Assembly (NCBI RefSeq): GCF_900141855.1
Contig: NZ_FQYU01000004.1
Span: 62,001-126,000, forward strand
Source: Pseudozobellia thermophila
GTDB taxonomy: Bacteria; Bacteroidota; Bacteroidia; Flavobacteriales; Flavobacteriaceae
Direction: 5' to 3'
DNA length: 64,000 nucleotides
Positions 1 through 64,000 of this stretch are shown here, piece by piece (the first letter of the stretch is position 1; every line of letters starts with the position of its first letter). The notes under the pieces were generated by a model. The model saw nothing but the letters and a program-made list of their open reading frames with translations. It was not told the DNA's origin and did not search any database. The translations under genes and the position numbers were made by a program.

Positions 1-111
1 ACGCGGATTACAAAATGTTATTAAATTTGGGCACCAATGCCGATATGGTTTTAGGCCCTTTACGGCCTCATTGCGCGAGAATACAGAAAATGAACCCTCA
101 AAAACGAATTA
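1..111 (+). other. left-edge sequence upstream of gldF, possible 3' end of a gene
   Basis: One forward frame is open from base 2 to a TAA at 110-112, ending in residues ENEPSKTN, so a gene lying mostly outside the window may end here. About 36 residues are visible and I recognise no family in them. A second forward frame is also open across this stretch, so the coding frame is not certain. Confidence 0.2.
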
Positions 112-126
112 ATGGAACCACCTGCC

Positions 127-858
127 ATGCTCGCCATATTTAAACGCGAAATACAATCTTTCTTTACCTCGCCCATTGCCTATTTGGTAATCGGACTGTT
201 CTTGGTCTTGAACGGACTCTTTCTATGGGTGTTCAAGGGAGAGTTCAACATATTTGAATACGGCATCGCCGATTTGAGCAACTTCTTTTTGTTGACCCCT
301 TGGGTATTTCTTTTCCTGATTCCCGCCATTACCATGAAAAGTTTTTCGGAAGAAAGAAAACTGGGCACCCTCGAGTTGCTGTTCATCAAGCCCGTATCGA
401 TCGCCCAAACCGTTTTGGGAAAGTTTTTGGGCACCTTGGCCCTGGGGTCGATTGCCCTAATACCTACCCTGGTCTATGTTTACACCGTATCGCAACTCGG
501 GACCACCATTGGCAACCTCGATATGGGGCCCGTTATGGGATCCTATTTCGGCACCGTTTTGTTGATGGCCTGCTATACGGCCATCGGTGTTTTCGCTTCC
601 ACGCTTTCCGATAACCAGATCGTTGCCTTTATTGTCGGGGTGGTACTGTGCTTTATTGGCTATTATGGCTTTGAAGGCCTTTCGTCGATCGTAGACGACG
701 GCCAAACCTCGCTCGGTATCAAGGCCCTGGGAATGAAACAACATTTCGACAGCATTTCCCTGGGTGTTTTGGACACCAGGGATCTGGTCTATTTTGTTTC
801 CGTAACGGGATTTTTTCTTTTTCTCACCTTCCTGCAACTTAAAAACATGAACCGCTAA
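127..858 (+). CDS. gldF: gliding motility ABC transporter permease GldF
   Basis: GldF is the membrane permease of the GldA-GldF-GldG ABC transporter associated with gliding motility in Bacteroidota. The protein begins MLAIFKREIQSFFTSPIAY, as GldF proteins do, and is an ABC-2 type permease with about six hydrophobic segments. Its length of about 243 aa is normal. An in-frame ATG at 112 would add five residues (MEPPA), but the family N-terminus starts at the ATG at 127, so I chose that one. The stop codon overlaps the gldG start (TAATG), indicating translational coupling. gldA is not in this window, which is usual because it is often unlinked. Confidence 0.93.
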   Translation: MLAIFKREIQSFFTSPIAYLVIGLFLVLNGLFLWVFKGEFNIFEYGIADLSNFFLLTPWVFLFLIPAITMKSFSEERKLGTLELLFIKPVSIAQTVLGKFLGTLALGSIALIPTLVYVYTVSQLGTTIGNLDMGPVMGSYFGTVLLMACYTAIGVFASTLSDNQIVAFIVGVVLCFIGYYGFEGLSSIVDDGQTSLGIKALGMKQHFDSISLGVLDTRDLVYFVSVTGFFLFLTFLQLKNMNR

Positions 859-2525
859 TGAGGAAGTTCTTGGTTACCCTAGGCCTGGCCATCGCCGCAT
901 TGATCGGTATCAACCTTTTGGCCAGTTTGGCCTATACCCGATTCGACCTTACCGAAGACCATAGGTTCACCCTTTCGGACCAGGCCATCCATATAGCCTC
1001 CAAATTTGAAAAGCCCGTCATCGTCGATGTACTGCTCGATGGCAAGCTGCCCCCGGAGTTTGCCAAACTCCGAACGGAAACCGATCAGATACTGGAAGAA
1101 TTCGCCGCTGAAAACAACAATATAAAATTCAGTTTTGTCGATCCCCTTGAGGATGCGGGGCAGACAGAAAATGTAATGGCCGAACTTCAGGCCCTAGGGC
1201 TCCGCCCGGCACAGGTGACCGTAGAGGAAAACGGAAAGGTATCGCAGGAAATCGTTTTCCCTTGGGCCTTGGTCAACTACGACAACAAGACCGTGAAGGT
1301 TCCCCTGTTAAAGAACAAGCTGGGCTCGACCACCGAAGAACGGGTGAACAATTCGGTCCAACAATTGGAATATGCCTTTGCGGATGCCTTCGCCAAGATC
1401 ACGGTCAAGGAGAAAAAGCAGGTCGCCGTTATAAAGGGGAACGGCGAACTGGAAGATATCTATCTGGCCGATTTCCTGACGGCCCTTAGGGAGTACTACA
1501 ATATCGGCGCCATTACCTTGGACTCGGTGGCGACCAATCCGCAGAAGACCTTGGACCAATTAAAGGGATACGACCTTGCCCTGATCGCCAAACCTACCGA
1601 GGCCTTTACCGATGGTGAAAAGTACGTAATGGACCAGTTTATCGTAAACGGGGGCAAATCGATATGGCTCATCGACCAGGTGAACATGGAGCTCGACAGC
1701 CTATTAAACGAGCAGGGCAAGGCCATAGCCTTGCCCATCGACCTTAACCTGACCGATTTCTTCTTCCGCTATGGGGTACGTTTCAATCCTGATTTGGTCA
1801 ACGACATGTATTTTACCCAAATCGTCCTGGCCACGGGAGAAGGCAGTGCTTCGCAGTACAACCCGGTACCTTGGTTCTACCATCCTATGGTATTTCCGAA
1901 GACCGACCACCCGATCGTGGACAACCTCGAGGCCCTGAGATTTCAATTTACCGGTTCGATAGACATCCTTGCCAACGAATACAAAAAGGAGATCTTACTG
2001 ACCAGCTCTCCCCTTTCGCGGCTCGAGGGCGTACCCAAGCAAATAAGCCTCGACATAATCAACAACCCGCCGCCCAAGGAACATTACAATAACGGCAACA
2101 AACCCCTGGCCGTACTCGTTTCGGGAAAATTCGGCTCGGCCTTCAAAAACCGCGTCAAGCCCCTAAAGCTTACCGGGGTCTCCGACCAAGGCACAAGGGA
2201 AAATCAGATGCTCGTCATTTCGGACGGCGACCTCATCAAAAACCAGATCAGAAACGGGCGCCCATTGGAGCTCGGTTATGATAAGTGGACGAACAACTAC
2301 TACGGAAACAAGGAATTTTTATTGAATAGCGTCAATTACCTACTCGACGACAACGGACTTATAAACATTCGAAACAAAAAAGTGGCCATTCCTTTCTTGG
2401 ATTCCAAAAAGGTCGTCGAGCAGAAAAGTATGTGGCAAGTACTGAATATTGGGGTTCCCGTGGCATTGACCCTTGTTTTCGGACTCTTGTTCAACTTCTA
2501 TAGAAGACGGAAATACGGTCGATAG
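858..2525 (+). CDS. gldG: gliding motility ABC transporter auxiliary protein GldG
   Basis: GldG is the extracytoplasmic partner of GldF, in the family of ABC-type auxiliary proteins related to IFT52/GldG. The 555 aa protein has an N-terminal transmembrane segment (residues about 5-25, LGLAIAALIGINLLASLAY), a large periplasmic region, and a C-terminal transmembrane helix (about 530-550) followed by basic residues RRRKYGR. That two-anchor layout matches known GldG proteins. The start overlaps the gldF stop by one base. Its role in gliding comes from family knowledge; the exact mechanism of this transporter is unsettled. Confidence 0.93.
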   Translation: MRKFLVTLGLAIAALIGINLLASLAYTRFDLTEDHRFTLSDQAIHIASKFEKPVIVDVLLDGKLPPEFAKLRTETDQILEEFAAENNNIKFSFVDPLEDAGQTENVMAELQALGLRPAQVTVEENGKVSQEIVFPWALVNYDNKTVKVPLLKNKLGSTTEERVNNSVQQLEYAFADAFAKITVKEKKQVAVIKGNGELEDIYLADFLTALREYYNIGAITLDSVATNPQKTLDQLKGYDLALIAKPTEAFTDGEKYVMDQFIVNGGKSIWLIDQVNMELDSLLNEQGKAIALPIDLNLTDFFFRYGVRFNPDLVNDMYFTQIVLATGEGSASQYNPVPWFYHPMVFPKTDHPIVDNLEALRFQFTGSIDILANEYKKEILLTSSPLSRLEGVPKQISLDIINNPPPKEHYNNGNKPLAVLVSGKFGSAFKNRVKPLKLTGVSDQGTRENQMLVISDGDLIKNQIRNGRPLELGYDKWTNNYYGNKEFLLNSVNYLLDDNGLINIRNKKVAIPFLDSKKVVEQKSMWQVLNIGVPVALTLVFGLLFNFYRRRKYGR

Positions 2526-2564
2526 ATGTTAATAAGTTTGTTTCGGTAAAAAGTACAATTCAAA

Positions 2565-2572
2565 TATCTTTG
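2565..2572 (+). promoter_or_regulatory. candidate Bacteroidota -7 box for dnaN
   Basis: TATCTTTG matches the Bacteroidota sigma-ABfr -7 consensus TAnnTTTG and lies 85 bases before the dnaN start. The nearest upstream TTG (2538-2540) is 24 bases away, slightly longer than ideal. A second match, TAAGTTTG, is at 2533-2540. Confidence 0.45.
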
Positions 2573-2657
2573 TTTGTCTTGTATTTTGAGGCATTTCAAA
2601 TACTTTTTAAGACAATAGAGAACATATATCCCACAAAATTGAAATAACAGTCTACCT

Positions 2658-3776
2658 ATGAAATTCATAGTATCGAGCACTTATCTCTTAAAACAGCTGC
2701 AGGTCTTGGGCGGTGTAATCAACAACAGCAATACCTTGCCTATTTTAGATAACTTCTTGTTCGACCTTAAGCAAGATAAACTTACGGTTTCCGCTTCCGA
2801 TCTTGAAACCACCATGAGCTCTGTGCTCAATGTAGATTCAGATAACGAGGGGACCATTGCGGTTCCGGCCAAGTTGCTATTGGAAACCTTAAAGACCTTT
2901 CCCGAGCAGCCCTTGACCTTTGTAGTGGAAGACAACAATACGGTAGAGATCAGTTCGAACCATGGTAAATATGCCCTGGCCTACGCCGATGGGGCCGAAT
3001 TTCCCAAGGCGGTCGAATTGGCCAACCCAAGTTCCACCAGTATTATGGGCGACATCCTGGCCACGGCCATCGACAAAACCATTTTTGCCGCGGGTAACGA
3101 CGACCTTCGGCCGGTAATGAGCGGTGTGTTTTTTCAGTTCTCTCCCGAGAGCCTGACCTTTGTGGCCACCGATGCCCATAAATTGGTCAAATACCAGCGT
3201 ACCGATGTGACCGCCTCGCAGGTGGCCGAATTTATAATGCCCAAAAAACCATTGACCTTGTTGAAGGGGATCTTGGCAGGCAGCGAATCCGACGTGCTTA
3301 TCGAATACAACGACAGCAATGCTAAGTTCAGTTTCGAGAACACGGAGCTGATCTGTAGGCTGATCGACGGAAAATACCCGAACTACGAGGCCGTTATCCC
3401 CAAGGAAAACCCCAATCAACTATCCATTTCAAGAACGCAGTTCTTGAGCTCCGTAAAACGTGTGGCCATATTCTCCAATAAGACCACCCACCAGATCCGA
3501 TTGAAAATCGCCGGGGCCGAACTGAACATCTCCGCGGAGGATATCGACTACAGCAACAAGGCCGAAGAGCGCCTGACCTGCTCCTACCAGGGCGACGATA
3601 TGCAAATAGGCTTTAACAGCCGTTTCTTGACCGAGATGTTGAACAACCTCAACTCCGACGATGTGTCACTTGAAATGAGCTTGCCCAACAGGGCGGGAAT
3701 CTTGACCCCCATCGACGGATTGGACGAAGGCGAAAACGTGACCATGCTGGTCATGCCCGTTATGCTCAACAGCTAG
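2658..3776 (+). CDS. dnaN: DNA polymerase III beta subunit (sliding clamp)
   Basis: The beta clamp encircles DNA as a dimer and tethers DNA polymerase III and other replication and repair proteins. The 372 aa product has the usual length and shows the three-fold clamp layout. It opens MKFIVSSTYLLKQLQVLGGV and closes with VTMLVMPVMLNS, the typical clamp C-terminus (MPM/MPV region) that helps form the partner-binding pocket. It has its own upstream gap with a promoter-like box and a strong terminator directly after it, so it is probably monocistronic. It is not next to dnaA here; location beside gldFG is common in flavobacteria. Confidence 0.97.
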   Translation: MKFIVSSTYLLKQLQVLGGVINNSNTLPILDNFLFDLKQDKLTVSASDLETTMSSVLNVDSDNEGTIAVPAKLLLETLKTFPEQPLTFVVEDNNTVEISSNHGKYALAYADGAEFPKAVELANPSSTSIMGDILATAIDKTIFAAGNDDLRPVMSGVFFQFSPESLTFVATDAHKLVKYQRTDVTASQVAEFIMPKKPLTLLKGILAGSESDVLIEYNDSNAKFSFENTELICRLIDGKYPNYEAVIPKENPNQLSISRTQFLSSVKRVAIFSNKTTHQIRLKIAGAELNISAEDIDYSNKAEERLTCSYQGDDMQIGFNSRFLTEMLNNLNSDDVSLEMSLPNRAGILTPIDGLDEGENVTMLVMPVMLNS

Positions 3777-3800
3777 GCCAATGCGGCCAACGATAATAAA

Positions 3801-3828
3801 AAAAAGCCTTGATCTTTCAAGGCTTTTT
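3801..3828. terminator. bidirectional intrinsic terminator between dnaN and the DUF4870 gene
   Basis: A perfect 12 bp stem (3801-3812 pairing with 3817-3828, core AGCCTTGA/TCAAGGCT) with a 4-base loop is flanked by A and T runs. It sits between convergent genes, so it can end transcription from both sides. Confidence 0.9.
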
Positions 3829-3844
3829 GTTTGGGATGTGTTTT

Positions 3845-4207
3845 CTATAAAAATCGAATGGTCATAAAATAGCTGGGCGCTTCCCCGTTGCTCGCCCTTA
3901 CGGCGTTTACGATCGGTAGTACAAAGGCTACAATCCCTATAAAAATAAGACTTAGAATGCCCAATCCCAGCAAGAGGATAGCCGGGATGCTCAATAGCGT
4001 AAAGAGCAACACGCTCAATTGAAAATTGACGATCGCCTTTCCGTGCTCGTCCATGCCGGTTACCGAGTCTTTTGAGGCCAACCAAATGACCAAGGGCACC
4101 AACAGTCCCCCAAAGCCCGTTACATAGGTCAAAAGTTGCGATAGGTGTGCTATGACCAAAAGCTGATTATTTGTTTCCAATGTTTTGTTTTGATTGATGA
4201 CTTCCAT
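3845..4207 (-). CDS. DUF4870 (Tic20-like) small membrane protein
   Basis: The 120 aa protein has three to four hydrophobic helices (about residues 20-45 and 65-105) and the DUF4870 pattern: LLTYVTGFGGLLVPLVIW, then DEHGKAIVNFQLS, and a C-terminal stretch of polar residues. The NFQLS segment after a conserved HGK is typical. The family is related to Tic20-like membrane proteins, but its biochemical role is unknown. It is convergent with dnaN and shares that terminator. Nothing in the neighbourhood suggests a specific job. Confidence 0.85.
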   Translation of the reverse strand: MEVINQNKTLETNNQLLVIAHLSQLLTYVTGFGGLLVPLVIWLASKDSVTGMDEHGKAIVNFQLSVLLFTLLSIPAILLLGLGILSLIFIGIVAFVLPIVNAVRASNGEAPSYFMTIRFL

Positions 4208-4285
4208 TTTTTGATTGTTTAAGGGTTTCTAACTATAAGACGTACATAAACCAAAAATGTTACAAGGGGCCCTACCCTACCCCTA

Positions 4286-4321
4286 AAACAAAAAAATCCC
4301 GCTGCGTGAACACAGCGGGAT
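4286..4321 (-). terminator. intrinsic terminator for the coiled-coil gene
   Basis: ATCCCGCTG (4296-4304) pairs with CAGCGGGAT (4313-4321) around an 8-base loop. The A-run at about 4289-4296 on the plus strand is the U-tract for a minus-strand transcript. Confidence 0.85.
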
Positions 4322-4340
4322 CTTTCAACTTTTCCAAAAG

Positions 4341-4820
4341 TCAACTCTTTTTGAGCTTAAGCTCCAACTTGTGAAGTTTTTCCTTGTCCTTTAGCACCTT
4401 CAACTTCTCCTTGTCAATTTTGCCGTTGATCTTGTCGATATCGTTGGGAGAAAGCTTCCCTTTGATCCTATCGAGTTCCATATCCTCGTTAAGGCTATTG
4501 ATCTTGCGCTCGCGTTTTGCAATGTCCTTTTTCTTATCGATGATATCTTCCTTCAAAGCCTCCCTTTTTTGGGCCGCTTTTTCCAGCTTTTTTTGCGCCT
4601 TTTCCGCTTTTTTGGCCTCTTTCTCCGCCCTTTTGGCCTCCTTCTCGGCTTTTTTGGCTTCTTCTTCGGCCTTTTTTATCCGATCTTGCATGGCCTCGGC
4701 TTCTTCCCGGGCCTGCTCGACCTGAACCAAAGAGTCGGTCTTAACGGGTTCGGCCTGGGCCGAAGCGAAACTGACGACTCCTAGTAAAAGGGCCGCTACT
4801 GTAAGTGAACGTAAGTTCAT
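4341..4820 (-). CDS. secreted, Lys/Glu/Ala-rich coiled-coil protein
   Basis: The 159 aa protein starts with a signal peptide (MNLRSLTVAALLLGVVSFASA, cleavage likely before QAEP). From residue about 33 to 100 it is an almost uninterrupted coiled coil of KAEKEAK-type repeats, followed by a second charged helical stretch to the end. No catalytic motif is visible. Short periplasmic proteins of this kind are common in flavobacteria and have no established function. A clear terminator lies directly downstream, and the next gene, mnmE, is divergent. The low-complexity composition makes similarity searches unreliable. Confidence 0.8.
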   Translation of the reverse strand: MNLRSLTVAALLLGVVSFASAQAEPVKTDSLVQVEQAREEAEAMQDRIKKAEEEAKKAEKEAKRAEKEAKKAEKAQKKLEKAAQKREALKEDIIDKKKDIAKRERKINSLNEDMELDRIKGKLSPNDIDKINGKIDKEKLKVLKDKEKLHKLELKLKKS

Positions 4821-4939
4821 ATAATTATAATTTAATTGTTAATGGTGGGCCGAAGGTATACAATTTAAAACATTGCCGACATCGTCTTTAACTATATTTT
4901 AGCGTAAAGCACCCGACCGCGGGTCTGCCCTATTTTAAC

Positions 4940-4947
4940 TATTTTTG
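4940..4947 (+). promoter_or_regulatory. candidate -7 box for mnmE
   Basis: TATTTTTG matches TAnnTTTG and ends 14 bases before the ATG at 4962. If used, it gives a very short leader and rules out an alternative GTG start at 4947. No clear TTG is seen at -33. Confidence 0.4.
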
Positions 4948-4961
4948 TGCAAAGTTGCAGA

Positions 4962-6359
4962 ATGATCTTAAACGACACCATAATAGCATTGGCAACCCCT
5001 TCGGGGGCAGGGGCGATTGCCGTCATACGTATTTCGGGCCCCGACGCCATTGCGGTCGCAGCCCCTTTTTTTAAGTCCGCCTTTGGCAAGGACCTGTTAC
5101 AAAAAAAGAGCCACACGATCAGTCTGGGCCATATTGTGGAGGATGGAAAGTTGTTGGACGAGGTCTTGGTATCGGTCTTTAAGGCGCCCCATTCGTATAC
5201 GGGCGAGAACGTTGTGGAGCTATCGTGCCACGGTTCGCCCTTTATACAGCAGCAGATCATTCAACTCTTTCTCCGGAATGGCTGTAGAACCGCCGAGCCG
5301 GGCGAATTTACCCTTAGGGCCTTTCTCAACGGAAAGATGGACCTTAGCCAGGCCGAGGCCGTGGCGGACCTTATTGCGAGCGACAATGCGGCCAGTCACC
5401 AGATTGCCATACAGCAGATGCGGGGCGGGTTTAGTAATGAAATCAAGGAGTTGAGGGCCGAACTTCTCAATTTTGCCTCCTTGATCGAGCTCGAACTCGA
5501 TTTTTCGGAAGAGGATGTGGAGTTCGCCGACCGAAGGCAATTTAAGGAGTTGCTCGGGCGTATTCAAAGGGTGTTGAAGGGACTCATCGATTCGTTCGCG
5601 GTAGGAAACGTTATTAAAAACGGAATACCCGTGGCCATTGTGGGAGAGCCCAATGTGGGCAAATCTACCTTGCTCAATGCCTTTTTGAACGAAGAGCGTG
5701 CCTTGGTGTCGGATATTGAAGGCACCACCCGTGACACCATCGAAGACGAAATCGCCATAGGTGGTATCGGTTTTCGGTTTATCGATACCGCAGGGATTAG
5801 GGAAACCGAAGATGTGGTCGAGGGTATGGGCATTAAGCGAACGTTTGAAAAAATCGAACAGGCCCAGGTGGTCCTGCTTTTGGTCGATGGCCCCAAACTT
5901 TTGGGCAATGTTGATAAATTAAAGCGTACTACGGACGAGTTCGATAAAATAAAGGCCGAAAACCCCAACAAACCCCTGCTGCTATTGGTGAACAAGTCCG
6001 ATGCCCTTTCCGATACGGACAAGGTCGCCATTGATCGGCACTTGGGTAAGGTAAGCTATATTTCAGCCAAGACCGGGGAAGGAATCGAAGACCTTAAGCA
6101 GCGCCTTTTACAATTTATCAATACCGGAGCCTTGCGCAACAATGAAACCATCGTAACCAATTCGCGCCACTACGATTCGCTGTTAAAGGCCCTGGAAGAA
6201 ATCGAAAAGGTTCAATTGGGTATGGAAGAAGGCCTTTCGAGCGACCTTATGGCCATCGATGTACGGGAAGCCCTGTACCACCTCGGTGAGATTACCGGGC
6301 AAGTGACCAACGACGAGCTGCTGGGGAATATTTTCGCTAATTTCTGTATCGGCAAATAG
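4962..6359 (+). CDS. mnmE: tRNA modification GTPase MnmE
   Basis: MnmE, together with MnmG, makes the carboxymethylaminomethyl modification of the wobble uridine in certain tRNAs. Visible parts are the N-terminal formyl-THF-binding domain (NDTIIALATPSGAGAIAVIRISG), a helical middle, and the inserted G domain with P-loop GEPNVGKST, TTRDT, DTAGIRET and NKSD. The invariant C-terminal CIGK carries the catalytic cysteine. The ATG at 4962 is preferred over an in-frame GTG at 4947 because family members begin M-x-NDTI. Length is 465 aa, normal for the family. It appears monocistronic. Confidence 0.96.
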   Translation: MILNDTIIALATPSGAGAIAVIRISGPDAIAVAAPFFKSAFGKDLLQKKSHTISLGHIVEDGKLLDEVLVSVFKAPHSYTGENVVELSCHGSPFIQQQIIQLFLRNGCRTAEPGEFTLRAFLNGKMDLSQAEAVADLIASDNAASHQIAIQQMRGGFSNEIKELRAELLNFASLIELELDFSEEDVEFADRRQFKELLGRIQRVLKGLIDSFAVGNVIKNGIPVAIVGEPNVGKSTLLNAFLNEERALVSDIEGTTRDTIEDEIAIGGIGFRFIDTAGIRETEDVVEGMGIKRTFEKIEQAQVVLLLVDGPKLLGNVDKLKRTTDEFDKIKAENPNKPLLLLVNKSDALSDTDKVAIDRHLGKVSYISAKTGEGIEDLKQRLLQFINTGALRNNETIVTNSRHYDSLLKALEEIEKVQLGMEEGLSSDLMAIDVREALYHLGEITGQVTNDELLGNIFANFCIGK

Positions 6360-6563
6360 ACCAGGCAATCAAAAGGCTTCAAAAAAAAGCTGAAATACAC
6401 TAAATCAACTATTTACTTTTTTTTTGTTATTCCATCATTTCAAATATTCTGAAAGAACAATAACCCGGTTACCTCAATGGCGTCAACTTTTTTCCCTTGA
6501 TACCGATTTGCTACCCCCTACTGCTGCAAAGCCATTGAGATTTTATATTAGGTACGCATGTGC

Positions 6564-6571
6564 TAAATTTG
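6564..6571 (+). promoter_or_regulatory. candidate -7 box in the gap before the SDR gene
   Basis: TAAATTTG matches TAnnTTTG and lies about 52 bases before the SDR start. The whole gap 6360-6623 holds no convincing gene: one short open frame (6424-6624) has no recognisable protein character. Confidence 0.35.
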
Positions 6572-6623
6572 GCAAATACCGATTGCCCTTGGTGGCAATT
6601 GGAAAATTAATAAATGACACCTA

Positions 6624-7226
6624 ATGAAGATATTAATAATTGGAGGAAACGGAACCATTGGAAAAAAGGTCTCGGCCTACTTTAGGGGCAAGTACGAAGT
6701 CATCATCGGAGGAAGATCGAATAGCGATGTAAGTATTGACATTTCCAAAAGTGAATCAATAGAGGCCGGTCTTAATAAAATTGGAAAATTAGATGCCATA
6801 ATCTGTATCGCGGGGGAAGCCAAGTGGGATAAATTCGAAAACCTGACGGAAGAGGACTATTACATTGGCCTAAAAAGCAAATTAATGGGACAAGTCAACT
6901 TGGTACGGATAGGCCGAAACTATCTGAACAAAAAAGGTTCCATTACCTTATCCACGGGAATTTTAGCCGATGACCCCGTTGAAAAGACCACCAGTGCGGC
7001 TATGGTGAACGGTGCCATCCACAGCTTTGTAAAGGCGGTCGACCTTGAAATGGAAAATGAAATTAGGGTAAACGCAGTATCACTCGGAGTGGTCGAGGAT
7101 GCCTATGAAAAATATAAGGACTATTTCCCCGGGCACAATCCTGTGAACATGAACAAAGTTGTTAATGCCTACATACGAAGTGTCGAGGGAAAAGGAAGCG
7201 GTGAAATAATTAGACAGTACGAATAA
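6624..7226 (+). CDS. atypical short-chain dehydrogenase, Lin1944-like
   Basis: The 200 aa protein has a Rossmann fold start MKILIIGGNGTIGKKV with the GxxGxxG nucleotide-binding pattern and the middle motif CIAGEA in place of NNAG. The region that should hold the catalytic Ser, then Tyr-x3-Lys, reads STGILADDP followed by SAAMVNGAIHSF, so the Tyr and Lys are absent. This fits the Lin1944-like subgroup of SDRs, described as lacking the usual active-site residues and having no assigned function. It has a gap on both sides and no evident operon partner. It could bind NAD(P) in a regulatory role or catalyse something unusual. Confidence 0.8.
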   Translation: MKILIIGGNGTIGKKVSAYFRGKYEVIIGGRSNSDVSIDISKSESIEAGLNKIGKLDAIICIAGEAKWDKFENLTEEDYYIGLKSKLMGQVNLVRIGRNYLNKKGSITLSTGILADDPVEKTTSAAMVNGAIHSFVKAVDLEMENEIRVNAVSLGVVEDAYEKYKDYFPGHNPVNMNKVVNAYIRSVEGKGSGEIIRQYE

Positions 7227-7673
7227 AAAAAGCCTACCTCTTATCGATACCTTGTAAAAATTGTTTGCTCGGAAAATACTGTCGATTTTTAGTTTGGTAT
7301 GCCCGCGCCGATCCATTGGCAAAGGGCGTAATTCCCCATAAAACGGACCTTTTAGGTAAGGAAAGAACCGTCCTGAAATGGATCGGGCATGGCGTTTTTA
7401 CAATCGGCTTCCAATGGTCGCGAACAGGCAATTGATGATGGTCGATATAAAAAAAACGAAAACCATTCTCTGTTATGGCTATATTTTAACAGGGTTTTGC
7501 CGCATAACCTAAAGTTTAATGTATTTTTATAGCCTCTGCCAAATCGGTTCAATTTGGTTTTGTAAAAGGAAGATTTGAACGAAAAGCTTTGACTCGTGCA
7601 ACCGACGGTAACGATATACCCAAAATGGTATAAGAGCCTACTTGGTTCTTATATGTTTCATTTTTTTCAGTAG
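7227..7673 (+). other. 447 bp gap before the TolB/TPR/AraC regulator
   Basis: No supported gene. One forward frame without an obvious start codon stays open to a TGA at about 7434, containing residues such as VWYARADPLAKG; I recognise no family and treat it as a chance frame or a decayed gene. The right part is AT-rich (from about 7440) and probably holds the regulator's promoter. Confidence 0.3.
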
Positions 7674-9446
7674 ATGGCGAACACGCAATCCATTGCTGTT
7701 TTGCCCTTTGTCAATATGAGTAATGATATTGACAACGATTATTTCTGCGATGGAATCACTGAAGAAATTATAAATGCGCTTACAAAAATAAATCAGCTAA
7801 AAGTAATTGCAAGAACCTCTTCATTCGCCTTTAAGGGAAAGGATATCGACATTAGAAGTATCGGTAAGCAATTGGGCGTAAATACGATTCTTGAAGGGAG
7901 CATCAAAAAATCGCAGGAAAGGGTTAGAATAACCGCCCAGTTAATAGACATTGAAGATGGGTCGCACTATTGGTCCAAAAGGTTTGATAGGGAATTGACC
8001 GATATTTTTGAATTGGAAGATGAGATCAGTCTTGCCATAGCGGACGAGGTGCGAAACAATTTTGGCCATTTCGAAATTCAAGATCATTTAATAGACCAGC
8101 CTACAAACAACGTTGATGCCTATCAATTGTACTTAAAGGGACGGTCATTTCAATTAAAATGGACCCCCGAAAGTCTAGGGCAGGCCATATCCTATTACAA
8201 TCAGGCCATTGCCCTCGACAAGAATTACGCCAGGGCCTACTATGCCAATTTACAATGTTATGGGTTATCGGCCATGTGGGGGTACATGCCCTATGAAGAG
8301 GCTATGGAATCAGCCATAGGCAATTTACTCATGGCCAAGGAATTGGATACCTCGTTGCCCGAATACCCTCTCTCTTATGTAGGTCGATTTTTTTGGCAAG
8401 AATGGGACTTTAAAAATGCGTACGTTCATATAAACAAGGTATTGGCCATAAACCCAGACCATATTGACGGTCTGGAAGCTATGGCCGAGTTGTTCATGGC
8501 ACTCGGTCATTTTGATAAAGCCTTGATATATGCCAACAGGCTTATAGAAGTAGATCCGCTTTCTTCCAATAACCATTATACGTTGGCACATATCTACTAC
8601 TACCAAGGTCAGTATGACAAAGCCCTTGAAACCGTGGAGTATGCCCTGACCCTTAATCCTGAACTGGAGTTGGCACACCATTTAAAGTGCTTTTGTTTAA
8701 TATGGTTGAACAAAAGACAGCAGTTTGATGAATTTATACACAACACCCCGCTGATAGCGGAGAAAAACCTATTGTTTGACCTCATCAACGACAAACCTAT
8801 TGAAGTTCAGGAGCCCATTATAAAAAAATGGTCGGAACAAGGTTACAACGAAACCCTATTGGTGCCTTATGACCTGTTTATCCTAAGCAATTCAGGTCGC
8901 ATAGAATCGGGATTTTCCCGCCTAAAAGAGATGATCGATCAAAGACGAGGTCAGATCATAAACTACAGGCAAGAACCCTTTTTACAACCTTTGCACAAAG
9001 TAAAGGGCTTTACAGACCTGCACGGTTCCAATTTGTCCCTTTCCGATATTACAAGCCCTCGGACGGATGATGGGAAACCGATCGCGAACATCTTGGATGA
9101 TGGCCAAATTGAAATCTTAAAAAAAGAATTGCTTAGTTATTTCAACGAGGAAGAACCTTTTTTAAATCCGCAATTAAGTTTAAAAATGGTTGCGGACGTT
9201 TTAGGGTTAAACACCAATAAAATGTCATTTCTGATCAATCAGGCGTTTAATGCCAATTTTAACGACTTTGTCAATTCATACCGTTTAAAGCATTTTAAAA
9301 CCATAGCCCTAGATCCCAAAAATTCGCATTTGACCATTCTCGGCTTGGCCTATGACAGTGGTTTTAACTCCAAAAGTGTATTTAATACCTATTTTAAAAA
9401 AATAGAAGGTGTAACCCCTAGGGCCTGGATGAAGGCCAACCCTTAG
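7674..9446 (+). CDS. TolB-like / TPR / AraC-family transcriptional regulator
   Basis: The 590 aa protein has three parts. Residues about 1-145 form a TolB/FlgO-like N-terminal domain (SIAVLPFVNMS, YFCDGITEEI, ILEGSIKKS, WSKRFDREL). Residues about 150-350 contain tetratricopeptide repeats. Residues about 495-590 form an AraC-type double helix-turn-helix (SLKMVADVLGLNTNKMSFLI, then LGLAYDSGFNSKSVFNTYFKK and GVTPRAW). No transmembrane helix is evident, so it is probably cytoplasmic. It lies directly upstream of, and in the same direction as, a set of accessory genes. Two of these have a shared promoter element whose position suggests activation by a factor such as this one. The signal it senses is unknown. 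Confidence 0.88.
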   Translation: MANTQSIAVLPFVNMSNDIDNDYFCDGITEEIINALTKINQLKVIARTSSFAFKGKDIDIRSIGKQLGVNTILEGSIKKSQERVRITAQLIDIEDGSHYWSKRFDRELTDIFELEDEISLAIADEVRNNFGHFEIQDHLIDQPTNNVDAYQLYLKGRSFQLKWTPESLGQAISYYNQAIALDKNYARAYYANLQCYGLSAMWGYMPYEEAMESAIGNLLMAKELDTSLPEYPLSYVGRFFWQEWDFKNAYVHINKVLAINPDHIDGLEAMAELFMALGHFDKALIYANRLIEVDPLSSNNHYTLAHIYYYQGQYDKALETVEYALTLNPELELAHHLKCFCLIWLNKRQQFDEFIHNTPLIAEKNLLFDLINDKPIEVQEPIIKKWSEQGYNETLLVPYDLFILSNSGRIESGFSRLKEMIDQRRGQIINYRQEPFLQPLHKVKGFTDLHGSNLSLSDITSPRTDDGKPIANILDDGQIEILKKELLSYFNEEEPFLNPQLSLKMVADVLGLNTNKMSFLINQAFNANFNDFVNSYRLKHFKTIALDPKNSHLTILGLAYDSGFNSKSVFNTYFKKIEGVTPRAWMKANP

Positions 9447-9473
9447 TCGCACTTCGTTAGTTCGTTTCAGATT

Positions 9474-9515
9474 ATAATTTAGAACGATTGCCTGGCATAT
9501 ATGGCAAATCTTTGC
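9474..9515 (+). promoter_or_regulatory. shared promoter element, copy 1 (serine hydrolase gene)
   Basis: ATAATTTAGAACGA (9474-9487) is followed after exactly 21 bases by TCTTTGC (9509-9515), and then by the leader ATCAAAAAACGAACAAT (9529-9545) touching the start codon. The same layout recurs at 13216-13293. The left box occupies the -33 region and the right box resembles a weak -7 box (AATCTTTG), as expected for an activator-dependent promoter. Confidence 0.6.
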
Positions 9516-9546
9516 GTCAAAATTATTGATCAAAAAACGAACAATC

Positions 9547-10656
9547 ATGAATCTATCAATTCTACCCTTCAACACGTATTCGGTAAACAGATTATCGGCA
9601 GCCCTTTTGTTGGCTTTAACCATATGGGCATCGTCGTGCTCAAAGAACGATGATGGCGATCCCCCGATAGGCGACTACACGACCCTTGAAAATTTATTGA
9701 CCGAAATCGATTTTCAAGGTTACGCCATCGTTACTAAAAACGGGAGCGATGTCATACGCCAAGGTTTTGGATCGGCAAACAAAAACTCCAATTTACCACA
9801 GGGCTACCACCTTGCCTATCGCATAGGTTCCGTTACCAAGACTTTAACGGCCGCGGCTATAGTGCAACTAAAACGGGATGGTCTGATCCTCGGTTTCGAC
9901 CAAACTTTAGATGAATTTGACCCCGAATTTCCAAACGGCGACCAAATTACCATTGCCCAGTTACTATCGCATCAATCCGGTATTCCGGAGTACCAATCGG
10001 TGATAGAACAAGCTTACGAAGCGGGATCGGTCTTGGACGAAGTGGATATTTATGAGCTTATTAAAGACCTGGTTTCTGAAAATGGACTCCATTTTACGCC
10101 GGGTTCAAACAAGCAATATTGCAACTCAAACTATCTTATTGCGGCCTTATTGGTTCAGCAATTATCGGGTGTGCCCTACCATCAGTACGTTCAACGGAAA
10201 ATTTTTGGCCCCCTCGGTATGGCAGATTCATTTAAGGGTACCGATGAAATAGATGTTGACACCCACGCCCAAGGCTATTTGAACGGGAATGTCAACAGTA
10301 TGTACCCCATGGGCATTGCCTTTGGTGCGGGCGACTTTAGCAGCAGCCCAAAGGACATGGAAACATGGACCAAGGCCGTAAAAACCGATTGGTTTACCGA
10401 AGCCGAAAAAGTAGAGCTATTTGCCCAAGATGTGCCCAGTGGATTTGTAGACTTTGGATTGGGATGGTTTACCACACAAGAAGGCAATACCACAATGTAT
10501 TGGCACGGAGGCGATATCAATGGCTATTGGAGCATGATCGGTTTTATACCACAGTACGATGCCACCCTGGTTCTATTGAGCAATCGGCAAGACGATACGG
10601 GATCACAACGCAATACCATTATCCAACAATTACTAACGCACGAATTCATTCAATAA
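9547..10656 (+). CDS. lipoprotein serine hydrolase, class C beta-lactamase-like
   Basis: This is a penicillin-binding-protein-like serine hydrolase of the class C beta-lactamase fold (Beta-lactamase family PF00144). A signal peptide ends in a lipobox (TIWASSC, then SKNDDGD), so it is probably a lipoprotein in the outer membrane or periplasm. The SxxK motif is SVTK in RIGSVTKTLTAAA, the YxN motif is YCN, and HGGD near the C-terminus takes the place of KTG. Members include esterases, D-aminopeptidases and beta-lactamases, and the substrate cannot be read from sequence. I use the ATG at 9547; an in-frame TTG at 9526 is less likely because it falls inside the conserved leader. Confidence 0.85.
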   Translation: MNLSILPFNTYSVNRLSAALLLALTIWASSCSKNDDGDPPIGDYTTLENLLTEIDFQGYAIVTKNGSDVIRQGFGSANKNSNLPQGYHLAYRIGSVTKTLTAAAIVQLKRDGLILGFDQTLDEFDPEFPNGDQITIAQLLSHQSGIPEYQSVIEQAYEAGSVLDEVDIYELIKDLVSENGLHFTPGSNKQYCNSNYLIAALLVQQLSGVPYHQYVQRKIFGPLGMADSFKGTDEIDVDTHAQGYLNGNVNSMYPMGIAFGAGDFSSSPKDMETWTKAVKTDWFTEAEKVELFAQDVPSGFVDFGLGWFTTQEGNTTMYWHGGDINGYWSMIGFIPQYDATLVLLSNRQDDTGSQRNTIIQQLLTHEFIQ

Positions 10657-10685
10657 TAGAAAACGATTATAAAAACCATATACCC

Positions 10686-11156
10686 ATGAAAAAATTACTA
10701 TCAAGTTTCACATTGTTCGCACTATTGGCGACAAATGCCTATAGCCAAGAAACAACTGAACAAGCTTTTGAGATCAAGGTCATCACAAGCGTCGAATCCA
10801 TCGTTCCGAGCGGCTTGGGCCGATCGCGCATCATTTCGTCGAACGATGAAAGGGATTACGAACAGTTTACCTCTGCCCGAACCGAGGAAAATACAACCCG
10901 GAACAAATCAAAAAGAAAGGACATTAGGCTTAAAAATTTTGAAGAGACCAAATTATTGAACCTTTTTAACCTAGGCGGAATTCGGTTTCAGAATATTGCG
11001 GCCAATGACGCCCTGATTGCTTCAAAATTGACGGCCATGGTTTCGGAAGGTTGGAATTTGATGTTCGTGACCAGCGCGGTGGAAAGCAATGCAGGCGAAG
11101 ACGATGACAACGGAATTTTTATCACACGCTATATTTTTAAAAGAAGGCTAAACTGA
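10686..11156 (+). CDS. secreted protein of unknown function
   Basis: The 156 aa product has a signal peptide (MKKLLSSFTLFALLATNAYSQ) and then a conserved-looking body: VITSVESIVPSGLGRSRI, FEETKLLNLFNLGGI, FQNIAANDALIASKL, GWNLMFVTSAVES and a C-terminal FITRYIFKR. I recall hypothetical Bacteroidota proteins with this pattern but know of no function. The frame is open far upstream, into the hydrolase gene, but the signal peptide fixes the start at 10686. It lies 29 bases after the hydrolase stop and is likely cotranscribed with it. Confidence 0.75.
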   Translation: MKKLLSSFTLFALLATNAYSQETTEQAFEIKVITSVESIVPSGLGRSRIISSNDERDYEQFTSARTEENTTRNKSKRKDIRLKNFEETKLLNLFNLGGIRFQNIAANDALIASKLTAMVSEGWNLMFVTSAVESNAGEDDDNGIFITRYIFKRRLN

Positions 11157-11182
11157 AAAATGGCCCTATAAACCAATCGATA

Positions 11183-12043
11183 ATGAAACATACCAACGTT
11201 TTATTGGCAGGTGCCACAGGATATTTGGGCCGTTACTTGCTAGAGGTGCTCACCGAACAACAAAACCAGGTAATCGCCATCGTGCGCAACCCCGACAAAT
11301 TGCAGAACAGCAACGAAAACTTTTTGGAGGTAAAGCAGGCCGAGGTAACAAAGCCCGAAACCTTACGCGACATCTGTAAAGGCGTACACACCGTAATATC
11401 AACGGTGGGCATTACCAGGCAAAAAGAGGGGCTAACCTATATGGACGTAGACTATGGGGCCAATATGAATTTGCTTAAAGAAGCAAAAAAGGCCGGGGTA
11501 AAGCACTTTGTTTACGTTTCGGCCATTAACGGCGAGAAACATCGAGCTTTAAAAATTTTTGAAGCCAAGGAAAAGTTTGTCGATGCGTTAAAATCTTCCG
11601 GCCTGAACTACACGGTAATAAGGCCTAACGGTTTTTTCTCGGATATGAAAGATTTTTTACAAATGGCCAAATCGGGCCGGGTCTATTTATTTGGATCTGG
11701 CCATCAAAAATTCAACCCCATACACGGTGAGGATTTGGCAAGGGCCATTGTGGATTCATTGGACATGGACACCAAGGAATTGACCATCGGGGGGCCGGAT
11801 GTTCTCAGTCTTAACGATATAGGCGAACTCGCCTTGACCGCATTGAACAAACCCATAAAAATCAGTCATTTACCCGATTGGACCCGAAAATTGACCCTCT
11901 GGTGCCTAAGAAATTTTACCAGTGTCAAGACCTATGGGCCCATCGAGTTTTTTTTAACCTTAATGGCAGAGGACAATATTGCACCTTCGTATGGAAACCA
12001 ACACCTTAAGGATTTTTATTTGGCACAGGCCAAAAACCTATAA
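11183..12043 (+). CDS. NAD(P)-binding atypical SDR, NmrA-like
   Basis: The 286 aa protein opens with a Rossmann motif, VLLAGATGYLGRYLLEVL, and continues with STVGITRQKEG, VKHFVYVSA and NYTVIRPNGFFSDM. These are typical of the atypical/extended SDR proteins related to NmrA and the complex I assembly factor NDUFA9-like group. Such proteins act as NAD(P) sensors or as reductases. The usual YxxxK is not clearly present (VYVSAINGEKH precedes where it would be). It sits 26 bases after the secreted protein and 19 before a small membrane protein, consistent with one operon. Confidence 0.8.
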   Translation: MKHTNVLLAGATGYLGRYLLEVLTEQQNQVIAIVRNPDKLQNSNENFLEVKQAEVTKPETLRDICKGVHTVISTVGITRQKEGLTYMDVDYGANMNLLKEAKKAGVKHFVYVSAINGEKHRALKIFEAKEKFVDALKSSGLNYTVIRPNGFFSDMKDFLQMAKSGRVYLFGSGHQKFNPIHGEDLARAIVDSLDMDTKELTIGGPDVLSLNDIGELALTALNKPIKISHLPDWTRKLTLWCLRNFTSVKTYGPIEFFLTLMAEDNIAPSYGNQHLKDFYLAQAKNL

Positions 12044-12062
12044 GACCTTAAACGTACTATAA

Positions 12063-12446
12063 ATGAGAACCTCGGAAAAAATCGTTGTAACCATCGCAGT
12101 AGCCTACGCCGTCTTACACTTATCGGTGCTATTTCAATTGGTACCCCATACTATTGTTTGGGGCGGTAAAATAGCATCGATCCAGACCATTTATGTTTTA
12201 GAAATGGTGGCCTTGGTTACCATGCTGTTCTTGGCAATGGTTATACTAATGAAAAACAGAATTATTAAACCTATTTTTACAAGTAAGGCGATAAAGGGAA
12301 TACTGTTCGTATTTGCCGTATTTTTTATGTTGAATACCCTTGGCAACCTTTTGGCGGAGACCAAAATAGAGAAAGTCCAAGCCCTAATAACCCTGTATTT
12401 GGCCTTTGTACTGTTCAAAACATCAAAACATATAGCACCTTTATGA
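12063..12446 (+). CDS. small four-helix membrane protein
   Basis: The 127 aa protein has four predicted transmembrane segments (about residues 8-28, 42-65, 78-97 and 104-121) and little else. No family is recognised with confidence. Its stop overlaps the next start (ATGA at 12443), so its translation is coupled to that of the acetyltransferase that follows. Confidence 0.7.
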   Translation: MRTSEKIVVTIAVAYAVLHLSVLFQLVPHTIVWGGKIASIQTIYVLEMVALVTMLFLAMVILMKNRIIKPIFTSKAIKGILFVFAVFFMLNTLGNLLAETKIEKVQALITLYLAFVLFKTSKHIAPL

Positions 12447-13060
12447 AAATTCCTGATCCCACTACAGTTTTTCCTTTGGCCCATTATAAAAACCTTTGTT
12501 TTTTAAAAAGTTATATCAACAATCCCAATATCATTGTGGGCGATTACACCTATTACGATGATTTTGAGGACGTATCCAACTTTGAAAAAAATGTCAAATA
12601 CCACTTTGATTTTATTGGGGACAAACTCATCATCGGCAAGTTTTGTATGATCGCTTCAGATGCCACCTTTATCATGAATGGCGGCAACCATCTCACAGAA
12701 GCCACAACGGCCTATCCGTTTGCCATCTTTGGGGGCGCATGGCAAGATGCCATGAAGGGCAAAAGCTATCCCTCAAAAGGGGATACTGTTATCGGTAACG
12801 ATGTGTGGATAGGCCATGCCGCAACCCTTATGCCGGGGGTACATATAGGCGATGGCGCCATTATTGCCACAAAAGCGGTTGTCACCAAAAATGTGGAGCC
12901 TTATACCATTGTTGGGGGAAACCCGGCGAAACCCATCAAAAAACGGTTTTCGGAAGACCGTATCGAAAAACTGTTGGCCCTGCAATGGTGGCATTGGAGT
13001 ATTGAAAAAATTACCCAAAACCTAGATCTACTGACCTCTGGACCGGAGGCGCTGCCATGA
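12443..13060 (+). CDS. Vat/CatB-like xenobiotic O-acetyltransferase
   Basis: This is a left-handed beta-helix acetyltransferase of the xenobiotic acyltransferase group, which includes streptogramin A acetyltransferases (Vat) and CatB chloramphenicol acetyltransferases; these use acetyl-CoA and act in the cytoplasm as trimers. The signature MNGGNHLTEATTAYPF matches the Vat catalytic loop, which carries the active His (NH). Hexapeptide repeats follow (GNDVWIGHAATLMPGVHIGDGAIIATKAVV), and then GGNPAKPIKKRF. Length is 205 aa, normal. Substrate is unknown; relatives in environmental bacteria are often not resistance determinants. A terminator lies 45 bases downstream. Confidence 0.88.
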   Translation: MKIPDPTTVFPLAHYKNLCFLKSYINNPNIIVGDYTYYDDFEDVSNFEKNVKYHFDFIGDKLIIGKFCMIASDATFIMNGGNHLTEATTAYPFAIFGGAWQDAMKGKSYPSKGDTVIGNDVWIGHAATLMPGVHIGDGAIIATKAVVTKNVEPYTIVGGNPAKPIKKRFSEDRIEKLLALQWWHWSIEKITQNLDLLTSGPEALP

Positions 13061-13104
13061 AATAAGAAAGAGTATCTTAAACAAGAAGGGACCTAAATTC
13101 GAGT

Positions 13105-13139
13105 AAGGCTTAACACGAAAAATGTTAAGCCTTTTTTCT
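13105..13139 (+). terminator. intrinsic terminator after the acetyltransferase gene
   Basis: AAGGCTTAACA (13105-13115) pairs perfectly with TGTTAAGCCTT (13123-13133) around a 7-base loop and is followed by a T-run. Confidence 0.9.
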
Positions 13140-13215
13140 TGGCACGCATGAAACACGACACTTTCCGAAAATAGCGGGTATACCTTTTGGCCACAGAGGC
13201 AAAAGGTTTGAAATC

Positions 13216-13257
13216 ATAATTCAGGACGAAGCGCCCTTACTTACCACGTTTCTTTGC
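13216..13257 (+). promoter_or_regulatory. shared promoter element, copy 2 (secreted protein gene)
   Basis: ATAATTCAGGACGA (13216-13229), a 21-base spacer, and TCTTTGC (13251-13257) reproduce the layout at 9474-9515 with two mismatches in the left box. The downstream leader ATCAAAAAACGAACAAT (13277-13293) is identical over 17 bases to that of copy 1. Confidence 0.6.
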
Positions 13258-13308
13258 ATCAGTAAATTCATTGTAAATCAAAAAACGAACAATTAAAAAC
13301 AAATCAAA

Positions 13309-13953
13309 ATGAAAAAACTGTTGATCATCGGCTTTGTCTTTTGCTCCTTGAACGTATGGGCACAGGGCAACAATGAATCTTTAAGGAATAATGCTACGGA
13401 TTATAAATACAGGGTCAGTTTTCCTGCAATTATCCTGGCCAATATCGGCGAAGGAGGCGAAAGAACCAATACCCAGCACATTGAGCTTCACGTAAAGCGC
13501 GAATTGGATTCTAAAAACATAATTGGCATCAAACTTGCCACGTGGAGGCTATTTCAACCCATGGGCATTCAGTGGTGGGACGGACTTAAGGACAAAATAG
13601 ATTCGGAAACGGAATTTTACCCTGGCTATCTGCGGGAAACGGGAATAGGAATATCGTATCAACGAATGCTGTGGAAGGGACTATTTGCCTCAGTGGAAGT
13701 TTTGCCCCAGTACAAGACCTATTTGGATCTGAACGACAAGAAAATAGCCAACGGCTTTAAGCTCTACACATCGTACCACCTTGGGTATCACATTGCTTTC
13801 GGAAAAAAGAAGCGCATTTTCGTAGAGCCCCAGATCCATTGCCAAAATTGGATGTTTGATACCAATACTCCTGAAGAATTTAAACAATTGGACAATAAAT
13901 GGAAATCCTATTTCCTGTTCGAACCCAACCTTTATGTGGGGATCAAATTTTAA
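13309..13953 (+). CDS. secreted, probably outer-membrane beta-barrel-like protein
   Basis: The 214 aa protein has a signal peptide (MKKLLIIGFVFCSLNVWAQ). The mature part alternates polar and hydrophobic residues in strand-like stretches (FPAIILANIGEGGERTNTQ, HIELHVKREL, GIGISYQRMLWKGLFASVEV) and ends in YVGIKF, a terminal aromatic residue typical of outer-membrane barrels. I recognise no family. It is the only gene after the second copy of the shared promoter element, so it may be coregulated with the serine hydrolase gene at 9547. Confidence 0.7.
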   Translation: MKKLLIIGFVFCSLNVWAQGNNESLRNNATDYKYRVSFPAIILANIGEGGERTNTQHIELHVKRELDSKNIIGIKLATWRLFQPMGIQWWDGLKDKIDSETEFYPGYLRETGIGISYQRMLWKGLFASVEVLPQYKTYLDLNDKKIANGFKLYTSYHLGYHIAFGKKKRIFVEPQIHCQNWMFDTNTPEEFKQLDNKWKSYFLFEPNLYVGIKF

Positions 13954-14153
13954 ATGCAAATCAAAGGCAATAAAGTTTTATAAATCGAGACGATTCACCT
14001 CAATATGTACCCCAATTTTGAACCCTCCAATCTTAAGAAAGCGAAAAAGGAAGGCCCCATTACCCGTGTACCCCCGTAAATACAGATGCCACACAAAATG
14101 TGGCGCACACGCCATGCTGGAGCCCATATGGCATTCTGGGAAGGAAAGAACGA

Positions 14154-14771
14154 TTACCAAAACTTCCACCAAGGTTTTGAACCGCCTTTGGGCTCCGTGG
14201 CTTCCTTTGCAGGGGCCTTGGTGTTGGTCGGTTTTTCCGATACAACGGAAAATTCGGGAGGAAAGGTTTTTGTGCCTTCAATATAATGGTAAATGGCCGT
14301 TCCAAAACCCTCTTCAGGGGCGATGTTCACGCTTTGTTGGATAATGAAGGCCGTGGCAATGGCAGCCGATTGGGCCATTTCTTCGTAGCTTAAATCATTT
14401 TTTTTCATGATTTCCAAGGCCGGGCCCTGAACCTGGGCAATGGCATCCACAAAATTGCTTTCGGCCCGTTTTCGGTTGCTGCCCGACATCTTGTTATTGT
14501 CGATCTGTACCCCAAATTTTTGCAGTACGGCGTGGGTAATTTGAACGAGCTGGGGACCTTTGGTATTGGCCTCTTCGGACAACATGGCAGAACCCGGTTT
14601 TGCATCCGCTACATTAAAACCAAAGGACCGGAACAAAAAACTGCCGGCCAGTCTCGCCGTGCTCGAAATAGCTTCCGTAGCATCCATTTCCCTTGATCCC
14701 TTTCCGATTACCGAGACCACCATCTCAACGATGTCGTCAACGGCCTTGTTTTGGTTTTTTGTGATTTCCAT
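14154..14771 (-). CDS. conserved protein of unknown function with C-terminal WWKFW
   Basis: The 205 aa protein has no signal peptide and looks mostly helical and soluble. It has a conserved-looking middle (ARLAGSFLFRSFGFN, QLVQITHAVLQKFGVQID) and ends PWWKFW, an aromatic tail seen on various bacterial small proteins. I do not recognise its family. The 200 bp to its left (13954-14153) contains no supported gene. The sequence to its right is a hairpin-rich element. Confidence 0.65.
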   Translation of the reverse strand: MEITKNQNKAVDDIVEMVVSVIGKGSREMDATEAISSTARLAGSFLFRSFGFNVADAKPGSAMLSEEANTKGPQLVQITHAVLQKFGVQIDNNKMSGSNRKRAESNFVDAIAQVQGPALEIMKKNDLSYEEMAQSAAIATAFIIQQSVNIAPEEGFGTAIYHYIEGTKTFPPEFSVVSEKPTNTKAPAKEATEPKGGSKPWWKFW

Positions 14772-14865
14772 CGATCGTACTTTTTTCTATGGCACCCAAC
14801 AACTAAACCTAGATATAGCCATTGACGCTACCTTGTTTATACCCATAAAAGTAAGAATTTCGCAA

Positions 14866-14990
14866 ATACCTGGCCCGGCCGGCCCAGACGTCACCCTTGT
14901 GCCGAGCGGGACGGTGTTAATCGCCCCTCTTCGGCTTCGAGAGGACATCCCCCGCCCTGCGGGCACCCCCTTCAAAGGGGGATTTATAGG
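14866..14990. repeat. hairpin-rich intergenic element, probable dispersed repeat
   Basis: Within the 440 bp gap 14772-15215 there is a GC-rich block with several short inverted repeats. These include GGCCCGGCCGGCCC near 14873-14886, CCTCT/AGAGG at 14926-14944, and CCCCCTT/AAGGGGG at 14966-14981. The block does not look coding and its composition contrasts with the AT-rich genes to the right. I infer a REP-like dispersed repeat; only one copy is in this window. Confidence 0.4.
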
Positions 14991-15215
14991 AAAAGCCCAA
15001 CTGATACTTACGGCTTTCTCCTTGATTGTACGTTTATCAACTGCATGGAACATTTGGTGGTTTTGGGGAGTACTTCTCAAGAAAAAAAAACTCCCTTTTT
15101 GTTCAACCCACACTATGTGCATTGGGTGCTTGGTAAATGGTAGTTTAATCATGTTAGGCAGAGCTAGTGGGGCCGAACCTAATGTTCGAATTTTAGCTGC
15201 AATGGTTCTTTGATA

Positions 15216-15668
15216 TTATTCTATTCGCTTATATGTTAGTGATGTTTGTTCACTTACGGGATACACCCCGTCCTCGTTGTCCGATATAAATCTATACCGA
15301 AGTGTTATATCATCCAAAACTTCTATAACGGAGGTCAGCACATAAGTTCCCCCACTAACCCCTTCCCCTTCTACACTAAAAATCAACTGGTTATCATTTT
15401 CACTATAACTAAAATTTGCCGTACTGAAGTCACAAGGTTCATTATCAACATAATAATGTTCAACAGTTCCATCTGAGAAAAATTCCATAGTTTGCTCCTT
15501 TTCACAAGCCGATAAATCTTGAGACTGTCCCCCATAATTTTCGGCTATTAGTTGCCACTTTCCAATTATTGATACTGAGGCATAATCAGAGTTCGAGTCA
15601 TCATCATTACAAGATGAAAAAACTATGAATAAACTTAAAAACACATAGATTAACTTCAAATTTCTCAT
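15216..15668 (-). CDS. lipocalin-like lipoprotein
   Basis: The 150 aa protein has a lipoprotein signal peptide with lipobox (FIVFSSC, then NDDDSNSD, an Asp-rich start typical of Bacteroidota surface lipoproteins). The body contains IIGKWQLIAENYGG, the common opening of lipocalin-like domains (Lipocalin_4/DUF5004 type), and a short beta-strand pattern ending SLTYKRIE. The ligand is unknown. Base composition is clearly more AT-rich than in the flanking genes, and it shares this with the next minus-strand gene, which suggests joint acquisition. Confidence 0.75.
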   Translation of the reverse strand: MRNLKLIYVFLSLFIVFSSCNDDDSNSDYASVSIIGKWQLIAENYGGQSQDLSACEKEQTMEFFSDGTVEHYYVDNEPCDFSTANFSYSENDNQLIFSVEGEGVSGGTYVLTSVIEVLDDITLRYRFISDNEDGVYPVSEQTSLTYKRIE

Positions 15669-15786
15669 TCGTAATAATTATTTTTAACAATCAAAATTTT
15701 GTTTTTAGATTATGGAAAAGAACAACTATGGTTCATCTAAAATTATCAAGGAAACAATTATTTTGACCTTTACCTTTAACACTTTG

Positions 15787-16482
15787 TTAGCGTGCATATG
15801 CCTTTTTAAATTCATTAAATGTCCCTGAAACCCACTCTATCTCAAAAAGCAATTTGCACAAGTCAACCAAGAACAAAAACATATTATTGGTTAGTTCTTG
15901 AGCAAATACCTCATAGTTTTTTCCTTTCACGGTTGGCCTATATTCATGATTGGTCTTTATCAAGTCATAATGGACAATTTTATTTCGAAGGCTTCTAATT
16001 AATTTACCCCAAGTTTTATCCATCTCTGAAAATTTTTCCTTAATCAAATTGCTTTTGCTTCCACCAATCTTATTTAGATTTTTGTAGAAATCTTTAGTCC
16101 CGTTTATTTGTTTATTATAACCCAAAGTCACACAGGCTAGTTTTTGGGCAAAATCAATAAATGCCCTTATTTGTATAATTGTGCTCTCAAAAAATGTAGC
16201 ATCGATAATCGAATTACTATTATTCCATTCAAATTTTTCATTTTCAGCCAGTCGGCCTTCAGTACTTTGCTTCTCAGAAATTCGCCAAAGGAATTCCAAA
16301 TTGATTACAGAAAGTGTGAATTTAAAAAGTAAAGCATCTGTCTGTTTTAGCAGTTTGCTTTTGTCAATCTCGTTTGGCTCTCTCTCCAAATATATTATTG
16401 CAGCCTCTCGAAATTTCTGACAGATTGTAATTGTCTGAACTTCGAAAACACTCTCCGTAATTTCTGTTAGGTCAATTTTCAT
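15787..16482 (-). CDS. hypothetical helical protein with HEPN-like R-x4-H motif
   Basis: The protein is about 231 aa, AT-rich and mainly helical. It carries RSLRNKIVHYDLI near residue 180, in which R-N-K-I-V-H fits the R-x4-6-H signature of HEPN domains. It lacks a transmembrane segment and a signal peptide. HEPN proteins include RNases of toxin and defence systems but also non-catalytic binding proteins, so the motif alone does not prove RNase activity. No nucleotidyltransferase or antitoxin partner is adjacent. I use the ATG at 16482 (MKIDLTEI), because the upstream extension to 16518 has no family support. Confidence 0.6.
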   Translation of the reverse strand: MKIDLTEITESVFEVQTITICQKFREAAIIYLEREPNEIDKSKLLKQTDALLFKFTLSVINLEFLWRISEKQSTEGRLAENEKFEWNNSNSIIDATFFESTIIQIRAFIDFAQKLACVTLGYNKQINGTKDFYKNLNKIGGSKSNLIKEKFSEMDKTWGKLIRSLRNKIVHYDLIKTNHEYRPTVKGKNYEVFAQELTNNMFLFLVDLCKLLFEIEWVSGTFNEFKKAYAR

Positions 16483-16738
16483 TTTTTTATATCTACCAAC
16501 AATTAAGTATACCCTCACGATACCATCTCCCCCAACAACACCAACAACCAGTCACCTTTTAATTTACCACGCTAATTTACAACGATTTAACACACCTGAC
16601 TTACAGATTTCCGTAAGGTTTTTAGCAAAGTTTTTAACAGGTCTTAGGTAAAAAGAGGCCCAAAAAATCGACAAAGTGCCTGCTTCCGGCTTCCTTCGTT
16701 TTTCTTAAATACGCTATCTTTCGCCCTAAAAAAGCGCT

Positions 16739-17188
16739 ATGAAAACCTATACTTCCCTCTGTATCCTGCTTCTTGTCCTGGTGTTCGCCTCCTGCTCGTC
16801 GACCCAAAAAGCTACCGACAACACGCTCTTTAGCTCCGCTTGGGAACTGGAATACCTATCGGGCCCGCGTATCGCCTTTTCCGGACTCTACCCCGATCGC
16901 AAGCCGGCCATCCGCTTTAACCCGCAAAACTCCCGTGTGGAAGGCAACAATAGCTGCAATGGGTATTCGGCCGATTTTACCCTCGACGGCAACCAGATTT
17001 CCTTTGGCGAGCCCGGCCCCACCACCATGATGTTCTGCGGCCAAGGCGAAGGCTTCTTTCTCAACACCATGAAGAAAATAACCGCCTACCGCATCGATGC
17101 CGATGGCAAACTGGAGCTGTTGATGGACGAGGTGCCCATGATGCGCTTTAAGCCCATGGAAGACAGCCCTAAGGCCAACAAACCTTGA
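16739..17188 (+). CDS. META-domain (HslJ-like) lipoprotein
   Basis: The 149 aa protein has a lipobox (LVLVFASC, then SSTQK) and a META domain. The domain is recognised by WELEYLSGPRIAF, PAIRFNPQNSRVEGNNSCNGYSADF and PTTMMFCG, the last matching the TMMAC-type motif of HslJ/META proteins. META domains occur in outer-membrane or periplasmic proteins linked to stress or protease resistance, but no activity is defined. TATCTTTC at about 16716 resembles a -7 box. It is probably a single-gene unit. Confidence 0.85.
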   Translation: MKTYTSLCILLLVLVFASCSSTQKATDNTLFSSAWELEYLSGPRIAFSGLYPDRKPAIRFNPQNSRVEGNNSCNGYSADFTLDGNQISFGEPGPTTMMFCGQGEGFFLNTMKKITAYRIDADGKLELLMDEVPMMRFKPMEDSPKANKP

Positions 17189-17298
17189 TCCTCCCTGCGC
17201 AAGCAAAAAATACGGGACAGGCCGCCGCCCTTCCCTCCTCTTTCACGTTCCTGCTCGATCTTAACAAAACATTATCGCTGCCCTCTATCGCGATGATT

Positions 17299-17342
17299 TA
17301 ATTTTGCCGCCTTGTACCGCCCGATGCACGTCGGGACGGTAC
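17299..17342 (+). promoter_or_regulatory. -7 box followed by an inverted repeat before the alpha/beta hydrolase
   Basis: TAATTTTG (17299-17306) matches TAnnTTTG. Just downstream, GTACCG (17314-17319) and CGGTAC (17337-17342) form an imperfect inverted repeat that would lie at the start of the transcript. It could be an operator or a 5' hairpin. Confidence 0.4.
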
Positions 17343-17371
17343 CCGCAAACAAAAGACAGAACGTAGAAAAC

Positions 17372-18370
17372 ATGAAAAAAATCATTCCCGTCCTCTTGGC
17401 CCTGATCGCCGTTCACATGGCCCATGCCCAAGCGGAAAAACTGCAATGGCTCGATATCGAACTCTCCAATTACGAGTACCCGTTTCCGGTAGCCACGCTA
17501 AGCGTGAACAACCAGGGGCAGCAACTAAAAATGGCCTATATGGACGTAAAGCCCGAGAACTACAACGGCAAGAACATTGTATTGCTCCACGGCAAAAACT
17601 TTAACGGTGCCTATTGGAAGACTACCATCGAGGCCTTGACCAAGGAAGGCTTTAGGGTCATTGCCCCCGACCAGATCGGTTTCGGAAAATCATCCAAACC
17701 GGCCCATTTTCACTATACCTTTCAGCAACTGGCCCAAAACACCAAAAGCCTTTTGGATACCTTGGGCATTTCCCAAACGGCCGTCCTAGGCCATTCCATG
17801 GGAGGGATGATCGCCGCCCGCTTCGCCTTGATGTACCCCGAAACCACCGAAAAACTGATCTTGGAGAACCCCATCGGTTTAGAGGACTGGAAACTTAAGG
17901 TGCCCTACAAACCCGTGGAGTGGTGGTACCAAAACGAATTGAAGAAAAGCTATGAGGGCATACGGAAATACCAGCTCGAAAGCTATTACGACAACCAATG
18001 GAAGTCCGAATACGATCAATGGGTGAACCTTTTGGCAGGTTGGACGTTAAATTCCGATTACGAACGCATCGCTTGGAACGCGGCCCTTACCTACGATATG
18101 ATCTTTACCCAGCCCGTGGTCTATGAGTTTGAAAACATCAAGGCCAAGACCCTCTTGATCATCGGTACCCGCGACCGCACGGCCTTGGGAAAACCCTTGG
18201 TATCGGAAGAAGTGCGAAAGACTATGGGACTTTATAACGAACTGGGCAAAAAGACCCAAGGGCGCATACCCGATGCGGAGTTGGTGGAGTTGGCCAATAT
18301 CGGGCACCTGCCCCATATTGAGAGTTTTGACCGCTTTATCGCCCCCCTGACCTCCTTTCTAAAGCAGTAG
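17372..18370 (+). CDS. secreted alpha/beta hydrolase
   Basis: The 332 aa protein has a signal peptide (MKKIIPVLLALIAVHMAHAQ) and an alpha/beta-hydrolase fold. The oxyanion-hole motif is LLHGKNFNG, the nucleophile elbow GHSMGG carries the Ser, an Asp is likely in IGTRDRTA, and the His is in NIGHLPHIE. The substrate is unknown; haloalkane dehalogenase-like and ester hydrolases share this pattern. An open frame extends upstream to 17312, but the signal peptide fixes the start at 17372. It ends at a strong terminator after 75 bases, so it is probably transcribed alone. Confidence 0.88.
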   Translation: MKKIIPVLLALIAVHMAHAQAEKLQWLDIELSNYEYPFPVATLSVNNQGQQLKMAYMDVKPENYNGKNIVLLHGKNFNGAYWKTTIEALTKEGFRVIAPDQIGFGKSSKPAHFHYTFQQLAQNTKSLLDTLGISQTAVLGHSMGGMIAARFALMYPETTEKLILENPIGLEDWKLKVPYKPVEWWYQNELKKSYEGIRKYQLESYYDNQWKSEYDQWVNLLAGWTLNSDYERIAWNAALTYDMIFTQPVVYEFENIKAKTLLIIGTRDRTALGKPLVSEEVRKTMGLYNELGKKTQGRIPDAELVELANIGHLPHIESFDRFIAPLTSFLKQ

Positions 18371-18445
18371 GTGCCATTGCCGAAAGTCCGTGTTGTTCTT
18401 AAAAACCACCGGCACCGGCGCCATACGATGATATTCTGAATTTGA

Positions 18446-18480
18446 GGCCTCCACCCTTTTGCCGGTGGAGGCCTTTTTTT
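18446..18480 (+). terminator. intrinsic terminator after the alpha/beta hydrolase gene
   Basis: GGCCTCCACC (18446-18455) pairs perfectly with GGTGGAGGCC (18464-18473) with an 8-base loop, followed by seven T. Confidence 0.93.
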
Positions 18481-18481
18481 G

Positions 18482-18835
18482 GAGCGATCCCCATTGCCCG
18501 GGCAAGAAGCCTGCCCTAATCCGCTACGGCTCCCCCATAATCCATTGCCCCTGTCCTTCCATGGAAAGGTCAATTCCCAGTCCGAAAAGGCCCTTGTGAT
18601 TTATCGGGGGACGCTTACCCCAACGCCCGCTTAAAGTCCAAATATTAAGCGTAATTTAGTGCCATTGGCCCCTCCCTGGCCCGTACAGGGGCCGTAATAA
18701 AAAACACCTGTTCGGAGCCCCGAAAAACTCTTGGGTAGCATACAGTGAACGTTTGACTGTTCGAAACCCCACCTGTACCGGAAGGCATCAAATAAAAACA
18801 ATTTTCAGTAAGTTTACGCACGCCATTACAATCAA
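18482..18835 (+). other. 354 bp leader region of the fructan regulator
   Basis: No gene is seen. The left two-thirds is GC-rich without open-frame support. Near the gene, TAAGTTTA (about 18810) resembles a -7 box with one mismatch and probably belongs to the regulator's promoter. Confidence 0.3.
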
Positions 18836-21586
18836 ATGACTCTTAAAAACCATATCCCGTTTATAGGTGCACTGTTCATTGCATTGCTCCTTTTCTCTTG
18901 CAATAGGACCGTCTCGGAAGGTAAGATCCGGATCGGTTTTTCGCAGGCGATGACCAATGACGACTGGCGACGTTCGATGAACAACGCCATGCAACTCCAA
19001 GCTTCCTTGAATCCCGATATCGAGCTGACCATCAAGGATGCCGACTACGACGTGCAAAGGCAAATAGAACAGTTGGAGGAACTCATTTCCGAAAAACCCG
19101 ACATCATTATCGTTTCCCCCATCCAATCAAAACCGATTACACCGGTGGTACAAAAAGCCATGGACCAGGGCATACCGATCTTGGTAGTCGACCGAAAAAC
19201 CCAAAACCAGAAATACACGGCCTATCTGGGCGCCGATAATATCGAGGTCGGCCGTACCGCGGCGAAGGAAATTATTTCGTCAAACACCAAAGATTCCATA
19301 CGAATAATTGAAATTAAAGGTTTGTCGGGCTCTTCTCCGGCAGAGGAACGAAGCATAGGCTTTAACCAAATGATCGATCAGTATGGCTCGGCAAGGGTGG
19401 TCGCCACCATTGAGGGGGATTGGGAAAAGGAGTCCATCCAAAAACCGTTAAGATCGCTTTACTCAGGTACGGTGAACGCCGATTACATCTTCGCCCATAA
19501 CGACAGGATGGCCGTAGGGGCCTGGGAGGTATTGCGCGATATGGGCCTTGAAGACGAGGTAGAGATTATCGGGGTCGACGGACTGTCGGGTCCGAATGGC
19601 GGTATACAGGCCGTAAAGGACGGTATTCTAAAGGCAACCGTACTTTACCCGACAGGGGGCAATGAGGCCATTAAATTGGCCCTGAGGATCCTCAACAAGG
19701 AATCGGTGCCCAAGAACAACATCCTATCGACGACCGTCATCAACGACGTGAACGCCGATATCATGAAAAACCAGTACGACCGGATAAACGAGCAACAGCA
19801 CAATATCGAACAGCAGATAACGGCGATCAAGGATCTGGAAGACCGGTACTATGCCCAAAACAACCTGCTTAAAATTGTCATGGCCCTTTCGTCCATAATC
19901 CTCGCCCTGGCCCTGTACAGTATCTACTCGATCTTTACCATTCGCAAAAAGAACAGGCAGCTCCAACTTACCAACGAGAAGATTACGGTACAGCGCAACC
20001 AAATCGAGAAAATTGCCGAAGAGGTAAAGGCCAGCAATGATGCCAAGCTCAATTTCTTTACCGGACTTTCCCATGAGTTCAAGACCCCGATCACCCTGAT
20101 CATCAGCGCCATCGAATCGCTTCACGAAACGGCACGGGACAAGGGGGGCAAAATGATGAACGAATTGGAACTGATACACAACAATTCGAATCGACTGCTG
20201 CGGTTGATCAACCAGCTTTTGGACTTTAGAAAGGTAGAGGACCGCAAATTTACCTTAAGGGCATCGAAGACCAACCTGTACAAGTTTTCCGAAAACATCA
20301 TAAACGACTTTAAAAGGGAGGCCAAAAAACGCAACATCAGGTTTAAGCTCACCTCGAACAACGAGGCCCTGGAGGTGTTCATAGACAGGAACCTGATGGA
20401 CAAGGTCTACTTCAACTTATTGTCGAACGCCTTTAAGTTTACGCCCGACAACGGAAAGATTGAAATCAATATCGAGGACGACGCTGACGGCAATACCGTT
20501 AACATCCGGTTTAAGGACTCCGGAATCGGAATACCCGAGAACGATATGGACCAAGTGTTCCAAGCCTTTTTTAAGGGCTCGAACAACCGTAAGAGCAGCT
20601 CGGGCATAGGACTGCATCTGAGCAAGGAGTTTGTTGAAATGCACAAGGGGTCGATCGAGGTAAAATCGGTTCGCGGATCTGAGTTTACGGTTACGCTGTA
20701 CAAGGGGCAGGCCCACTTCGACGAAAACGAAATCATCACCGAACACGATTTGATAGATACCAGCATAATCGATTTTACCTCCGAACATTTGGTCGACGAC
20801 AATTACCTGATCCAGGCCCCTTCCGACGAAGCCGAAAAGTATACGGTCCTTATCGTCGAAGACAACCGCGACCTTGCCGCTTTCCTTAAAAACAAATTAC
20901 AGCTGGAGTACGACATCCATCTGTCGGATGGTACCGATGCCGTCGAAAAAGCCCTAGAGACCATTCCCGACATCGTCTTATGCGATGTAAACCTGCCCGG
21001 TAAAACCGGGTTTGAAATCTGTGAGATCTTAAAAAAGGATTTAAGAACCTCGCATATACCCACCGTTATACTCACCGCCCTGGGCGACCAAGATTCCTAT
21101 GTAAGGGGACTACAATCTGGGGCCGACCTATATTTAACGAAACCTTTCAGTTATTCCATATTGGTCCAATCCATCAAATCGCTGTTGTACAACCGCGAAA
21201 AATTGCGCTACTACTATACGAGCAACATCCATCACATAGAAGACACCGATTCGTTCGGCAATATAGAGCAGCAATTTATCGGTAAGCTCAATACCCTGAT
21301 CAACGAAAATTTGGGCAACTCCGACTTTTCGGTTGAAAACCTGGCCGAAAGCCTAAATATCTCAAGGGTTCAATTGTACCGAAAGGTAAAGGCCATGATG
21401 GGGATCAGTATCAGTGATTACATAGGCAACCTACGCCTCGAAAAGGCCAAGTCGATGTTGGAAAAGACCTCTTTGACCATTTCAGAGATCGCCTATTCCA
21501 ACGGATTCTCCTCTCCCAATTACTTCTCTACCGCCTTTAAGGGCAAATACGGAAAGTCTCCCGCCTCGTTTAGAAAGTCGTCGTAA
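18836..21586 (+). CDS. hybrid two-component sensor-regulator with periplasmic sugar-binding domain (fructose sensor type)
   Basis: This 916 aa one-protein phosphorelay has five parts in order. They are an N-terminal signal with a lipobox-like LLLFSC, a periplasmic-binding-protein domain of the ribose/LacI type (about 25-320), a transmembrane helix (about 343-363), a kinase core with LSHEFKTPIT (His413) and the ATP-binding DSGIGIP and GIGLHLS motifs, then a receiver domain with Asp717 in VLCDVNLPG and a C-terminal AraC-type DNA-binding domain. A sensor of this architecture, BT1754 of Bacteroides thetaiotaomicron, binds fructose and activates a fructan locus. The adjoining GH32, SusCD and fructokinase genes make fructose the most likely signal here as well. 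Confidence 0.92.
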   Translation: MTLKNHIPFIGALFIALLLFSCNRTVSEGKIRIGFSQAMTNDDWRRSMNNAMQLQASLNPDIELTIKDADYDVQRQIEQLEELISEKPDIIIVSPIQSKPITPVVQKAMDQGIPILVVDRKTQNQKYTAYLGADNIEVGRTAAKEIISSNTKDSIRIIEIKGLSGSSPAEERSIGFNQMIDQYGSARVVATIEGDWEKESIQKPLRSLYSGTVNADYIFAHNDRMAVGAWEVLRDMGLEDEVEIIGVDGLSGPNGGIQAVKDGILKATVLYPTGGNEAIKLALRILNKESVPKNNILSTTVINDVNADIMKNQYDRINEQQHNIEQQITAIKDLEDRYYAQNNLLKIVMALSSIILALALYSIYSIFTIRKKNRQLQLTNEKITVQRNQIEKIAEEVKASNDAKLNFFTGLSHEFKTPITLIISAIESLHETARDKGGKMMNELELIHNNSNRLLRLINQLLDFRKVEDRKFTLRASKTNLYKFSENIINDFKREAKKRNIRFKLTSNNEALEVFIDRNLMDKVYFNLLSNAFKFTPDNGKIEINIEDDADGNTVNIRFKDSGIGIPENDMDQVFQAFFKGSNNRKSSSGIGLHLSKEFVEMHKGSIEVKSVRGSEFTVTLYKGQAHFDENEIITEHDLIDTSIIDFTSEHLVDDNYLIQAPSDEAEKYTVLIVEDNRDLAAFLKNKLQLEYDIHLSDGTDAVEKALETIPDIVLCDVNLPGKTGFEICEILKKDLRTSHIPTVILTALGDQDSYVRGLQSGADLYLTKPFSYSILVQSIKSLLYNREKLRYYYTSNIHHIEDTDSFGNIEQQFIGKLNTLINENLGNSDFSVENLAESLNISRVQLYRKVKAMMGISISDYIGNLRLEKAKSMLEKTSLTISEIAYSNGFSSPNYFSTAFKGKYGKSPASFRKSS

Positions 21587-21759
21587 CCCCTTTTCCGACC
21601 AAACCTGAAAATTTGCCAAATATCGCCGTAACATTTTTAAAGGTCGCGTAACCTGAGTATACCCCGGCGAAATGCGCCCGTGTTAAAAAAAGAAGTCAAT
21701 AAATTGATATTCACACGGTTAACCCTAAACCAACAATCCCTTAACGAAATCATAACAGA

Positions 21760-21792
21760 TTGCAACATCAGTAAAATAGACACCTATATTTT
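21760..21792 (+). promoter_or_regulatory. candidate promoter of the fructan operon
   Basis: TTG (21760-21762) lies 22 bases from TATATTTT (21785-21792), one mismatch from TAnnTTTG. Upstream, TCAAT/ATTGA (21696-21707) forms a short inverted repeat. The 244 bp gap 21587-21830 is where the hybrid regulator would bind. Confidence 0.35.
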
Positions 21793-21830
21793 AGGAATAC
21801 TTTAGTCGCAACACTACAGAATTACGAATT

Positions 21831-23195
21831 ATGAAAAAAATATGGATTTGGTCGATTACCGCGGCTTTGGCAGGTTTCCTTTTTGGCTTTGATACCGTAG
21901 TCATATCGGGGGCGGATAAAAAGTTACAGGCCTTATGGGGCTCCTCGGATGTCTTTCACGGAACCGTCGTCATGGCCATGGCCCTTTGGGGTACCGTAGT
22001 AGGTGCTATCTTGGGAGCTATCCCAACCAATAAAATAGGAAGGAAGAACACCTTATTGTGGATCGGTATTCTCTATACCTTGTCCGCCTTGGGTTCGGCC
22101 CTGGCGAACGACCCCATCACCTTTGCCGCATTTCGCTTTATCGGCGGCTTGGGCGTAGGCGCATCGACAATAGCCGCGCCTACGTACATTTCTGAAATTG
22201 CCCCGGCCAAAGACCGAGGCAAACTCGTGGGACTTTACCAATTCAATATCGTGTTCGGTATTCTAGTCGCCTTTTTGTCGAACTACCTCCTCAACGGAAT
22301 CGGTGAAAACGCCTGGCGATGGATGGTGGGAGTCGAGGCCATTCCGGCCCTGATCTATACCCTCTTTATTTTAAGTGTACCGAAGAGTCCGAGATGGCTC
22401 TTGACCAAATCGAGAAATGAAGAGGCCCGCGATGTTTTAAAACTGATTAATCCCGACCAGGATGTGGAAAAACTCTTGCTCGAGATCGGTTCCCAAGACG
22501 GGAACAAGGCATCGGGAGAGAACATATTCATAAAAAAGTATCGCTTCCCCCTGATTTTGGCCTTTTTAATAGCCTTCTTTAACCAGTTGTCGGGCATCAA
22601 TGCCTTTTTGTACTACGCACCGCGCATTTTTGAAGAGGCCGGCCTTGGTGAGAGCACCGCGCTTTTAAGCAGTATCGGTATTGGCCTTACCAATTTGGTC
22701 TTTACCCTTTTGGGTGTATATCTCATCGACAGGTTGGGCAGAAAGCAGTTGCTCTATTTCGGTTCGGTGGGGTATATCGTTTCCCTTTCCTTGGTGGCAT
22801 GTGCCTTTTTCCTCGATTGGGGGGGACTATCGGTGCCTATTTTCCTTTTCATTTTTATTGCCGCCCATGCCATTGGCCAAGGCACCGTGATCTGGGTCTT
22901 TATCTCAGAAATATTCCCCAACCATTTACGGGGGGCCGGCCAATCTTTTGGCAGTTCCGTCCATTGGATATTGGCCGCTATCATCCCCTCGCTGATCCCG
23001 GTGCTTTTTACGACCATCGGTGCCGGAACCGTATTCGCGTTCTTTGCCTTTATGATGTTCCTTCAGCTCCTCTTCGTGGCCTTTATGATGCCCGAAACCA
23101 AGGGCATCTCACTCGAAGAGCTCAGCAAAAAGCTCATTAAGGGGAAGCATCCCGTACCTACGGAAGATTTAAACCTCAAAGAAAAAGTAAACTAA
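21831..23195 (+). CDS. sugar porter family MFS transporter (probable fructose importer)
   Basis: The 454 aa, 12-helix inner-membrane transporter belongs to the sugar porter family of the major facilitator superfamily. Signatures are NKIGRKNT after helix 2, VPKSPRWLL after helix 6, IDRLGRKQ after helix 8, and MPETKGISLEEL after helix 12. The first helix opens FLFGFDTVVISGA, also typical. It leads an operon with a GH32 enzyme 10 bases downstream. From that context I infer fructose, or possibly sucrose or a short fructan, as substrate, with proton symport typical of the family. Confidence 0.92.
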   Translation: MKKIWIWSITAALAGFLFGFDTVVISGADKKLQALWGSSDVFHGTVVMAMALWGTVVGAILGAIPTNKIGRKNTLLWIGILYTLSALGSALANDPITFAAFRFIGGLGVGASTIAAPTYISEIAPAKDRGKLVGLYQFNIVFGILVAFLSNYLLNGIGENAWRWMVGVEAIPALIYTLFILSVPKSPRWLLTKSRNEEARDVLKLINPDQDVEKLLLEIGSQDGNKASGENIFIKKYRFPLILAFLIAFFNQLSGINAFLYYAPRIFEEAGLGESTALLSSIGIGLTNLVFTLLGVYLIDRLGRKQLLYFGSVGYIVSLSLVACAFFLDWGGLSVPIFLFIFIAAHAIGQGTVIWVFISEIFPNHLRGAGQSFGSSVHWILAAIIPSLIPVLFTTIGAGTVFAFFAFMMFLQLLFVAFMMPETKGISLEELSKKLIKGKHPVPTEDLNLKEKVN

Positions 23196-23205
23196 TCTAA
23201 GCAGT

Positions 23206-24816
23206 ATGAAAAACCCATCATTCAAAACCGCACTACTACTGGTGATTGCCTTTGCCCTTGGCACTTCTTGCAAGAACAAGGCTGAAAAAAAACAAACGGC
23301 AGATATGGCAACGGAAACCACAGTTGACAACGAAGAAATGTACCGTCCCAACTTTCATTTTACCCCAAAGAAGGGATGGATGAACGACCCCAATGGGCTG
23401 TTCTATTACAACGGTTACTACCACCTGTATTTTCAACACAATCCGGATGACAACAAGTGGGGGCCCATGCATTGGGGGCACGCCACCAGTACCGATTTGA
23501 TCACTTGGAAGGAACAGCCTATTGCCCTATACCCCGACGAATTGGGAACCATCTTTTCAGGGAGCGCAGTAGTCGATATCGACAACACCACAGGCTTTTC
23601 CCAAAAGGAAAAGACTCCGGTAGTGGCCATGTACACCAACCACGATATGGAAGCCGAAAAGGCCGGAAAAATCGTTGACGAGGTGCAATCGATCGCCTAT
23701 TCCCTAGACGAAGGGCTGACCTTTACCAAGTACGAGGGAAACCCGGTAGTAAAGAACCCGGGCATTCCCGATTTTAGGGATCCCAAAGTTGATTGGGACG
23801 AGGAGCGCGGGCAATGGGTAATGGTCTTGGCCGCCGGACAGGAAATAAAGTTCTACGCCTCAAAAGACCTGAAAGACTGGGAATTGCTATCGGTGTTCGG
23901 TGAGGGCATCGGAAACCACGATGGGGTTTGGGAGTGTCCCGACCTCTTCCCCCTTCCGGTCAAGGGAACGGATGAACAAAAGTGGGTGCTGCTCGTGAGT
24001 ATAAATCCCGGAGGCCCCAATACGGGCTCGGCCACACAATACTTTATCGGCGATTTTGACGGCAAAACCTTTAAAATCGACGAGAGCTTTCAAAAAGAGC
24101 TTGAAAAGGAACACCGGTTTTGGGTAGACTTCGGCCGCGACAACTATGCGGGGGTTACCTGGTCGAACGCGCGTACGGCAGACGGAAGCAAGCTGTTTAT
24201 CGGGTGGATGTCGAACTGGCTATACGCCAATGTCGTACCTACCGAACAATGGCGAAGCGCAAACACCATAGCCCGCGAACTAAGCCTGATAAAGGGAGAC
24301 GATACCTATAGATTGGTATCGCTTCCGGTAAAACAATTAAAAAACTACAGGGGCAAAAAGGTAGCCGACACCGATATTTCGATAGCGGGAAAAACGGTCT
24401 TGACCACCACCCAGACGATCAGCCTGTCCCAAACCGAAATAAACTTTGAAATACCCAATGCCTCAATAGGCAAGTACACCTTTTCGCTCTCCAATTCAAA
24501 GGGCGACGCCTTGAAGTTTGGCTACGATACCATCGAAAACAAGTTTTTTGTCGATAGGGGCCAATCGGGCCAGACCGGTTTTTCCGAAAAGTTTTCCGAT
24601 AGGATCGCCAAGGCACCACGCCTGTCGAATGCCAAGAATTGGACGGGAAAAATCATCTTGGACAAGACTTCCATAGAACTCTTTTATGACGACGGACAAA
24701 CGGTAATGACCGAGATCTTCTTTCCGAATGCGCCTTTTGAATCCCTCTCATTGGAATCGGACACGGATACATTCACGCTTAACAAACTCGAAATACATCA
24801 ATTAAACTTTAACTAA
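23206..24816 (+). CDS. GH32 family fructan hydrolase, lipoprotein
   Basis: GH32 enzymes hydrolyse beta-fructosidic bonds in sucrose, inulin or levan with retention of configuration. The three catalytic motifs are intact: WMNDPNG with nucleophile Asp61, FRDP with transition-state Asp192, and WECPDLF with acid/base Glu243. A C-terminal beta-sandwich follows (from about 380). A lipobox (ALGTSC, then KNKAEK) suggests a lipid-anchored enzyme in the periplasm or at the cell surface. Length is 536 aa, normal for an exported levanase or exo-fructosidase. Sequence alone does not settle inulin versus levan preference. Confidence 0.95.
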   Translation: MKNPSFKTALLLVIAFALGTSCKNKAEKKQTADMATETTVDNEEMYRPNFHFTPKKGWMNDPNGLFYYNGYYHLYFQHNPDDNKWGPMHWGHATSTDLITWKEQPIALYPDELGTIFSGSAVVDIDNTTGFSQKEKTPVVAMYTNHDMEAEKAGKIVDEVQSIAYSLDEGLTFTKYEGNPVVKNPGIPDFRDPKVDWDEERGQWVMVLAAGQEIKFYASKDLKDWELLSVFGEGIGNHDGVWECPDLFPLPVKGTDEQKWVLLVSINPGGPNTGSATQYFIGDFDGKTFKIDESFQKELEKEHRFWVDFGRDNYAGVTWSNARTADGSKLFIGWMSNWLYANVVPTEQWRSANTIARELSLIKGDDTYRLVSLPVKQLKNYRGKKVADTDISIAGKTVLTTTQTISLSQTEINFEIPNASIGKYTFSLSNSKGDALKFGYDTIENKFFVDRGQSGQTGFSEKFSDRIAKAPRLSNAKNWTGKIILDKTSIELFYDDGQTVMTEIFFPNAPFESLSLESDTDTFTLNKLEIHQLNFN

Positions 24817-24828
24817 AACTCAACTATT

Positions 24829-27800
24829 ATGAAACTAAAACTGCTATTTTTTCTGTTGACCTTTGTCCCCCTTGGCCTTTTGGCCCAGGGACAAATAACG
24901 GGTACGGTTACCTCCGCTGATGACGGAATGCCCTTGCCCGGGGCCTCTGTGGTCGTTAAGGGAACCACAACGGGTACCACTACCGATTTTGACGGTATCT
25001 ATACCTTGAACGACGTACCGCCCGACGCTACCTTGGTCTTCAGCTATATCGGATTCACCAGAACCGAGATTCCCGTAAACAACCAATCGACCATAGATAT
25101 TGCCATGCAGGCCGATGCCCAACAATTGGAGGAAGTGGTGCTAACGGGATACGCCACGGAACGCAAGGCCGATTTGACGGGTGCGGTCACTGTGGTTGAA
25201 CTGGGTCCCGTCGAAGGGCAAAGCATGAGTTCGGGTAGTGCCGTACAGTCTTTGCAAGGCCGTGTGCCCGGACTGTTCATTGAAAAATCGGGCGACCCAA
25301 CGGGAAACAGCAACAACATCCTTATCAGGGGGGTGACCACCCTGGGAAATAACGATCCCCTGTTTGTAATCGACGGGGTGCCCACGGTACGCCAAGAAGT
25401 ATTTTCAAGCCTTAACCCCAGTGTCATCGAGTCGGTACAGGTTCTTAAAGATGCATCGGCATCCTCCATTTATGGTGCACGTGCCGGTAACGGTGTAATT
25501 ATAGTTACCACTAAAAACCGGGCCCGAAGCGCCGATGGCGAAAAATTGAGCATTTCGATCAATTCCAACGTGTCCGTACTATCCGAAAAGCAACAACGCT
25601 ACGATATGCTGAACGCACAACAAAGGGGCGAAATACTCTGGCGTGCATCGGTAAACGACGGCGCCGACCCCGCAGGAGGCTACGGCGAGATCTATAACTT
25701 CGACTGGAACAATGATTTTGCCAACCCCGTATTGAACAGCGTTTCGGTACAACCCTTTGTTGGTGGCGACAATACCGTACCCGTCGGGGATACCGATTGG
25801 CAGGAAGAAACCTATGAAACGGGCTATGTACTCAACAACGATATAAGCATTTCGGGGGGATCGGAGAAGTCCTTTCACCTGTTGAACGTGGGGTATTTGA
25901 AAAATACGGGGATACTCAAATACACCAATTACGAAAGGTATTCGGCAAAACTGAATTCGAACTTCAACCTATTCGACAATAAGCTCCGTATCGGTATGAA
26001 CACGCAGTTCTACACATCCGATGAGACACTGGCCTCCCCCGATGTGGGTAGTGCCCCCACCCCTAGCCTGGCGATCACACTGGCCCCCACCATTCCCCTT
26101 AGGGATGCCAATGGCGAGTTTGCCGGACCGATCGGCGCGGGATATTCTGACAGGAACAACCCCGTATTGATGCAATACCTCAACCGATGGGACAATACCG
26201 AACGAACCACTATATTCGGTAACCTGTATGCCGAACTCGACATCCTAAAGAACCTCACCTTTAGAACGAGTATAGGGCTCGATTACAACGACTATAAAAG
26301 CAAGGACATCGAACCCACCGTAAACAACGGTTTTATTACCCGGGGCAATAACAGGTTGATCATGGACACCAATAAGTTCACGAGCCTGGTCTTTACCAAC
26401 ACCCTGAACTACCAATTGGAGTTGAACGATCACCGCTTCGGACTACTTGTAGGTACGGAATCGGTAAAGAACGATTTTGATTCCGTATTGGCACAGGCCG
26501 ACGGCTTTGCCGTTGAATCGGAGAATTACTTTGTTCTAGGTGCCGCTACGGGGGCACGAACATCGAACGGAAGTTCAAGTGGCAGTAGGTTGCTATCGCA
26601 GTTTGCCAAACTCAACTACGCCTTCGGCGACAAGTATTTGGCCTCGGTTACCGTTCGCCGCGATGGTTCTTCGAGGTTTGGTCCCGACAACAGATACGGT
26701 ATCTTCCCTGCCTTTACCTTGGGTTGGAGAATAAGCCAGGAAAACTTTTTAAAGGAAAGTGAACTGATCAGCAACCTAAAACTAAGGGCCGGCTACGGTG
26801 AAGTGGGCAATCAGAATATCGGCGACCTGGCCCGGTTCGGAATCTATGAAGCCCGGTACGGCGAAAACCAATTAACGGCCACGGGTGAGGATAATTTCTT
26901 CAATACCTTCTATAATGTGGGTACGGCCTACGACCTTAACGGAAACAATAGCGGTACGCTCCCCTCCGGTTTCGTTTCTACCCAAGCGGCCAATCCGGCC
27001 TTAAAATGGGAAACGACCAAAGAGATCAATATCGGGGTCGACTTCGGCTTGTTCAACAACGCCGTAATAGGTTCCTTTGATTATTTTACCCGCGATACCG
27101 ACGATATCCTGACCACTCCCCCGATCGCCTCGGTAATTGGCGAAGGGCAGCAAAGGGTATTGAACGGGGCCTCGACAACAACCAAGGGATGGGAACTTTC
27201 CTTAGGCTATGCCAAAACCTTCGAGAGCGGACTTTCCTTTGGCATATCGACCAATTTCGGCGCCTTTAAGGACGAGATCACCTTCTTGCCCGAAGAGGTA
27301 CGGGCAGCTTTCCCCGGAACGGCGGAAAACTCGATAGTGGGCCAATCGCAATTTTCGATTTTCGGTTACCAAACGGACGGTCTTTTCCAAAGCCAGGCCG
27401 ATGTCGATAGTTCGGCCGACCAAGTCGGTGCCCGACCAGGAGGCCTAAAGTTTAAGGATCTGAACGGCGACGGTACAATCGACGCCGACGACCGCGATTT
27501 TATCGGAAACACCTTGCCCGACCTGGAATACGGTGTACGTATCGACCTTGCCTATAAAAACTTTGACTTTTCGGTCTTCGGATCCGGGGTGGCCGGAAGA
27601 ATTGGCCAGGACCCCTATATTTTTTGGAACAATTTTGCATCGGGTAGGGAAAACGGAGGTATAGGCCTATTGGATGCGTGGACACCCTCGAATACCGATA
27701 CCGATATCCCCGCCCTGTCCCTCGCCTTGAACGACACCCGAATTTCCGATTATCTGTACAGGAACAACTCTTATTTCAAGATCCGTAACCTTCAGATAGG

Positions 27801-27987
27801 CTATTCACTGCCTCAAGACCTTATTGGCAAATTAGGGGGCATGACCGGTCTACGCATCTATTTTCAAGGGGAAAACCTACTGTGGTTCACGCCCAACGAT
27901 TATATAGGAGCCGATCCGGAGCGCACCGATGTTAACCGAATTCCCGTTCCCACGGTACTCTCTTTGGGCCTTAACTTAAACTTTTAA
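24829..27987 (+). CDS. SusC-family TonB-dependent outer-membrane transporter
   Basis: The 1052 aa protein has a signal peptide, a carboxypeptidase-regulatory-like domain (QITGTVTSADDGMPLPGASVVVKGT), a TonB-interaction segment near EEVVLTGYATERKADLTGAV, a plug domain (RVPGLFIEKSGDPTGNSNNI, LFVIDGVP) and a 22-strand barrel ending LSLGLNLNF. It would import fructo-oligosaccharides across the outer membrane using TonB energy, paired with the SusD protein 16 bases downstream. Fructan specificity is inferred from the neighbouring GH32, fructokinase and sensor genes. Confidence 0.95.
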   Translation: MKLKLLFFLLTFVPLGLLAQGQITGTVTSADDGMPLPGASVVVKGTTTGTTTDFDGIYTLNDVPPDATLVFSYIGFTRTEIPVNNQSTIDIAMQADAQQLEEVVLTGYATERKADLTGAVTVVELGPVEGQSMSSGSAVQSLQGRVPGLFIEKSGDPTGNSNNILIRGVTTLGNNDPLFVIDGVPTVRQEVFSSLNPSVIESVQVLKDASASSIYGARAGNGVIIVTTKNRARSADGEKLSISINSNVSVLSEKQQRYDMLNAQQRGEILWRASVNDGADPAGGYGEIYNFDWNNDFANPVLNSVSVQPFVGGDNTVPVGDTDWQEETYETGYVLNNDISISGGSEKSFHLLNVGYLKNTGILKYTNYERYSAKLNSNFNLFDNKLRIGMNTQFYTSDETLASPDVGSAPTPSLAITLAPTIPLRDANGEFAGPIGAGYSDRNNPVLMQYLNRWDNTERTTIFGNLYAELDILKNLTFRTSIGLDYNDYKSKDIEPTVNNGFITRGNNRLIMDTNKFTSLVFTNTLNYQLELNDHRFGLLVGTESVKNDFDSVLAQADGFAVESENYFVLGAATGARTSNGSSSGSRLLSQFAKLNYAFGDKYLASVTVRRDGSSRFGPDNRYGIFPAFTLGWRISQENFLKESELISNLKLRAGYGEVGNQNIGDLARFGIYEARYGENQLTATGEDNFFNTFYNVGTAYDLNGNNSGTLPSGFVSTQAANPALKWETTKEINIGVDFGLFNNAVIGSFDYFTRDTDDILTTPPIASVIGEGQQRVLNGASTTTKGWELSLGYAKTFESGLSFGISTNFGAFKDEITFLPEEVRAAFPGTAENSIVGQSQFSIFGYQTDGLFQSQADVDSSADQVGARPGGLKFKDLNGDGTIDADDRDFIGNTLPDLEYGVRIDLAYKNFDFSVFGSGVAGRIGQDPYIFWNNFASGRENGGIGLLDAWTPSNTDTDIPALSLALNDTRISDYLYRNNSYFKIRNLQIGYSLPQDLIGKLGGMTGLRIYFQGENLLWFTPNDYIGADPERTDVNRIPVPTVLSLGLNLNF

Positions 27988-28003
27988 CAAAAAACCGACA
28001 ATC

Positions 28004-29749
28004 ATGAAATACAATAGATTATTAATATTCGGGATGATGGCTTTGTTGGCCTTTGCATCCTGTTCCGACGATTTTTTGGAATACGAACCTGAAGGTGTGC
28101 TGTCCAATGAAAACGTGGCAACCGCCGAAAATGCGGAATCTTTGGTAGTGGCGGCCTACGCAGGCATTGCCAATGACGATATGATAGGTCCCCTTACCCA
28201 CATGTGGGTATACGGTAGCGTTCGCTCCGATGATGCCTATAAAGGCGGAGGAGGCCGTGGCGATGTCGACATCGTCGACAAGTACGAGCAATACAACCTT
28301 ACCGAGGCCGACAACGGTACCGATTGGATGGGGCCAAGAACATGGACCAACTATTACGCGGCCATTTCAAGGGCAAATTTTGCCTTGTCGGTCATCAACG
28401 AAATTCCCGATGCCGAATATCCCGAAAAGACCGTCCGTCAAGCGGAACTCCGGTTTTTAAGGGCGCATTCGCACTTTATCCTAAAAACCCTGTTCAAAAA
28501 GATTCCCTATATCACAGAGGACTTGACATCGGAAGAAATCGGAAAGGTCTCGAACGACCTGCCTAACGACGAGCTGTGGAACAAAATAGCCGATGACTTC
28601 CTTTACGCCTACGACAACCTACCGCAAACGCAAGATCAGCCCGGGAGGGCCGATAAGAACGCGGCGGCGGCCTATCTGGCCAAGCTTAGGCTGTACCAGG
28701 CCTACGAGCAGAACGAAACCCACCAGGTGGTCAACATCAACACCGCACGGTTGGAAGAGGTAATCGACTATGCCGACGATGTAACGGCCAGTTTGGAAGC
28801 CGATTACGGCAACAACTTTTTAGATGGTTTCGACAACGGACCCGAATCCATTTGGGCCGCACAGTTTTCCATCAACGACGGAACCATCGTAAGCCGTGTA
28901 AGTTTTGTGACCGGACTAAATTCCCCGCATGGTACGGGACTATACGGTTGTTGTGGCTTTCATTTGGCCAGCCAGAATATGGTGAACGCCTTTAAGACCG
29001 ATGCCAACGGACTTCCGTTACTCGACACCTTTAACAATGAGGATATCTTCGATACCCTGGCAGAGGACGGAACCGTCGTTCCGGAAGCCGGACTGACCGT
29101 CGACCCCAGAATCGACCATACGGTAGGGATTCCCGGAAGGCCGTTCAAATACCGAAACACGGTAAACGAAGCCGGTGACATGATCTACAACTTTAGCTGG
29201 GCGCGTGATCCCGGAGTGTACGGCTATTTTGGAAACATGAAGGAGCAACAGGCCCCCGATTGCTCCTGCTACGTAAAGGAGGGGCCCTTTATAGGCACTT
29301 CAAAGAATGTTGATTTTATTCGCTATGCCGATGTATTGTTGTTCAAGGCCGAGGCCCTGATCCAACTGGACAGATGGGACGAGGCGCTACCCATAATCAA
29401 CCAAATAAGAACACGTGCCGCCGCAAGTACGTCGAGACCCTTGGCTGCCGGCGCCACCGACATCTACAACATCGGCACCTACGACTCCTTTCCCTCCAAG
29501 GAATTTGCCCTAAAAGCCTTAAAGTTCGAAAGAAGGTTGGAATTCGGAATGGAAGGTCCCCGTTTCTTCGACCTGGTCCGTTGGGGCGAGGCTGCAGAGG
29601 TACTCAATGCCTACCTAGCCGAGGAAAAGACAAAGAGGGATTTCTTGACCAACGCACAATTTACCGCGGGAAGGGACGAGTATTACCCCATACCCCAACG
29701 TGAAATAGACTTTACCGGAGGTGTCTATGTTCAAAATCCGGGGTACTAA
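28004..29749 (+). CDS. SusD-family surface glycan-binding lipoprotein
   Basis: The 581 aa protein has a lipobox (LAFASC, then SDDFLEYEPEG) and the RagB/SusD fold. Family marks are the N-terminal SCSDDFLE...P motif, ALRFLRAHSHF-like (AELRFLRAHSHFILK), YADVLLFKAEALIQL in the TPR part, and the C-terminal ALKFERRLEFGMEGPRFFDLVRWG. SusD proteins sit over the SusC barrel and capture glycan. It is the last gene before an internal terminator. Confidence 0.95.
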   Translation: MKYNRLLIFGMMALLAFASCSDDFLEYEPEGVLSNENVATAENAESLVVAAYAGIANDDMIGPLTHMWVYGSVRSDDAYKGGGGRGDVDIVDKYEQYNLTEADNGTDWMGPRTWTNYYAAISRANFALSVINEIPDAEYPEKTVRQAELRFLRAHSHFILKTLFKKIPYITEDLTSEEIGKVSNDLPNDELWNKIADDFLYAYDNLPQTQDQPGRADKNAAAAYLAKLRLYQAYEQNETHQVVNINTARLEEVIDYADDVTASLEADYGNNFLDGFDNGPESIWAAQFSINDGTIVSRVSFVTGLNSPHGTGLYGCCGFHLASQNMVNAFKTDANGLPLLDTFNNEDIFDTLAEDGTVVPEAGLTVDPRIDHTVGIPGRPFKYRNTVNEAGDMIYNFSWARDPGVYGYFGNMKEQQAPDCSCYVKEGPFIGTSKNVDFIRYADVLLFKAEALIQLDRWDEALPIINQIRTRAAASTSRPLAAGATDIYNIGTYDSFPSKEFALKALKFERRLEFGMEGPRFFDLVRWGEAAEVLNAYLAEEKTKRDFLTNAQFTAGRDEYYPIPQREIDFTGGVYVQNPGY

Positions 29750-29797
29750 AAGGGATAGAAAAATAGAGTAGTGTACTATCTGTTAGTTTGTTAGTTC

Positions 29798-29833
29798 AGC
29801 ACGGGAGAGAAAGGTTTCTTTCCCGTGCTTTTT
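29798..29833 (+). terminator. internal terminator between susD and the fructokinase gene
   Basis: AGCACGGGA (29798-29806) pairs with TCCCGTGCT (29821-29829) with a 14-base loop and a following T-run. It would reduce read-through from susD into the kinase gene, or the kinase gene may have its own promoter. Confidence 0.85.
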
Positions 29834-29852
29834 AAATTAAATGTAGTTCGAT

Positions 29853-30743
29853 ATGGACAAAAAAATAAATGCAGTTTGTTTCGGAGAGGTGCTTTTTGAT
29901 CATTTTCCAACACACTCCAAAATTGGGGGTGCCCCACTGAACGTCTCGCTTAGGCTAACCTCATATGGGGTTGAAACGGCCTTGATAAGCAGCGTAGGTC
30001 AAGACCCGGAAGGCAAAAAGATCATAAACTATCTTACCAAGTTGGGCGTACACACAAAGGGAATACACCTACAGGAAAAATACCCCACGGGTGCCGTTAA
30101 CGTAATCTTGAACGACAAGGGGGCCGCCTCCTACGATATTGCCTATCCGGTAGCTTGGGACAAGATCCTCGCCAACGAATACCAAAAAGCATTGGTCAAG
30201 GCATCCGACTTCTTCGTTTTCGGTAGTCTGGCCTGTCGCGATTCGGTTTCCAGGACCACGCTTGCCTCCTTGTTAAAAATGGCGGCCTATAAGGTTTTTG
30301 ATGTCAACCTGCGCCCGCCCCACTATACCCCTACCTTATTGGTCGATTTAATGGAAGAATCCGACTTTATCAAGTTCAACGACGACGAGCTTTTTGAAAT
30401 AGCGGGGCATATCGGATCAAAATACAATTCAATGGAACAGACCATAGCCTATGTGGCGGCAAAAACCAAGACCGGTACCATTTGTGTGACCAAAGGTGCC
30501 TATGGGGCGGTGTTGTATCGAAACGAAACCTTATACTACAATAGCGGTTACCGTATCAAGGTCTTGGATACCGTAGGTTCGGGCGACTCCTTTCTGGCAT
30601 CCGTGCTGTACAAACTTTTTAATGGTGAAAGTCCCCAAGCGGCCCTTGATTACGGATGTGCGGTGGGGGCCATGGTCGCAAAAAGCGAAGGGGCCAACCC
30701 CATCCTGACCAAATTAAAGATCGAGAAGTTTATGAACCCATAA
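29853..30743 (+). CDS. PfkB-family sugar kinase, probable fructokinase
   Basis: The 296 aa cytoplasmic kinase belongs to the PfkB/ribokinase family. Seen are the N-terminal sugar-binding CFGEVLFDHFPTHSKIGGAPLNVSLRL with the family's di-Gly, and the C-terminal DTVGSGDSFLASVL, in which the Asp is the catalytic base and GSGD the anion hole. Fructokinases make fructose 6-phosphate from fructose and ATP. The assignment to fructose rests on the adjacent GH32, transporter and fructose-sensor-like gene. Confidence 0.9.
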   Translation: MDKKINAVCFGEVLFDHFPTHSKIGGAPLNVSLRLTSYGVETALISSVGQDPEGKKIINYLTKLGVHTKGIHLQEKYPTGAVNVILNDKGAASYDIAYPVAWDKILANEYQKALVKASDFFVFGSLACRDSVSRTTLASLLKMAAYKVFDVNLRPPHYTPTLLVDLMEESDFIKFNDDELFEIAGHIGSKYNSMEQTIAYVAAKTKTGTICVTKGAYGAVLYRNETLYYNSGYRIKVLDTVGSGDSFLASVLYKLFNGESPQAALDYGCAVGAMVAKSEGANPILTKLKIEKFMNP

Positions 30744-30927
30744 CCTTAAAACCCTTTTTTAGGCGCTTCCCGTTTACCCCCTTTCCCCTACTCGCCACCT
30801 CTATTTCCAAATGTTCAAGAGAAGCATCCAGATAAAACAACACTCGAAAAAACCATCCCCAATATCCGCAATAAACATGGTTGATTTCTTACTTTAGCCT
30901 ACTCAAATAACATCGAGTTCCCCTTTC

Positions 30928-32778
30928 ATGATGATAAGACACAAAAGCCTTTGGCAGCTAGGGTTTTGCATTTTATTCTTGGTCTTTTTTACGGCCTGTG
31001 GGTATCAGGATACCGTACGCCCAAGTATAGAAAAGAGACTCGCCGTATTGGACAGTACAAGACTGACACAACCTGAAGAATCACTTTTTGAGCTGGACAG
31101 CTTATTGCAAAACAACCAAGACCTAAGCGACCTGGAGCGGGCCCTATTGCTGTTCAATAAAGGAGAGGCCTTATACTTAAACGATAAATATCCCGAGGCA
31201 TTCAACACCCATCTCGAAGGCTATACATTGTTTGTGGAGCTAAAGGACAAATACAACCAAGGCCGTTCCCTGATTACCTTAAGTGGTGCCGCCCTCCACA
31301 TGGGAGATATCGAAACCTCACAAAAATATGCCCTGCAAGCCTTGGAATTGGCACAGTTGATCGGAGATAAGCGCATGGAAGGTAAGGCATACAACCAATT
31401 GTTCAAACTTCATTTTGGCCTAAAGGACTACGACAAGGCCTTGGCTTATGTGCAATTGACCGACAGCTTGTATTCCCAAGAGGCGGATACCACATCCATA
31501 ATTTCAATAAAGAGCAATAAGGCCAGTGTGTACCTAAAATTAAAGGAGTACAACAAAGCTTTGGCCAGTTACTCGGAAGCCATGACACTGAGCCAGACCA
31601 AAAGAGACCCCAAAACATTGGTCAGTGTACTGAACAATATAGGTTACACCTATATGGAAGCAAAGGAATACGAGAGTGCCGAGAAATTTCTGCGGGGCGC
31701 CATTACCTTGAACAAAAATATAAAAGCCATAAACGCAGCTCCCTACAAAGGTCTCGGAAATCTATTTTTACTGAAGGCCGAAAAAGACTCTGCCAAAGTA
31801 AACTTCAACAAAGCCCTTAGTATTTATAAAGCTACAAAGAACACAAAGGAAGAGATCGATGTAAGGGATAAATTGATTGCCCTGTCCATTATGTCAGGAG
31901 ATTACACCAAAGCATTGAACCATCAAATTGTGAGGGACAGTTTACGGAAAGACTTAAATAAGCTCGAAAAAGATAGGCTTTTGAATTTCGCCAATGTCAA
32001 TTATGAGGTAAAGCGAAAGGAGACTGAAATTAAACACCAGAAAGAAATAAACCGTAGAAACACCTGGCTTTTGATCAGTACGGTCACCCTGTTTATACTC
32101 TTGCTCATAATAACCGCCTTTTATAGTTACAATACCAGATTACGGGCGGCAAACAGGGCTTCAAAATTGGAGCAACGCCTGCTGCGCGTACAGATGAACC
32201 CGCATTTTATTTTCAACACCTTGGCCGCCATTCAAAATATCACCCTGGAAGGCAATCCTATAAAATCATCGAACTACATTGCCAAATTTTCCAAACTGAT
32301 ACGACAAAATTTCGATTATGTAAGAAAGGAATCCATTCCATTGGACAAGGAAATTGAAATGATCTCCAACTATATAGAAACCCAACAATTACGCTTTAAC
32401 AAGGCGTTTACCTATTCGGTAGCAATGGAAGGCATAGACGATCCCTCGGGCATACAGGTGCCTCCCATGTTATTACAGCCTTTTGTTGAAAATGCCATTG
32501 AATATGGCTTAAAGGAGAAAAAGGAAGGCGGCGAACTCCGGCTTAAAATAGAAAGGAATCGGAACGAATTGTCCTTTGTCATTTCCGATAACGGGGTAGG
32601 ACGATCGGCCAAGGCCAAGGACGAAAAAATAACCGAAGAACTGCACGCAACAAGTATATTCAAGGAGCGTTTAAAAATGAGAAAAAAGGGCGAGGAAAAA
32701 ACCTTTGTGATCAAAGATCTATACGACAAGGACAATAAGCCCGCAGGAACAAAAGTGTTTTTTAAATTGAAGATATAA
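30928..32778 (+). CDS. TPR-containing LytS-type sensor histidine kinase
   Basis: The 616 aa protein has an N-terminal export signal with a lipobox-like FFTAC at about 26-30. Tetratricopeptide repeats (about 60-360) follow, then a transmembrane helix (TWLLISTVTLFILLLIITAFY, about 375-395) and a His_kinase domain. The phospho-accepting motif is QMNPHFIFNTL. The ATP-binding part follows (PPMLLQPFVENAIEYG, ISDNGVGRS). It is thus a periplasmic TPR sensor signalling inward. Its stop overlaps the regulator start (TAATG), so the two form a pair. MM at the start leaves two equivalent ATG choices. Confidence 0.88.
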   Translation: MMIRHKSLWQLGFCILFLVFFTACGYQDTVRPSIEKRLAVLDSTRLTQPEESLFELDSLLQNNQDLSDLERALLLFNKGEALYLNDKYPEAFNTHLEGYTLFVELKDKYNQGRSLITLSGAALHMGDIETSQKYALQALELAQLIGDKRMEGKAYNQLFKLHFGLKDYDKALAYVQLTDSLYSQEADTTSIISIKSNKASVYLKLKEYNKALASYSEAMTLSQTKRDPKTLVSVLNNIGYTYMEAKEYESAEKFLRGAITLNKNIKAINAAPYKGLGNLFLLKAEKDSAKVNFNKALSIYKATKNTKEEIDVRDKLIALSIMSGDYTKALNHQIVRDSLRKDLNKLEKDRLLNFANVNYEVKRKETEIKHQKEINRRNTWLLISTVTLFILLLIITAFYSYNTRLRAANRASKLEQRLLRVQMNPHFIFNTLAAIQNITLEGNPIKSSNYIAKFSKLIRQNFDYVRKESIPLDKEIEMISNYIETQQLRFNKAFTYSVAMEGIDDPSGIQVPPMLLQPFVENAIEYGLKEKKEGGELRLKIERNRNELSFVISDNGVGRSAKAKDEKITEELHATSIFKERLKMRKKGEEKTFVIKDLYDKDNKPAGTKVFFKLKI

Positions 32779-33515
32779 TGATCGAAGCCATTATAGTTGA
32801 GGATGAATTCAATGCCCTTAACACGCTTGACAAACTTATTAAATATACCCAAAAAGACATTGAGGTCGTTGCCAAGATAGACAATGTTGAAGACGCCATT
32901 AGCTTTTTAAAAAAGCGCACCCCAGACTTGGTTTTTCTCGATATAGAGCTTATTGGCGGTAATGCCTTCCAAATTTTGGAAGCTTTGGACAGTATCGCCT
33001 TTAAACTTATTTTTATTACCGCTTACGATGAATTTGCCATAAAGGCCATCAAGTTCGATACCATAGACTATTTGCTTAAACCCATAGACTCCGATGAACT
33101 GTCCGCATGTTTGGATCGGTTCAGGGTGGCTTTTAAAAAAGAGCAAGTCTATAAGAGTGCACTGGACAAAGTTGCAGAGATCAATGACAAGGAAATTCAG
33201 AAAACCTTATTGATCAAAACCGCAGATGCCCAATATTTTCTTCAAATCAAGGATATTGTACGCTGCCAATCGGATGGTGCCTATACGGTGTTCCATACCG
33301 TGGACAAAAAAATCATGAGCGCCCGTAACCTAAAGTATTACGAGAACATTTTGAGCGAACATACCTTTGTACGCGTGCACCAATCGCATTTGGTGAATAT
33401 TAAGTATATAAAGACGATTGGCAGCAACAATACCGTTTGCCTAACGAACGACGAAAAAATACCCGTGGCCACACGAAAAAAATCGTACCTAAAACAGGTT
33501 TTGGACAGCCTATAA
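32778..33515 (+). CDS. LytTR-family response regulator
   Basis: The 245 aa protein has a receiver domain (AIIVEDEFNALNTLDKL, phospho-Asp in LVFLDIELIGGNAF, ITAYDEFAIKAIKF, LLKPID) and a C-terminal LytTR DNA-binding domain (RCQSDGAYTVFHT, FVRVHQSHLVNIKYIK, VATRKKSYLKQVLDSL). It pairs with the kinase it overlaps. The gap to the next gene cluster is only 107 bases and includes a promoter with a palindrome, so that cluster is a plausible target. Confidence 0.92.
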   Translation: MIEAIIVEDEFNALNTLDKLIKYTQKDIEVVAKIDNVEDAISFLKKRTPDLVFLDIELIGGNAFQILEALDSIAFKLIFITAYDEFAIKAIKFDTIDYLLKPIDSDELSACLDRFRVAFKKEQVYKSALDKVAEINDKEIQKTLLIKTADAQYFLQIKDIVRCQSDGAYTVFHTVDKKIMSARNLKYYENILSEHTFVRVHQSHLVNIKYIKTIGSNNTVCLTNDEKIPVATRKKSYLKQVLDSL

Positions 33516-33545
33516 ACGCAAATACAAAACAGAAAATAGCAAATG

Positions 33546-33586
33546 TAAAACGGTTTTAAAATCCCCCTTTTCCCATCTTAGTTTTG
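33546..33586 (+). promoter_or_regulatory. promoter with palindrome before the four-gene unknown cluster
   Basis: TAGTTTTG (33579-33586) is a full match to TAnnTTTG. A palindrome TAAAAC-G-GTTTTA (33546-33558) lies 20 bases upstream, over the -33 region, in place of a clear TTG. It could be an operator. Confidence 0.5.
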
Positions 33587-33622
33587 AGGTAAATAAACAA
33601 ATAACCCTTAAAACAAAAGATC

Positions 33623-34033
33623 ATGGGATTAAAAGAAAAAAGATTTACCCAAACATTTCAAGAAGAACAATTTCCCCAATTAAAAGCCCAAATAGTTGCG
33701 GCCGCAGGCTTCGATGTTCCGCTTTCCATTGAATGGGAAACCTTATTCGAAGACCGTTTTTTACATCTTTATAACGACTCGTACCCCAAAATATATTTCT
33801 TGCCCCTTATCGAAGCCTTCAAAGCCATTACCGCCGACGAAATGGGGAAAGAAGCTTTGGCCGAAAGTTTAAGGGAAGTACACATTATCAACACAAAAGA
33901 CCATCACAACCCTAAAAATGCCTATTCATTTGCAGAAGGCATTCTAACCGTTGACCATAGCCCCATACTCAATGCTGACAACGTAGAAGAGAGGGTAACG
34001 GTGTTGACCGATCTATTGGAAAGCAAGCTTTAA
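33623..34033 (+). CDS. unknown protein, first copy of a domain shared by three successive genes
   Basis: The 136 aa soluble protein begins MGLKEKRFTQTFQEEQFPQL and contains FPKIYF-like YPKIYFLPLIEAFKAITADEMG, followed by a hairpin-like FAEGILTVDHSPILNADNVEERV. The whole length aligns with residues 1-135 of the product at 34756, for example MGLKEKR, PKIYF.PLI.AFKAI..DEMG and DHSP.[IL]NADNVE. No catalytic motif, signal peptide or membrane segment is present. I have seen hypothetical proteins of this type but know no function. It is the first gene of a four-gene unit. Confidence 0.75.
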   Translation: MGLKEKRFTQTFQEEQFPQLKAQIVAAAGFDVPLSIEWETLFEDRFLHLYNDSYPKIYFLPLIEAFKAITADEMGKEALAESLREVHIINTKDHHNPKNAYSFAEGILTVDHSPILNADNVEERVTVLTDLLESKL

Positions 34034-34090
34034 ACTTATTCCTGTTAGAGCTTCATTACGCATTGATATTCGATTACAACACTTCTTGTT

Positions 34091-34744
34091 ATGACAAATA
34101 CACCCTACTATGACACCTTTGTGGCGCAAACGCCCGAACAGGTTTTACAAAGCGTCCATAAAAATGAAAAACCTGTTCTTATAGGTGTTTCCCTTAGCAA
34201 CGGAAACTACTTGGAGGGCATTGTGCTCGACATTAAAGAAGCGAATAACCAAAAATCGGTCTGTCTGCTATCGTCCGATGAGCAGGTATCGTTTTTCAAC
34301 TTGCATAGTCTGGTATCCATCACGGTAAAACAGCCCAAAAAAATGGCCGTGGCCCTATCTAAAGGGACCATTAGCAGACCCTTGGACCCAGAAAATGAAA
34401 ACCTTACCGTATTGCAGCTGAAACGTTGGTTGCAGACCGAAAAGCCACAATTGGGAAATCAGATCAAGGAATTGAACATAGACCAACTTCCCCTTAATGA
34501 ATTGAACAATAGGTTGAACATTAAGGATGTGTTCAAGGCATTAAAAGAGGTCGTGTCACAAATCACCATAGATGAAATAGGTCAAAAAGCCTGGCAGGCC
34601 ATCGATACTATCGTCCTGCAACAGGCAGATGCACTAAGTATTAATGTTCAAGCTACGACACTTACCATTTCATTGGCGATCGACAGGGCATTGCCCAAAG
34701 AACTGTCCAAAATCTTAGAAGAAAAATTATTACAACAACTATAA
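34091..34744 (+). CDS. unknown protein with Sm-like N-terminus and the shared domain
   Basis: The 217 aa protein has two regions. Residues about 25-80 (KPVLIGVSLSNGNYLEGIVL then VCLLSSDEQVSFFNLHSLVSITV) resemble a small Sm-like beta barrel, a weak inference. The C-terminal part from about residue 140 (VFKALKEVVSQITIDEIGQKAW, SLAIDRALPKELSKILEEKL) resembles the second half of the domain in the genes on both sides, where the corresponding segment is AFKAITADEMGKEAL and a final helix. It is 57 bases after the first gene and 11 before the third. Confidence 0.7.
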   Translation: MTNTPYYDTFVAQTPEQVLQSVHKNEKPVLIGVSLSNGNYLEGIVLDIKEANNQKSVCLLSSDEQVSFFNLHSLVSITVKQPKKMAVALSKGTISRPLDPENENLTVLQLKRWLQTEKPQLGNQIKELNIDQLPLNELNNRLNIKDVFKALKEVVSQITIDEIGQKAWQAIDTIVLQQADALSINVQATTLTISLAIDRALPKELSKILEEKLLQQL

Positions 34745-34755
34745 AAACCAAAAAT

Positions 34756-35964
34756 ATGGGCCTTAAAGAAAAAAGAATAATCAAAGCCTTTCAAAACGAA
34801 CAATATCCCGCTTTGGAAGCGGAGATCAACAAAGCAGCAGGTTACGAAGTTCCCATGGATATTAAGTGGGACACCCTAATGGAAGACCGCTTTTCACACA
34901 TATACCACAACACGTTTCCTAAAATATACTTCCAGCCCTTGATCCAAGCGTTTAAGGCGATCTGTATCGATGAAATGGGGGTTGAACTTTTAAAGGCGGG
35001 ATTAAAAAATGTGATCATTGTAAATGAAAACAATGAGCATAGTCTCGGAAAGGCCATCACTTTTGAAGAGGGGGTGCTGAAAATTGACCATAGTCCCGTT
35101 ATCAATGCCGATAATGTAGAAGACAAGGCAAATCGTATTATCGAGTTGTTGGAAAACAAACTGGAGGAATTTGCCAAAACAACCACGAATAATACCCCGG
35201 CAGCGGCCGCACCGACCGTTTCAGAAACACCAACAACCCCGGAAAAAACGAAAACACCGCAAAATCAACAGGAACAAGCCACCCCACTTCCCAACGTCTC
35301 CATGGCGGAACTGTACGATCAATCTTTTGCTCTGGCTTGCGAAAAGCAGGAAATTTTTGGGGAGATGGTAAAAGGCCTGAACTGGAGCTGCGATATGCTC
35401 GAAGGTAAATTAACCTATGGTGACGACAAGGTTTTTGACATTCAGGTTATCGGGACGTACTCAGAGAACGAAAAAAGCTGGTTATGGGCCTGGGCCAACA
35501 ACCAAAGCGGAATTCCCGAAACATTCCTTCAATCATCCTTGGCAATGAGGGACTTGGGAACAAGGCATCAATTTCAGGACCTAACCACTCCGAAACTGCA
35601 AATGGACACTGATCCCGGCTCGTATTTTTCCGTTATTGCCGTAGGCGTTTTACAAGACAGTTGTTATGTACCCTTAACTTTTAAAGGCCTAAAGGTATAT
35701 GTGACCGTACGGTCTAAAGAAGTGGACAGCAAGGCAAGAACCGCCCCTGCATTGATCTGTTCCCATTTCACCAACCTTGCGGCAAGCTTTCGGTTTCCCC
35801 ATAAATACTGTCTGCAACATTACTTGACCGCTAAAGGATACCAAGTGGAAAACTGCGGTAATAACATTTTGGCCAAAAATGGGGAAGATCAGATTCTAGG
35901 CATTTTCGACCTAAAGGGAAACCTCATGAAAATTTCAAATTCAAAAACAGCCGTTCAGGCTTAA
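34756..35964 (+). CDS. two-domain protein: shared domain plus DUF6882-like domain
   Basis: The 402 aa protein has the shared domain at residues 1-135 (MGLKEKRIIKAFQNEQYPAL, FPKIYFQPLIQAFKAICIDEMG, DHSPVINADNVEDKA). A Thr/Pro/Gln-rich linker follows at about 136-180. The C-terminal domain, about 185-400, looks like DUF6882: FDIQVIGTYSENEKSWLWAWANNQSGIP is its characteristic stretch. DUF6882 has no known function. The protein lacks export or membrane signals and so should act in the cytoplasm. Its stop is 12 bases before the metallopeptidase gene. Confidence 0.78.
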   Translation: MGLKEKRIIKAFQNEQYPALEAEINKAAGYEVPMDIKWDTLMEDRFSHIYHNTFPKIYFQPLIQAFKAICIDEMGVELLKAGLKNVIIVNENNEHSLGKAITFEEGVLKIDHSPVINADNVEDKANRIIELLENKLEEFAKTTTNNTPAAAAPTVSETPTTPEKTKTPQNQQEQATPLPNVSMAELYDQSFALACEKQEIFGEMVKGLNWSCDMLEGKLTYGDDKVFDIQVIGTYSENEKSWLWAWANNQSGIPETFLQSSLAMRDLGTRHQFQDLTTPKLQMDTDPGSYFSVIAVGVLQDSCYVPLTFKGLKVYVTVRSKEVDSKARTAPALICSHFTNLAASFRFPHKYCLQHYLTAKGYQVENCGNNILAKNGEDQILGIFDLKGNLMKISNSKTAVQA

Positions 35965-35976
35965 AAAAACAATACT

Positions 35977-37467
35977 ATGTCATACACATCAACCACCTTG
36001 GCGGATTTGCAAAAAGAACATGAAGCCGCCATTACTGCGGCCCAAGAAGAGATGTTGCAAAATTTAAACGAGGCACAGGCATCCGGAGACCTGCACAGAA
36101 TACAGGAAGTAAGTGTTTCATTTCAAAAAACAACCACAAAATTGGCCGATGACTATACCAAACGCATCGAAGAGATCAACGCCTTGAACGAAAAGACGAC
36201 TACTGAAAAAGTGGCCGATATCTATACCGATAAAAGAGCTGGAATAAATCTGAACCACTTGGTCTATGACGGCGATAGGGACTATGTGATTGAGTTTCAA
36301 AACAACGAATTGATACAACAGACCTTGCAAAAGGTCAACGAAACCAACGGTAAGTTCAAATCGAGAAAGCATTTGTTAAAATCCAGTTTAAGGTTGACCA
36401 AAACCTTGGCCCCCATGCTCCACGAAATCGGGGAACACTGCAAGGAGATTTTAAGACTAAAGGCCGACATTGAATTTTTCGTCTACCAGAGCGACCAATT
36501 CAATGCCTCTTGCTATCCACCGGATGACAATAGACTTTATATCATTTTGTCTTCGGGAATGTTGGAGCGTTTTTCAAAAGAGGAATTGACCTTTGTGATC
36601 GGTCATGAAATCGGCCATGTACTTTTTGAACATTTTGACTACCCTGTACGTCAGATCTTGGATATAGGCCAAAATGACCTAGCCCCCATACATGCCATGA
36701 AATTGTATGCCTGGCACAGAAATGCCGAAATTAGTGCCGATAGGGTCGGCTTGCTTTGCTGCCAAGATTTTGAAACCGCCGGCCGTACCTTCTTTAAACT
36801 ATCTTCTGGGGTAACCACGGATTCGCTGGATTTTCAACTAAACGCTTACATAGAGCAATTTGTAGATTTGGAAGAAGCCTTGAACGATGCCAACCACGAC
36901 CCATCGGATTGGTACAGTAGCCACCCTTTCAGTCCTTTACGGATCAAGGCCTTGGAACTTTTTAACAAGAGCGAAACCTATGCCTCTTTTAACGACAGTA
37001 TTAATGGAGAGATCAGCGAAGAGGCCATGGAACTCGAAATTAAGCGCATCATGTCGCTGATGGAGCCCGAAAACCTGGAAGAAAATGATGAGCATTCGGA
37101 AAAAATACAGCGCTTTATGTTCTTGGGGGGCTACTTGATATCAAATGCCGATGGCGTGGTTGACGAATCCGAGATCCAAGCATTGAGCAGTATTGTACTG
37201 CCCAACGTTTTTGCCAATTGCATGATGACAATCAAGGGGCTTACCCAAGACGAGATGATACAGGAAGTGCAACAACTGTCAAAGGATTTGGACCTGGTGC
37301 TCTCGGTGATGCAAAAGTTGAACATTCTCAGGGACCTATCGATCATATCGTACGCCGATGGGCAGATAGACGACAGTGAAGTAAACGTACTCTATAACCT
37401 GGCCCGGCTCTTGCGTATCAACACCGATTTTATTGATCGCGTAATTAGCGATGCACAGGGAGTTTAG
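35977..37467 (+). CDS. M48-family zinc metallopeptidase with TerB-like C-terminus
   Basis: The 496 aa protein has a helical N-terminus (1-80) and an M48 peptidase core with HEIGH at 210-214. The Glu in NAEISADR (Glu251) is the likely third zinc ligand. The C-terminal part (about 370-490) has two TerB-like repeats, FLGGYLISNADGVVDESEI and LSIISYADGQIDDSEV, whose acidic loops resemble metal-binding sites of tellurite-resistance TerB proteins. No transmembrane helices are visible, unlike HtpX-type M48 proteins, so it is probably cytosolic. It is the last gene of the cluster, directly before a terminator. Its target is unknown. Confidence 0.85.
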   Translation: MSYTSTTLADLQKEHEAAITAAQEEMLQNLNEAQASGDLHRIQEVSVSFQKTTTKLADDYTKRIEEINALNEKTTTEKVADIYTDKRAGINLNHLVYDGDRDYVIEFQNNELIQQTLQKVNETNGKFKSRKHLLKSSLRLTKTLAPMLHEIGEHCKEILRLKADIEFFVYQSDQFNASCYPPDDNRLYIILSSGMLERFSKEELTFVIGHEIGHVLFEHFDYPVRQILDIGQNDLAPIHAMKLYAWHRNAEISADRVGLLCCQDFETAGRTFFKLSSGVTTDSLDFQLNAYIEQFVDLEEALNDANHDPSDWYSSHPFSPLRIKALELFNKSETYASFNDSINGEISEEAMELEIKRIMSLMEPENLEENDEHSEKIQRFMFLGGYLISNADGVVDESEIQALSSIVLPNVFANCMMTIKGLTQDEMIQEVQQLSKDLDLVLSVMQKLNILRDLSIISYADGQIDDSEVNVLYNLARLLRINTDFIDRVISDAQGV

Positions 37468-37491
37468 ATTCTAAAATTTTTATAAGACCTT

Positions 37492-37524
37492 AAAAAAAAG
37501 GGGAACAATTTATGTTCCCTTTTT
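37492..37524 (+). terminator. intrinsic terminator after the M48 gene
   Basis: GGGAACA (37501-37507) pairs with TGTTCCC (37513-37519), extended by A and T runs on both sides. It closes the four-gene unit. Confidence 0.88.
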
Positions 37525-37917
37525 AAGTATGAACCTATTAGTGGACAACACAGCCAGGGGATGCTGACCGTATGGATAAAAATTGGATAGCGCACCTCCC
37601 CCCTATTGGAAGCATCGCACTTAAGGCTTCCCACACAACCCTACGCGCTTTACCTCCTAAAATTTTACACAATCCCGAACCCATTGACATAATAGTTTGA
37701 GCAATTCACTTAAAACTACAGCCCCTTCATTGATTCTAAAAATTTGGATAAAAAATTGGTCGTAATCTTGGGTTAAGCTTATAAAAAAATACGTCAAAAG
37801 TGTCCCCCAAGCCCTATAGTCTCAATTGCCGATATTGAATCAAAAATTGAAGAGATAAGGGCCGAGGAGCCATGTAAAACAGACCACATAAGTTATCACG
37901 ATTAAAAAGAAAAACCC
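37525..37917 (+). other. 393 bp gap before the Cthe_2159-like lipoprotein
   Basis: No gene is seen. The stretch is of mixed composition with several stops in all frames. No clear TAnnTTTG box is visible close to the gene. Confidence 0.3.
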
Positions 37918-39504
37918 ATGAAAGACAAAACATTAAAAAAGGTAGGGATTGTAGTTGGGGCGCTTACATTATTCACCGCTTGCAGCAGTGATGATAACAG
38001 CGATTTGACAACAACATCCAATGATGGAACCACTACGACGACAGAAAGTATTACCATTACGGACACAAACGCTACGGGGACAGCCCAAGGGGATACCGAC
38101 AACACGGGTGCCGATGAAGACGACCTTGTTGAAAATGCTACTTTCGAGAACACCGTAGAAATTGTATTTTCCAATACCTCGGCCACCATTACAAACCCCG
38201 TTCCCGACGATGTGGTCATTACACAAGACGGTGCCGACGTGACCGTTAATTCCTCCATATCCGGGGTGGCCTACGAAGTATCGGGCACAACAACGGATGG
38301 CATGCTTAAAATTTATAGCGACAAAAAATTCAAACTATCCCTAAGCGATTTGAGCATTACCAATGCCGATGGTCCCGCCATCAATATCCAATCATCAAAA
38401 ACCATTTTTGTGGTATTGGAGGGTACGAACAACTTGACCGATGCATCCAGTTACACCAATATCCCCGATGATGAGGATGCCAAAGCAACATTTTTTAGTG
38501 AAGGGCAATTGGTTTTTAGTGGTTCGGGAGCTTTAAATGTAGCAGGAAACTACAAGCACGGTATCACAAGTGACGACTACGTTAGGGTGCTCAGCGGAAC
38601 GATTACGGTTACCGAAGCAGCATCCGATGCCATACATACCAACGATTACATCATTGTAGATGGGGGTACCTTAAACTTAACGGCCGATAGCGACGGAATG
38701 GACTGTGAAGAAGGCTATATAATTATCAACGACGGCCTATTTGACATAAATGTGGTCGATGATGGAATCGTAGCCTCGTACGATATTGACGAGGAAGATG
38801 AACCGGACGATTCCATTACGCCCAATGTAACCATAAACGGAGGCGATTTTGTGATAAATACCTCTGAGGGCGAAGGAATCGAAGCAAAAGGGATAATGAC
38901 CATTAATGACGGTACCCTAAACATCAATGCCTATGATGATGGCCTTAATGCCGGTGGAATTTTATACATCAATGGAGGAAACAACTATGTTTATAGCACG
39001 CTCAACGATGCCATTGACAGTAATTCGGGAATCACCGTTACAGGTGGTACGACCATTGCCATAGCCGTTAGAACCGATGAGCCTGACGGTAGTTTTGATT
39101 GTGATGACGATTCGTTCAAAATAACCGGAGGAACCATTTTAGGCCTGGGGTTGAATACTTCTTTTCCAACTGAAAGCGAAAGCACGCAAAACTCGGTGAT
39201 TTTTGATGGGGTAAGTGCCAATCAACTATTAAACATTCAATCGGAAGAGGGTACTGAAGTCCTTACCTATGAAGTACCGAACACGGTAAGAACGATCATT
39301 TATTCGAATGCAAAAATGGAATCCGGCGAAACATACAAAATTTACACCGGGGGAAGTGTGAGTGATGGCACTGAAGTAAACGGATTATATACCTCCGGTA
39401 CCTATAGCGGAGGAACATATACCGGTGATTCGTTCTCCATCAACAGCACGGTTACACAAATTGGGGGCGAATTAGGGCCTACAGGTGAACATGGAGGTAG
39501 ATAA
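37918..39504 (+). CDS. Cthe_2159-like carbohydrate-binding domain lipoprotein
   Basis: The 528 aa protein has a lipobox (LTLFTAC, then SSDDNSD) and a Thr/Asp-rich linker. A long beta-helix-like body follows, with turns such as ITVTEAASDAIHTNDYIIVDGGTLNLTADSDGMDCEEGYIIINDG, quoted here only as separate short motifs SDAIHTND, DGGTLNL and SDGMDC. This repeat style marks the Cthe_2159 family (carbohydrate-binding domain-containing, formerly DUF4353). Its founding member binds cellulose and acidic polysaccharide and coordinates calcium. The C-terminus is Gly-rich (GPTGEHGGR). No glycan-degrading gene is adjacent, so the target is unknown. Confidence 0.87.
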   Translation: MKDKTLKKVGIVVGALTLFTACSSDDNSDLTTTSNDGTTTTTESITITDTNATGTAQGDTDNTGADEDDLVENATFENTVEIVFSNTSATITNPVPDDVVITQDGADVTVNSSISGVAYEVSGTTTDGMLKIYSDKKFKLSLSDLSITNADGPAINIQSSKTIFVVLEGTNNLTDASSYTNIPDDEDAKATFFSEGQLVFSGSGALNVAGNYKHGITSDDYVRVLSGTITVTEAASDAIHTNDYIIVDGGTLNLTADSDGMDCEEGYIIINDGLFDINVVDDGIVASYDIDEEDEPDDSITPNVTINGGDFVINTSEGEGIEAKGIMTINDGTLNINAYDDGLNAGGILYINGGNNYVYSTLNDAIDSNSGITVTGGTTIAIAVRTDEPDGSFDCDDDSFKITGGTILGLGLNTSFPTESESTQNSVIFDGVSANQLLNIQSEEGTEVLTYEVPNTVRTIIYSNAKMESGETYKIYTGGSVSDGTEVNGLYTSGTYSGGTYTGDSFSINSTVTQIGGELGPTGEHGGR

Positions 39505-39656
39505 ACTCTAGAATTGGCAATGGTCCGCCATAATGTTTTACCAGGTAAAATCACATAAAGAAATCAAAAGACCTCTTCTAAACGTGAATAAAACCTGGAT
39601 AAACAACAAGGGCTGAAGTCACGTTTAAAATAGCCCTTGACAAGTATGGTAGGATA

Positions 39657-39702
39657 GAAAAAAGCTTACAGATTCAAGAAATTGAAGTTGTAAGCTTTTT
39701 TT
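39657..39702. terminator. bidirectional terminator between the lipoprotein and PhoD-like genes
   Basis: AAGCTTACA (39662-39670) pairs with TGTAAGCTT (39689-39697) around an 18-base loop. An A-run on the left and a T-run on the right allow use by both convergent genes. Confidence 0.85.
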
Positions 39703-39865
39703 GATACCGCCTGATTTTGAAGTAACCCCTTTAGGCAAAAGTAAATGGCCCAAACCGGGCGGATCAAAAACGAAATAAATATCCGTTCTATTGAAACAGG
39801 GACATAGAGCCTTTCGGATGTCATCCTTCCGTTTTACATTTCCCAAAAATAGAGGCTACATAGGC

Positions 39866-41338
39866 CTAGCTGGCAAAAGCTTCCTCGTGCACTACCTTCC
39901 CGTCGACATCGCGATGTTTGAACACAAGTTGGGGCTTGGAATCGGTATGCATCACATCGACCGTCAAATAGCCGCCTTTTACGCGAAGAAACCGGTGTTC
40001 GGGCCTGACATTGTCCTGGTTCCAGCCGCCGGCGTGACTATCGGACCCGGCTCCCGAACAAAACTCCCATAAGTTGCTGTCTTTGATATGGCTGACATAC
40101 TGCCAATGCCGGTCACCGTTGCACATGTAGATGTTATCGTGTCGGTTGACAAATTCCCTAATGATATCTCCCTCGTATTGGTAGGCCTTGTTCGAGTGGT
40201 TGTCGTTCTTTCCCTTGGGCCTGTCGGGCCCTATGATCGGGGAAGCCGATATCAAAACCTTGAAGGTGGCATCGGAGCTGTCGATCGTTTTAAACAGCCA
40301 TTCCCTCTGTTCCTTGCCCAAAATATGCTTGTCCGGTCCGTCGGGGTCGGTGTTTTTGCTGCGGTAGTTTCTGCCTTCCAACAACCAAATTTGAAGGTCT
40401 TTGCCCCATCGCACCGTCTTATAGGTCTTGGGGTTCGACGGAAACTGTTCCTTGTCGAAAATTTCAATCCCCCTATCAAAGGATACCGCACCATATCGGG
40501 TTCCGGGATAGGCGTCGTCCTTTAAGGTGTCGTGGTCGTCCTTCATAAAATAACAGGTGGTGTTGCTGTAGAAATCCCTTTGGTAGGGAAGGGCGAATAT
40601 GCGGTCCCATTTAAAACGCATCAAGCGCTCCGTAAAGGCATAGGGGTTCCGTTTGTCGTAGTATTCTATATCTCCGGTATGGACCAAAAAGTCAAGGTTG
40701 TCCCTCTTCATGGCGGGGTATATGCGGTGGCCGTCCTCATGGTCCCTTCGATTGAAATCGTGGCAACTCACCACGGCAAAGGATACATCCTTGGGCCTTG
40801 TGGCCTCGGGAGGCGTTAAAAATGCCCCCCGGATACTGTTTTGGCCTTTAGCCCCCTTCGTTTTTCTCGATTTTAGCTCGAGAATGTAACGGGTATCGGG
40901 CAAAAGTCCGGTCAATTTCCATTGTCGGGTATAGTTTTTGGAGGCATCGACATCGGCCCATTCCAAAGTATGCCTGTCGGCCGGATCGTTCTCGGGATAA
41001 TAGCTTAATTGCACCTGTCCGGTGGTACCAGGGCAGGCTCCTTCCATATCCTCTAGCCGTAAATTCGAAGGTATTTGCGACTTTTCAAGGATGGAAACAT
41101 CACTTAAATCGGCAAAAGACTTCTGCTGCTCCTTGGTGAGCTCGATAAAGGGAACACCCTGGGCATTCAATTCGGGATTCTTGGTAAGGCGGGTCCAAAT
41201 CGCGACCGAATCTTGGTCGGCCCATCCATTGTGTACCCCGTTTCCGAAATAGGGAACCCTTTCCGTGTCAATAAAAGGCGGCAAGACCATTGCCGTGGAT
41301 GCGACCGCCGTATTTTTAATGAATTTACGTCTTTTCAT
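39866..41338 (-). CDS. PhoD-like alkaline phosphatase with Tat signal
   Basis: The roughly 490 aa protein starts MKRRKFIKNTAVASTAMVLPP, a twin-arginine export signal, so it folds in the cytoplasm and is exported. The PhoD-like metallophosphatase core has FAVVSCHDF, FLVHTGDIEYYD, FMKDDHDTLKDDA and a late CNGDRHWQY. These are the metal-binding Asp/His sets of the PhoD family (phosphodiesterase/alkaline phosphatase). An N-terminal beta domain (QVQLSYYPE, TRQWKLTGLLPDTRYILELK) is also typical. I place the start at 41338; the upstream extension to 41419 lacks export features. Expected role is phosphate release from organic phosphate esters in the periplasm or outside the cell. Confidence 0.9.
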   Translation of the reverse strand: MKRRKFIKNTAVASTAMVLPPFIDTERVPYFGNGVHNGWADQDSVAIWTRLTKNPELNAQGVPFIELTKEQQKSFADLSDVSILEKSQIPSNLRLEDMEGACPGTTGQVQLSYYPENDPADRHTLEWADVDASKNYTRQWKLTGLLPDTRYILELKSRKTKGAKGQNSIRGAFLTPPEATRPKDVSFAVVSCHDFNRRDHEDGHRIYPAMKRDNLDFLVHTGDIEYYDKRNPYAFTERLMRFKWDRIFALPYQRDFYSNTTCYFMKDDHDTLKDDAYPGTRYGAVSFDRGIEIFDKEQFPSNPKTYKTVRWGKDLQIWLLEGRNYRSKNTDPDGPDKHILGKEQREWLFKTIDSSDATFKVLISASPIIGPDRPKGKNDNHSNKAYQYEGDIIREFVNRHDNIYMCNGDRHWQYVSHIKDSNLWEFCSGAGSDSHAGGWNQDNVRPEHRFLRVKGGYLTVDVMHTDSKPQLVFKHRDVDGKVVHEEAFAS

Positions 41339-41460
41339 CGGTATGCCTTGTCTTCTGGTTCTTTTGGCCTTTAAAGTAACTAAAAAAAACCAATCTGTCC
41401 GAACGCCTACCAACAACAAAACCCCGTCTTTTCGAACACGGCAAAATGTGCCGGCAGAGG

Positions 41461-42918
41461 TTACCTCACTTGTATGACAACCCTTCGATACGAAACCAGG
41501 TTAGGACTGCCCATGTCCTTTACTTCGACAACGAGGTGCACATCGCCCTTGGGACATTGCGGGGGTATTTTCACCCGTGTGCTTGACTGGTCAACGTGTT
41601 CGATATCAACCTTTGAAACCGAGATTTCGGTATATTGCCACCAATAAAAACCAAGTTCGTCACCATCGGGATCGTAAGATTTACCCACATCGATTTCGAT
41701 GGTACTTCCCGGCCTGGCCCTTAAGCGGACCATGTCTTTGCCATCATCGTTTTCAACTATGGCCACTGGATTGTGGTTGGCTTCGGTATACGGCAAGAGG
41801 TTCCATTGCATGCGTGCCGCAAAGTCGTTCTGATAGGCTTCTCGCCACCTTGCCACCGTCCATTTTCGTCGCACTCCCGTATCATCGGTACCCGACCAAT
41901 GATCATCTTCGGCATCTACGTAATACGTTTGGGCCTGCTTGCGATACCGTCCGCCCCAACCGCCCCATTCGGGCCTTTCGGGATTGTTCAGACCGTTTGG
42001 GTAAACAAAGAACCAAGAGGGGGTATCCCCTTCCTTTACGCCCTTTCCGTTTCTTGGGCTCCCTGGGTTCTGGTGGGTGTCGGAGGGGTAAAGTTCCCCT
42101 AAGGGACCCCATGCATTGATGTTTTCCCCAATCCACTTTTCGTCGTTGAGTTGTTCGATACCGGGCCTGACCAAGGGAAGTGGCCTATCTCCTCCCCTGG
42201 AATCGTTTTGATACATCCCCCTAAAGCCAGCGTCCATAATGTGGCTCGTCAAAGGCCCCGATTCGACATACCTGATTCTTGGGAAATTTTCGCGGATCCA
42301 TTGTCCCGTCCCCTTAGGGTGAATGCCGTTCAACCCGTCTTGGTCCGATATGGCAAAAACCCGCAGCTTATCAACAAAGCGATCGGTCCTTTTCCGGGTC
42401 CGCGTACTTTTTACGTCAAGGAGGGCCTGGGCCAGATCATGGGCCCCGCCCCAGATCGCAACGTAGAGCGGCTCATTGGAGGCATCGACCGTTTGTACGA
42501 TGTGTCGGGAGCCATCGGTAACCTTGCCCGGTTCTAAATTTTCCGCCCCGCGATCGACCTCCCCCCCTTTCACAACTCCTTTTAAGGATTCGGCGGTAGG
42601 ATAGTTGGGGTCGTGGAGCAAAAGATTGTTCCGCACCTTGCCGTAGGCATCGATAACCTCGTGAACGATATCGGTACGGATCCTATGGTTATAGCCCTTT
42701 CTGGGGATGTTGTCGGAAGTGGCTATGATGCCCTCGATACGAAACGCATTGGCATACACCAACAAACGCACGAGGGATTGCTGATCATCGGGATCCCCTC
42801 CGATATCGGTCAATACCAACAATCTTGGCTTTTTATTCCCCTGGGCTGCAAGGGCCATGTTCAGTAAGAGGGCCAATGCCAAGGTAAGAAGGCTGCGCAT
42901 GATAACCGTGCTACTCAT
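41461..42918 (-). CDS. secreted DUF1593 protein, nucleoside-hydrolase-like (Sde182 type)
   Basis: The roughly 485 aa protein has a signal peptide (MRSLLTLALALLLNMALAAQ) and a DUF1593 domain beginning LLVLTDIGGDPDDQQSLVRLL. The DxxxDPDD cluster corresponds to the calcium-binding motif of nucleoside hydrolases. A C-terminal beta-sandwich (about 390-485) includes SYDPDGDELGFYWWQY. Sde182 of Saccharophagus was named a cellulose-binding protein of this family, but the reaction is undefined. The start is either 42918 (MSSTVIMRS) or 42900 (MRSLL). It is 122 bases upstream of, and in the same direction as, the PhoD-like gene. Confidence 0.85.
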   Translation of the reverse strand: MSSTVIMRSLLTLALALLLNMALAAQGNKKPRLLVLTDIGGDPDDQQSLVRLLVYANAFRIEGIIATSDNIPRKGYNHRIRTDIVHEVIDAYGKVRNNLLLHDPNYPTAESLKGVVKGGEVDRGAENLEPGKVTDGSRHIVQTVDASNEPLYVAIWGGAHDLAQALLDVKSTRTRKRTDRFVDKLRVFAISDQDGLNGIHPKGTGQWIRENFPRIRYVESGPLTSHIMDAGFRGMYQNDSRGGDRPLPLVRPGIEQLNDEKWIGENINAWGPLGELYPSDTHQNPGSPRNGKGVKEGDTPSWFFVYPNGLNNPERPEWGGWGGRYRKQAQTYYVDAEDDHWSGTDDTGVRRKWTVARWREAYQNDFAARMQWNLLPYTEANHNPVAIVENDDGKDMVRLRARPGSTIEIDVGKSYDPDGDELGFYWWQYTEISVSKVDIEHVDQSSTRVKIPPQCPKGDVHLVVEVKDMGSPNLVSYRRVVIQVR

Positions 42919-43241
42919 AACCATTAAAATTACAATGGGGGCAATACCCAATTTTAACGAAGATACACCCTTGATGCCATTCCTTAACCCAGGCCTAGTG
43001 CTTTTTACCCGTATTCCTGGCCCTTTTTGGCCATACCCGTTCGTCTTATTCTTATAAATGGCAATTCGATGGTCTTGATGCGATTGGGAGAAAAAGATGA
43101 TGTATCGAGTCAATCGGCAAAACCTTTAACAACTATATTGCTTTGTTTTTTAATCCCGGTTAATATGGGCAAGGGACCAATTTAAAGCAATAGTCCTTGT
43201 CTCCCTGTTTATAGTCAATCAAAAAAACTTAAGAACAACCT
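42919..43241. other. 323 bp divergent promoter region
   Basis: The gap separates the minus-strand DUF1593 gene from the plus-strand PAS kinase. TTGCTTTG near 43138-43145 is one mismatch from a -7 box for the kinase gene. No gene or RNA is recognised. Confidence 0.3.
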
Positions 43242-45740
43242 ATGTACGATCGAATCAAGAGGGAAAAACTGGCCTTTTTGGAAGGCGGGGGGGAAATGGG
43301 AAAAATTACCCGTGAAAAAGATTGGAGCGGCTCGACCATGGGGCCTCCCGAGACCTGGCCCAAAAGTATAAAACCCATCTTAAGCCTATTGCTCAATTCA
43401 CGGTTTCCCATGTTTCTTTTTTGGGGACCGGAGTACGTTTGCTTTTACAACGACGCCTACCGCCCCAGTTTGGGGAAGGAAGGCAAGCACCCCATGATTT
43501 TGGGAATGAAAGGCAAGGAGGCCTGGCCCGAAATTTGGGACACCATTTTTCCCCTCCTCCATCAGGTCAGGTCAGGAGGCGAATCCACTTGGTCGGAAAA
43601 CCAGTTGATCCCCATTTACAGGAACGGAAGCGTGGAAGAGGTATATTGGACCTTTGGGTACAGTCCCGTCAAGGATGAAAAGGGCCATATTGCGGGCGTC
43701 TTCGTCACCTGTACCGAAACCACCGATAGTGTGGCCAGTTTAAAAAAGTTGGAGGAAAGTAAAAACGAACTCCAATTGGCCATAGATGCCACCGACTTGG
43801 GCACTTGGGATTACGACCCGATAAAAAAATTGCTTAAAACCAACCATAGGCTTAAAAGTTGGTTGGGACGGTCGGAAAACGATCATTTAAGTTTCGACGA
43901 CATTACCGGTTCGATATCCGCGGAGGACAAGGAACGGGTCGAGAACGCCTTACAGGAAGCCTTAACCTTTCATAACGGGGGCAAATGCGACGAAACCTTT
44001 ACCTTGGTGAATTCGCGCAACCGCAACAAACGGGTCGTCAGGGTCGTCGGCAGGGCTTGGCTGGACGATGCGGAAAAGGTATACCGCTTTAACGGCACCA
44101 TGCAAGACATAACGGAACAGCAAGTCATATGGGACGAACTCAAGCTTAAGGAAGAGCGCTTTCGCCAATTGGTGCAGAATGCCCCCATCGGCATCGCCAT
44201 AGTGGACATAGACGATTTTACCGTAAAAATTGTCAACAATATGGCACTGAACATTTGGCAAAAAAAAGAGGACGACTGTCAAGACAGGCCCCTTTTTGAA
44301 ATCTTGCCGGAAACAAAGGCCGGCCTTAAACCGATCCTTGACAAGGCCATAGATTCGCAAAAACCCCAAATAGGGACCGAATATCCCTTTATGCTCGACC
44401 GCAACGGGGTCATGGCCCAGGGCTTTTTCAATTTTATCTTCAAACCTGTGGTCGACAAGGGTCAAGTAAGCGAAATAATGCTGGTGGCCTATGAGGTGAC
44501 GGAAACCGTAAAGGCCAAGTTCGAACTCGAAGAATCGGAAATTCAATTTAAGAACATCGTCGAACAATCGCCCATTGCCATGGCCATTCTCAGCGGACCG
44601 GAATTGACCATTGAAATGGCCAACGACATGATGTTGACCCACTTTTGGCACAAAAAACCGGAAGAGGTATTGCAGCGGAGTTTAACACAGGTTTTTCCTG
44701 CATTGCGCGAATCGCAATACGTCGACCAGCTTAATTCCGTAATGCAAAACGGACGGCCCATTTCACGAAAGGATGAAAGGATCGAGGTCGAAAGCGGGAA
44801 AGGCATAAGGCAAATGTATGTTGACTATAGCTATCTTCCCTTAAGGGAACTTGACGACACCATATCGAAGGTAATGGTCGTAACCAACGACAATACGAAC
44901 AGGGTACTCACGCGGTTTAAGTTGGAGTCATTTTCAAGGGAGCTCGAACAACAGGTTCTGGAACGCACCGAAATGTTGAAGACCGCCAACCAAAAATTAC
45001 AAGACTCCATTCAACGGCTCAAAAACACCAACGACGAGCTTGAGTCCTTTGCCTATGTGGCAAGCCACGACCTCAAGGAGCCGCTGAGAAAGGTCCAAAT
45101 GTTTATGGAGCGCATCGTGTCCCATGAACAGGAGACCCTTTCACAAAAAAGCCTACAATACGTAAGCCGTATCGATAACGCCGTTGACCGCATGCGGACC
45201 CTGATCGACGACCTGTTATCGTTCTCAAAAACCGGACGAGGGGAAGCCGAACTTGAGAAGCGCGACCTAAGGGAAATCTTGGAACAGGTATTGGACAACC
45301 TATCGGAAAAAATCGAATCGACATCCACCCAAGTAAACTATGGCAAACTCGGTACGGCGCAAATTATACCTTTTCAAATTCGACAGGTTTTTCAGAACCT
45401 GATCGAAAACTCCATTAAATTTTCAAAAAAAGGCCAGGCCCCTGTCATCAACATCGCTTCAAAAGAGGTAAAGGGAAGGGACATCGAACAGAAATCGATA
45501 AACCCCGAAATCGATTATTACCGATTAACCTTTAGCGACAACGGAATCGGGTTTGCAAGCGAAAACAGCGAGAAAATCTTCGAAATATTCCAACGCCTTC
45601 ACGGAAAACTGGACTATCAGGGTACGGGCATCGGCCTGGCCATCGTCAAAAAGATAATGGACAACCACAACGGTTGGATTCGGGCCCGCTCAAAAACCGA
45701 CGAGGGGGCCACCTTCGAATTGTACCTGCCCAAAACCTAG
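43242..45740 (+). CDS. multi-PAS sensor histidine kinase, no transmembrane helix
   Basis: The 832 aa protein has a GAF/PAS-like N-terminal domain of the kind found in PAS_4 proteins (TWPKSIKPILSLLLNSRFPMFLFWG). Three further PAS modules follow, at about 170-295, 300-430 and 435-560. The kinase core has FAYVASHDLKEPLRKVQ as the H-box (phytochrome-type HisKA), then DNGIGFASE and GTGIGLAIVKK. There is no membrane segment or signal peptide, so it senses an intracellular signal, and no receiver domain. No cognate regulator is adjacent; the next gene is an adenylate cyclase. Confidence 0.9.
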   Translation: MYDRIKREKLAFLEGGGEMGKITREKDWSGSTMGPPETWPKSIKPILSLLLNSRFPMFLFWGPEYVCFYNDAYRPSLGKEGKHPMILGMKGKEAWPEIWDTIFPLLHQVRSGGESTWSENQLIPIYRNGSVEEVYWTFGYSPVKDEKGHIAGVFVTCTETTDSVASLKKLEESKNELQLAIDATDLGTWDYDPIKKLLKTNHRLKSWLGRSENDHLSFDDITGSISAEDKERVENALQEALTFHNGGKCDETFTLVNSRNRNKRVVRVVGRAWLDDAEKVYRFNGTMQDITEQQVIWDELKLKEERFRQLVQNAPIGIAIVDIDDFTVKIVNNMALNIWQKKEDDCQDRPLFEILPETKAGLKPILDKAIDSQKPQIGTEYPFMLDRNGVMAQGFFNFIFKPVVDKGQVSEIMLVAYEVTETVKAKFELEESEIQFKNIVEQSPIAMAILSGPELTIEMANDMMLTHFWHKKPEEVLQRSLTQVFPALRESQYVDQLNSVMQNGRPISRKDERIEVESGKGIRQMYVDYSYLPLRELDDTISKVMVVTNDNTNRVLTRFKLESFSRELEQQVLERTEMLKTANQKLQDSIQRLKNTNDELESFAYVASHDLKEPLRKVQMFMERIVSHEQETLSQKSLQYVSRIDNAVDRMRTLIDDLLSFSKTGRGEAELEKRDLREILEQVLDNLSEKIESTSTQVNYGKLGTAQIIPFQIRQVFQNLIENSIKFSKKGQAPVINIASKEVKGRDIEQKSINPEIDYYRLTFSDNGIGFASENSEKIFEIFQRLHGKLDYQGTGIGLAIVKKIMDNHNGWIRARSKTDEGATFELYLPKT

Positions 45741-45840
45741 TCCCTTAAATGCGCTATGCATGTTGGCATTATACCGACCTAAGGCCAAAACCCACCAAGT
45801 GCCACGGGAAAAGAGTATCTTAGAATGGTAGAACCTTACC

Positions 45841-46932
45841 ATGTTAAGTCCAAGGAGCAAAAGAAACTTACATCGTATCATACCCTATGGGGTCATCTGG
45901 CTCTTGGTAGGCTGGATACTCCTATTTGTGCAGGAAGCGGCCACGCTGAATCAAAATTTGAATCCGACATCGGCAATTACCCTTACCCCCGAAGTCTTCG
46001 TCTTTGCAAGTATAGCGGTAACCCTCGTAGGCCTTTCCGTAGGAACGGTAGAGGTTCTGTGGTTGGGCCATCTTTTCAAGCGGCGGAGCTTTACGCAAAA
46101 AATACTGTACAAAGTAGCCTTCTATACCTTCTTTTTATTGTTGATAATGATCGTCATTTATCCGATGGCGGCCGGCCTCGAGCTCGATTTGTCGCCCCTG
46201 CATCCCGAGGTATTGAAGAAACTTTCCAATTTTTTCGTCAGTATCGATTTTGCAAGCACCTGCATTTCACTGGCCTTCAGCCTGTTCTTAAGCCTGTTTT
46301 ATTCGGAAATAAGTGAAAACCTGGGGCACGCCGTACTGATGAACTTTTTTACCGGAAAATATCACAGGCCCACGGAGGAAGAACGTATTTTTCTCTTCTC
46401 CGACATGAAATCCTCAACTTCCATTGCAGAGCGCTTGGGCCATATCAGGTATTTTGAGCTTTTAAGGGAGTACTATTCCGATTTCTCGGATGCCATCATA
46501 AGTCATTCGGGTGAAATATACCAGTATGTAGGGGATGAAATAATTATCTCATGGAAGTATCCCGATGGTATAGGCAAGGGCCATTGTATCGGCTGTTTTC
46601 TGGCGATGAAGGAAGATTTGAAAAAAAGGGCCGATTGGTATACCGAAAACTTTGGTGTTGCCCCTACCTTTAAGGCCGCAATGCATATCGGAAAGGTAAC
46701 CACGGGTGAAATTGGGGCGCTGAAAAAGGAAATCATATTTACGGGGGACGTACTGAACACGACGGCCCGGATCCAGGGTTTGTGCAACAGCTTTGCCACC
46801 GATTTGTTACTGTCCGGGGATCTTGTAAAAAGGCTCCCCCCTATGGCCCATATTGGATTTAAGGCCGTCGGAAGGCATAGGTTAAAGGGCAAGGAGGAGG
46901 GTATGGAGCTGTTTATGCCCATCTATAAATAA
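45841..46932 (+). CDS. membrane-bound class III adenylate/guanylate cyclase
   Basis: The 363 aa protein has four transmembrane helices (about residues 13-30, 55-75, 88-110 and 140-160) and a cytoplasmic class III cyclase domain (about 180-360). Metal-binding aspartates are in LFSDMKSST and YVGDEIIISW, and the late motif GDVLNTTARIQ carries the Asn and Arg for transition-state binding, so the catalytic set looks intact. Cyclic AMP is the most likely product. A different frame is open over the first 490 bases but lacks protein character. No cyclic-nucleotide receptor gene is visible nearby. Confidence 0.88.
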   Translation: MLSPRSKRNLHRIIPYGVIWLLVGWILLFVQEAATLNQNLNPTSAITLTPEVFVFASIAVTLVGLSVGTVEVLWLGHLFKRRSFTQKILYKVAFYTFFLLLIMIVIYPMAAGLELDLSPLHPEVLKKLSNFFVSIDFASTCISLAFSLFLSLFYSEISENLGHAVLMNFFTGKYHRPTEEERIFLFSDMKSSTSIAERLGHIRYFELLREYYSDFSDAIISHSGEIYQYVGDEIIISWKYPDGIGKGHCIGCFLAMKEDLKKRADWYTENFGVAPTFKAAMHIGKVTTGEIGALKKEIIFTGDVLNTTARIQGLCNSFATDLLLSGDLVKRLPPMAHIGFKAVGRHRLKGKEEGMELFMPIYK

Positions 46933-47053
46933 GGCTTTGCCGCCTCGCTTTGTTCCCTTAGGCCCACCCTTGCGACCGTTCGTTTTAATGTTGGCCAAAC
47001 AGGGGGCGTCCGGTGTGGAAAAAGTTCATCCAATCGGGGAAAAACGCAGTCAG

Positions 47054-47785
47054 CTACCCCAAGGAATTGTTTTGGATATACTCCAAAAACTTGGGTTTGT
47101 ATTGTTCCGAGACGGTAATGCGCAAACCGTTGATCACTATTTGGCTTCGCTCGACCACCTCGATATTTTTTAATGAAACGATGTACGAACGGTGCACCCT
47201 TAAAAATTCGGTTTCGGGCAATTCTTCCTGTAGGAGCTTTAAACTCATTAAGGTCAGTATGGGTTTGGGGTTGTCTTTGAGCCAAATTTTCACATAGTCC
47301 TTTAAACCCTCGATATAAACTACATCCTCCAGTTTTATCCGCAGTTGCTTGTATTCCGATTTTACGAACAGGAACTCCTTTTTCTCCGGTGCATTCGAAG
47401 AAAGGCTTCCGTTCTTAAGGGTGAACCACTCCAGGGCCTTACGCGCCGCCGCCAAAAATTCGGCATAATCAAATGGTTTCAAGAGGTAGTCCAAGGCCGC
47501 CACCTTAAAACCTTCCAAGGCATATTGGTCAAAGGCCGTGGTAAAGATTACCTTGGTATCTTTCGGAAGCATTTTCGACAGTTCCATTCCCGTAAGGTCG
47601 GGCATCTGGATATCGAGAAACAAAAGGTCGACGGGATTTTCATTGAGAAACTCAAGCGCCTCTATCGCCGAATTGCATTTTTTCCTGAGGTCGAGAAACG
47701 GTGTTTTGTCAACATAGCTTTCTACCAATTTAAGGGCCATGGGCTCATCGTCTACTATAATACAAGTTAAACCAACTGTTGCCAT
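47054..47785 (-). CDS. LytTR-family response regulator of the efflux operon
   Basis: The 243 aa protein has a receiver domain (CIIVDDEPMALKL, LLFLDIQMPDLTG, FTTAFDQYALEGF, LLKPFD) and a LytTR domain (VYIEGLKDYVKIW, FLRVHRSYIVSLKNIEV, VSEQYKPKFLEYI). Its start overlaps the kinase stop by one base. It is the last gene of a minus-strand operon with an ABC efflux system and probably controls that operon. Confidence 0.92.
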   Translation of the reverse strand: MATVGLTCIIVDDEPMALKLVESYVDKTPFLDLRKKCNSAIEALEFLNENPVDLLFLDIQMPDLTGMELSKMLPKDTKVIFTTAFDQYALEGFKVAALDYLLKPFDYAEFLAAARKALEWFTLKNGSLSSNAPEKKEFLFVKSEYKQLRIKLEDVVYIEGLKDYVKIWLKDNPKPILTLMSLKLLQEELPETEFLRVHRSYIVSLKNIEVVERSQIVINGLRITVSEQYKPKFLEYIQNNSLG

Positions 47786-48819
47786 TACGCTTCTATTTTT
47801 AAATGAACGCTGTACATGCCGTTTTCGACTTTCTTTTCAAAGGAATGCCTTCCGGGATATAGGAGCTGAAGTCTTTTTTCCAAGTTCTGTAGACCTATGC
47901 CAGAACCGCTACGGTCCGTTTCGGTTTTGGGAAAGTTCTTGTTCTTGATGCTAAAGGAAACTATGCCGTTTTCCACGGTCATCTTAATGGATATTACACC
48001 TTCCTCCTGGGCCGACACACCGTGTTTGAAGGCGTTTTCGATTAGGGAGATAAATAGTAAGGGTACCACTTGAACATGTTGCCCCTCGGTTGGGAAATCG
48101 ACTTCGACACGGGTCTTGTCGGTCAAGCGCAAGCGCATCAAATCAATATACTTGCGCATAAACTCCATTTCCTTTGAAAGGGGTACGGTCTCCGATTTGG
48201 TTTCGTACAGCAAATAGCGCATTAATTTACTCAAACTATGAATGGTCGATTTGGCCTTTTCCGGTGAAATATCGACCAATGAGTAGATATTGTTCAGCGA
48301 ATTGAAAAAGAAATGCGGCTGTAATTGATAGCGCAAATGCTGCAATTCGGTCTGTAATTTAAAATTAATGGCCTCTTTGCGTTCCGCTTCGGTCCTCATC
48401 CATTGCTTTGTGGTTTTTATCGCAATGGAAAAAAGCACGGGCGCCGCATAGGATATCATCTGTACATATAGGAACAGTTTTATGGGAGGTCCTTCTTTAG
48501 TGTTATCGCTGGATGGTCTTCGCGCCAGGTCCTGAAAAAAGATATCCTCTATCTGCTCCTTCAAAAACATAAAGAAGGCAATGGCCACAAGGTTGATAAG
48601 GATGAACCTAAGGGTTTTCTTGGGAAACAGGAACTTATCTATCAGAATGAAAAAATTGAGATAGAAAATAATCGCATAGAACAACATCGGAATCAAAAAG
48701 TGGGCGATAAGCCTGTTGATATCCGGATCTTGCCCGTACGACAATATATAGGGCATACTAAACAGGACAAGCCATATCAGCAAATGCTGAAAGAATATGA
48801 TTTTTTTGTTTTTATACAT
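47785..48819 (-). CDS. LytS-type sensor histidine kinase of the efflux operon
   Basis: The 344 aa protein has four transmembrane helices (about 10-28, 38-60, 70-88 and 115-135) with very short loops, then a His_kinase domain with QLQPHFFFNSLNNIYSL and an ATP-binding part (PLLFISLIENAFKHG, GSGIGLQNLEKRL). With so little outside the membrane, it probably senses a membrane or intramembrane signal. It lies 6 bases after the permease gene and overlaps the response regulator gene. Confidence 0.9.
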   Translation of the reverse strand: MYKNKKIIFFQHLLIWLVLFSMPYILSYGQDPDINRLIAHFLIPMLFYAIIFYLNFFILIDKFLFPKKTLRFILINLVAIAFFMFLKEQIEDIFFQDLARRPSSDNTKEGPPIKLFLYVQMISYAAPVLFSIAIKTTKQWMRTEAERKEAINFKLQTELQHLRYQLQPHFFFNSLNNIYSLVDISPEKAKSTIHSLSKLMRYLLYETKSETVPLSKEMEFMRKYIDLMRLRLTDKTRVEVDFPTEGQHVQVVPLLFISLIENAFKHGVSAQEEGVISIKMTVENGIVSFSIKNKNFPKTETDRSGSGIGLQNLEKRLQLLYPGRHSFEKKVENGMYSVHLKIEA

Positions 48820-48825
48820 TATTGC

Positions 48826-50046
48826 TTATTCATAGCGCAATGCCGTAATCGGGTCCAGGGCTGCCGCTTTTTTCGCCGGATACCATCCGAAGAAGATTCC
48901 GGTAACCGCACATACGGCGAATGATATAATTATCGAATACAGGGCTACACTGGTCGGCCAATGTAAGAATTTTTCAATAAAGAAGGTAGCGCCCAGCCCC
49001 AGGGCCACCCCTATTACCCCACCGGTTACACTGATCATGATGGCCTCGATCAAAAACTGCATCATTATATCGGCGGTCTTGCCCCCGACGGCCATACGCA
49101 ATCCGACCTCCTTGGTACGCTCCTTGACCGACACGTACATGATGTTCATAATACCGATACCGCCGATCAGTAGCGAAATACTCGCAACGGCTACCAAAAG
49201 TATGGTCAACATTTCACTGGTAGAGCTGAAGGTAGAGATCAATTCTTCCATAGAACGGACGGTAAAATCATCTTCTTCATTATCCAATAGTTTGTGTTCC
49301 GAACGCAAAATATCGGTTACTTCGATTACCGCATCCGGGGCCGCATCCTCGCTAACTGCCGAAGCCACTATCTGGTTTAGGTAATCGATGGCCAGAATAC
49401 GTTTTTGTACCGTGGTGAAGGGGGCTATCACGATATCGTCTTGATCTTGGCCAAACGTGTTCTCCCCTTTTTCTTCCAATACGCCGATTACCTTAAAGGG
49501 AATATTATTAAACCGGATCATCTGCCCTACGGGGTCCTGTCCGTCGGGAAATATGTTGTCGACGACGGTTTGCCCCAAGACAACGACTTTAGAGGCCGAC
49601 CGAACCTCGGCGTCCGTAAACATACTGCCACTTTTCAAGCCGACCACCTTGATGTTTAAATAGTCGGGGTTTACCCCATAAATGGTACTAGGCCAGTTGT
49701 TCGCCCCATTAATGACCTGCCCTCCCCCATTGACTACCGGGGTTACATAATCCAGCAAGGAAGCCTTTTCCTTGATCACTTCATAGTTGTCGAGGGTAAG
49801 GGTTTGCACATCGCCCCCACTTCCCCTGGCGGGCCCTCTGTCGTCCGTTCCCGGTCTAATGGTAATCATGTTGGATCCCATGCTCGATATCGTAGATCGT
49901 ATACTTTCCTTCGATCCCTCCCCAATGGCCAGCATGGCTATTACGGCCGCGACACCAATAATGATGCCGAGCATGGTAAGCAAGGTTCTGACCTTGTTGA
50001 GAACAATGGCCTTGAAGGCAATTTTTAATAGGTTTAACAGTCTCAT
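48826..50046 (-). CDS. MacB-like ABC transporter permease (FtsX fold)
   Basis: The 406 aa protein has an N-terminal helix (TLLTMLGIIIGVAAVIAMLAIGEG), a large periplasmic MacB_PCD domain (about 45-265) and three C-terminal helices of the FtsX domain (about 285-400, ending PAKKAAALDPITALRYE). MacB-type transporters use ATP to drive substrates from the periplasm through TolC. Here the ATPase is encoded by a separate gene two bases upstream. The substrate could be a macrolide, peptide or lipoprotein-like molecule and is not readable from sequence. Confidence 0.92.
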   Translation of the reverse strand: MRLLNLLKIAFKAIVLNKVRTLLTMLGIIIGVAAVIAMLAIGEGSKESIRSTISSMGSNMITIRPGTDDRGPARGSGGDVQTLTLDNYEVIKEKASLLDYVTPVVNGGGQVINGANNWPSTIYGVNPDYLNIKVVGLKSGSMFTDAEVRSASKVVVLGQTVVDNIFPDGQDPVGQMIRFNNIPFKVIGVLEEKGENTFGQDQDDIVIAPFTTVQKRILAIDYLNQIVASAVSEDAAPDAVIEVTDILRSEHKLLDNEEDDFTVRSMEELISTFSSTSEMLTILLVAVASISLLIGGIGIMNIMYVSVKERTKEVGLRMAVGGKTADIMMQFLIEAIMISVTGGVIGVALGLGATFFIEKFLHWPTSVALYSIIISFAVCAVTGIFFGWYPAKKAAALDPITALRYE

Positions 50047-50048
50047 AA

Positions 50049-50792
50049 TTAATGGTCTTCTACGGGTAAGGCCGCCAATTCCTTGGCCGCTGATTGAATA
50101 TCATCGTTCAAATAATCCTTAAGGATGTTGCCATCTTTTAAGACAATGGTCCGGCTACTAAAGGTAGCTATGTCGGGCTCGTGGGTAACGAAGGTGATGG
50201 TAATGCCCTTTTCGTTCAACTCCTGAAACAGCGACATGATCTCATAAGAGGTCCGCGTGTCGAGGTTTCCCGTGGCCTCGTCGGCCAAGATCATGACGGG
50301 GTTGTTGACCAACGAACGGGCAATGGCCACACGCTGCTGTTGCCCTCCCGACAGTTGCGATGGGGTATGATGGAGGCGTTCGGCCAAGCCGACCATCTCC
50401 AACGCCTTGATGGCCCTTTCCCTTCGCTCTTCGGTCGACACCTTGCTATTGTACAGCAGGGGCAACTCCACGTTTTCAATGGCCGAAGTTCTTGCCAATA
50501 GGTTATACGATTGAAAAATAAAGCCAATTTTCTCGTTTCGGATGGTGGCCAGTTCGTTTTTGTTCAGTTCTTTTACGCTCACCCCGTCGAGTTCATAACT
50601 TCCGGAGGTAGGTTGGTCCAAGCACCCCAAAATATTCAACAGGGTACTCTTGCCCGATCCGCTCGACCCCATAATGGTCACGAACTCGCCTTCCTCAATG
50701 GTGAACGACACCCCCCGTAATGCATGGACGGTCTCGGTACCCATCGTAAAATCGCGCTTTAAATCCTGTATTTTAATAATTTCCTTGCTCAT
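50049..50792 (-). CDS. MacB/LolD-type ABC transporter ATP-binding protein
   Basis: The 247 aa ATPase has Walker [11 protein letters not shown]-loop FIFQSYNLL, signature [15 protein letters not shown], Walker [14 protein letters not shown], and the H-loop His in [10 protein letters not shown]. It belongs to the MacB/LolD/FtsE group. A tail of about 25 residues follows the core. It is sandwiched between the adaptor gene (12 bases) and the permease gene (2 bases). Confidence 0.95.
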
Positions 50793-50804
50793 GGCCGTAT
50801 GCTT

Positions 50805-52022
50805 TTATTTTCTTCCTGGGGGTTTGGGCATAAAGGGACTCTCGTCTCCCCCGGCCGAGGCCTGTGGTAGGTCAATGCTTTCCGATTTCAGGCTATAGAC
50901 CAGTTGGTCCCCTTCTTCTACACCGCTCAATAGTTGCACATTCACGCCATCGCTTGCCCCCAAGGTTACCTCTTTGGGCACAATGGCCCCATTGGATTCC
51001 AAAACCCACACCTTGGTGGCCTCGTCCCCATCCGGCATCGGACCGCCACCCTTAGGGGGTTCGGCACTGATGTTCTCCTGTTCGTTATAGGCCATCAACA
51101 GCGGTGGGGTAGGCTTAAAATTGATCGCTTTGGCCTCGGTGGTCAGCACATCCTTCAACTCCAAGGTATATATCGATATGGTAGCCGTAAGGCCCGGTTT
51201 GAGCTTCAAGTCGGGATTGTCGGCCTTGATCACGACCGTATAGGTAATAACGTTCGATGTTTCGGTATAGTCCAATCGGACCTGGGTTACGGTACCCTCA
51301 AAGGTTTCACCAAGGTAGGCGTCCACCGTAAAGGTTACCCTTTGCCCTTCTTTGACGCCCCCTATATCGGCTTCGTCAACATCGGCCTCTACCTGCATTT
51401 CCCTCAAGTCTTGGGCAATGGTAAAAAGCGTCGGCGTACTGTAGCTGGCCGCAACGGTCTGCCCTTCATCGATATCCCTCGACAACACCACCCCATTTAT
51501 GGGGGAATAGATATTGGCATACCCCAGGTTCGTCCGGGCTTCCTGAAGATCCGACAAGCGCTGGGTTACCGTGCCCTTTGCGGTCTCGTAATTGTATAGG
51601 GCGTCGTCGTAGTCGGCCTTGCTGACTACCTTGTTCTCGTAAAGGGTCTTTTGTCGTTCATAGATGGTCTGCATATAATTTCTTTGGCTTACCGCGTTGT
51701 CATAGGCCGCCTGTGCCTGGGTAAGGGCCGCCTTAAGGTTCGTTTTGTCCAGTTCGGCGATCAGTTGCCCCTCTTTGACAACACTGTTGTAGTCCACGTA
51801 TATCTTTTCGATTACCCCTGAAACTTGGGTACCGACCTCGACTTGGGTTATGGGCTCTACGGTTCCTGTGGCCGTAACCATGGTGGTTACATCGCCTTTT
51901 TGGACGGGAATCGTCTTCACTTCGATGACGGCCTCGTCCCCTCCCTTGATAAAGCTGTATGCCCCGATGGCGAGCAGCACCAACACTAGCCCCCCGATTA
52001 TGATCTTCTTTTTATTTTTCAT
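50805..52022 (-). CDS. MacA-like periplasmic adaptor subunit
   Basis: The 405 aa membrane-fusion protein has one N-terminal transmembrane helix (IIIGGLVLVLLAIGAYSFI). It also has a biotinyl-lipoyl-like domain (VGTQVSGVIEKIYVDYNSVVKEGQLIAELD), an alpha-helical hairpin (about 95-165) and beta-barrel domains (MQVEADVDEADIGGVKEGQRVTF, shown as the usual DEADI motif). It connects the MacB-like permease with the TolC-like channel. The C-terminal tail is rich in Gly and Pro (GGDESPFMPKPPGRK). Confidence 0.92.
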   Translation of the reverse strand: MKNKKKIIIGGLVLVLLAIGAYSFIKGGDEAVIEVKTIPVQKGDVTTMVTATGTVEPITQVEVGTQVSGVIEKIYVDYNSVVKEGQLIAELDKTNLKAALTQAQAAYDNAVSQRNYMQTIYERQKTLYENKVVSKADYDDALYNYETAKGTVTQRLSDLQEARTNLGYANIYSPINGVVLSRDIDEGQTVAASYSTPTLFTIAQDLREMQVEADVDEADIGGVKEGQRVTFTVDAYLGETFEGTVTQVRLDYTETSNVITYTVVIKADNPDLKLKPGLTATISIYTLELKDVLTTEAKAINFKPTPPLLMAYNEQENISAEPPKGGGPMPDGDEATKVWVLESNGAIVPKEVTLGASDGVNVQLLSGVEEGDQLVYSLKSESIDLPQASAGGDESPFMPKPPGRK

Positions 52023-52026
52023 TGGA

Positions 52027-53352
52027 TTAAAGTTTAATTTCGTTGCCTTGATAGAATTCTAAAAGTTGATGGTATAAAATTGTCATGTACTTAGCCTGTA
52101 AATAGTTCTCTTGGGCGTTGGCATAGGTATTTTGGCTCAGTATTAGATCGGTCGTACTCAGTGCGCCCAAGTCGTATTTCTTCTGGGCCAACCTGTACGA
52201 TTCCTCAGCGGCGTCTTGTGAAGCTTTGGCGGCGGCCATTTGCTCTTGGGCCGAAACCAAGTTCTGCCATCCGCTCTCTACCTTTTGGTATACCTCGTTC
52301 TCGACGGACTTTAACTGAAGCTTCGCTTTCTCGATGTTGATCTGTGCACTCTGAACCTGGGCCTTGGTCTGGTTTCTATTGAAAATGGGAATGTTCAACG
52401 ACAAGCCGACCTTTTGGTTGAAGTTCAGGTCAAGTTGATCTGTAAAATTGGTGTAATCGATACTGGTATACCCCGAACCTATGCTTCCCGTCAGGGAAAG
52501 GGTGGGCAAATACCCTCCTTTGGCGATATCGAGGTCTTTTTCACTGATATCGATGTTCAACTTATTGGCCGATACTTCAGGCAGGTAGTCGAGCGCCCTT
52601 TCATATACATCCATCTTATCGAGTATCGGAACTATGGTGGCCCTGTCGGTGTCTGTGGTACGTATGGCCATTTCTTCGCCTGGATCCAATTGCAAGAGCT
52701 GTTTGAGCTCCAACAACTGAAGCACATAACTGTTTTTTGCGGCGACCAGGTTGTACCTGTTGGTGGCCGTTTGCGATTGTGCCTCGGTATAATCCTTCAT
52801 GGCTATGGACCCCGCCTCAAACCGTGCTTTTGCCTGTTCCTCTTCCTGTATCGACGTATTCAATAGGTTCTCTTGGACAACGACCGCCTCTTTGGTATAC
52901 AGGGTCTTCAGATAGGCCTCTACCACACTTAGGACAATGTTGTTCCGGGCCTCTTTTACGAACAGCGAGTTTTGGTCGAGCAACAACCGGCTCTGCTTGA
53001 TCTGGTTGTTGATCTGGTTGCCCTGAAACAAGGTCACGGAAGTGCTCACCCCCAAATTCGTGGCCGAAATTTGATTGGACACATAATCGCTTGTAATCGG
53101 ATCAATGGTATTTCCGTTGGAAAGGCTTTGGGAGGCACTGGCGAATAGGTTGGGAAGTCGAGAGGACTTCGTCCTCATCAGTTCGACCTCGGCCAAATTC
53201 TGGTCCAAATTGGCATCTTGCACGGTAATGTTATTTTCAAGGGCGTAATCGATACAATCCTGCAACGACCATTCCTTGATGTTCTTCCCATCATCCTGTG
53301 CCCAAACCGTTCCGACACAAAAAATCAAAACGAGATATTTGTATAATTTCAT
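52027..53352 (-). CDS. TolC-family outer-membrane channel
   Basis: The 441 aa protein has a signal peptide (MKLYKYLVLIFCVGTVWAQ) and two OEP repeats of long helices with beta strands. Typical parts are WSLQDCIDYALENNITVQ, RLPNLFASASQ, LNIDISEKDLDIAKGGYLPTLSL and AEESYRLAQKKYDLGALSTTDLILSQN. It starts the minus-strand operon, with the adaptor gene four bases after its stop. Together with it, the operon encodes a complete trans-envelope pump. Confidence 0.94.
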   Translation of the reverse strand: MKLYKYLVLIFCVGTVWAQDDGKNIKEWSLQDCIDYALENNITVQDANLDQNLAEVELMRTKSSRLPNLFASASQSLSNGNTIDPITSDYVSNQISATNLGVSTSVTLFQGNQINNQIKQSRLLLDQNSLFVKEARNNIVLSVVEAYLKTLYTKEAVVVQENLLNTSIQEEEQAKARFEAGSIAMKDYTEAQSQTATNRYNLVAAKNSYVLQLLELKQLLQLDPGEEMAIRTTDTDRATIVPILDKMDVYERALDYLPEVSANKLNIDISEKDLDIAKGGYLPTLSLTGSIGSGYTSIDYTNFTDQLDLNFNQKVGLSLNIPIFNRNQTKAQVQSAQINIEKAKLQLKSVENEVYQKVESGWQNLVSAQEQMAAAKASQDAAEESYRLAQKKYDLGALSTTDLILSQNTYANAQENYLQAKYMTILYHQLLEFYQGNEIKL

Positions 53353-53449
53353 TTTAGGGTTTATTTAAACTACCCCAAAACTCCGATTATTGGAGGTGCC
53401 CTGAAACAAGAATAGAAGTTTGGCCCATTTTACTATACCAAAAGGCCTA

Positions 53450-53477
53450 TTGTATCGACGGGAAAATCGTATTTTTA
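53450..53477 (+). promoter_or_regulatory. candidate promoter for the NtrB/NtrC-like pair
   Basis: TTG (53450-53452 region) lies 17 bases before TATTTTTA (53470-53477), one base from TAnnTTTG. It sits in the 145 bp divergent region shared with the efflux operon. I found no clear sigma-54 -24/-12 site here. Confidence 0.35.
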
Positions 53478-53497
53478 GATGACAATCATTATTCACC

Positions 53498-54586
53498 ATG
53501 AATTCGACCAAAGAACGGTTAAAGGAGCGCGTAAAGGAACTGACCTGCTTGCACGAAGTAAGCTCGATTATCGTAAATGCCGATTACGACATGCTCGAAA
53601 CATCACTCGAAGCCATTGTAAAATGTTTGCAAAGGGCCTGGCAATTCAATGAAGAAACGGAGGTGCTCTTGACGCACGAAGCCTACCGCATTACGACCAG
53701 GGGCTACCGTTCCGATATGACATGCCTACGTTCGGACATTAAGGTTTTTAACAAGAAGGAAGGCTTTATCGAAGTCGGATATCCTTCGGGGAAGTACGGA
53801 CTTTCCGATTTTTTGGCCGAGGAACAGACCCTGCTCGACAACGTGAGCCTGGCCGTCGGAAACCTGTTCGAAAGAAAACAGATACGGGATCGCGAAACGG
53901 AAATCAAAAGGCAGATGATGCGGACCGACCGCTTGCATATTCTCGGTGAGATTACCGCCGGGATAGCCCACGAACTCAATACCCCCTTGGCAAATATTCT
54001 GGGTTTCGCGGAATTGCTTAAAGACTCCCTGACCGACAAAGCGGCCATAAGCGATCTCGAAAAAATCATGGAAAACGCTATCTTCAGTAGGGAAATCGTA
54101 AAAAAACTCATGTTCTTCGCCTGTGAGATCCCACAGGAAATGAAAAAAATTGAGCTCAACCCCCTAGTGGACAATGTGCTGAACCTATTGCAACCTTCGA
54201 TCAACAACAAGAATATTCAGCTCAAAAAATCGTTCAGTCACGACAACATTTTGATCAAGGCCGATACGGTACAATTGACACAGGTATTCTTTAACTTGAT
54301 CATGAACGCCATCTACTATTCGCCGCAAGGCGGACAAATAACGGTCGATATTAACCAAAGGCCGGGGATTATCCAAATAAAGATTATGGACGAGGGAGAA
54401 GGCATCGACAGCAAGAACGAGGACAAAATTTTCGAACCCTTTTTTACCACCAAGCCCCTTGGCGAAGGTTCCGGACTGGGACTTAGCGTCGTGCACGGCA
54501 TCGTAAGCGGCCATAAGGGTACCATTACCCATGAGCCAAACTCCCCAAGAGGTACTATCTTTACCATCGATTTTCCTAAACCATAA
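53498..54586 (+). CDS. cytoplasmic sensor histidine kinase, NtrB-like
   Basis: The 362 aa protein has a GAF-like N-terminal domain (about 1-125), a coiled linker and a kinase core. The H-box is AGIAHELNTPLANILGF, the N-box is FNLIMNAIYYSPQGGQI, and the G boxes are DEGEGID and GSGLGLSVVHGIV. It has no membrane helix. The regulator gene starts two bases after its stop, so they form a pair. The location opposite the pump operon suggests a link, but that is inference. Confidence 0.9.
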   Translation: MNSTKERLKERVKELTCLHEVSSIIVNADYDMLETSLEAIVKCLQRAWQFNEETEVLLTHEAYRITTRGYRSDMTCLRSDIKVFNKKEGFIEVGYPSGKYGLSDFLAEEQTLLDNVSLAVGNLFERKQIRDRETEIKRQMMRTDRLHILGEITAGIAHELNTPLANILGFAELLKDSLTDKAAISDLEKIMENAIFSREIVKKLMFFACEIPQEMKKIELNPLVDNVLNLLQPSINNKNIQLKKSFSHDNILIKADTVQLTQVFFNLIMNAIYYSPQGGQITVDINQRPGIIQIKIMDEGEGIDSKNEDKIFEPFFTTKPLGEGSGLGLSVVHGIVSGHKGTITHEPNSPRGTIFTIDFPKP

Positions 54587-54588
54587 GC

Positions 54589-55923
54589 ATGCTGAGAAAA
54601 GAGAATATTCTGTTGGTCGACGACGATGTCAACATCTTGGAGCTATTGCAACGGCACCTGCAATCGATGAACTACCATACCTATAAGGCCGTTTCAGTAA
54701 AAGAGGCGGTCCGTATTTTAAGGGATACCCCAATAGACCTGTTGATTACCGATATTCGCATGCCCGAGGTGGACGGAATGCAGTTGTTAAAGTTTGCCAG
54801 CGAACATTACCCCGATATGCCCAAATTGGTCATAACGGGCTACCCTTCGGTATCGGGCACCTTAAAAGGTATCAAAACGGGGGCGGTCGATTATTTGATC
54901 AAACCCTTTACCAAAAAAGAACTCATAGAGAGCATCGATACGGCCTTTGAGCACAGTACCGGCAAAAAAAACAGCCCAAAAACGAATCAAGTTCCAAGAA
55001 AGGACCTCTATGAGGGTATGATCGGCAAATCGGAGGCGTTTCAAAAGGTGACCGAACTCATCGAAAGGGTCAAGAACAACAAGGCCACCGTGCTTATAAA
55101 TGGTGAAAGCGGAACGGGAAAGGAGCTCGTGGCCCGGGCCATACACTACTCGGGCAAATATGCCAGGGCCCCCTTTATCGCCGTAAACTGTGGCGCCATA
55201 CCCGAAAACCTACAGGAATCCGAACTGTTCGGCTACCTTAAAGGGGCCTTTACCGGTGCCAATGAAAACCGAAACGGCTTTTTTCAGGCAGCCGATGGAG
55301 GCACTCTTTTTTTGGATGAAGTCGCATCGGCTTCCACGGCGGTCCAAACCAAACTACTCAGGGCATTACAGGAAAAGGAAATACTAAAAGTAGGGTCGCG
55401 AAAAACCGAGAAAGTAGATATTCGCGTCATTGCGGCGACCAATACCGACCTGTCGGAGGAAATAAAAAAAGGCCATTTCCGGGAAGACCTCTACTATCGA
55501 TTGACCGTCGTAGAAATCAATGTTCCGCCCCTACGCGAGCGGAAATCGGATATTGACATACTGACCCAATCCTTTCTCCAAAAATACGGAATGGAATACA
55601 AAGACCGCCCGCTTATCATATCGCCGGAAGCCATGGAGGTGCTACACCGTTATAACTGGCCCGGTAATATTCGCGAGCTGGAAAACGTGATTCAAAGGGC
55701 GGTTATCCTATCCGATGGAATAATCGGGATACAACACCTTCCGGACCGATTGAAGTTTCAACTCGACTTTGAGGACGACGCCTATATTCCCCTAAAACAG
55801 ATGGAACAAAAATATATTGAACGCGTTCTCGCCCATACCCAGGGCAACAAAACCAAGGCGGCCGAAATTCTACAAATTGACCGTAAAACCTTACGGGCCA
55901 AATTGAATCAAGACGGGAAATAA
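54589..55923 (+). CDS. sigma-54-dependent response regulator, NtrC family
   Basis: The 444 aa protein has three parts: a receiver domain (LLVDDDVNIL, phospho-Asp in LLITDIRMPEVDG, LIKPFT), an AAA+ domain (about 140-370) with Walker A GESGTGKE, sigma-54-contacting GAFTGA, Walker B GGTLFLDE and the R-finger region FREDLYYRL, and a Fis-type helix-turn-helix (NKTKAAEILQIDRKTLRAKL). The GAFTGA loop is intact, so it should activate sigma-54 promoters. Target promoters are not identified in this window. Confidence 0.95.
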   Translation: MLRKENILLVDDDVNILELLQRHLQSMNYHTYKAVSVKEAVRILRDTPIDLLITDIRMPEVDGMQLLKFASEHYPDMPKLVITGYPSVSGTLKGIKTGAVDYLIKPFTKKELIESIDTAFEHSTGKKNSPKTNQVPRKDLYEGMIGKSEAFQKVTELIERVKNNKATVLINGESGTGKELVARAIHYSGKYARAPFIAVNCGAIPENLQESELFGYLKGAFTGANENRNGFFQAADGGTLFLDEVASASTAVQTKLLRALQEKEILKVGSRKTEKVDIRVIAATNTDLSEEIKKGHFREDLYYRLTVVEINVPPLRERKSDIDILTQSFLQKYGMEYKDRPLIISPEAMEVLHRYNWPGNIRELENVIQRAVILSDGIIGIQHLPDRLKFQLDFEDDAYIPLKQMEQKYIERVLAHTQGNKTKAAEILQIDRKTLRAKLNQDGK

Positions 55924-56135
55924 TTCCCCGGCAGAGGCAATCCTCCCCACATCCCCATCAACCCCAAAAAAACCATCATCTATCTGATTATCAACTAACT
56001 AAACCCAAACAACTCAACCCATAAATCAAATGGGTATGTAAATTGCACAAGGAAGGGCAAGCCTTATCGCCTTAGGTGATATCAGCTTAAAACTAAGAAA
56101 GTTAAAAATTTAGCTCAACCTTAAATTACAAACGT

Positions 56136-56477
56136 ATGATCAAATATGTAATTCCCTTTCTCCTCTCCGGAGTAATGCTCAATGCCCAAGAAAACGTAAA
56201 TGTCGGGGATGTACTTGAAATCGGAAGTCCGGACGCAAGAACCTACAAGCACATCGACTTTCCAAGGGCCAATTTTATTATCAAAAGAGGAGGTATCGCG
56301 AACTACAAGAACCTTAAGGGCCAAAAGGTAGTGGTAACCGCCATTGAAGAGAAAAAGGACGGCAGCAAGGAAATCAAATTGAAAAAAGTGAACGGCAACC
56401 GCTTCTTCGGCAGTCATGCCGTTGTGGCGGCCAATTACCGCAAAGCCCTGGAAACAGGCGAATTAGTACTTAATTAG
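56136..56477 (+). CDS. small secreted protein of unknown function
   Basis: The 113 aa product has a signal peptide (MIKYVIPFLLSGVMLNAQ) and a compact basic body with beta-strand character (GDVLEIGSPDARTYKHIDFP, VVVTAIEEKKDGSKEIKLKKVNG, RFFGSHAVVAANYRKALE). No family is recognised. It lies between the sigma-54 regulator and a strong terminator, so it is a single-gene unit. The 212 bp before it shows no clear promoter box. Confidence 0.65.
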   Translation: MIKYVIPFLLSGVMLNAQENVNVGDVLEIGSPDARTYKHIDFPRANFIIKRGGIANYKNLKGQKVVVTAIEEKKDGSKEIKLKKVNGNRFFGSHAVVAANYRKALETGELVLN

Positions 56478-56499
56478 ATCAGAGTGGTCAACTCGGGCT

Positions 56500-56541
56500 G
56501 CCCGACCGGTACGATCCGTACCATCGGGCGGCCTATTTTTA
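56500..56541 (+). terminator. intrinsic terminator after the small secreted protein gene
   Basis: A two-part stem, GCCCGA with GGTACG (56500-56513) pairing with CGTACC and TCGGGC (56517-56529), is followed by a T-run at 56535-56540. Confidence 0.85.
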
Positions 56542-56700
56542 TATACCCATGGATGTTCTTGCGATTTAGGGCCGAATGTTAATGGCCGCCATGCCCTTTC
56601 CCACCATCCTTTCCGTCCATAGTTCGATAAATCCCTATAGAAAATGTAATTTTATGTCTTGAATAGTGGCGGGAGACCGCATAACTTAAAAGGGATAACA

Positions 56701-57681
56701 TTGCTCAAAAGCCTGGCCTTTCTTTTTTTCCTATCCGCCTTATTGGCTCGGGGACAGGACACCTATAGCCGTACCGTTAAACTAATGGGGAGCCGGTTCG
56801 ATATTACGGTGGTAGACAAGGATTCGATGTCAGCTCAAGCCCATATAAATACAGCCATTGAAGAAATTACCCGAATAGAAAGACTGATCTCTTCCTGGGA
56901 CCCTGGATCACAAACCTCCCTGATCAACAAAAATGCGGGATTGGCGCCGGTCTTTGTAGACCGGGAACTCTTTGACCTCATCGCCCGATGTATCGAACTT
57001 TCAAAGGCCACGGACGGCGCCTTTGATATCAGCTATGCCTCCTTGGACAACATTTGGAAATTCGATGGTTCCGTCCAGCGCATGCCCGACAAAGGGCAGG
57101 TACGGGCCTCGGTATCGAAGGTGGGGTTTCAAAATATTATATTGAACCCGACAGATCAATCCGTCTTTTTACGTACGAAGGGGATGAAAATCGGCTTCGG
57201 GGCCATTGGGAAGGGCTATGCAGCCGACAAGGCAAAGGCCTTGCTCAAAAATAGAGGGGTAACCGCGGGCATTATAAATGCCAGTGGGGATATGAATTCC
57301 TGGGGCAGTCAACCGAATGGCCAGGCCTGGCAGGTAGCTATCACCAATCCCATGGACAAGAACAAGGTTTTTGCCCTTTTTCCGTTACATAACGGTGCCG
57401 TGGTCACTTCGGGCGATTATGAGAAATTCGTGATCCTAGACGGCCAACGCCATGCCCATATCATAGACCCGCGAACCGGCTACCCTTCCAAAGGTATTGC
57501 AAGTGTGACCGTATTCGCACCCCGGGCCGAATTGGCCGATGCCCTGGCCACCTCCGTTTTTGTAATGGGCAAGGACACCGGTATTGATCGGATCAACCAA
57601 ATACCGAATACCGAATGCATCGTAATCGATGACCGGGGACGCATTTTTACATCTGACAATATTGAAATCAAAGACCTATGA
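56701..57681 (+). CDS. apbE: FAD:protein FMN transferase (ApbE)
   Basis: ApbE attaches FMN covalently to Thr or Ser of target proteins, using FAD and magnesium, outside the cytoplasm. Core motifs are MGSRFDITVVDKD, TRIERLISSW, GAIGKGYAADKAKALL, INASGDMNSWG and HIIDPRTGYPSKG, with a late DALATSVFVMG. A hydrophobic N-terminal export segment (SLAFLFFLSALLARGQ) is present. No ATG fits; possible starts are TTG at 56701 (just before the export segment) or TTG at 56659. The DUF4266 gene overlaps the stop (ATGA at 57678). Confidence 0.9.
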   Translation: MLKSLAFLFFLSALLARGQDTYSRTVKLMGSRFDITVVDKDSMSAQAHINTAIEEITRIERLISSWDPGSQTSLINKNAGLAPVFVDRELFDLIARCIELSKATDGAFDISYASLDNIWKFDGSVQRMPDKGQVRASVSKVGFQNIILNPTDQSVFLRTKGMKIGFGAIGKGYAADKAKALLKNRGVTAGIINASGDMNSWGSQPNGQAWQVAITNPMDKNKVFALFPLHNGAVVTSGDYEKFVILDGQRHAHIIDPRTGYPSKGIASVTVFAPRAELADALATSVFVMGKDTGIDRINQIPNTECIVIDDRGRIFTSDNIEIKDL

Positions 57682-57890
57682 AAAACTATTTTTTTATTAT
57701 TCTGGCCTTGGGCTGCTGTTCGGCCAGTTGTGTAACGGTCAAGGAATATCAAAAAGTAAATATCAACGACCCTGAAATGGTCTTGTCGGAGAAAAAGGTA
57801 GACCGCAACGTAAGCACCATGCACTCGTACAGGGAAGCAGCCGTAGGGGCCAATGGCGGAAAAACCGGGGGTGGCTGCGGTTGTAATTAA
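57678..57890 (+). CDS. DUF4266 small lipoprotein
   Basis: The 70 aa protein has a lipoprotein signal (LGCCSASC, then VTVKEYQKVNINDPEM) and a Gly/Cys-rich end (GGGCGCN), both typical of DUF4266. The family is known only from its gene neighbourhood, commonly next to ApbE and DUF3570 genes. The Cys-rich tail could bind metal or pair with a thiol partner. Start overlaps the apbE stop. Confidence 0.85.
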   Translation: MKNYFFIILALGCCSASCVTVKEYQKVNINDPEMVLSEKKVDRNVSTMHSYREAAVGANGGKTGGGCGCN

Positions 57891-57906
57891 CGAAAAAAGG
57901 AAACGG

Positions 57907-59214
57907 ATGGCCCAAATAAAAAGCAGCCTTGTATTTACCGCTATTTTGCTCTGCGCCCTTCGCGTTTGCGCCCAAGAGGCGACGCCCGACTACAAGCAAA
58001 GAGTACTCGAAAGTTCGGAAATCGATTTTCTAACCAGTTATTATTCGCAAGATGGTGGGAACGCTGCCGTAACCGGTGGCAGGGGTACCGAAGAACTTAG
58101 CGATGCCACGGCCACGATCATTGTCTCGATCCCCCTTAACGATGATGACGTTTTAACCGTGGATGCCGGCATTTCGGCCTACACCTCGGCCTCCTCGAGC
58201 AATGTGAATCCCTTCGACGGCAATGCCCAGGGCGATCCATTTAATGCAACAACCGGAGCCTCAAGGTCGGATACCTGGGTCAATTTTACCGGTAGCTATT
58301 CGCATAGCTCCGATGATCGAAACGATATATGGTCGGCCCGTTTATCGGTGTCGAGCGAGTACGACTATTTTTCCTTTGGCTTCGGGGGCAGCTATGCCAA
58401 ACTCTTCAATGAAAAAAATACCGAAGTAAACCTTAGCACCACTATTTACCTCGACAAATGGAAGCTCATCTATCCCATTGAACTGCGTCCCTTCATGGAA
58501 AACGGAATCGGTGAATTCAGAAGCAGCGAAATTACCGGGAACACCGATTACAGTCCCAACTTCACCGAGCTCGAAAAAAGCAACAGAAACTCCTATGCCA
58601 TAGGTATCGGACTCTCCCAAATCTTGGGCAAAACGCTTCAGGGGCTTGTTTCTTTGGATGTGATACGACAGCAAGGCCTTCTTTCAACACCCTTTCAAAG
58701 GGTATATTTTTCGGATATTCAAGACTCCTTCGTCGAGAATTTTCAATTGGCCGACGACATCGAGCGACTCCCCGACACCCGGTCTAAATTGGCCCTGGGA
58801 GGACGCTTGAACTGGTTTGTTTCGCCCTCGGTCACCCTGAGGTCGTATTATCGCTACTATTTCGACGATTGGGGAATCGCCTCCCATACGGCAAGTGTGG
58901 AGCTTCCCATAAAACTATCGGACCGGTTTACCCTCTACCCTTCCTACAGGCTCTACCATCAAACGGAGGCCGATTATTTCGCCGGCCATGAAGCGCACCT
59001 TTCCTCCGAGGAATTCTACACCTCCGATCACGACCTGTCCGAATACATGGCCCATCAGTATGGTATCGGAATTTCGTATACCGATATATTTACCAAAATC
59101 CGGATATCCAATTTAGGCCTAAAGAGTATCGACCTGAAGTTTTACAACTACGACCGCGATACCGAATTCAGTTCGATCATTGCTACAGGTGGCTTCAAGT
59201 TCGTATTCGACTAA
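57907..59214 (+). CDS. DUF3570 outer-membrane beta-barrel protein
   Basis: The 435 aa protein has a signal peptide (MAQIKSSLVFTAILLCALRVCAQ) and a long series of strand-like segments. It ends FKFVFD, and DUF3570 traits such as SSEIDFLTSYYSQDGGNAAV and WVNFTGSYSH are visible. An in-frame ATG at 57853 would overlap DUF4266, but the signal peptide supports 57907. Residues 113-121 read NATTGASRS, close to the ApbE acceptor pattern DxxxGA[ST]. DUF3570 is of unknown function and recurs with ApbE and DUF4266. It ends six bases from the convergent PPTase gene, with no separate terminator space. Confidence 0.87.
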   Translation: MAQIKSSLVFTAILLCALRVCAQEATPDYKQRVLESSEIDFLTSYYSQDGGNAAVTGGRGTEELSDATATIIVSIPLNDDDVLTVDAGISAYTSASSSNVNPFDGNAQGDPFNATTGASRSDTWVNFTGSYSHSSDDRNDIWSARLSVSSEYDYFSFGFGGSYAKLFNEKNTEVNLSTTIYLDKWKLIYPIELRPFMENGIGEFRSSEITGNTDYSPNFTELEKSNRNSYAIGIGLSQILGKTLQGLVSLDVIRQQGLLSTPFQRVYFSDIQDSFVENFQLADDIERLPDTRSKLALGGRLNWFVSPSVTLRSYYRYYFDDWGIASHTASVELPIKLSDRFTLYPSYRLYHQTEADYFAGHEAHLSSEEFYTSDHDLSEYMAHQYGIGISYTDIFTKIRISNLGLKSIDLKFYNYDRDTEFSSIIATGGFKFVFD

Positions 59215-59220
59215 AGGAGG

Positions 59221-59925
59221 TTAAACGAGGTCGGCGCCCTGCCACTGGTAATAGCCTATTTTCCTTATGGGTGCCCGAACCGAAAGTGCCCCGATATAGC
59301 CCGGGGCCGGGCGAAAGGAACGCATGCTCCACTCACGGCATTCCCCAGGGTTCCATTCGGTGGCCAATAGCCGGGCTTCCTCGCCGATGGAGACCGAAAA
59401 CGACGCCAAAGGAAAGGAAAGACCGCTACCCTTGGCCTTTATAAACGATTCTTTTCTTGTCCACAGGCGATAAAAAGCCAGGTACCTATTTTCCTTTGGC
59501 ATTTTATCGAGGCTGTCCATTTCTGAGGAAGAGAAGAAGTTTTGGGCAATGCGGAGCACATCAAAACCGGTTTTTATCCTTTCCACATCGACGCCTAGCT
59601 CGGCATCCATACCGAATGCCAGGACGATAAATGCATCCGAATGTGAAATATTGAACCGAAGCCCTGGGTGTTCCCAAAAATAAGGTTTGCCGAATTCTTG
59701 GTAGGCAACGCCAAGCGACCCGGGGTCACGCCCCAAATACCGACCAGCCAATATCCTAAGTGCACTTCGGGCCATCACATTGAGTTTCCTGTCCCTTTCA
59801 AATTTGAATTTTTGGGACCTCTGCAGCTCTTCATCTGACAACAACGCTTTATAAAGCCCTAGGTCCCCCTGGAAATCATCCACGCTAAAAAACCAAACCT
59901 GGATGTCGTTCTCAAGCAACTTCAT
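59221..59925 (-). CDS. Sfp-type 4'-phosphopantetheinyl transferase
   Basis: The 234 aa enzyme transfers phosphopantetheine from CoA to the Ser of carrier-protein domains. Diagnostic motifs are FNISHSDAFIVLAF, LGVDVERI with magnesium ligands, and YRLWTRKESFIKAKGSGLSF. The length matches Sfp-type enzymes of secondary metabolism. Its start overlaps the 3' end of the NRPS gene by 14 bases, so it almost certainly activates that enzyme's carrier domain. Confidence 0.95.
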   Translation of the reverse strand: MKLLENDIQVWFFSVDDFQGDLGLYKALLSDEELQRSQKFKFERDRKLNVMARSALRILAGRYLGRDPGSLGVAYQEFGKPYFWEHPGLRFNISHSDAFIVLAFGMDAELGVDVERIKTGFDVLRIAQNFFSSSEMDSLDKMPKENRYLAFYRLWTRKESFIKAKGSGLSFPLASFSVSIGEEARLLATEWNPGECREWSMRSFRPAPGYIGALSVRAPIRKIGYYQWQGADLV

Positions 59926-62900
59926 TTGATGGACTTATTCGTGAATTGGCGGTCATGCCTTCAAACCTCGACATCAATTTATCGACGGCACCCGCCGTAA
60001 CCGCTACATCGCCCTCCAGGAAAAGGCTGTTGTGATGCCCCTGTATCGGTTCAAGCTCTACGGATTTTCCCGTCAACCTTTCCCAAGAGGCGATCAACAT
60101 TTCGTTGAATTCGGTATTCTTTTTTGAAGTCAACAATAACTGCACCCCACCGTGGATCCGCTGCCATTGATACGCGCGGTAAATTTTTATATGGTTGTTG
60201 TGCAAGACCTGTATTTTCCTTTCACTGGGCGACACCGCGACCCTTTTCAGTTTTTGCCTTAGGGGCCGGAGTAGTTTACTCCCTATCAATCGCAGGGTTG
60301 TTCGTAGTGGCGCCTTCTTGAACCGGTCTAAAAAAGCCGCGGCCCTTTGTGGGGTCCTCGATGGGGCAAACAAACTTAAATAATCGGCCATCGTATCGGC
60401 AATTATCAGATTGACAGGTACCGATTCCTTTTCCAAAAGCCGAACCATCTCAAGGCCTACCGCCGTATTGTAGCAGTAGGAGATAAAATGGTAGGGGCCA
60501 TTTGGACTAACCTTACGTATTTCGGCAACAAAATCGCGGGCCATGGCCGCAACGCTGTCGTGTATGACCAGGTTTCCTTCGTGGGGCGAGGCCTGTAAGG
60601 CATATACAGGCCGATCGGCCTGAAGGTGTTTGGCAAATAGATTGTAAAAAAAGAAATGGGTTCCCCCGCTGTGCAAGCAAAACAAGGGAGGCTTGCTCCC
60701 TGTCGGCCTTATCGCCACCAAATGCTTGAACCCGTTGTTCCCTTCCGCTTTTCCCGCCCTGTTTTTTTCCAGCACAACGGAATGTGCCAGTTCGGCAATG
60801 GTCTGGTGTTCGAACAATTGGCTGGGCCTTATGGGCATTCCGGCCGCACGGGCCATGGCGATTACTTGGATACTTAGGATAGAGTCGCCCCCTATATCAA
60901 AGAAATTGTCCCTCAGGCCGATTTCAGGCAACCCCAAAACTTCTTTCCAAATCGCCAGCAACCCGGCCTCGGCATCGCTTGGCCCCGGTTCTTCCCGTAG
61001 CGGGTTTTCCTCCTCCGGCCTTCCTTTTGAGGGGACCATGGCCAGTAAGCGCTTTTTGTCGACTTTACCATTGGGCAGTAAGGGAAGGCTTTCTACCTCG
61101 ATGATCCGTGAAGGCAGCATATAATCGGGAAGGGTCTTTCGCAATGAACGCTTGAGCCTTTCCATATCGACCTCTTCGTCGGCCGTTATGAAGGCCAGTA
61201 GCCTGCCTGTCGTAGGGGATTTGGTCGCCCCGCTTTTCTCCGCCCCCATCCGTTCCGCCCGTAATAGCAGTAGGCTTCGCCCCTCCTCCGATAGGCGTCC
61301 GACCCTCCCCTCGACACCATGCCCTTCCGGCCGATCTATTGGTAACTTTTCATACGGCCCATGCCCATTTGATTCCGACCACGATTTTTCGAGGGAAGCC
61401 AATAATCCATCAAGCTCTTCATCGGAAAGCAAGGCCCGCAAACGTGTCAAAAGTTGTGCGACATCCTTTGTATTGTAAGCTGTAATACCTCCTATGTCGG
61501 CCTCGACGCCCCCCTGGTTTTCTACCAAGGCTACCGCCTCCCCAACCCCCTTAACATCCATAAGGGCCTTTCCGACCTCTTCAAGTTCGACCCTAAATCC
61601 CCTTAGTTTGATTTGCTGGTCGACCCTGCCCATATATACAAGGGCCCCGTCGCTTTGGAACCTGCCCAGATCCCCGGTCTTGTAAAGCTTGGTCGGCAGG
61701 CCATAGGAAAACGGACTATCAAGAAAGACGTTGTCGGTAAGTGCTGGGCGATTGATGTAACCCAACGCCAAGCCGGGCCCGCCGATGAACAGTTCGCCGA
61801 TGGCCCCGTAGGGCACTAAACGCATTTTGGGGCCGAGTACATATATTTTGGCCCCGGCCACGGCCTTACCAATGGGGACGGTATTCCCTGAATCGCCAGG
61901 TTCGACTTTATGCGCGGTGCACCATACGGTCGCTTCGGTAGGTCCGTATTCATTATAAAGAGCGGTATGGGGCAAAACCTGGAAATGGGTTCTACATACC
62001 GCTGGGGCACAGGCCTCCCCGGCCACAATAACCGTTTGCAAGCCAGCTATCCTTTCGGGTGTGGCGTGCTTGAGAAGGAGATGGTACAGGGACGGCAGCA
62101 TCAAGGTATGGGTGATTTTTTGGTCCGCTATGCTATTTTCGACCTGTAAGATATCTTGCTCGATCCTGTTTTCGGCAATTACCAAATTCCCTCCGGTACA
62201 CAAGGTCCAAAAAATACCGGCCATGGCACTGTCAAAGGAAATCGAAGACATCAAAAGAAAGGCCTCGGGGGGCTTTGGGTAAAACTTCAGCCGTCCAGCG
62301 GTAGAACTTATAATATTCTTGTGGGTAATGGCAACGCCCTTGGGTTTTCCGCTGCTTCCCGAGGTATAGATCACATAGGCCAGGCCATCTTCATCGACTT
62401 CGGGCAATTTCATGCCTTTGTCAACATCAAAATGTACCGGCCCATCCAAATGGATTATATTTTTCCTTCCTTCAAAAAGCGAGCCCAAGGAACCATGGGC
62501 AAGAATTTGCGTACATCCCGCATCGGACAGCATAAAGTTGATCCTTTCGACCGGATAATGGGGATCGATGGGCAAATAGGCGCACCCTGCCTTTAAGATG
62601 GCCAAGAGCCCTACGATCATTTCAACGGACCGATGGGCACAAAGTCCGACTATTTCGTTACGGCCCGCCGTACGGTCCAGTATTTCAAAGGCGAGCTTAT
62701 CGGCCCTGCTATCGAGCATTTCATAGGTCAACGATGCGTTTTCGAACGTTACGGCCTTATTTAGGGGAAACCTGCCTGCAAGGTCCCCAATTATTTGATG
62801 TATGGCGGTATACGCCGAAAAGGGCGTACTTTCTTCCGTTGGTTTTTCGAAAAAGAAGATCTTTTCCGCGGCTGTCAACATGGGCAAATCGATGATCGGG

Positions 62901-64000
62901 GCTTCATCTGAATGCAAGGTTCCCAAGAGCAGCAGTTCAAAATGTGCGAGCATTCGTTCGACGGTGGCAAGGGTAAAAAGGTCGGTGTCGTACTCAAAGG
63001 TCAGGGCCAATTGCCCCTTGACTTCCTTTATTGAAAGGGTCAAATCGAATTTGGCCACTTTGCTGTCGAACTCGGTTTCCTCCTCTAAACGGACCTCATC
63101 ACCGAAGGAGGGCACCTCCTCTTGCGGATGGTAAAGGAACATCACCTGAAAGAAGGGATTGATGGCCAGCGAACGGTCTACCTTCATTTGCCTTACCAAA
63201 ACATCAAAGGGTACGTTTTTATGGGAAAAGGCCTCCAAAGTGTTCCTTTTAACCTGCCCCACCAACTCCTTGACCGTTGACGAAGGGTCTATGGGGTTAC
63301 GCAGTACGATCGTATCTATAAAAAAACCCAAGGTGTTCTCGAGCTCCCTTGTATTTCGCTTGGAAATGGGCGTACCTATCAAAATATCGCCCTGTCCGGT
63401 ATATCGGTGCAACAGGATGTAGTACACCGATAACAAAAAGACAAAGGGTGTCGCTTCCAATCGTTTGGCTTGGTCCAAAACTTTGGAAGACGTATCGGCC
63501 GAAAGCGTCCGGGTTTCCTGCCGCCCCCTAAATTGGGGGCGCACCGGCCTTGGAAAGTCGGTCGGCAAATCGAGGACCGGTATGTCTCCGAAAAGAACGC
63601 CTTTCCAATAGGCCAGTCCTTCGGGCCTTACCTCTTGTTGCCTTTCCCAAAACGCATAATCTTGATACTGCAGGGGCGGCGAGGTTTCGGGTAAGACCGA
63701 TCCGTCGACCAGGTTGTTATAATGTGTGGCCAGTTGCCGTTTAAGGATACCTATCGACCATTCATCGATGACCATGTGGTGCATGGTCAAAAAAAGAACG
63801 TACCTATCCTTTCCCAAGTCGATCAAGGCGGCCCTTACCATTTCAGGAACCTCCAGGTCGAAGGCGGTACGCGATTGCTCTTCCATCAAAACTTCCAGCT
63901 TTTTGGCCGCCAATTCCTCGGGCAGACCCGAAAGATCGATTTCCTTTATTTGGGGTAGATCATCGGATATTTTCATTACGGGGCGCCCTTCGACCATAGG
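59912..64000 (-). CDS. nonribosomal peptide synthetase, 3' part (C-A-PCP-TE), truncated by the window
   Basis: The 1361+ aa visible part begins inside a condensation domain with MHHMVIDEW as the HHxxxDG motif (last Gly replaced by Glu). An adenylation domain follows from about residue 400 (YTSGSSGKPKGVA, NEYGPTEATVW, YKTGDLGRFQSDG, LPNGKVDKK), then a carrier domain (FDIGGDSILSIQ, Ser about 1039) and a C-terminal thioesterase. By-eye alignment to GrsA gives specificity residues D-S-A-M-I-A-E-V-W-K, a code I do not recognise. About 100 residues are inserted between A8 and A9. The thioesterase nucleophile region reads SYCYN. The 5' part lies beyond the right edge. The product is unknown. Confidence 0.93.
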   Translation of the reverse strand, partial: PMVEGRPVMKISDDLPQIKEIDLSGLPEELAAKKLEVLMEEQSRTAFDLEVPEMVRAALIDLGKDRYVLFLTMHHMVIDEWSIGILKRQLATHYNNLVDGSVLPETSPPLQYQDYAFWERQQEVRPEGLAYWKGVLFGDIPVLDLPTDFPRPVRPQFRGRQETRTLSADTSSKVLDQAKRLEATPFVFLLSVYYILLHRYTGQGDILIGTPISKRNTRELENTLGFFIDTIVLRNPIDPSSTVKELVGQVKRNTLEAFSHKNVPFDVLVRQMKVDRSLAINPFFQVMFLYHPQEEVPSFGDEVRLEEETEFDSKVAKFDLTLSIKEVKGQLALTFEYDTDLFTLATVERMLAHFELLLLGTLHSDEAPIIDLPMLTAAEKIFFFEKPTEESTPFSAYTAIHQIIGDLAGRFPLNKAVTFENASLTYEMLDSRADKLAFEILDRTAGRNEIVGLCAHRSVEMIVGLLAILKAGCAYLPIDPHYPVERINFMLSDAGCTQILAHGSLGSLFEGRKNIIHLDGPVHFDVDKGMKLPEVDEDGLAYVIYTSGSSGKPKGVAITHKNIISSTAGRLKFYPKPPEAFLLMSSISFDSAMAGIFWTLCTGGNLVIAENRIEQDILQVENSIADQKITHTLMLPSLYHLLLKHATPERIAGLQTVIVAGEACAPAVCRTHFQVLPHTALYNEYGPTEATVWCTAHKVEPGDSGNTVPIGKAVAGAKIYVLGPKMRLVPYGAIGELFIGGPGLALGYINRPALTDNVFLDSPFSYGLPTKLYKTGDLGRFQSDGALVYMGRVDQQIKLRGFRVELEEVGKALMDVKGVGEAVALVENQGGVEADIGGITAYNTKDVAQLLTRLRALLSDEELDGLLASLEKSWSESNGHGPYEKLPIDRPEGHGVEGRVGRLSEEGRSLLLLRAERMGAEKSGATKSPTTGRLLAFITADEEVDMERLKRSLRKTLPDYMLPSRIIEVESLPLLPNGKVDKKRLLAMVPSKGRPEEENPLREEPGPSDAEAGLLAIWKEVLGLPEIGLRDNFFDIGGDSILSIQVIAMARAAGMPIRPSQLFEHQTIAELAHSVVLEKNRAGKAEGNNGFKHLVAIRPTGSKPPLFCLHSGGTHFFFYNLFAKHLQADRPVYALQASPHEGNLVIHDSVAAMARDFVAEIRKVSPNGPYHFISYCYNTAVGLEMVRLLEKESVPVNLIIADTMADYLSLFAPSRTPQRAAAFLDRFKKAPLRTTLRLIGSKLLRPLRQKLKRVAVSPSERKIQVLHNNHIKIYRAYQWQRIHGGVQLLLTSKKNTEFNEMLIASWERLTGKSVELEPIQGHHNSLFLEGDVAVTAGAVDKLMSRFEGMTANSRISPSNEVA

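Follow-up and report, generated by a model that had tools for sequence, protein, structure and literature searches.

Background

What do four closely spaced genes do that lie just downstream of a TPR sensor kinase and a LytTR regulator in Pseudozobellia thermophila, when one small domain recurs in the first three and the fourth encodes a metallopeptidase? The window that we analysed is a stretch of 64,000 nucleotides (positions 62001-126000 of contig C16, in a genome of 5.04 Mb). A sequence-only reading of it had described these genes, called P1 to P4 here, as one unit, perhaps controlled by the kinase (P5) and the regulator (P6), and we infer, as it did, that they could form a sensing or assembly module. 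We present here what is conserved in this unit, what its proteins resemble, and which explanations of its role the evidence favours (Table 1).

Table 1. Features of the P1-P4 unit and of its regulatory genes (positions in the window)
Feature	Position	Strand	Description
P5	30928..32778	+	TPR sensor kinase; lipobox-like N-terminus, one transmembrane segment, LytS-type His_kinase domain (PF06580)
P6	32778..33515	+	Response regulator with LytTR DNA-binding domain (Pfam LytTR 5e-20, Response_reg 3.4e-16)
Proposed LytTR site	33519..33551	+	Direct repeats CAAATACAAAAC (33519-33530) and CAAATGTAAAAC (33540-33551), 21 bp start to start
Bacteroidetes -7 promoter box	33579..33586	+	TAGTTTTG; conserved in 14/15 loci at a near-fixed position
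P1	33623..34033	+	136 aa; stand-alone copy of the repeated domain
P2	34091..34744	+	Predicted Sm/Hfq-like barrel (~residues 13-82) and diverged full copy of the P1 domain (~105-217); from hhalign, AlphaFold2 model and structure search
P3	34756..35964	+	P1-type domain (1-136), disordered linker (~142-178), DUF6882 (185-319), C-terminal alpha/beta part (~330-398)
P4	35977..37467	+	Soluble M48 metallopeptidase; HEIGH coded at 36604-36618, third-ligand motif EISAD; C-terminal TerB domain (residues 387-484)
Terminator-like hairpin, then T run	37497..37523 (approx.)	+	-14.9 kcal/mol, z -2.58; recovered by a second analysis too

Results

Organisation and conservation of the unit

The gene positions and the spacings of 11-57 bases given in the sequence-only reading are reproduced here (the P1-P2, P2-P3 and P3-P4 gaps are 57, 11 and 12 bp), and so is its view of a single unit with one promoter and one terminator; the TAGTTTTG box precedes P1 and the hairpin follows P4. 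Hydropathy indicates no transmembrane segment in any of the four proteins. The flanking genes are ordinary carbohydrate genes: a SusC/SusD pair and a pfkB sugar kinase upstream (24829-30743; SusD assigned by sequence only), and a Cthe_2159 carbohydrate-binding protein, a PhoD phosphatase and a Sde182-type protein downstream (37918-43113).

A search with P1 only yielded 12 loci in 85,000 species genomes, and further loci came from 249 genomes of the family; the nearest relatives of P1 are found in Maribacter (94 and 91%) and Zobellia (83%). Fifteen loci were counted as operon-type (the window, L019-L028, L029 and L030-L032), and since only P1 or a P1 profile served to collect them, the sample does not by design favour loci that also contain P2, P3 and P4. 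The order kinase, LytTR regulator, P1, P2, P3, P4 is found in 14 of these 15, so that the homologues of the four genes are indeed neighbours elsewhere, and the kinase-LytTR pair adjoins the unit in all 15, while the genes that flank the unit vary between species. The single exception, in Cellulophaga (L029), has the kinase, the regulator, P1 and a DUF6882 protein devoid of the P1 domain, with neither P2 nor P4 at the locus. In Algibacter lectus DSM 15365 (L024:10001-10411), P1 has a stop at codon 5 and the rest of the unit is intact, as would follow from a recent loss, from a start further downstream or from an error in the assembly.

A repeated domain absent from the libraries searched

P1 can be aligned over its whole length, without a gap, with residues 1-136 of P3 (54% identity, E 2e-55), in agreement with the sequence-only reading. 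That reading had also noticed a likeness between the C-terminal part of P2 and the second half of this domain; the likeness is real, but its extent was underestimated. Direct BLASTP detects the P1-type domain in P2 only marginally (E 0.002), and a direct profile comparison of P1 with the P2 of the operon loci covers 69 columns (hhalign 95%, E 3e-8). When divergent P2 proteins from other genomes are used as a bridge, 110 columns of the P1 family align with their C-termini (97.5%, E 6.5e-12), and the operon P2 aligns with these divergent P2 proteins over 109 columns (97.3%, E 2.4e-11), all these E-values being those of single comparisons. The profiles thus span nearly the whole domain, and homology to its second half only can be rejected.

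The structure models lead to the same view. In the AlphaFold2 models of P3 (good, mean pLDDT 79) and P2 (moderate, 67.8, the remaining four of five predictions being below 50), residues 1-143 of the former and 107-216 of the latter have the same predicted order of elements (helix, strand, two helices, three strands, helix). The predicted topology of the domain appears to be common to P1, P2 and P3, and the unrelated folds that would have spoken against the proposal of a repeated domain are not seen.

Neither Pfam nor NCBIfam nor PADLOC has a family that covers the domain, its PHROG match is at chance level, and the PDB gave no clear structural match. The best chains in a PDB structure search are of the zincin type, at a Z of 6.7 that lies below the noise level of the tool, and P1 has no HExxH motif; these chains were not retained as a sign of a zincin-like identity. 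The TALE matches of the P1 profile in the PDB were likewise dismissed as repeat noise, no stretch being significant on its own. The P1 domain is thus an undescribed protein family at the core of the unit, without an entry in the libraries searched.

A predicted Sm-like barrel in P2

The N-terminal part of P2 is predicted by AlphaFold2 to consist of a helix (H15-24) and five bent strands, and is likely to have an Sm-like fold, that is, a helix followed by a five-strand bent barrel. A structure search with this model retrieves Hfq chains (Foldseek E 7e-4, Z up to 9.4) together with the small barrels of WYL and YaeO/Rof proteins, the best matches being Hfq/Sm and WYL-type barrels, with Z of 8-9.6 over 60-77 residues. 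At the level of sequence profiles, SmD1 and LSm4 make up 13 of the 18 PDB matches of the barrel, all of them weak (E 0.06 to 1.3). The ROF profile is touched by 3 of 19 P2 proteins and the Hfq profile by one of 19 P2 relatives, at 0.02. To judge from its sequence, P2 lies outside Hfq: it does not reach the family profile, and the lysine of the YKHA motif is absent.

P3 and P4

The DUF6882-like domain that had been suspected in the third gene is present, residues 185-319 of P3 scoring 101.5 bits against a Pfam cut-off of 23.9; our literature search found no paper that names DUF6882. Among giant viruses, Cafeteria roenbergensis virus and klosneuviruses have uncharacterised proteins that resemble the model of P3 (window 35308-35712; Foldseek E down to 5e-6), probably via its DUF6882 part, to judge from the alignment length, as the search gives no range. 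At L086:6415-8807, DUF6882 is encoded by a gene of its own, which converges tail to tail on another His_kinase/LytTR pair.

The fourth gene encodes a HEIGH metallopeptidase, as had been proposed (M48, 67.6 bits against a Pfam cut-off of 20.3), but the two TerB repeats of the sequence-only reading turn out to be one TerB domain (36.2 bits, cut-off 24.4) that holds two acidic ADGxxDxxE motifs. The motifs HE[IM]GH and E..AD (EISADR) and both acidic ADG motifs are kept in 14 P4 orthologues and in a 27%-identical relative from another family of the phylum. With its HExxH and downstream glutamate ligand motif, P4 is by sequence an M48 peptidase; it scores 25 bits against the 245 of the HtpX equivalog and has no hydrophobic segment, and so does not qualify as HtpX. 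We found no paper on an M48-TerB protease in the literature search. An M48-TerB protein from another family of the phylum (L084:7979-9301) stands in a different gene context without P1-P3, which indicates that the protease exists apart from the P1-P2 pair.

Regulation by the kinase-LytTR pair

P5 matches TPR_12 (5.5e-21) and His_kinase (1.1e-20) in Pfam, and has a hydrophobic N-terminus and one transmembrane segment at about residue 380 (hydropathy peak 2.56), its TPR domain being predicted to be periplasmic. In the aligned spacer of about 107 bp between the regulator gene and P1, all 15 loci have two direct repeats CnnnTnYAAAAC, which deviate slightly in the loci that are most distant; the repeats are spaced by 21 bp, or by 20 bp in L026 and L027, and the -7 box lies just downstream of them in 14 of the 15. 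A relaxed form of the repeat pair is found in at most 0.6% of shuffles per locus, a descriptive figure, since the pattern was drawn from the same alignment. The exact pattern occurs once in the 5-Mb genome (a single match in the window, at 33519-33551) and once in Zobellia, in both cases at this operon, with no occurrence in the reversed control.

In Flavobacterium the -7 consensus is TAnnTTTG, located at -12 to -5 (PMC9723704); the expected transcription start would thus be at about 33591, with the repeats near -66 and -45. The promoters controlled by the LytTR regulator AgrA have two direct repeats upstream, to which it binds (PMC4227749). With a His_kinase protein, a LytTR regulator and a candidate direct-repeat site upstream of the target promoter, P5 and P6 are by sequence a LytTR two-component system, and LytTR control of P1-P4, which the sequence-only reading had only surmised, is now well supported by sequence through the conserved repeats, the -7 box and the uniqueness of the exact pattern.

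An older P1-P2 core

Among the 249 family genomes, P1 is present in 11 and P2 in 10, all of the latter being among the former (p 5e-17), and P4 is present in four, each having both P1 and P2. In many other genomes, including some from another family of the phylum, divergent P1 and P2 are neighbours without P3 and P4. In a midpoint-rooted tree of the domain, all P2 copies form one clade (support 0.90), all P3 copies form one clade within P1 (support 0.91), and the P1 and P2 subgroups broadly mirror each other. This argues that P1 and P2 are an old pair and that P3 arose later, by the copying of P1 in front of DUF6882.

The pair has other partners. Seven operon loci encode a membrane-anchored protein of about 320 aa between P1 and P2, and three divergent loci encode one next to P1; the two sets are homologous to each other (hhalign 98.4%, E 5e-15). 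Two loci have a truncated form of this protein, and the genomes of the window and of Zobellia G001 lack it, the unit in the window having lost it. TPR kinases of other classes (HisKA_3 with a LuxR regulator, or HisKA) are encoded next to P1 or P2, or close to them, in L033, L036-L038, L105 and L109; this association of P1-P2 with TPR kinases is suggestive, given that such kinases are common in these genomes. At L106:10003-11685 and L108:8936-10648, P1 or P1-P2 is followed by a gene for an undescribed protein of about 565 aa, which may be a further addition to the core pair. TssD (Hcp)-like genes adjoin P2 at L036:8334-8726 and L038:9414-9812 (genomes G013 and G099), where they are the sole TssD matches; their product is perhaps a TssD-fold protein with another role.

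Discussion

We tentatively favour, as possible rather than probable, a dedicated stress-response operon in which the sensor pair induces a P1-P4 complex that controls the M48-TerB protease. The kinase P5 would relay a signal to P6, which would bind the two direct repeats that immediately precede the P1 promoter, thereby switching P1-P4 on. The soluble proteins P1, P2 and P3 would then assemble via their common domain, the Sm-like barrel of P2 probably adding ring formation or the binding of nucleic acid or peptides, and the DUF6882 module of P3 probably recognising the target. This complex would position or gate the zinc protease P4, in which the TerB domain may serve as a metal sensor or as the part that docks to the complex.

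The sequences compared give good support to the operon, to the relations between the domains, to the LytTR-type site and to the integrity of the protease motifs. Assembly through the common domain and control of P4 we infer from the paired duplication, the strict adjacency and the co-inheritance of these genes, and target recognition and the nature of the signal are conjectural. Several points count against the mechanism: P1-P2 mostly occur without P3 and P4, so that the protease should be dispensable for the core function, the membrane-anchored protein in the set of many relatives points to the envelope rather than to the cytosol alone, and the model of P2 is weak, with one good prediction in five. 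A broader scenario is, in our opinion, somewhat unlikely: the ancient P1-P2 pair would form a hetero-oligomeric, Sm-like scaffold that was coupled time and again to TPR two-component systems in Bacteroidota, and to which the Maribacter-Zobellia group added a DUF6882 reader and an M48-TerB protease, giving a signal-induced proteolytic machine.

The same observations can be read otherwise. P1-P2 could be a nucleic-acid-binding regulator, with a P2 ring that binds RNA or DNA, P1 as its partner, and P3 and P4 as later additions. The Hfq/Sm and WYL-type barrels at the top of the structural matches of P2, the predominance of SmD1 and LSm4 among its profile matches and the contacts with the ROF profile speak for this idea; we nevertheless regard it as unlikely, because every sequence match of P2 is below threshold (E 0.006 or worse), the YKHA lysine is not conserved, the model is of moderate confidence, and Sm-like barrels bind peptides and proteins too. 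By analogy with HtpX responses, one may also imagine an envelope-quality unit, in which the anchored partner would report the state of the envelope to cytosolic P1-P2 and P4 would degrade damaged or mislocalised proteins. The adjacency of the anchored protein to P1 in seven operon-type and three divergent loci, its homology between the two groups and the predicted periplasmic location of the kinase TPR domain are all in line with this, but the protein is missing from the genome of the window and from Zobellia G001 and truncated in two other loci, and P4, unlike HtpX, has no transmembrane segment; we regard this explanation, too, as unlikely.

Conflict contexts are familiar settings for TerB and for small repeated domains, and the distribution is patchy (P1 in 11 of 249 family genomes), as would suit a role in anti-phage defence or in another conflict, with the protease acting as effector. 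Against this, PADLOC (library from 2023) has no match for P1, P2 or P3, only a single weak one among 19 P2 relatives (PDC-S06, 0.0035) and only a weak capP match for the M48 part of P4 (0.011), no relative occurs in 2.9 million viral contigs, the neighbouring genes are ordinary metabolic ones, and two-component control would be atypical. The defence role that had been mentioned for such domains thus finds no support here, a conflict system seems quite doubtful, and a phage origin of the unit is rejected on the same viral contigs. Finally, a TssD-like gene between P1 and P2 in two divergent loci would suit an accessory of the Bacteroidetes type VI secretion system (iii), but two of the four full-unit genomes lack any TssD and carriers do not differ clearly from non-carriers (p 0.11), so that for the four-gene unit this idea is largely refuted and, in our opinion, highly improbable.

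Whichever role it has, the unit combines parts that are already known (M48, TerB, DUF6882, LytTR and the Sm fold) with the P1 domain family; neither this family, nor its fusion to a predicted Sm-like barrel, nor the combined unit was found in the libraries or papers searched. The case illustrates the growth of a domain family by duplication and fusion, from P1 to P2 early and from P1 to P3 later, and, in marine Flavobacteriaceae, it assigns to a TPR/LytTR pair what appears to be its only target, together with a precisely located candidate binding site. Direct tests of the signal, of the complex and of the protease thereby become feasible in cultured strains and, should the Sm-like barrel of P2 bind nucleic acid, an Sm-type protein would be added to this group.

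Comparison with known systems

The regulatory pair resembles LytS/LytTR systems such as AgrC/AgrA, in having a His_kinase protein, a LytTR regulator and two direct repeats upstream of a promoter, but differs from them by the TPR sensor domain of the kinase and by an exact site pattern found solely before this operon. P2 shares with Hfq/Sm-like proteins a predicted helix and five-strand barrel and, in the operon loci, the Sm1-like NG-xx-LEG signature; its barrel is, however, fused to an undescribed domain, and it neither reaches the Hfq profile nor conserves the RNA-binding motif. DUF6882 proteins are usually stand-alone and of about 250 aa, whereas in P3 a DUF6882 far above the cut-off, with similar predicted folds in giant viruses, is fused to the P1 domain. 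P4 has the conserved HExxH and downstream E..AD ligand motif of M48 peptidases (HtpX, LoiP, Oma1-like), but it is soluble, its N-terminal region is long, a TerB domain stands at its C-terminus, and its scores fall far short of all HtpX/LoiP equivalog cut-offs. None of TerC, TerD and TerE of the ter tellurite-resistance operon is present among the 11 window genes scanned (24.8 to 43.1 kb). In comparison with tellurite-resistance-type stress proteins, the TerB domain of P4 exceeds the Pfam cut-off and has both acidic motifs, but is fused to a protease.
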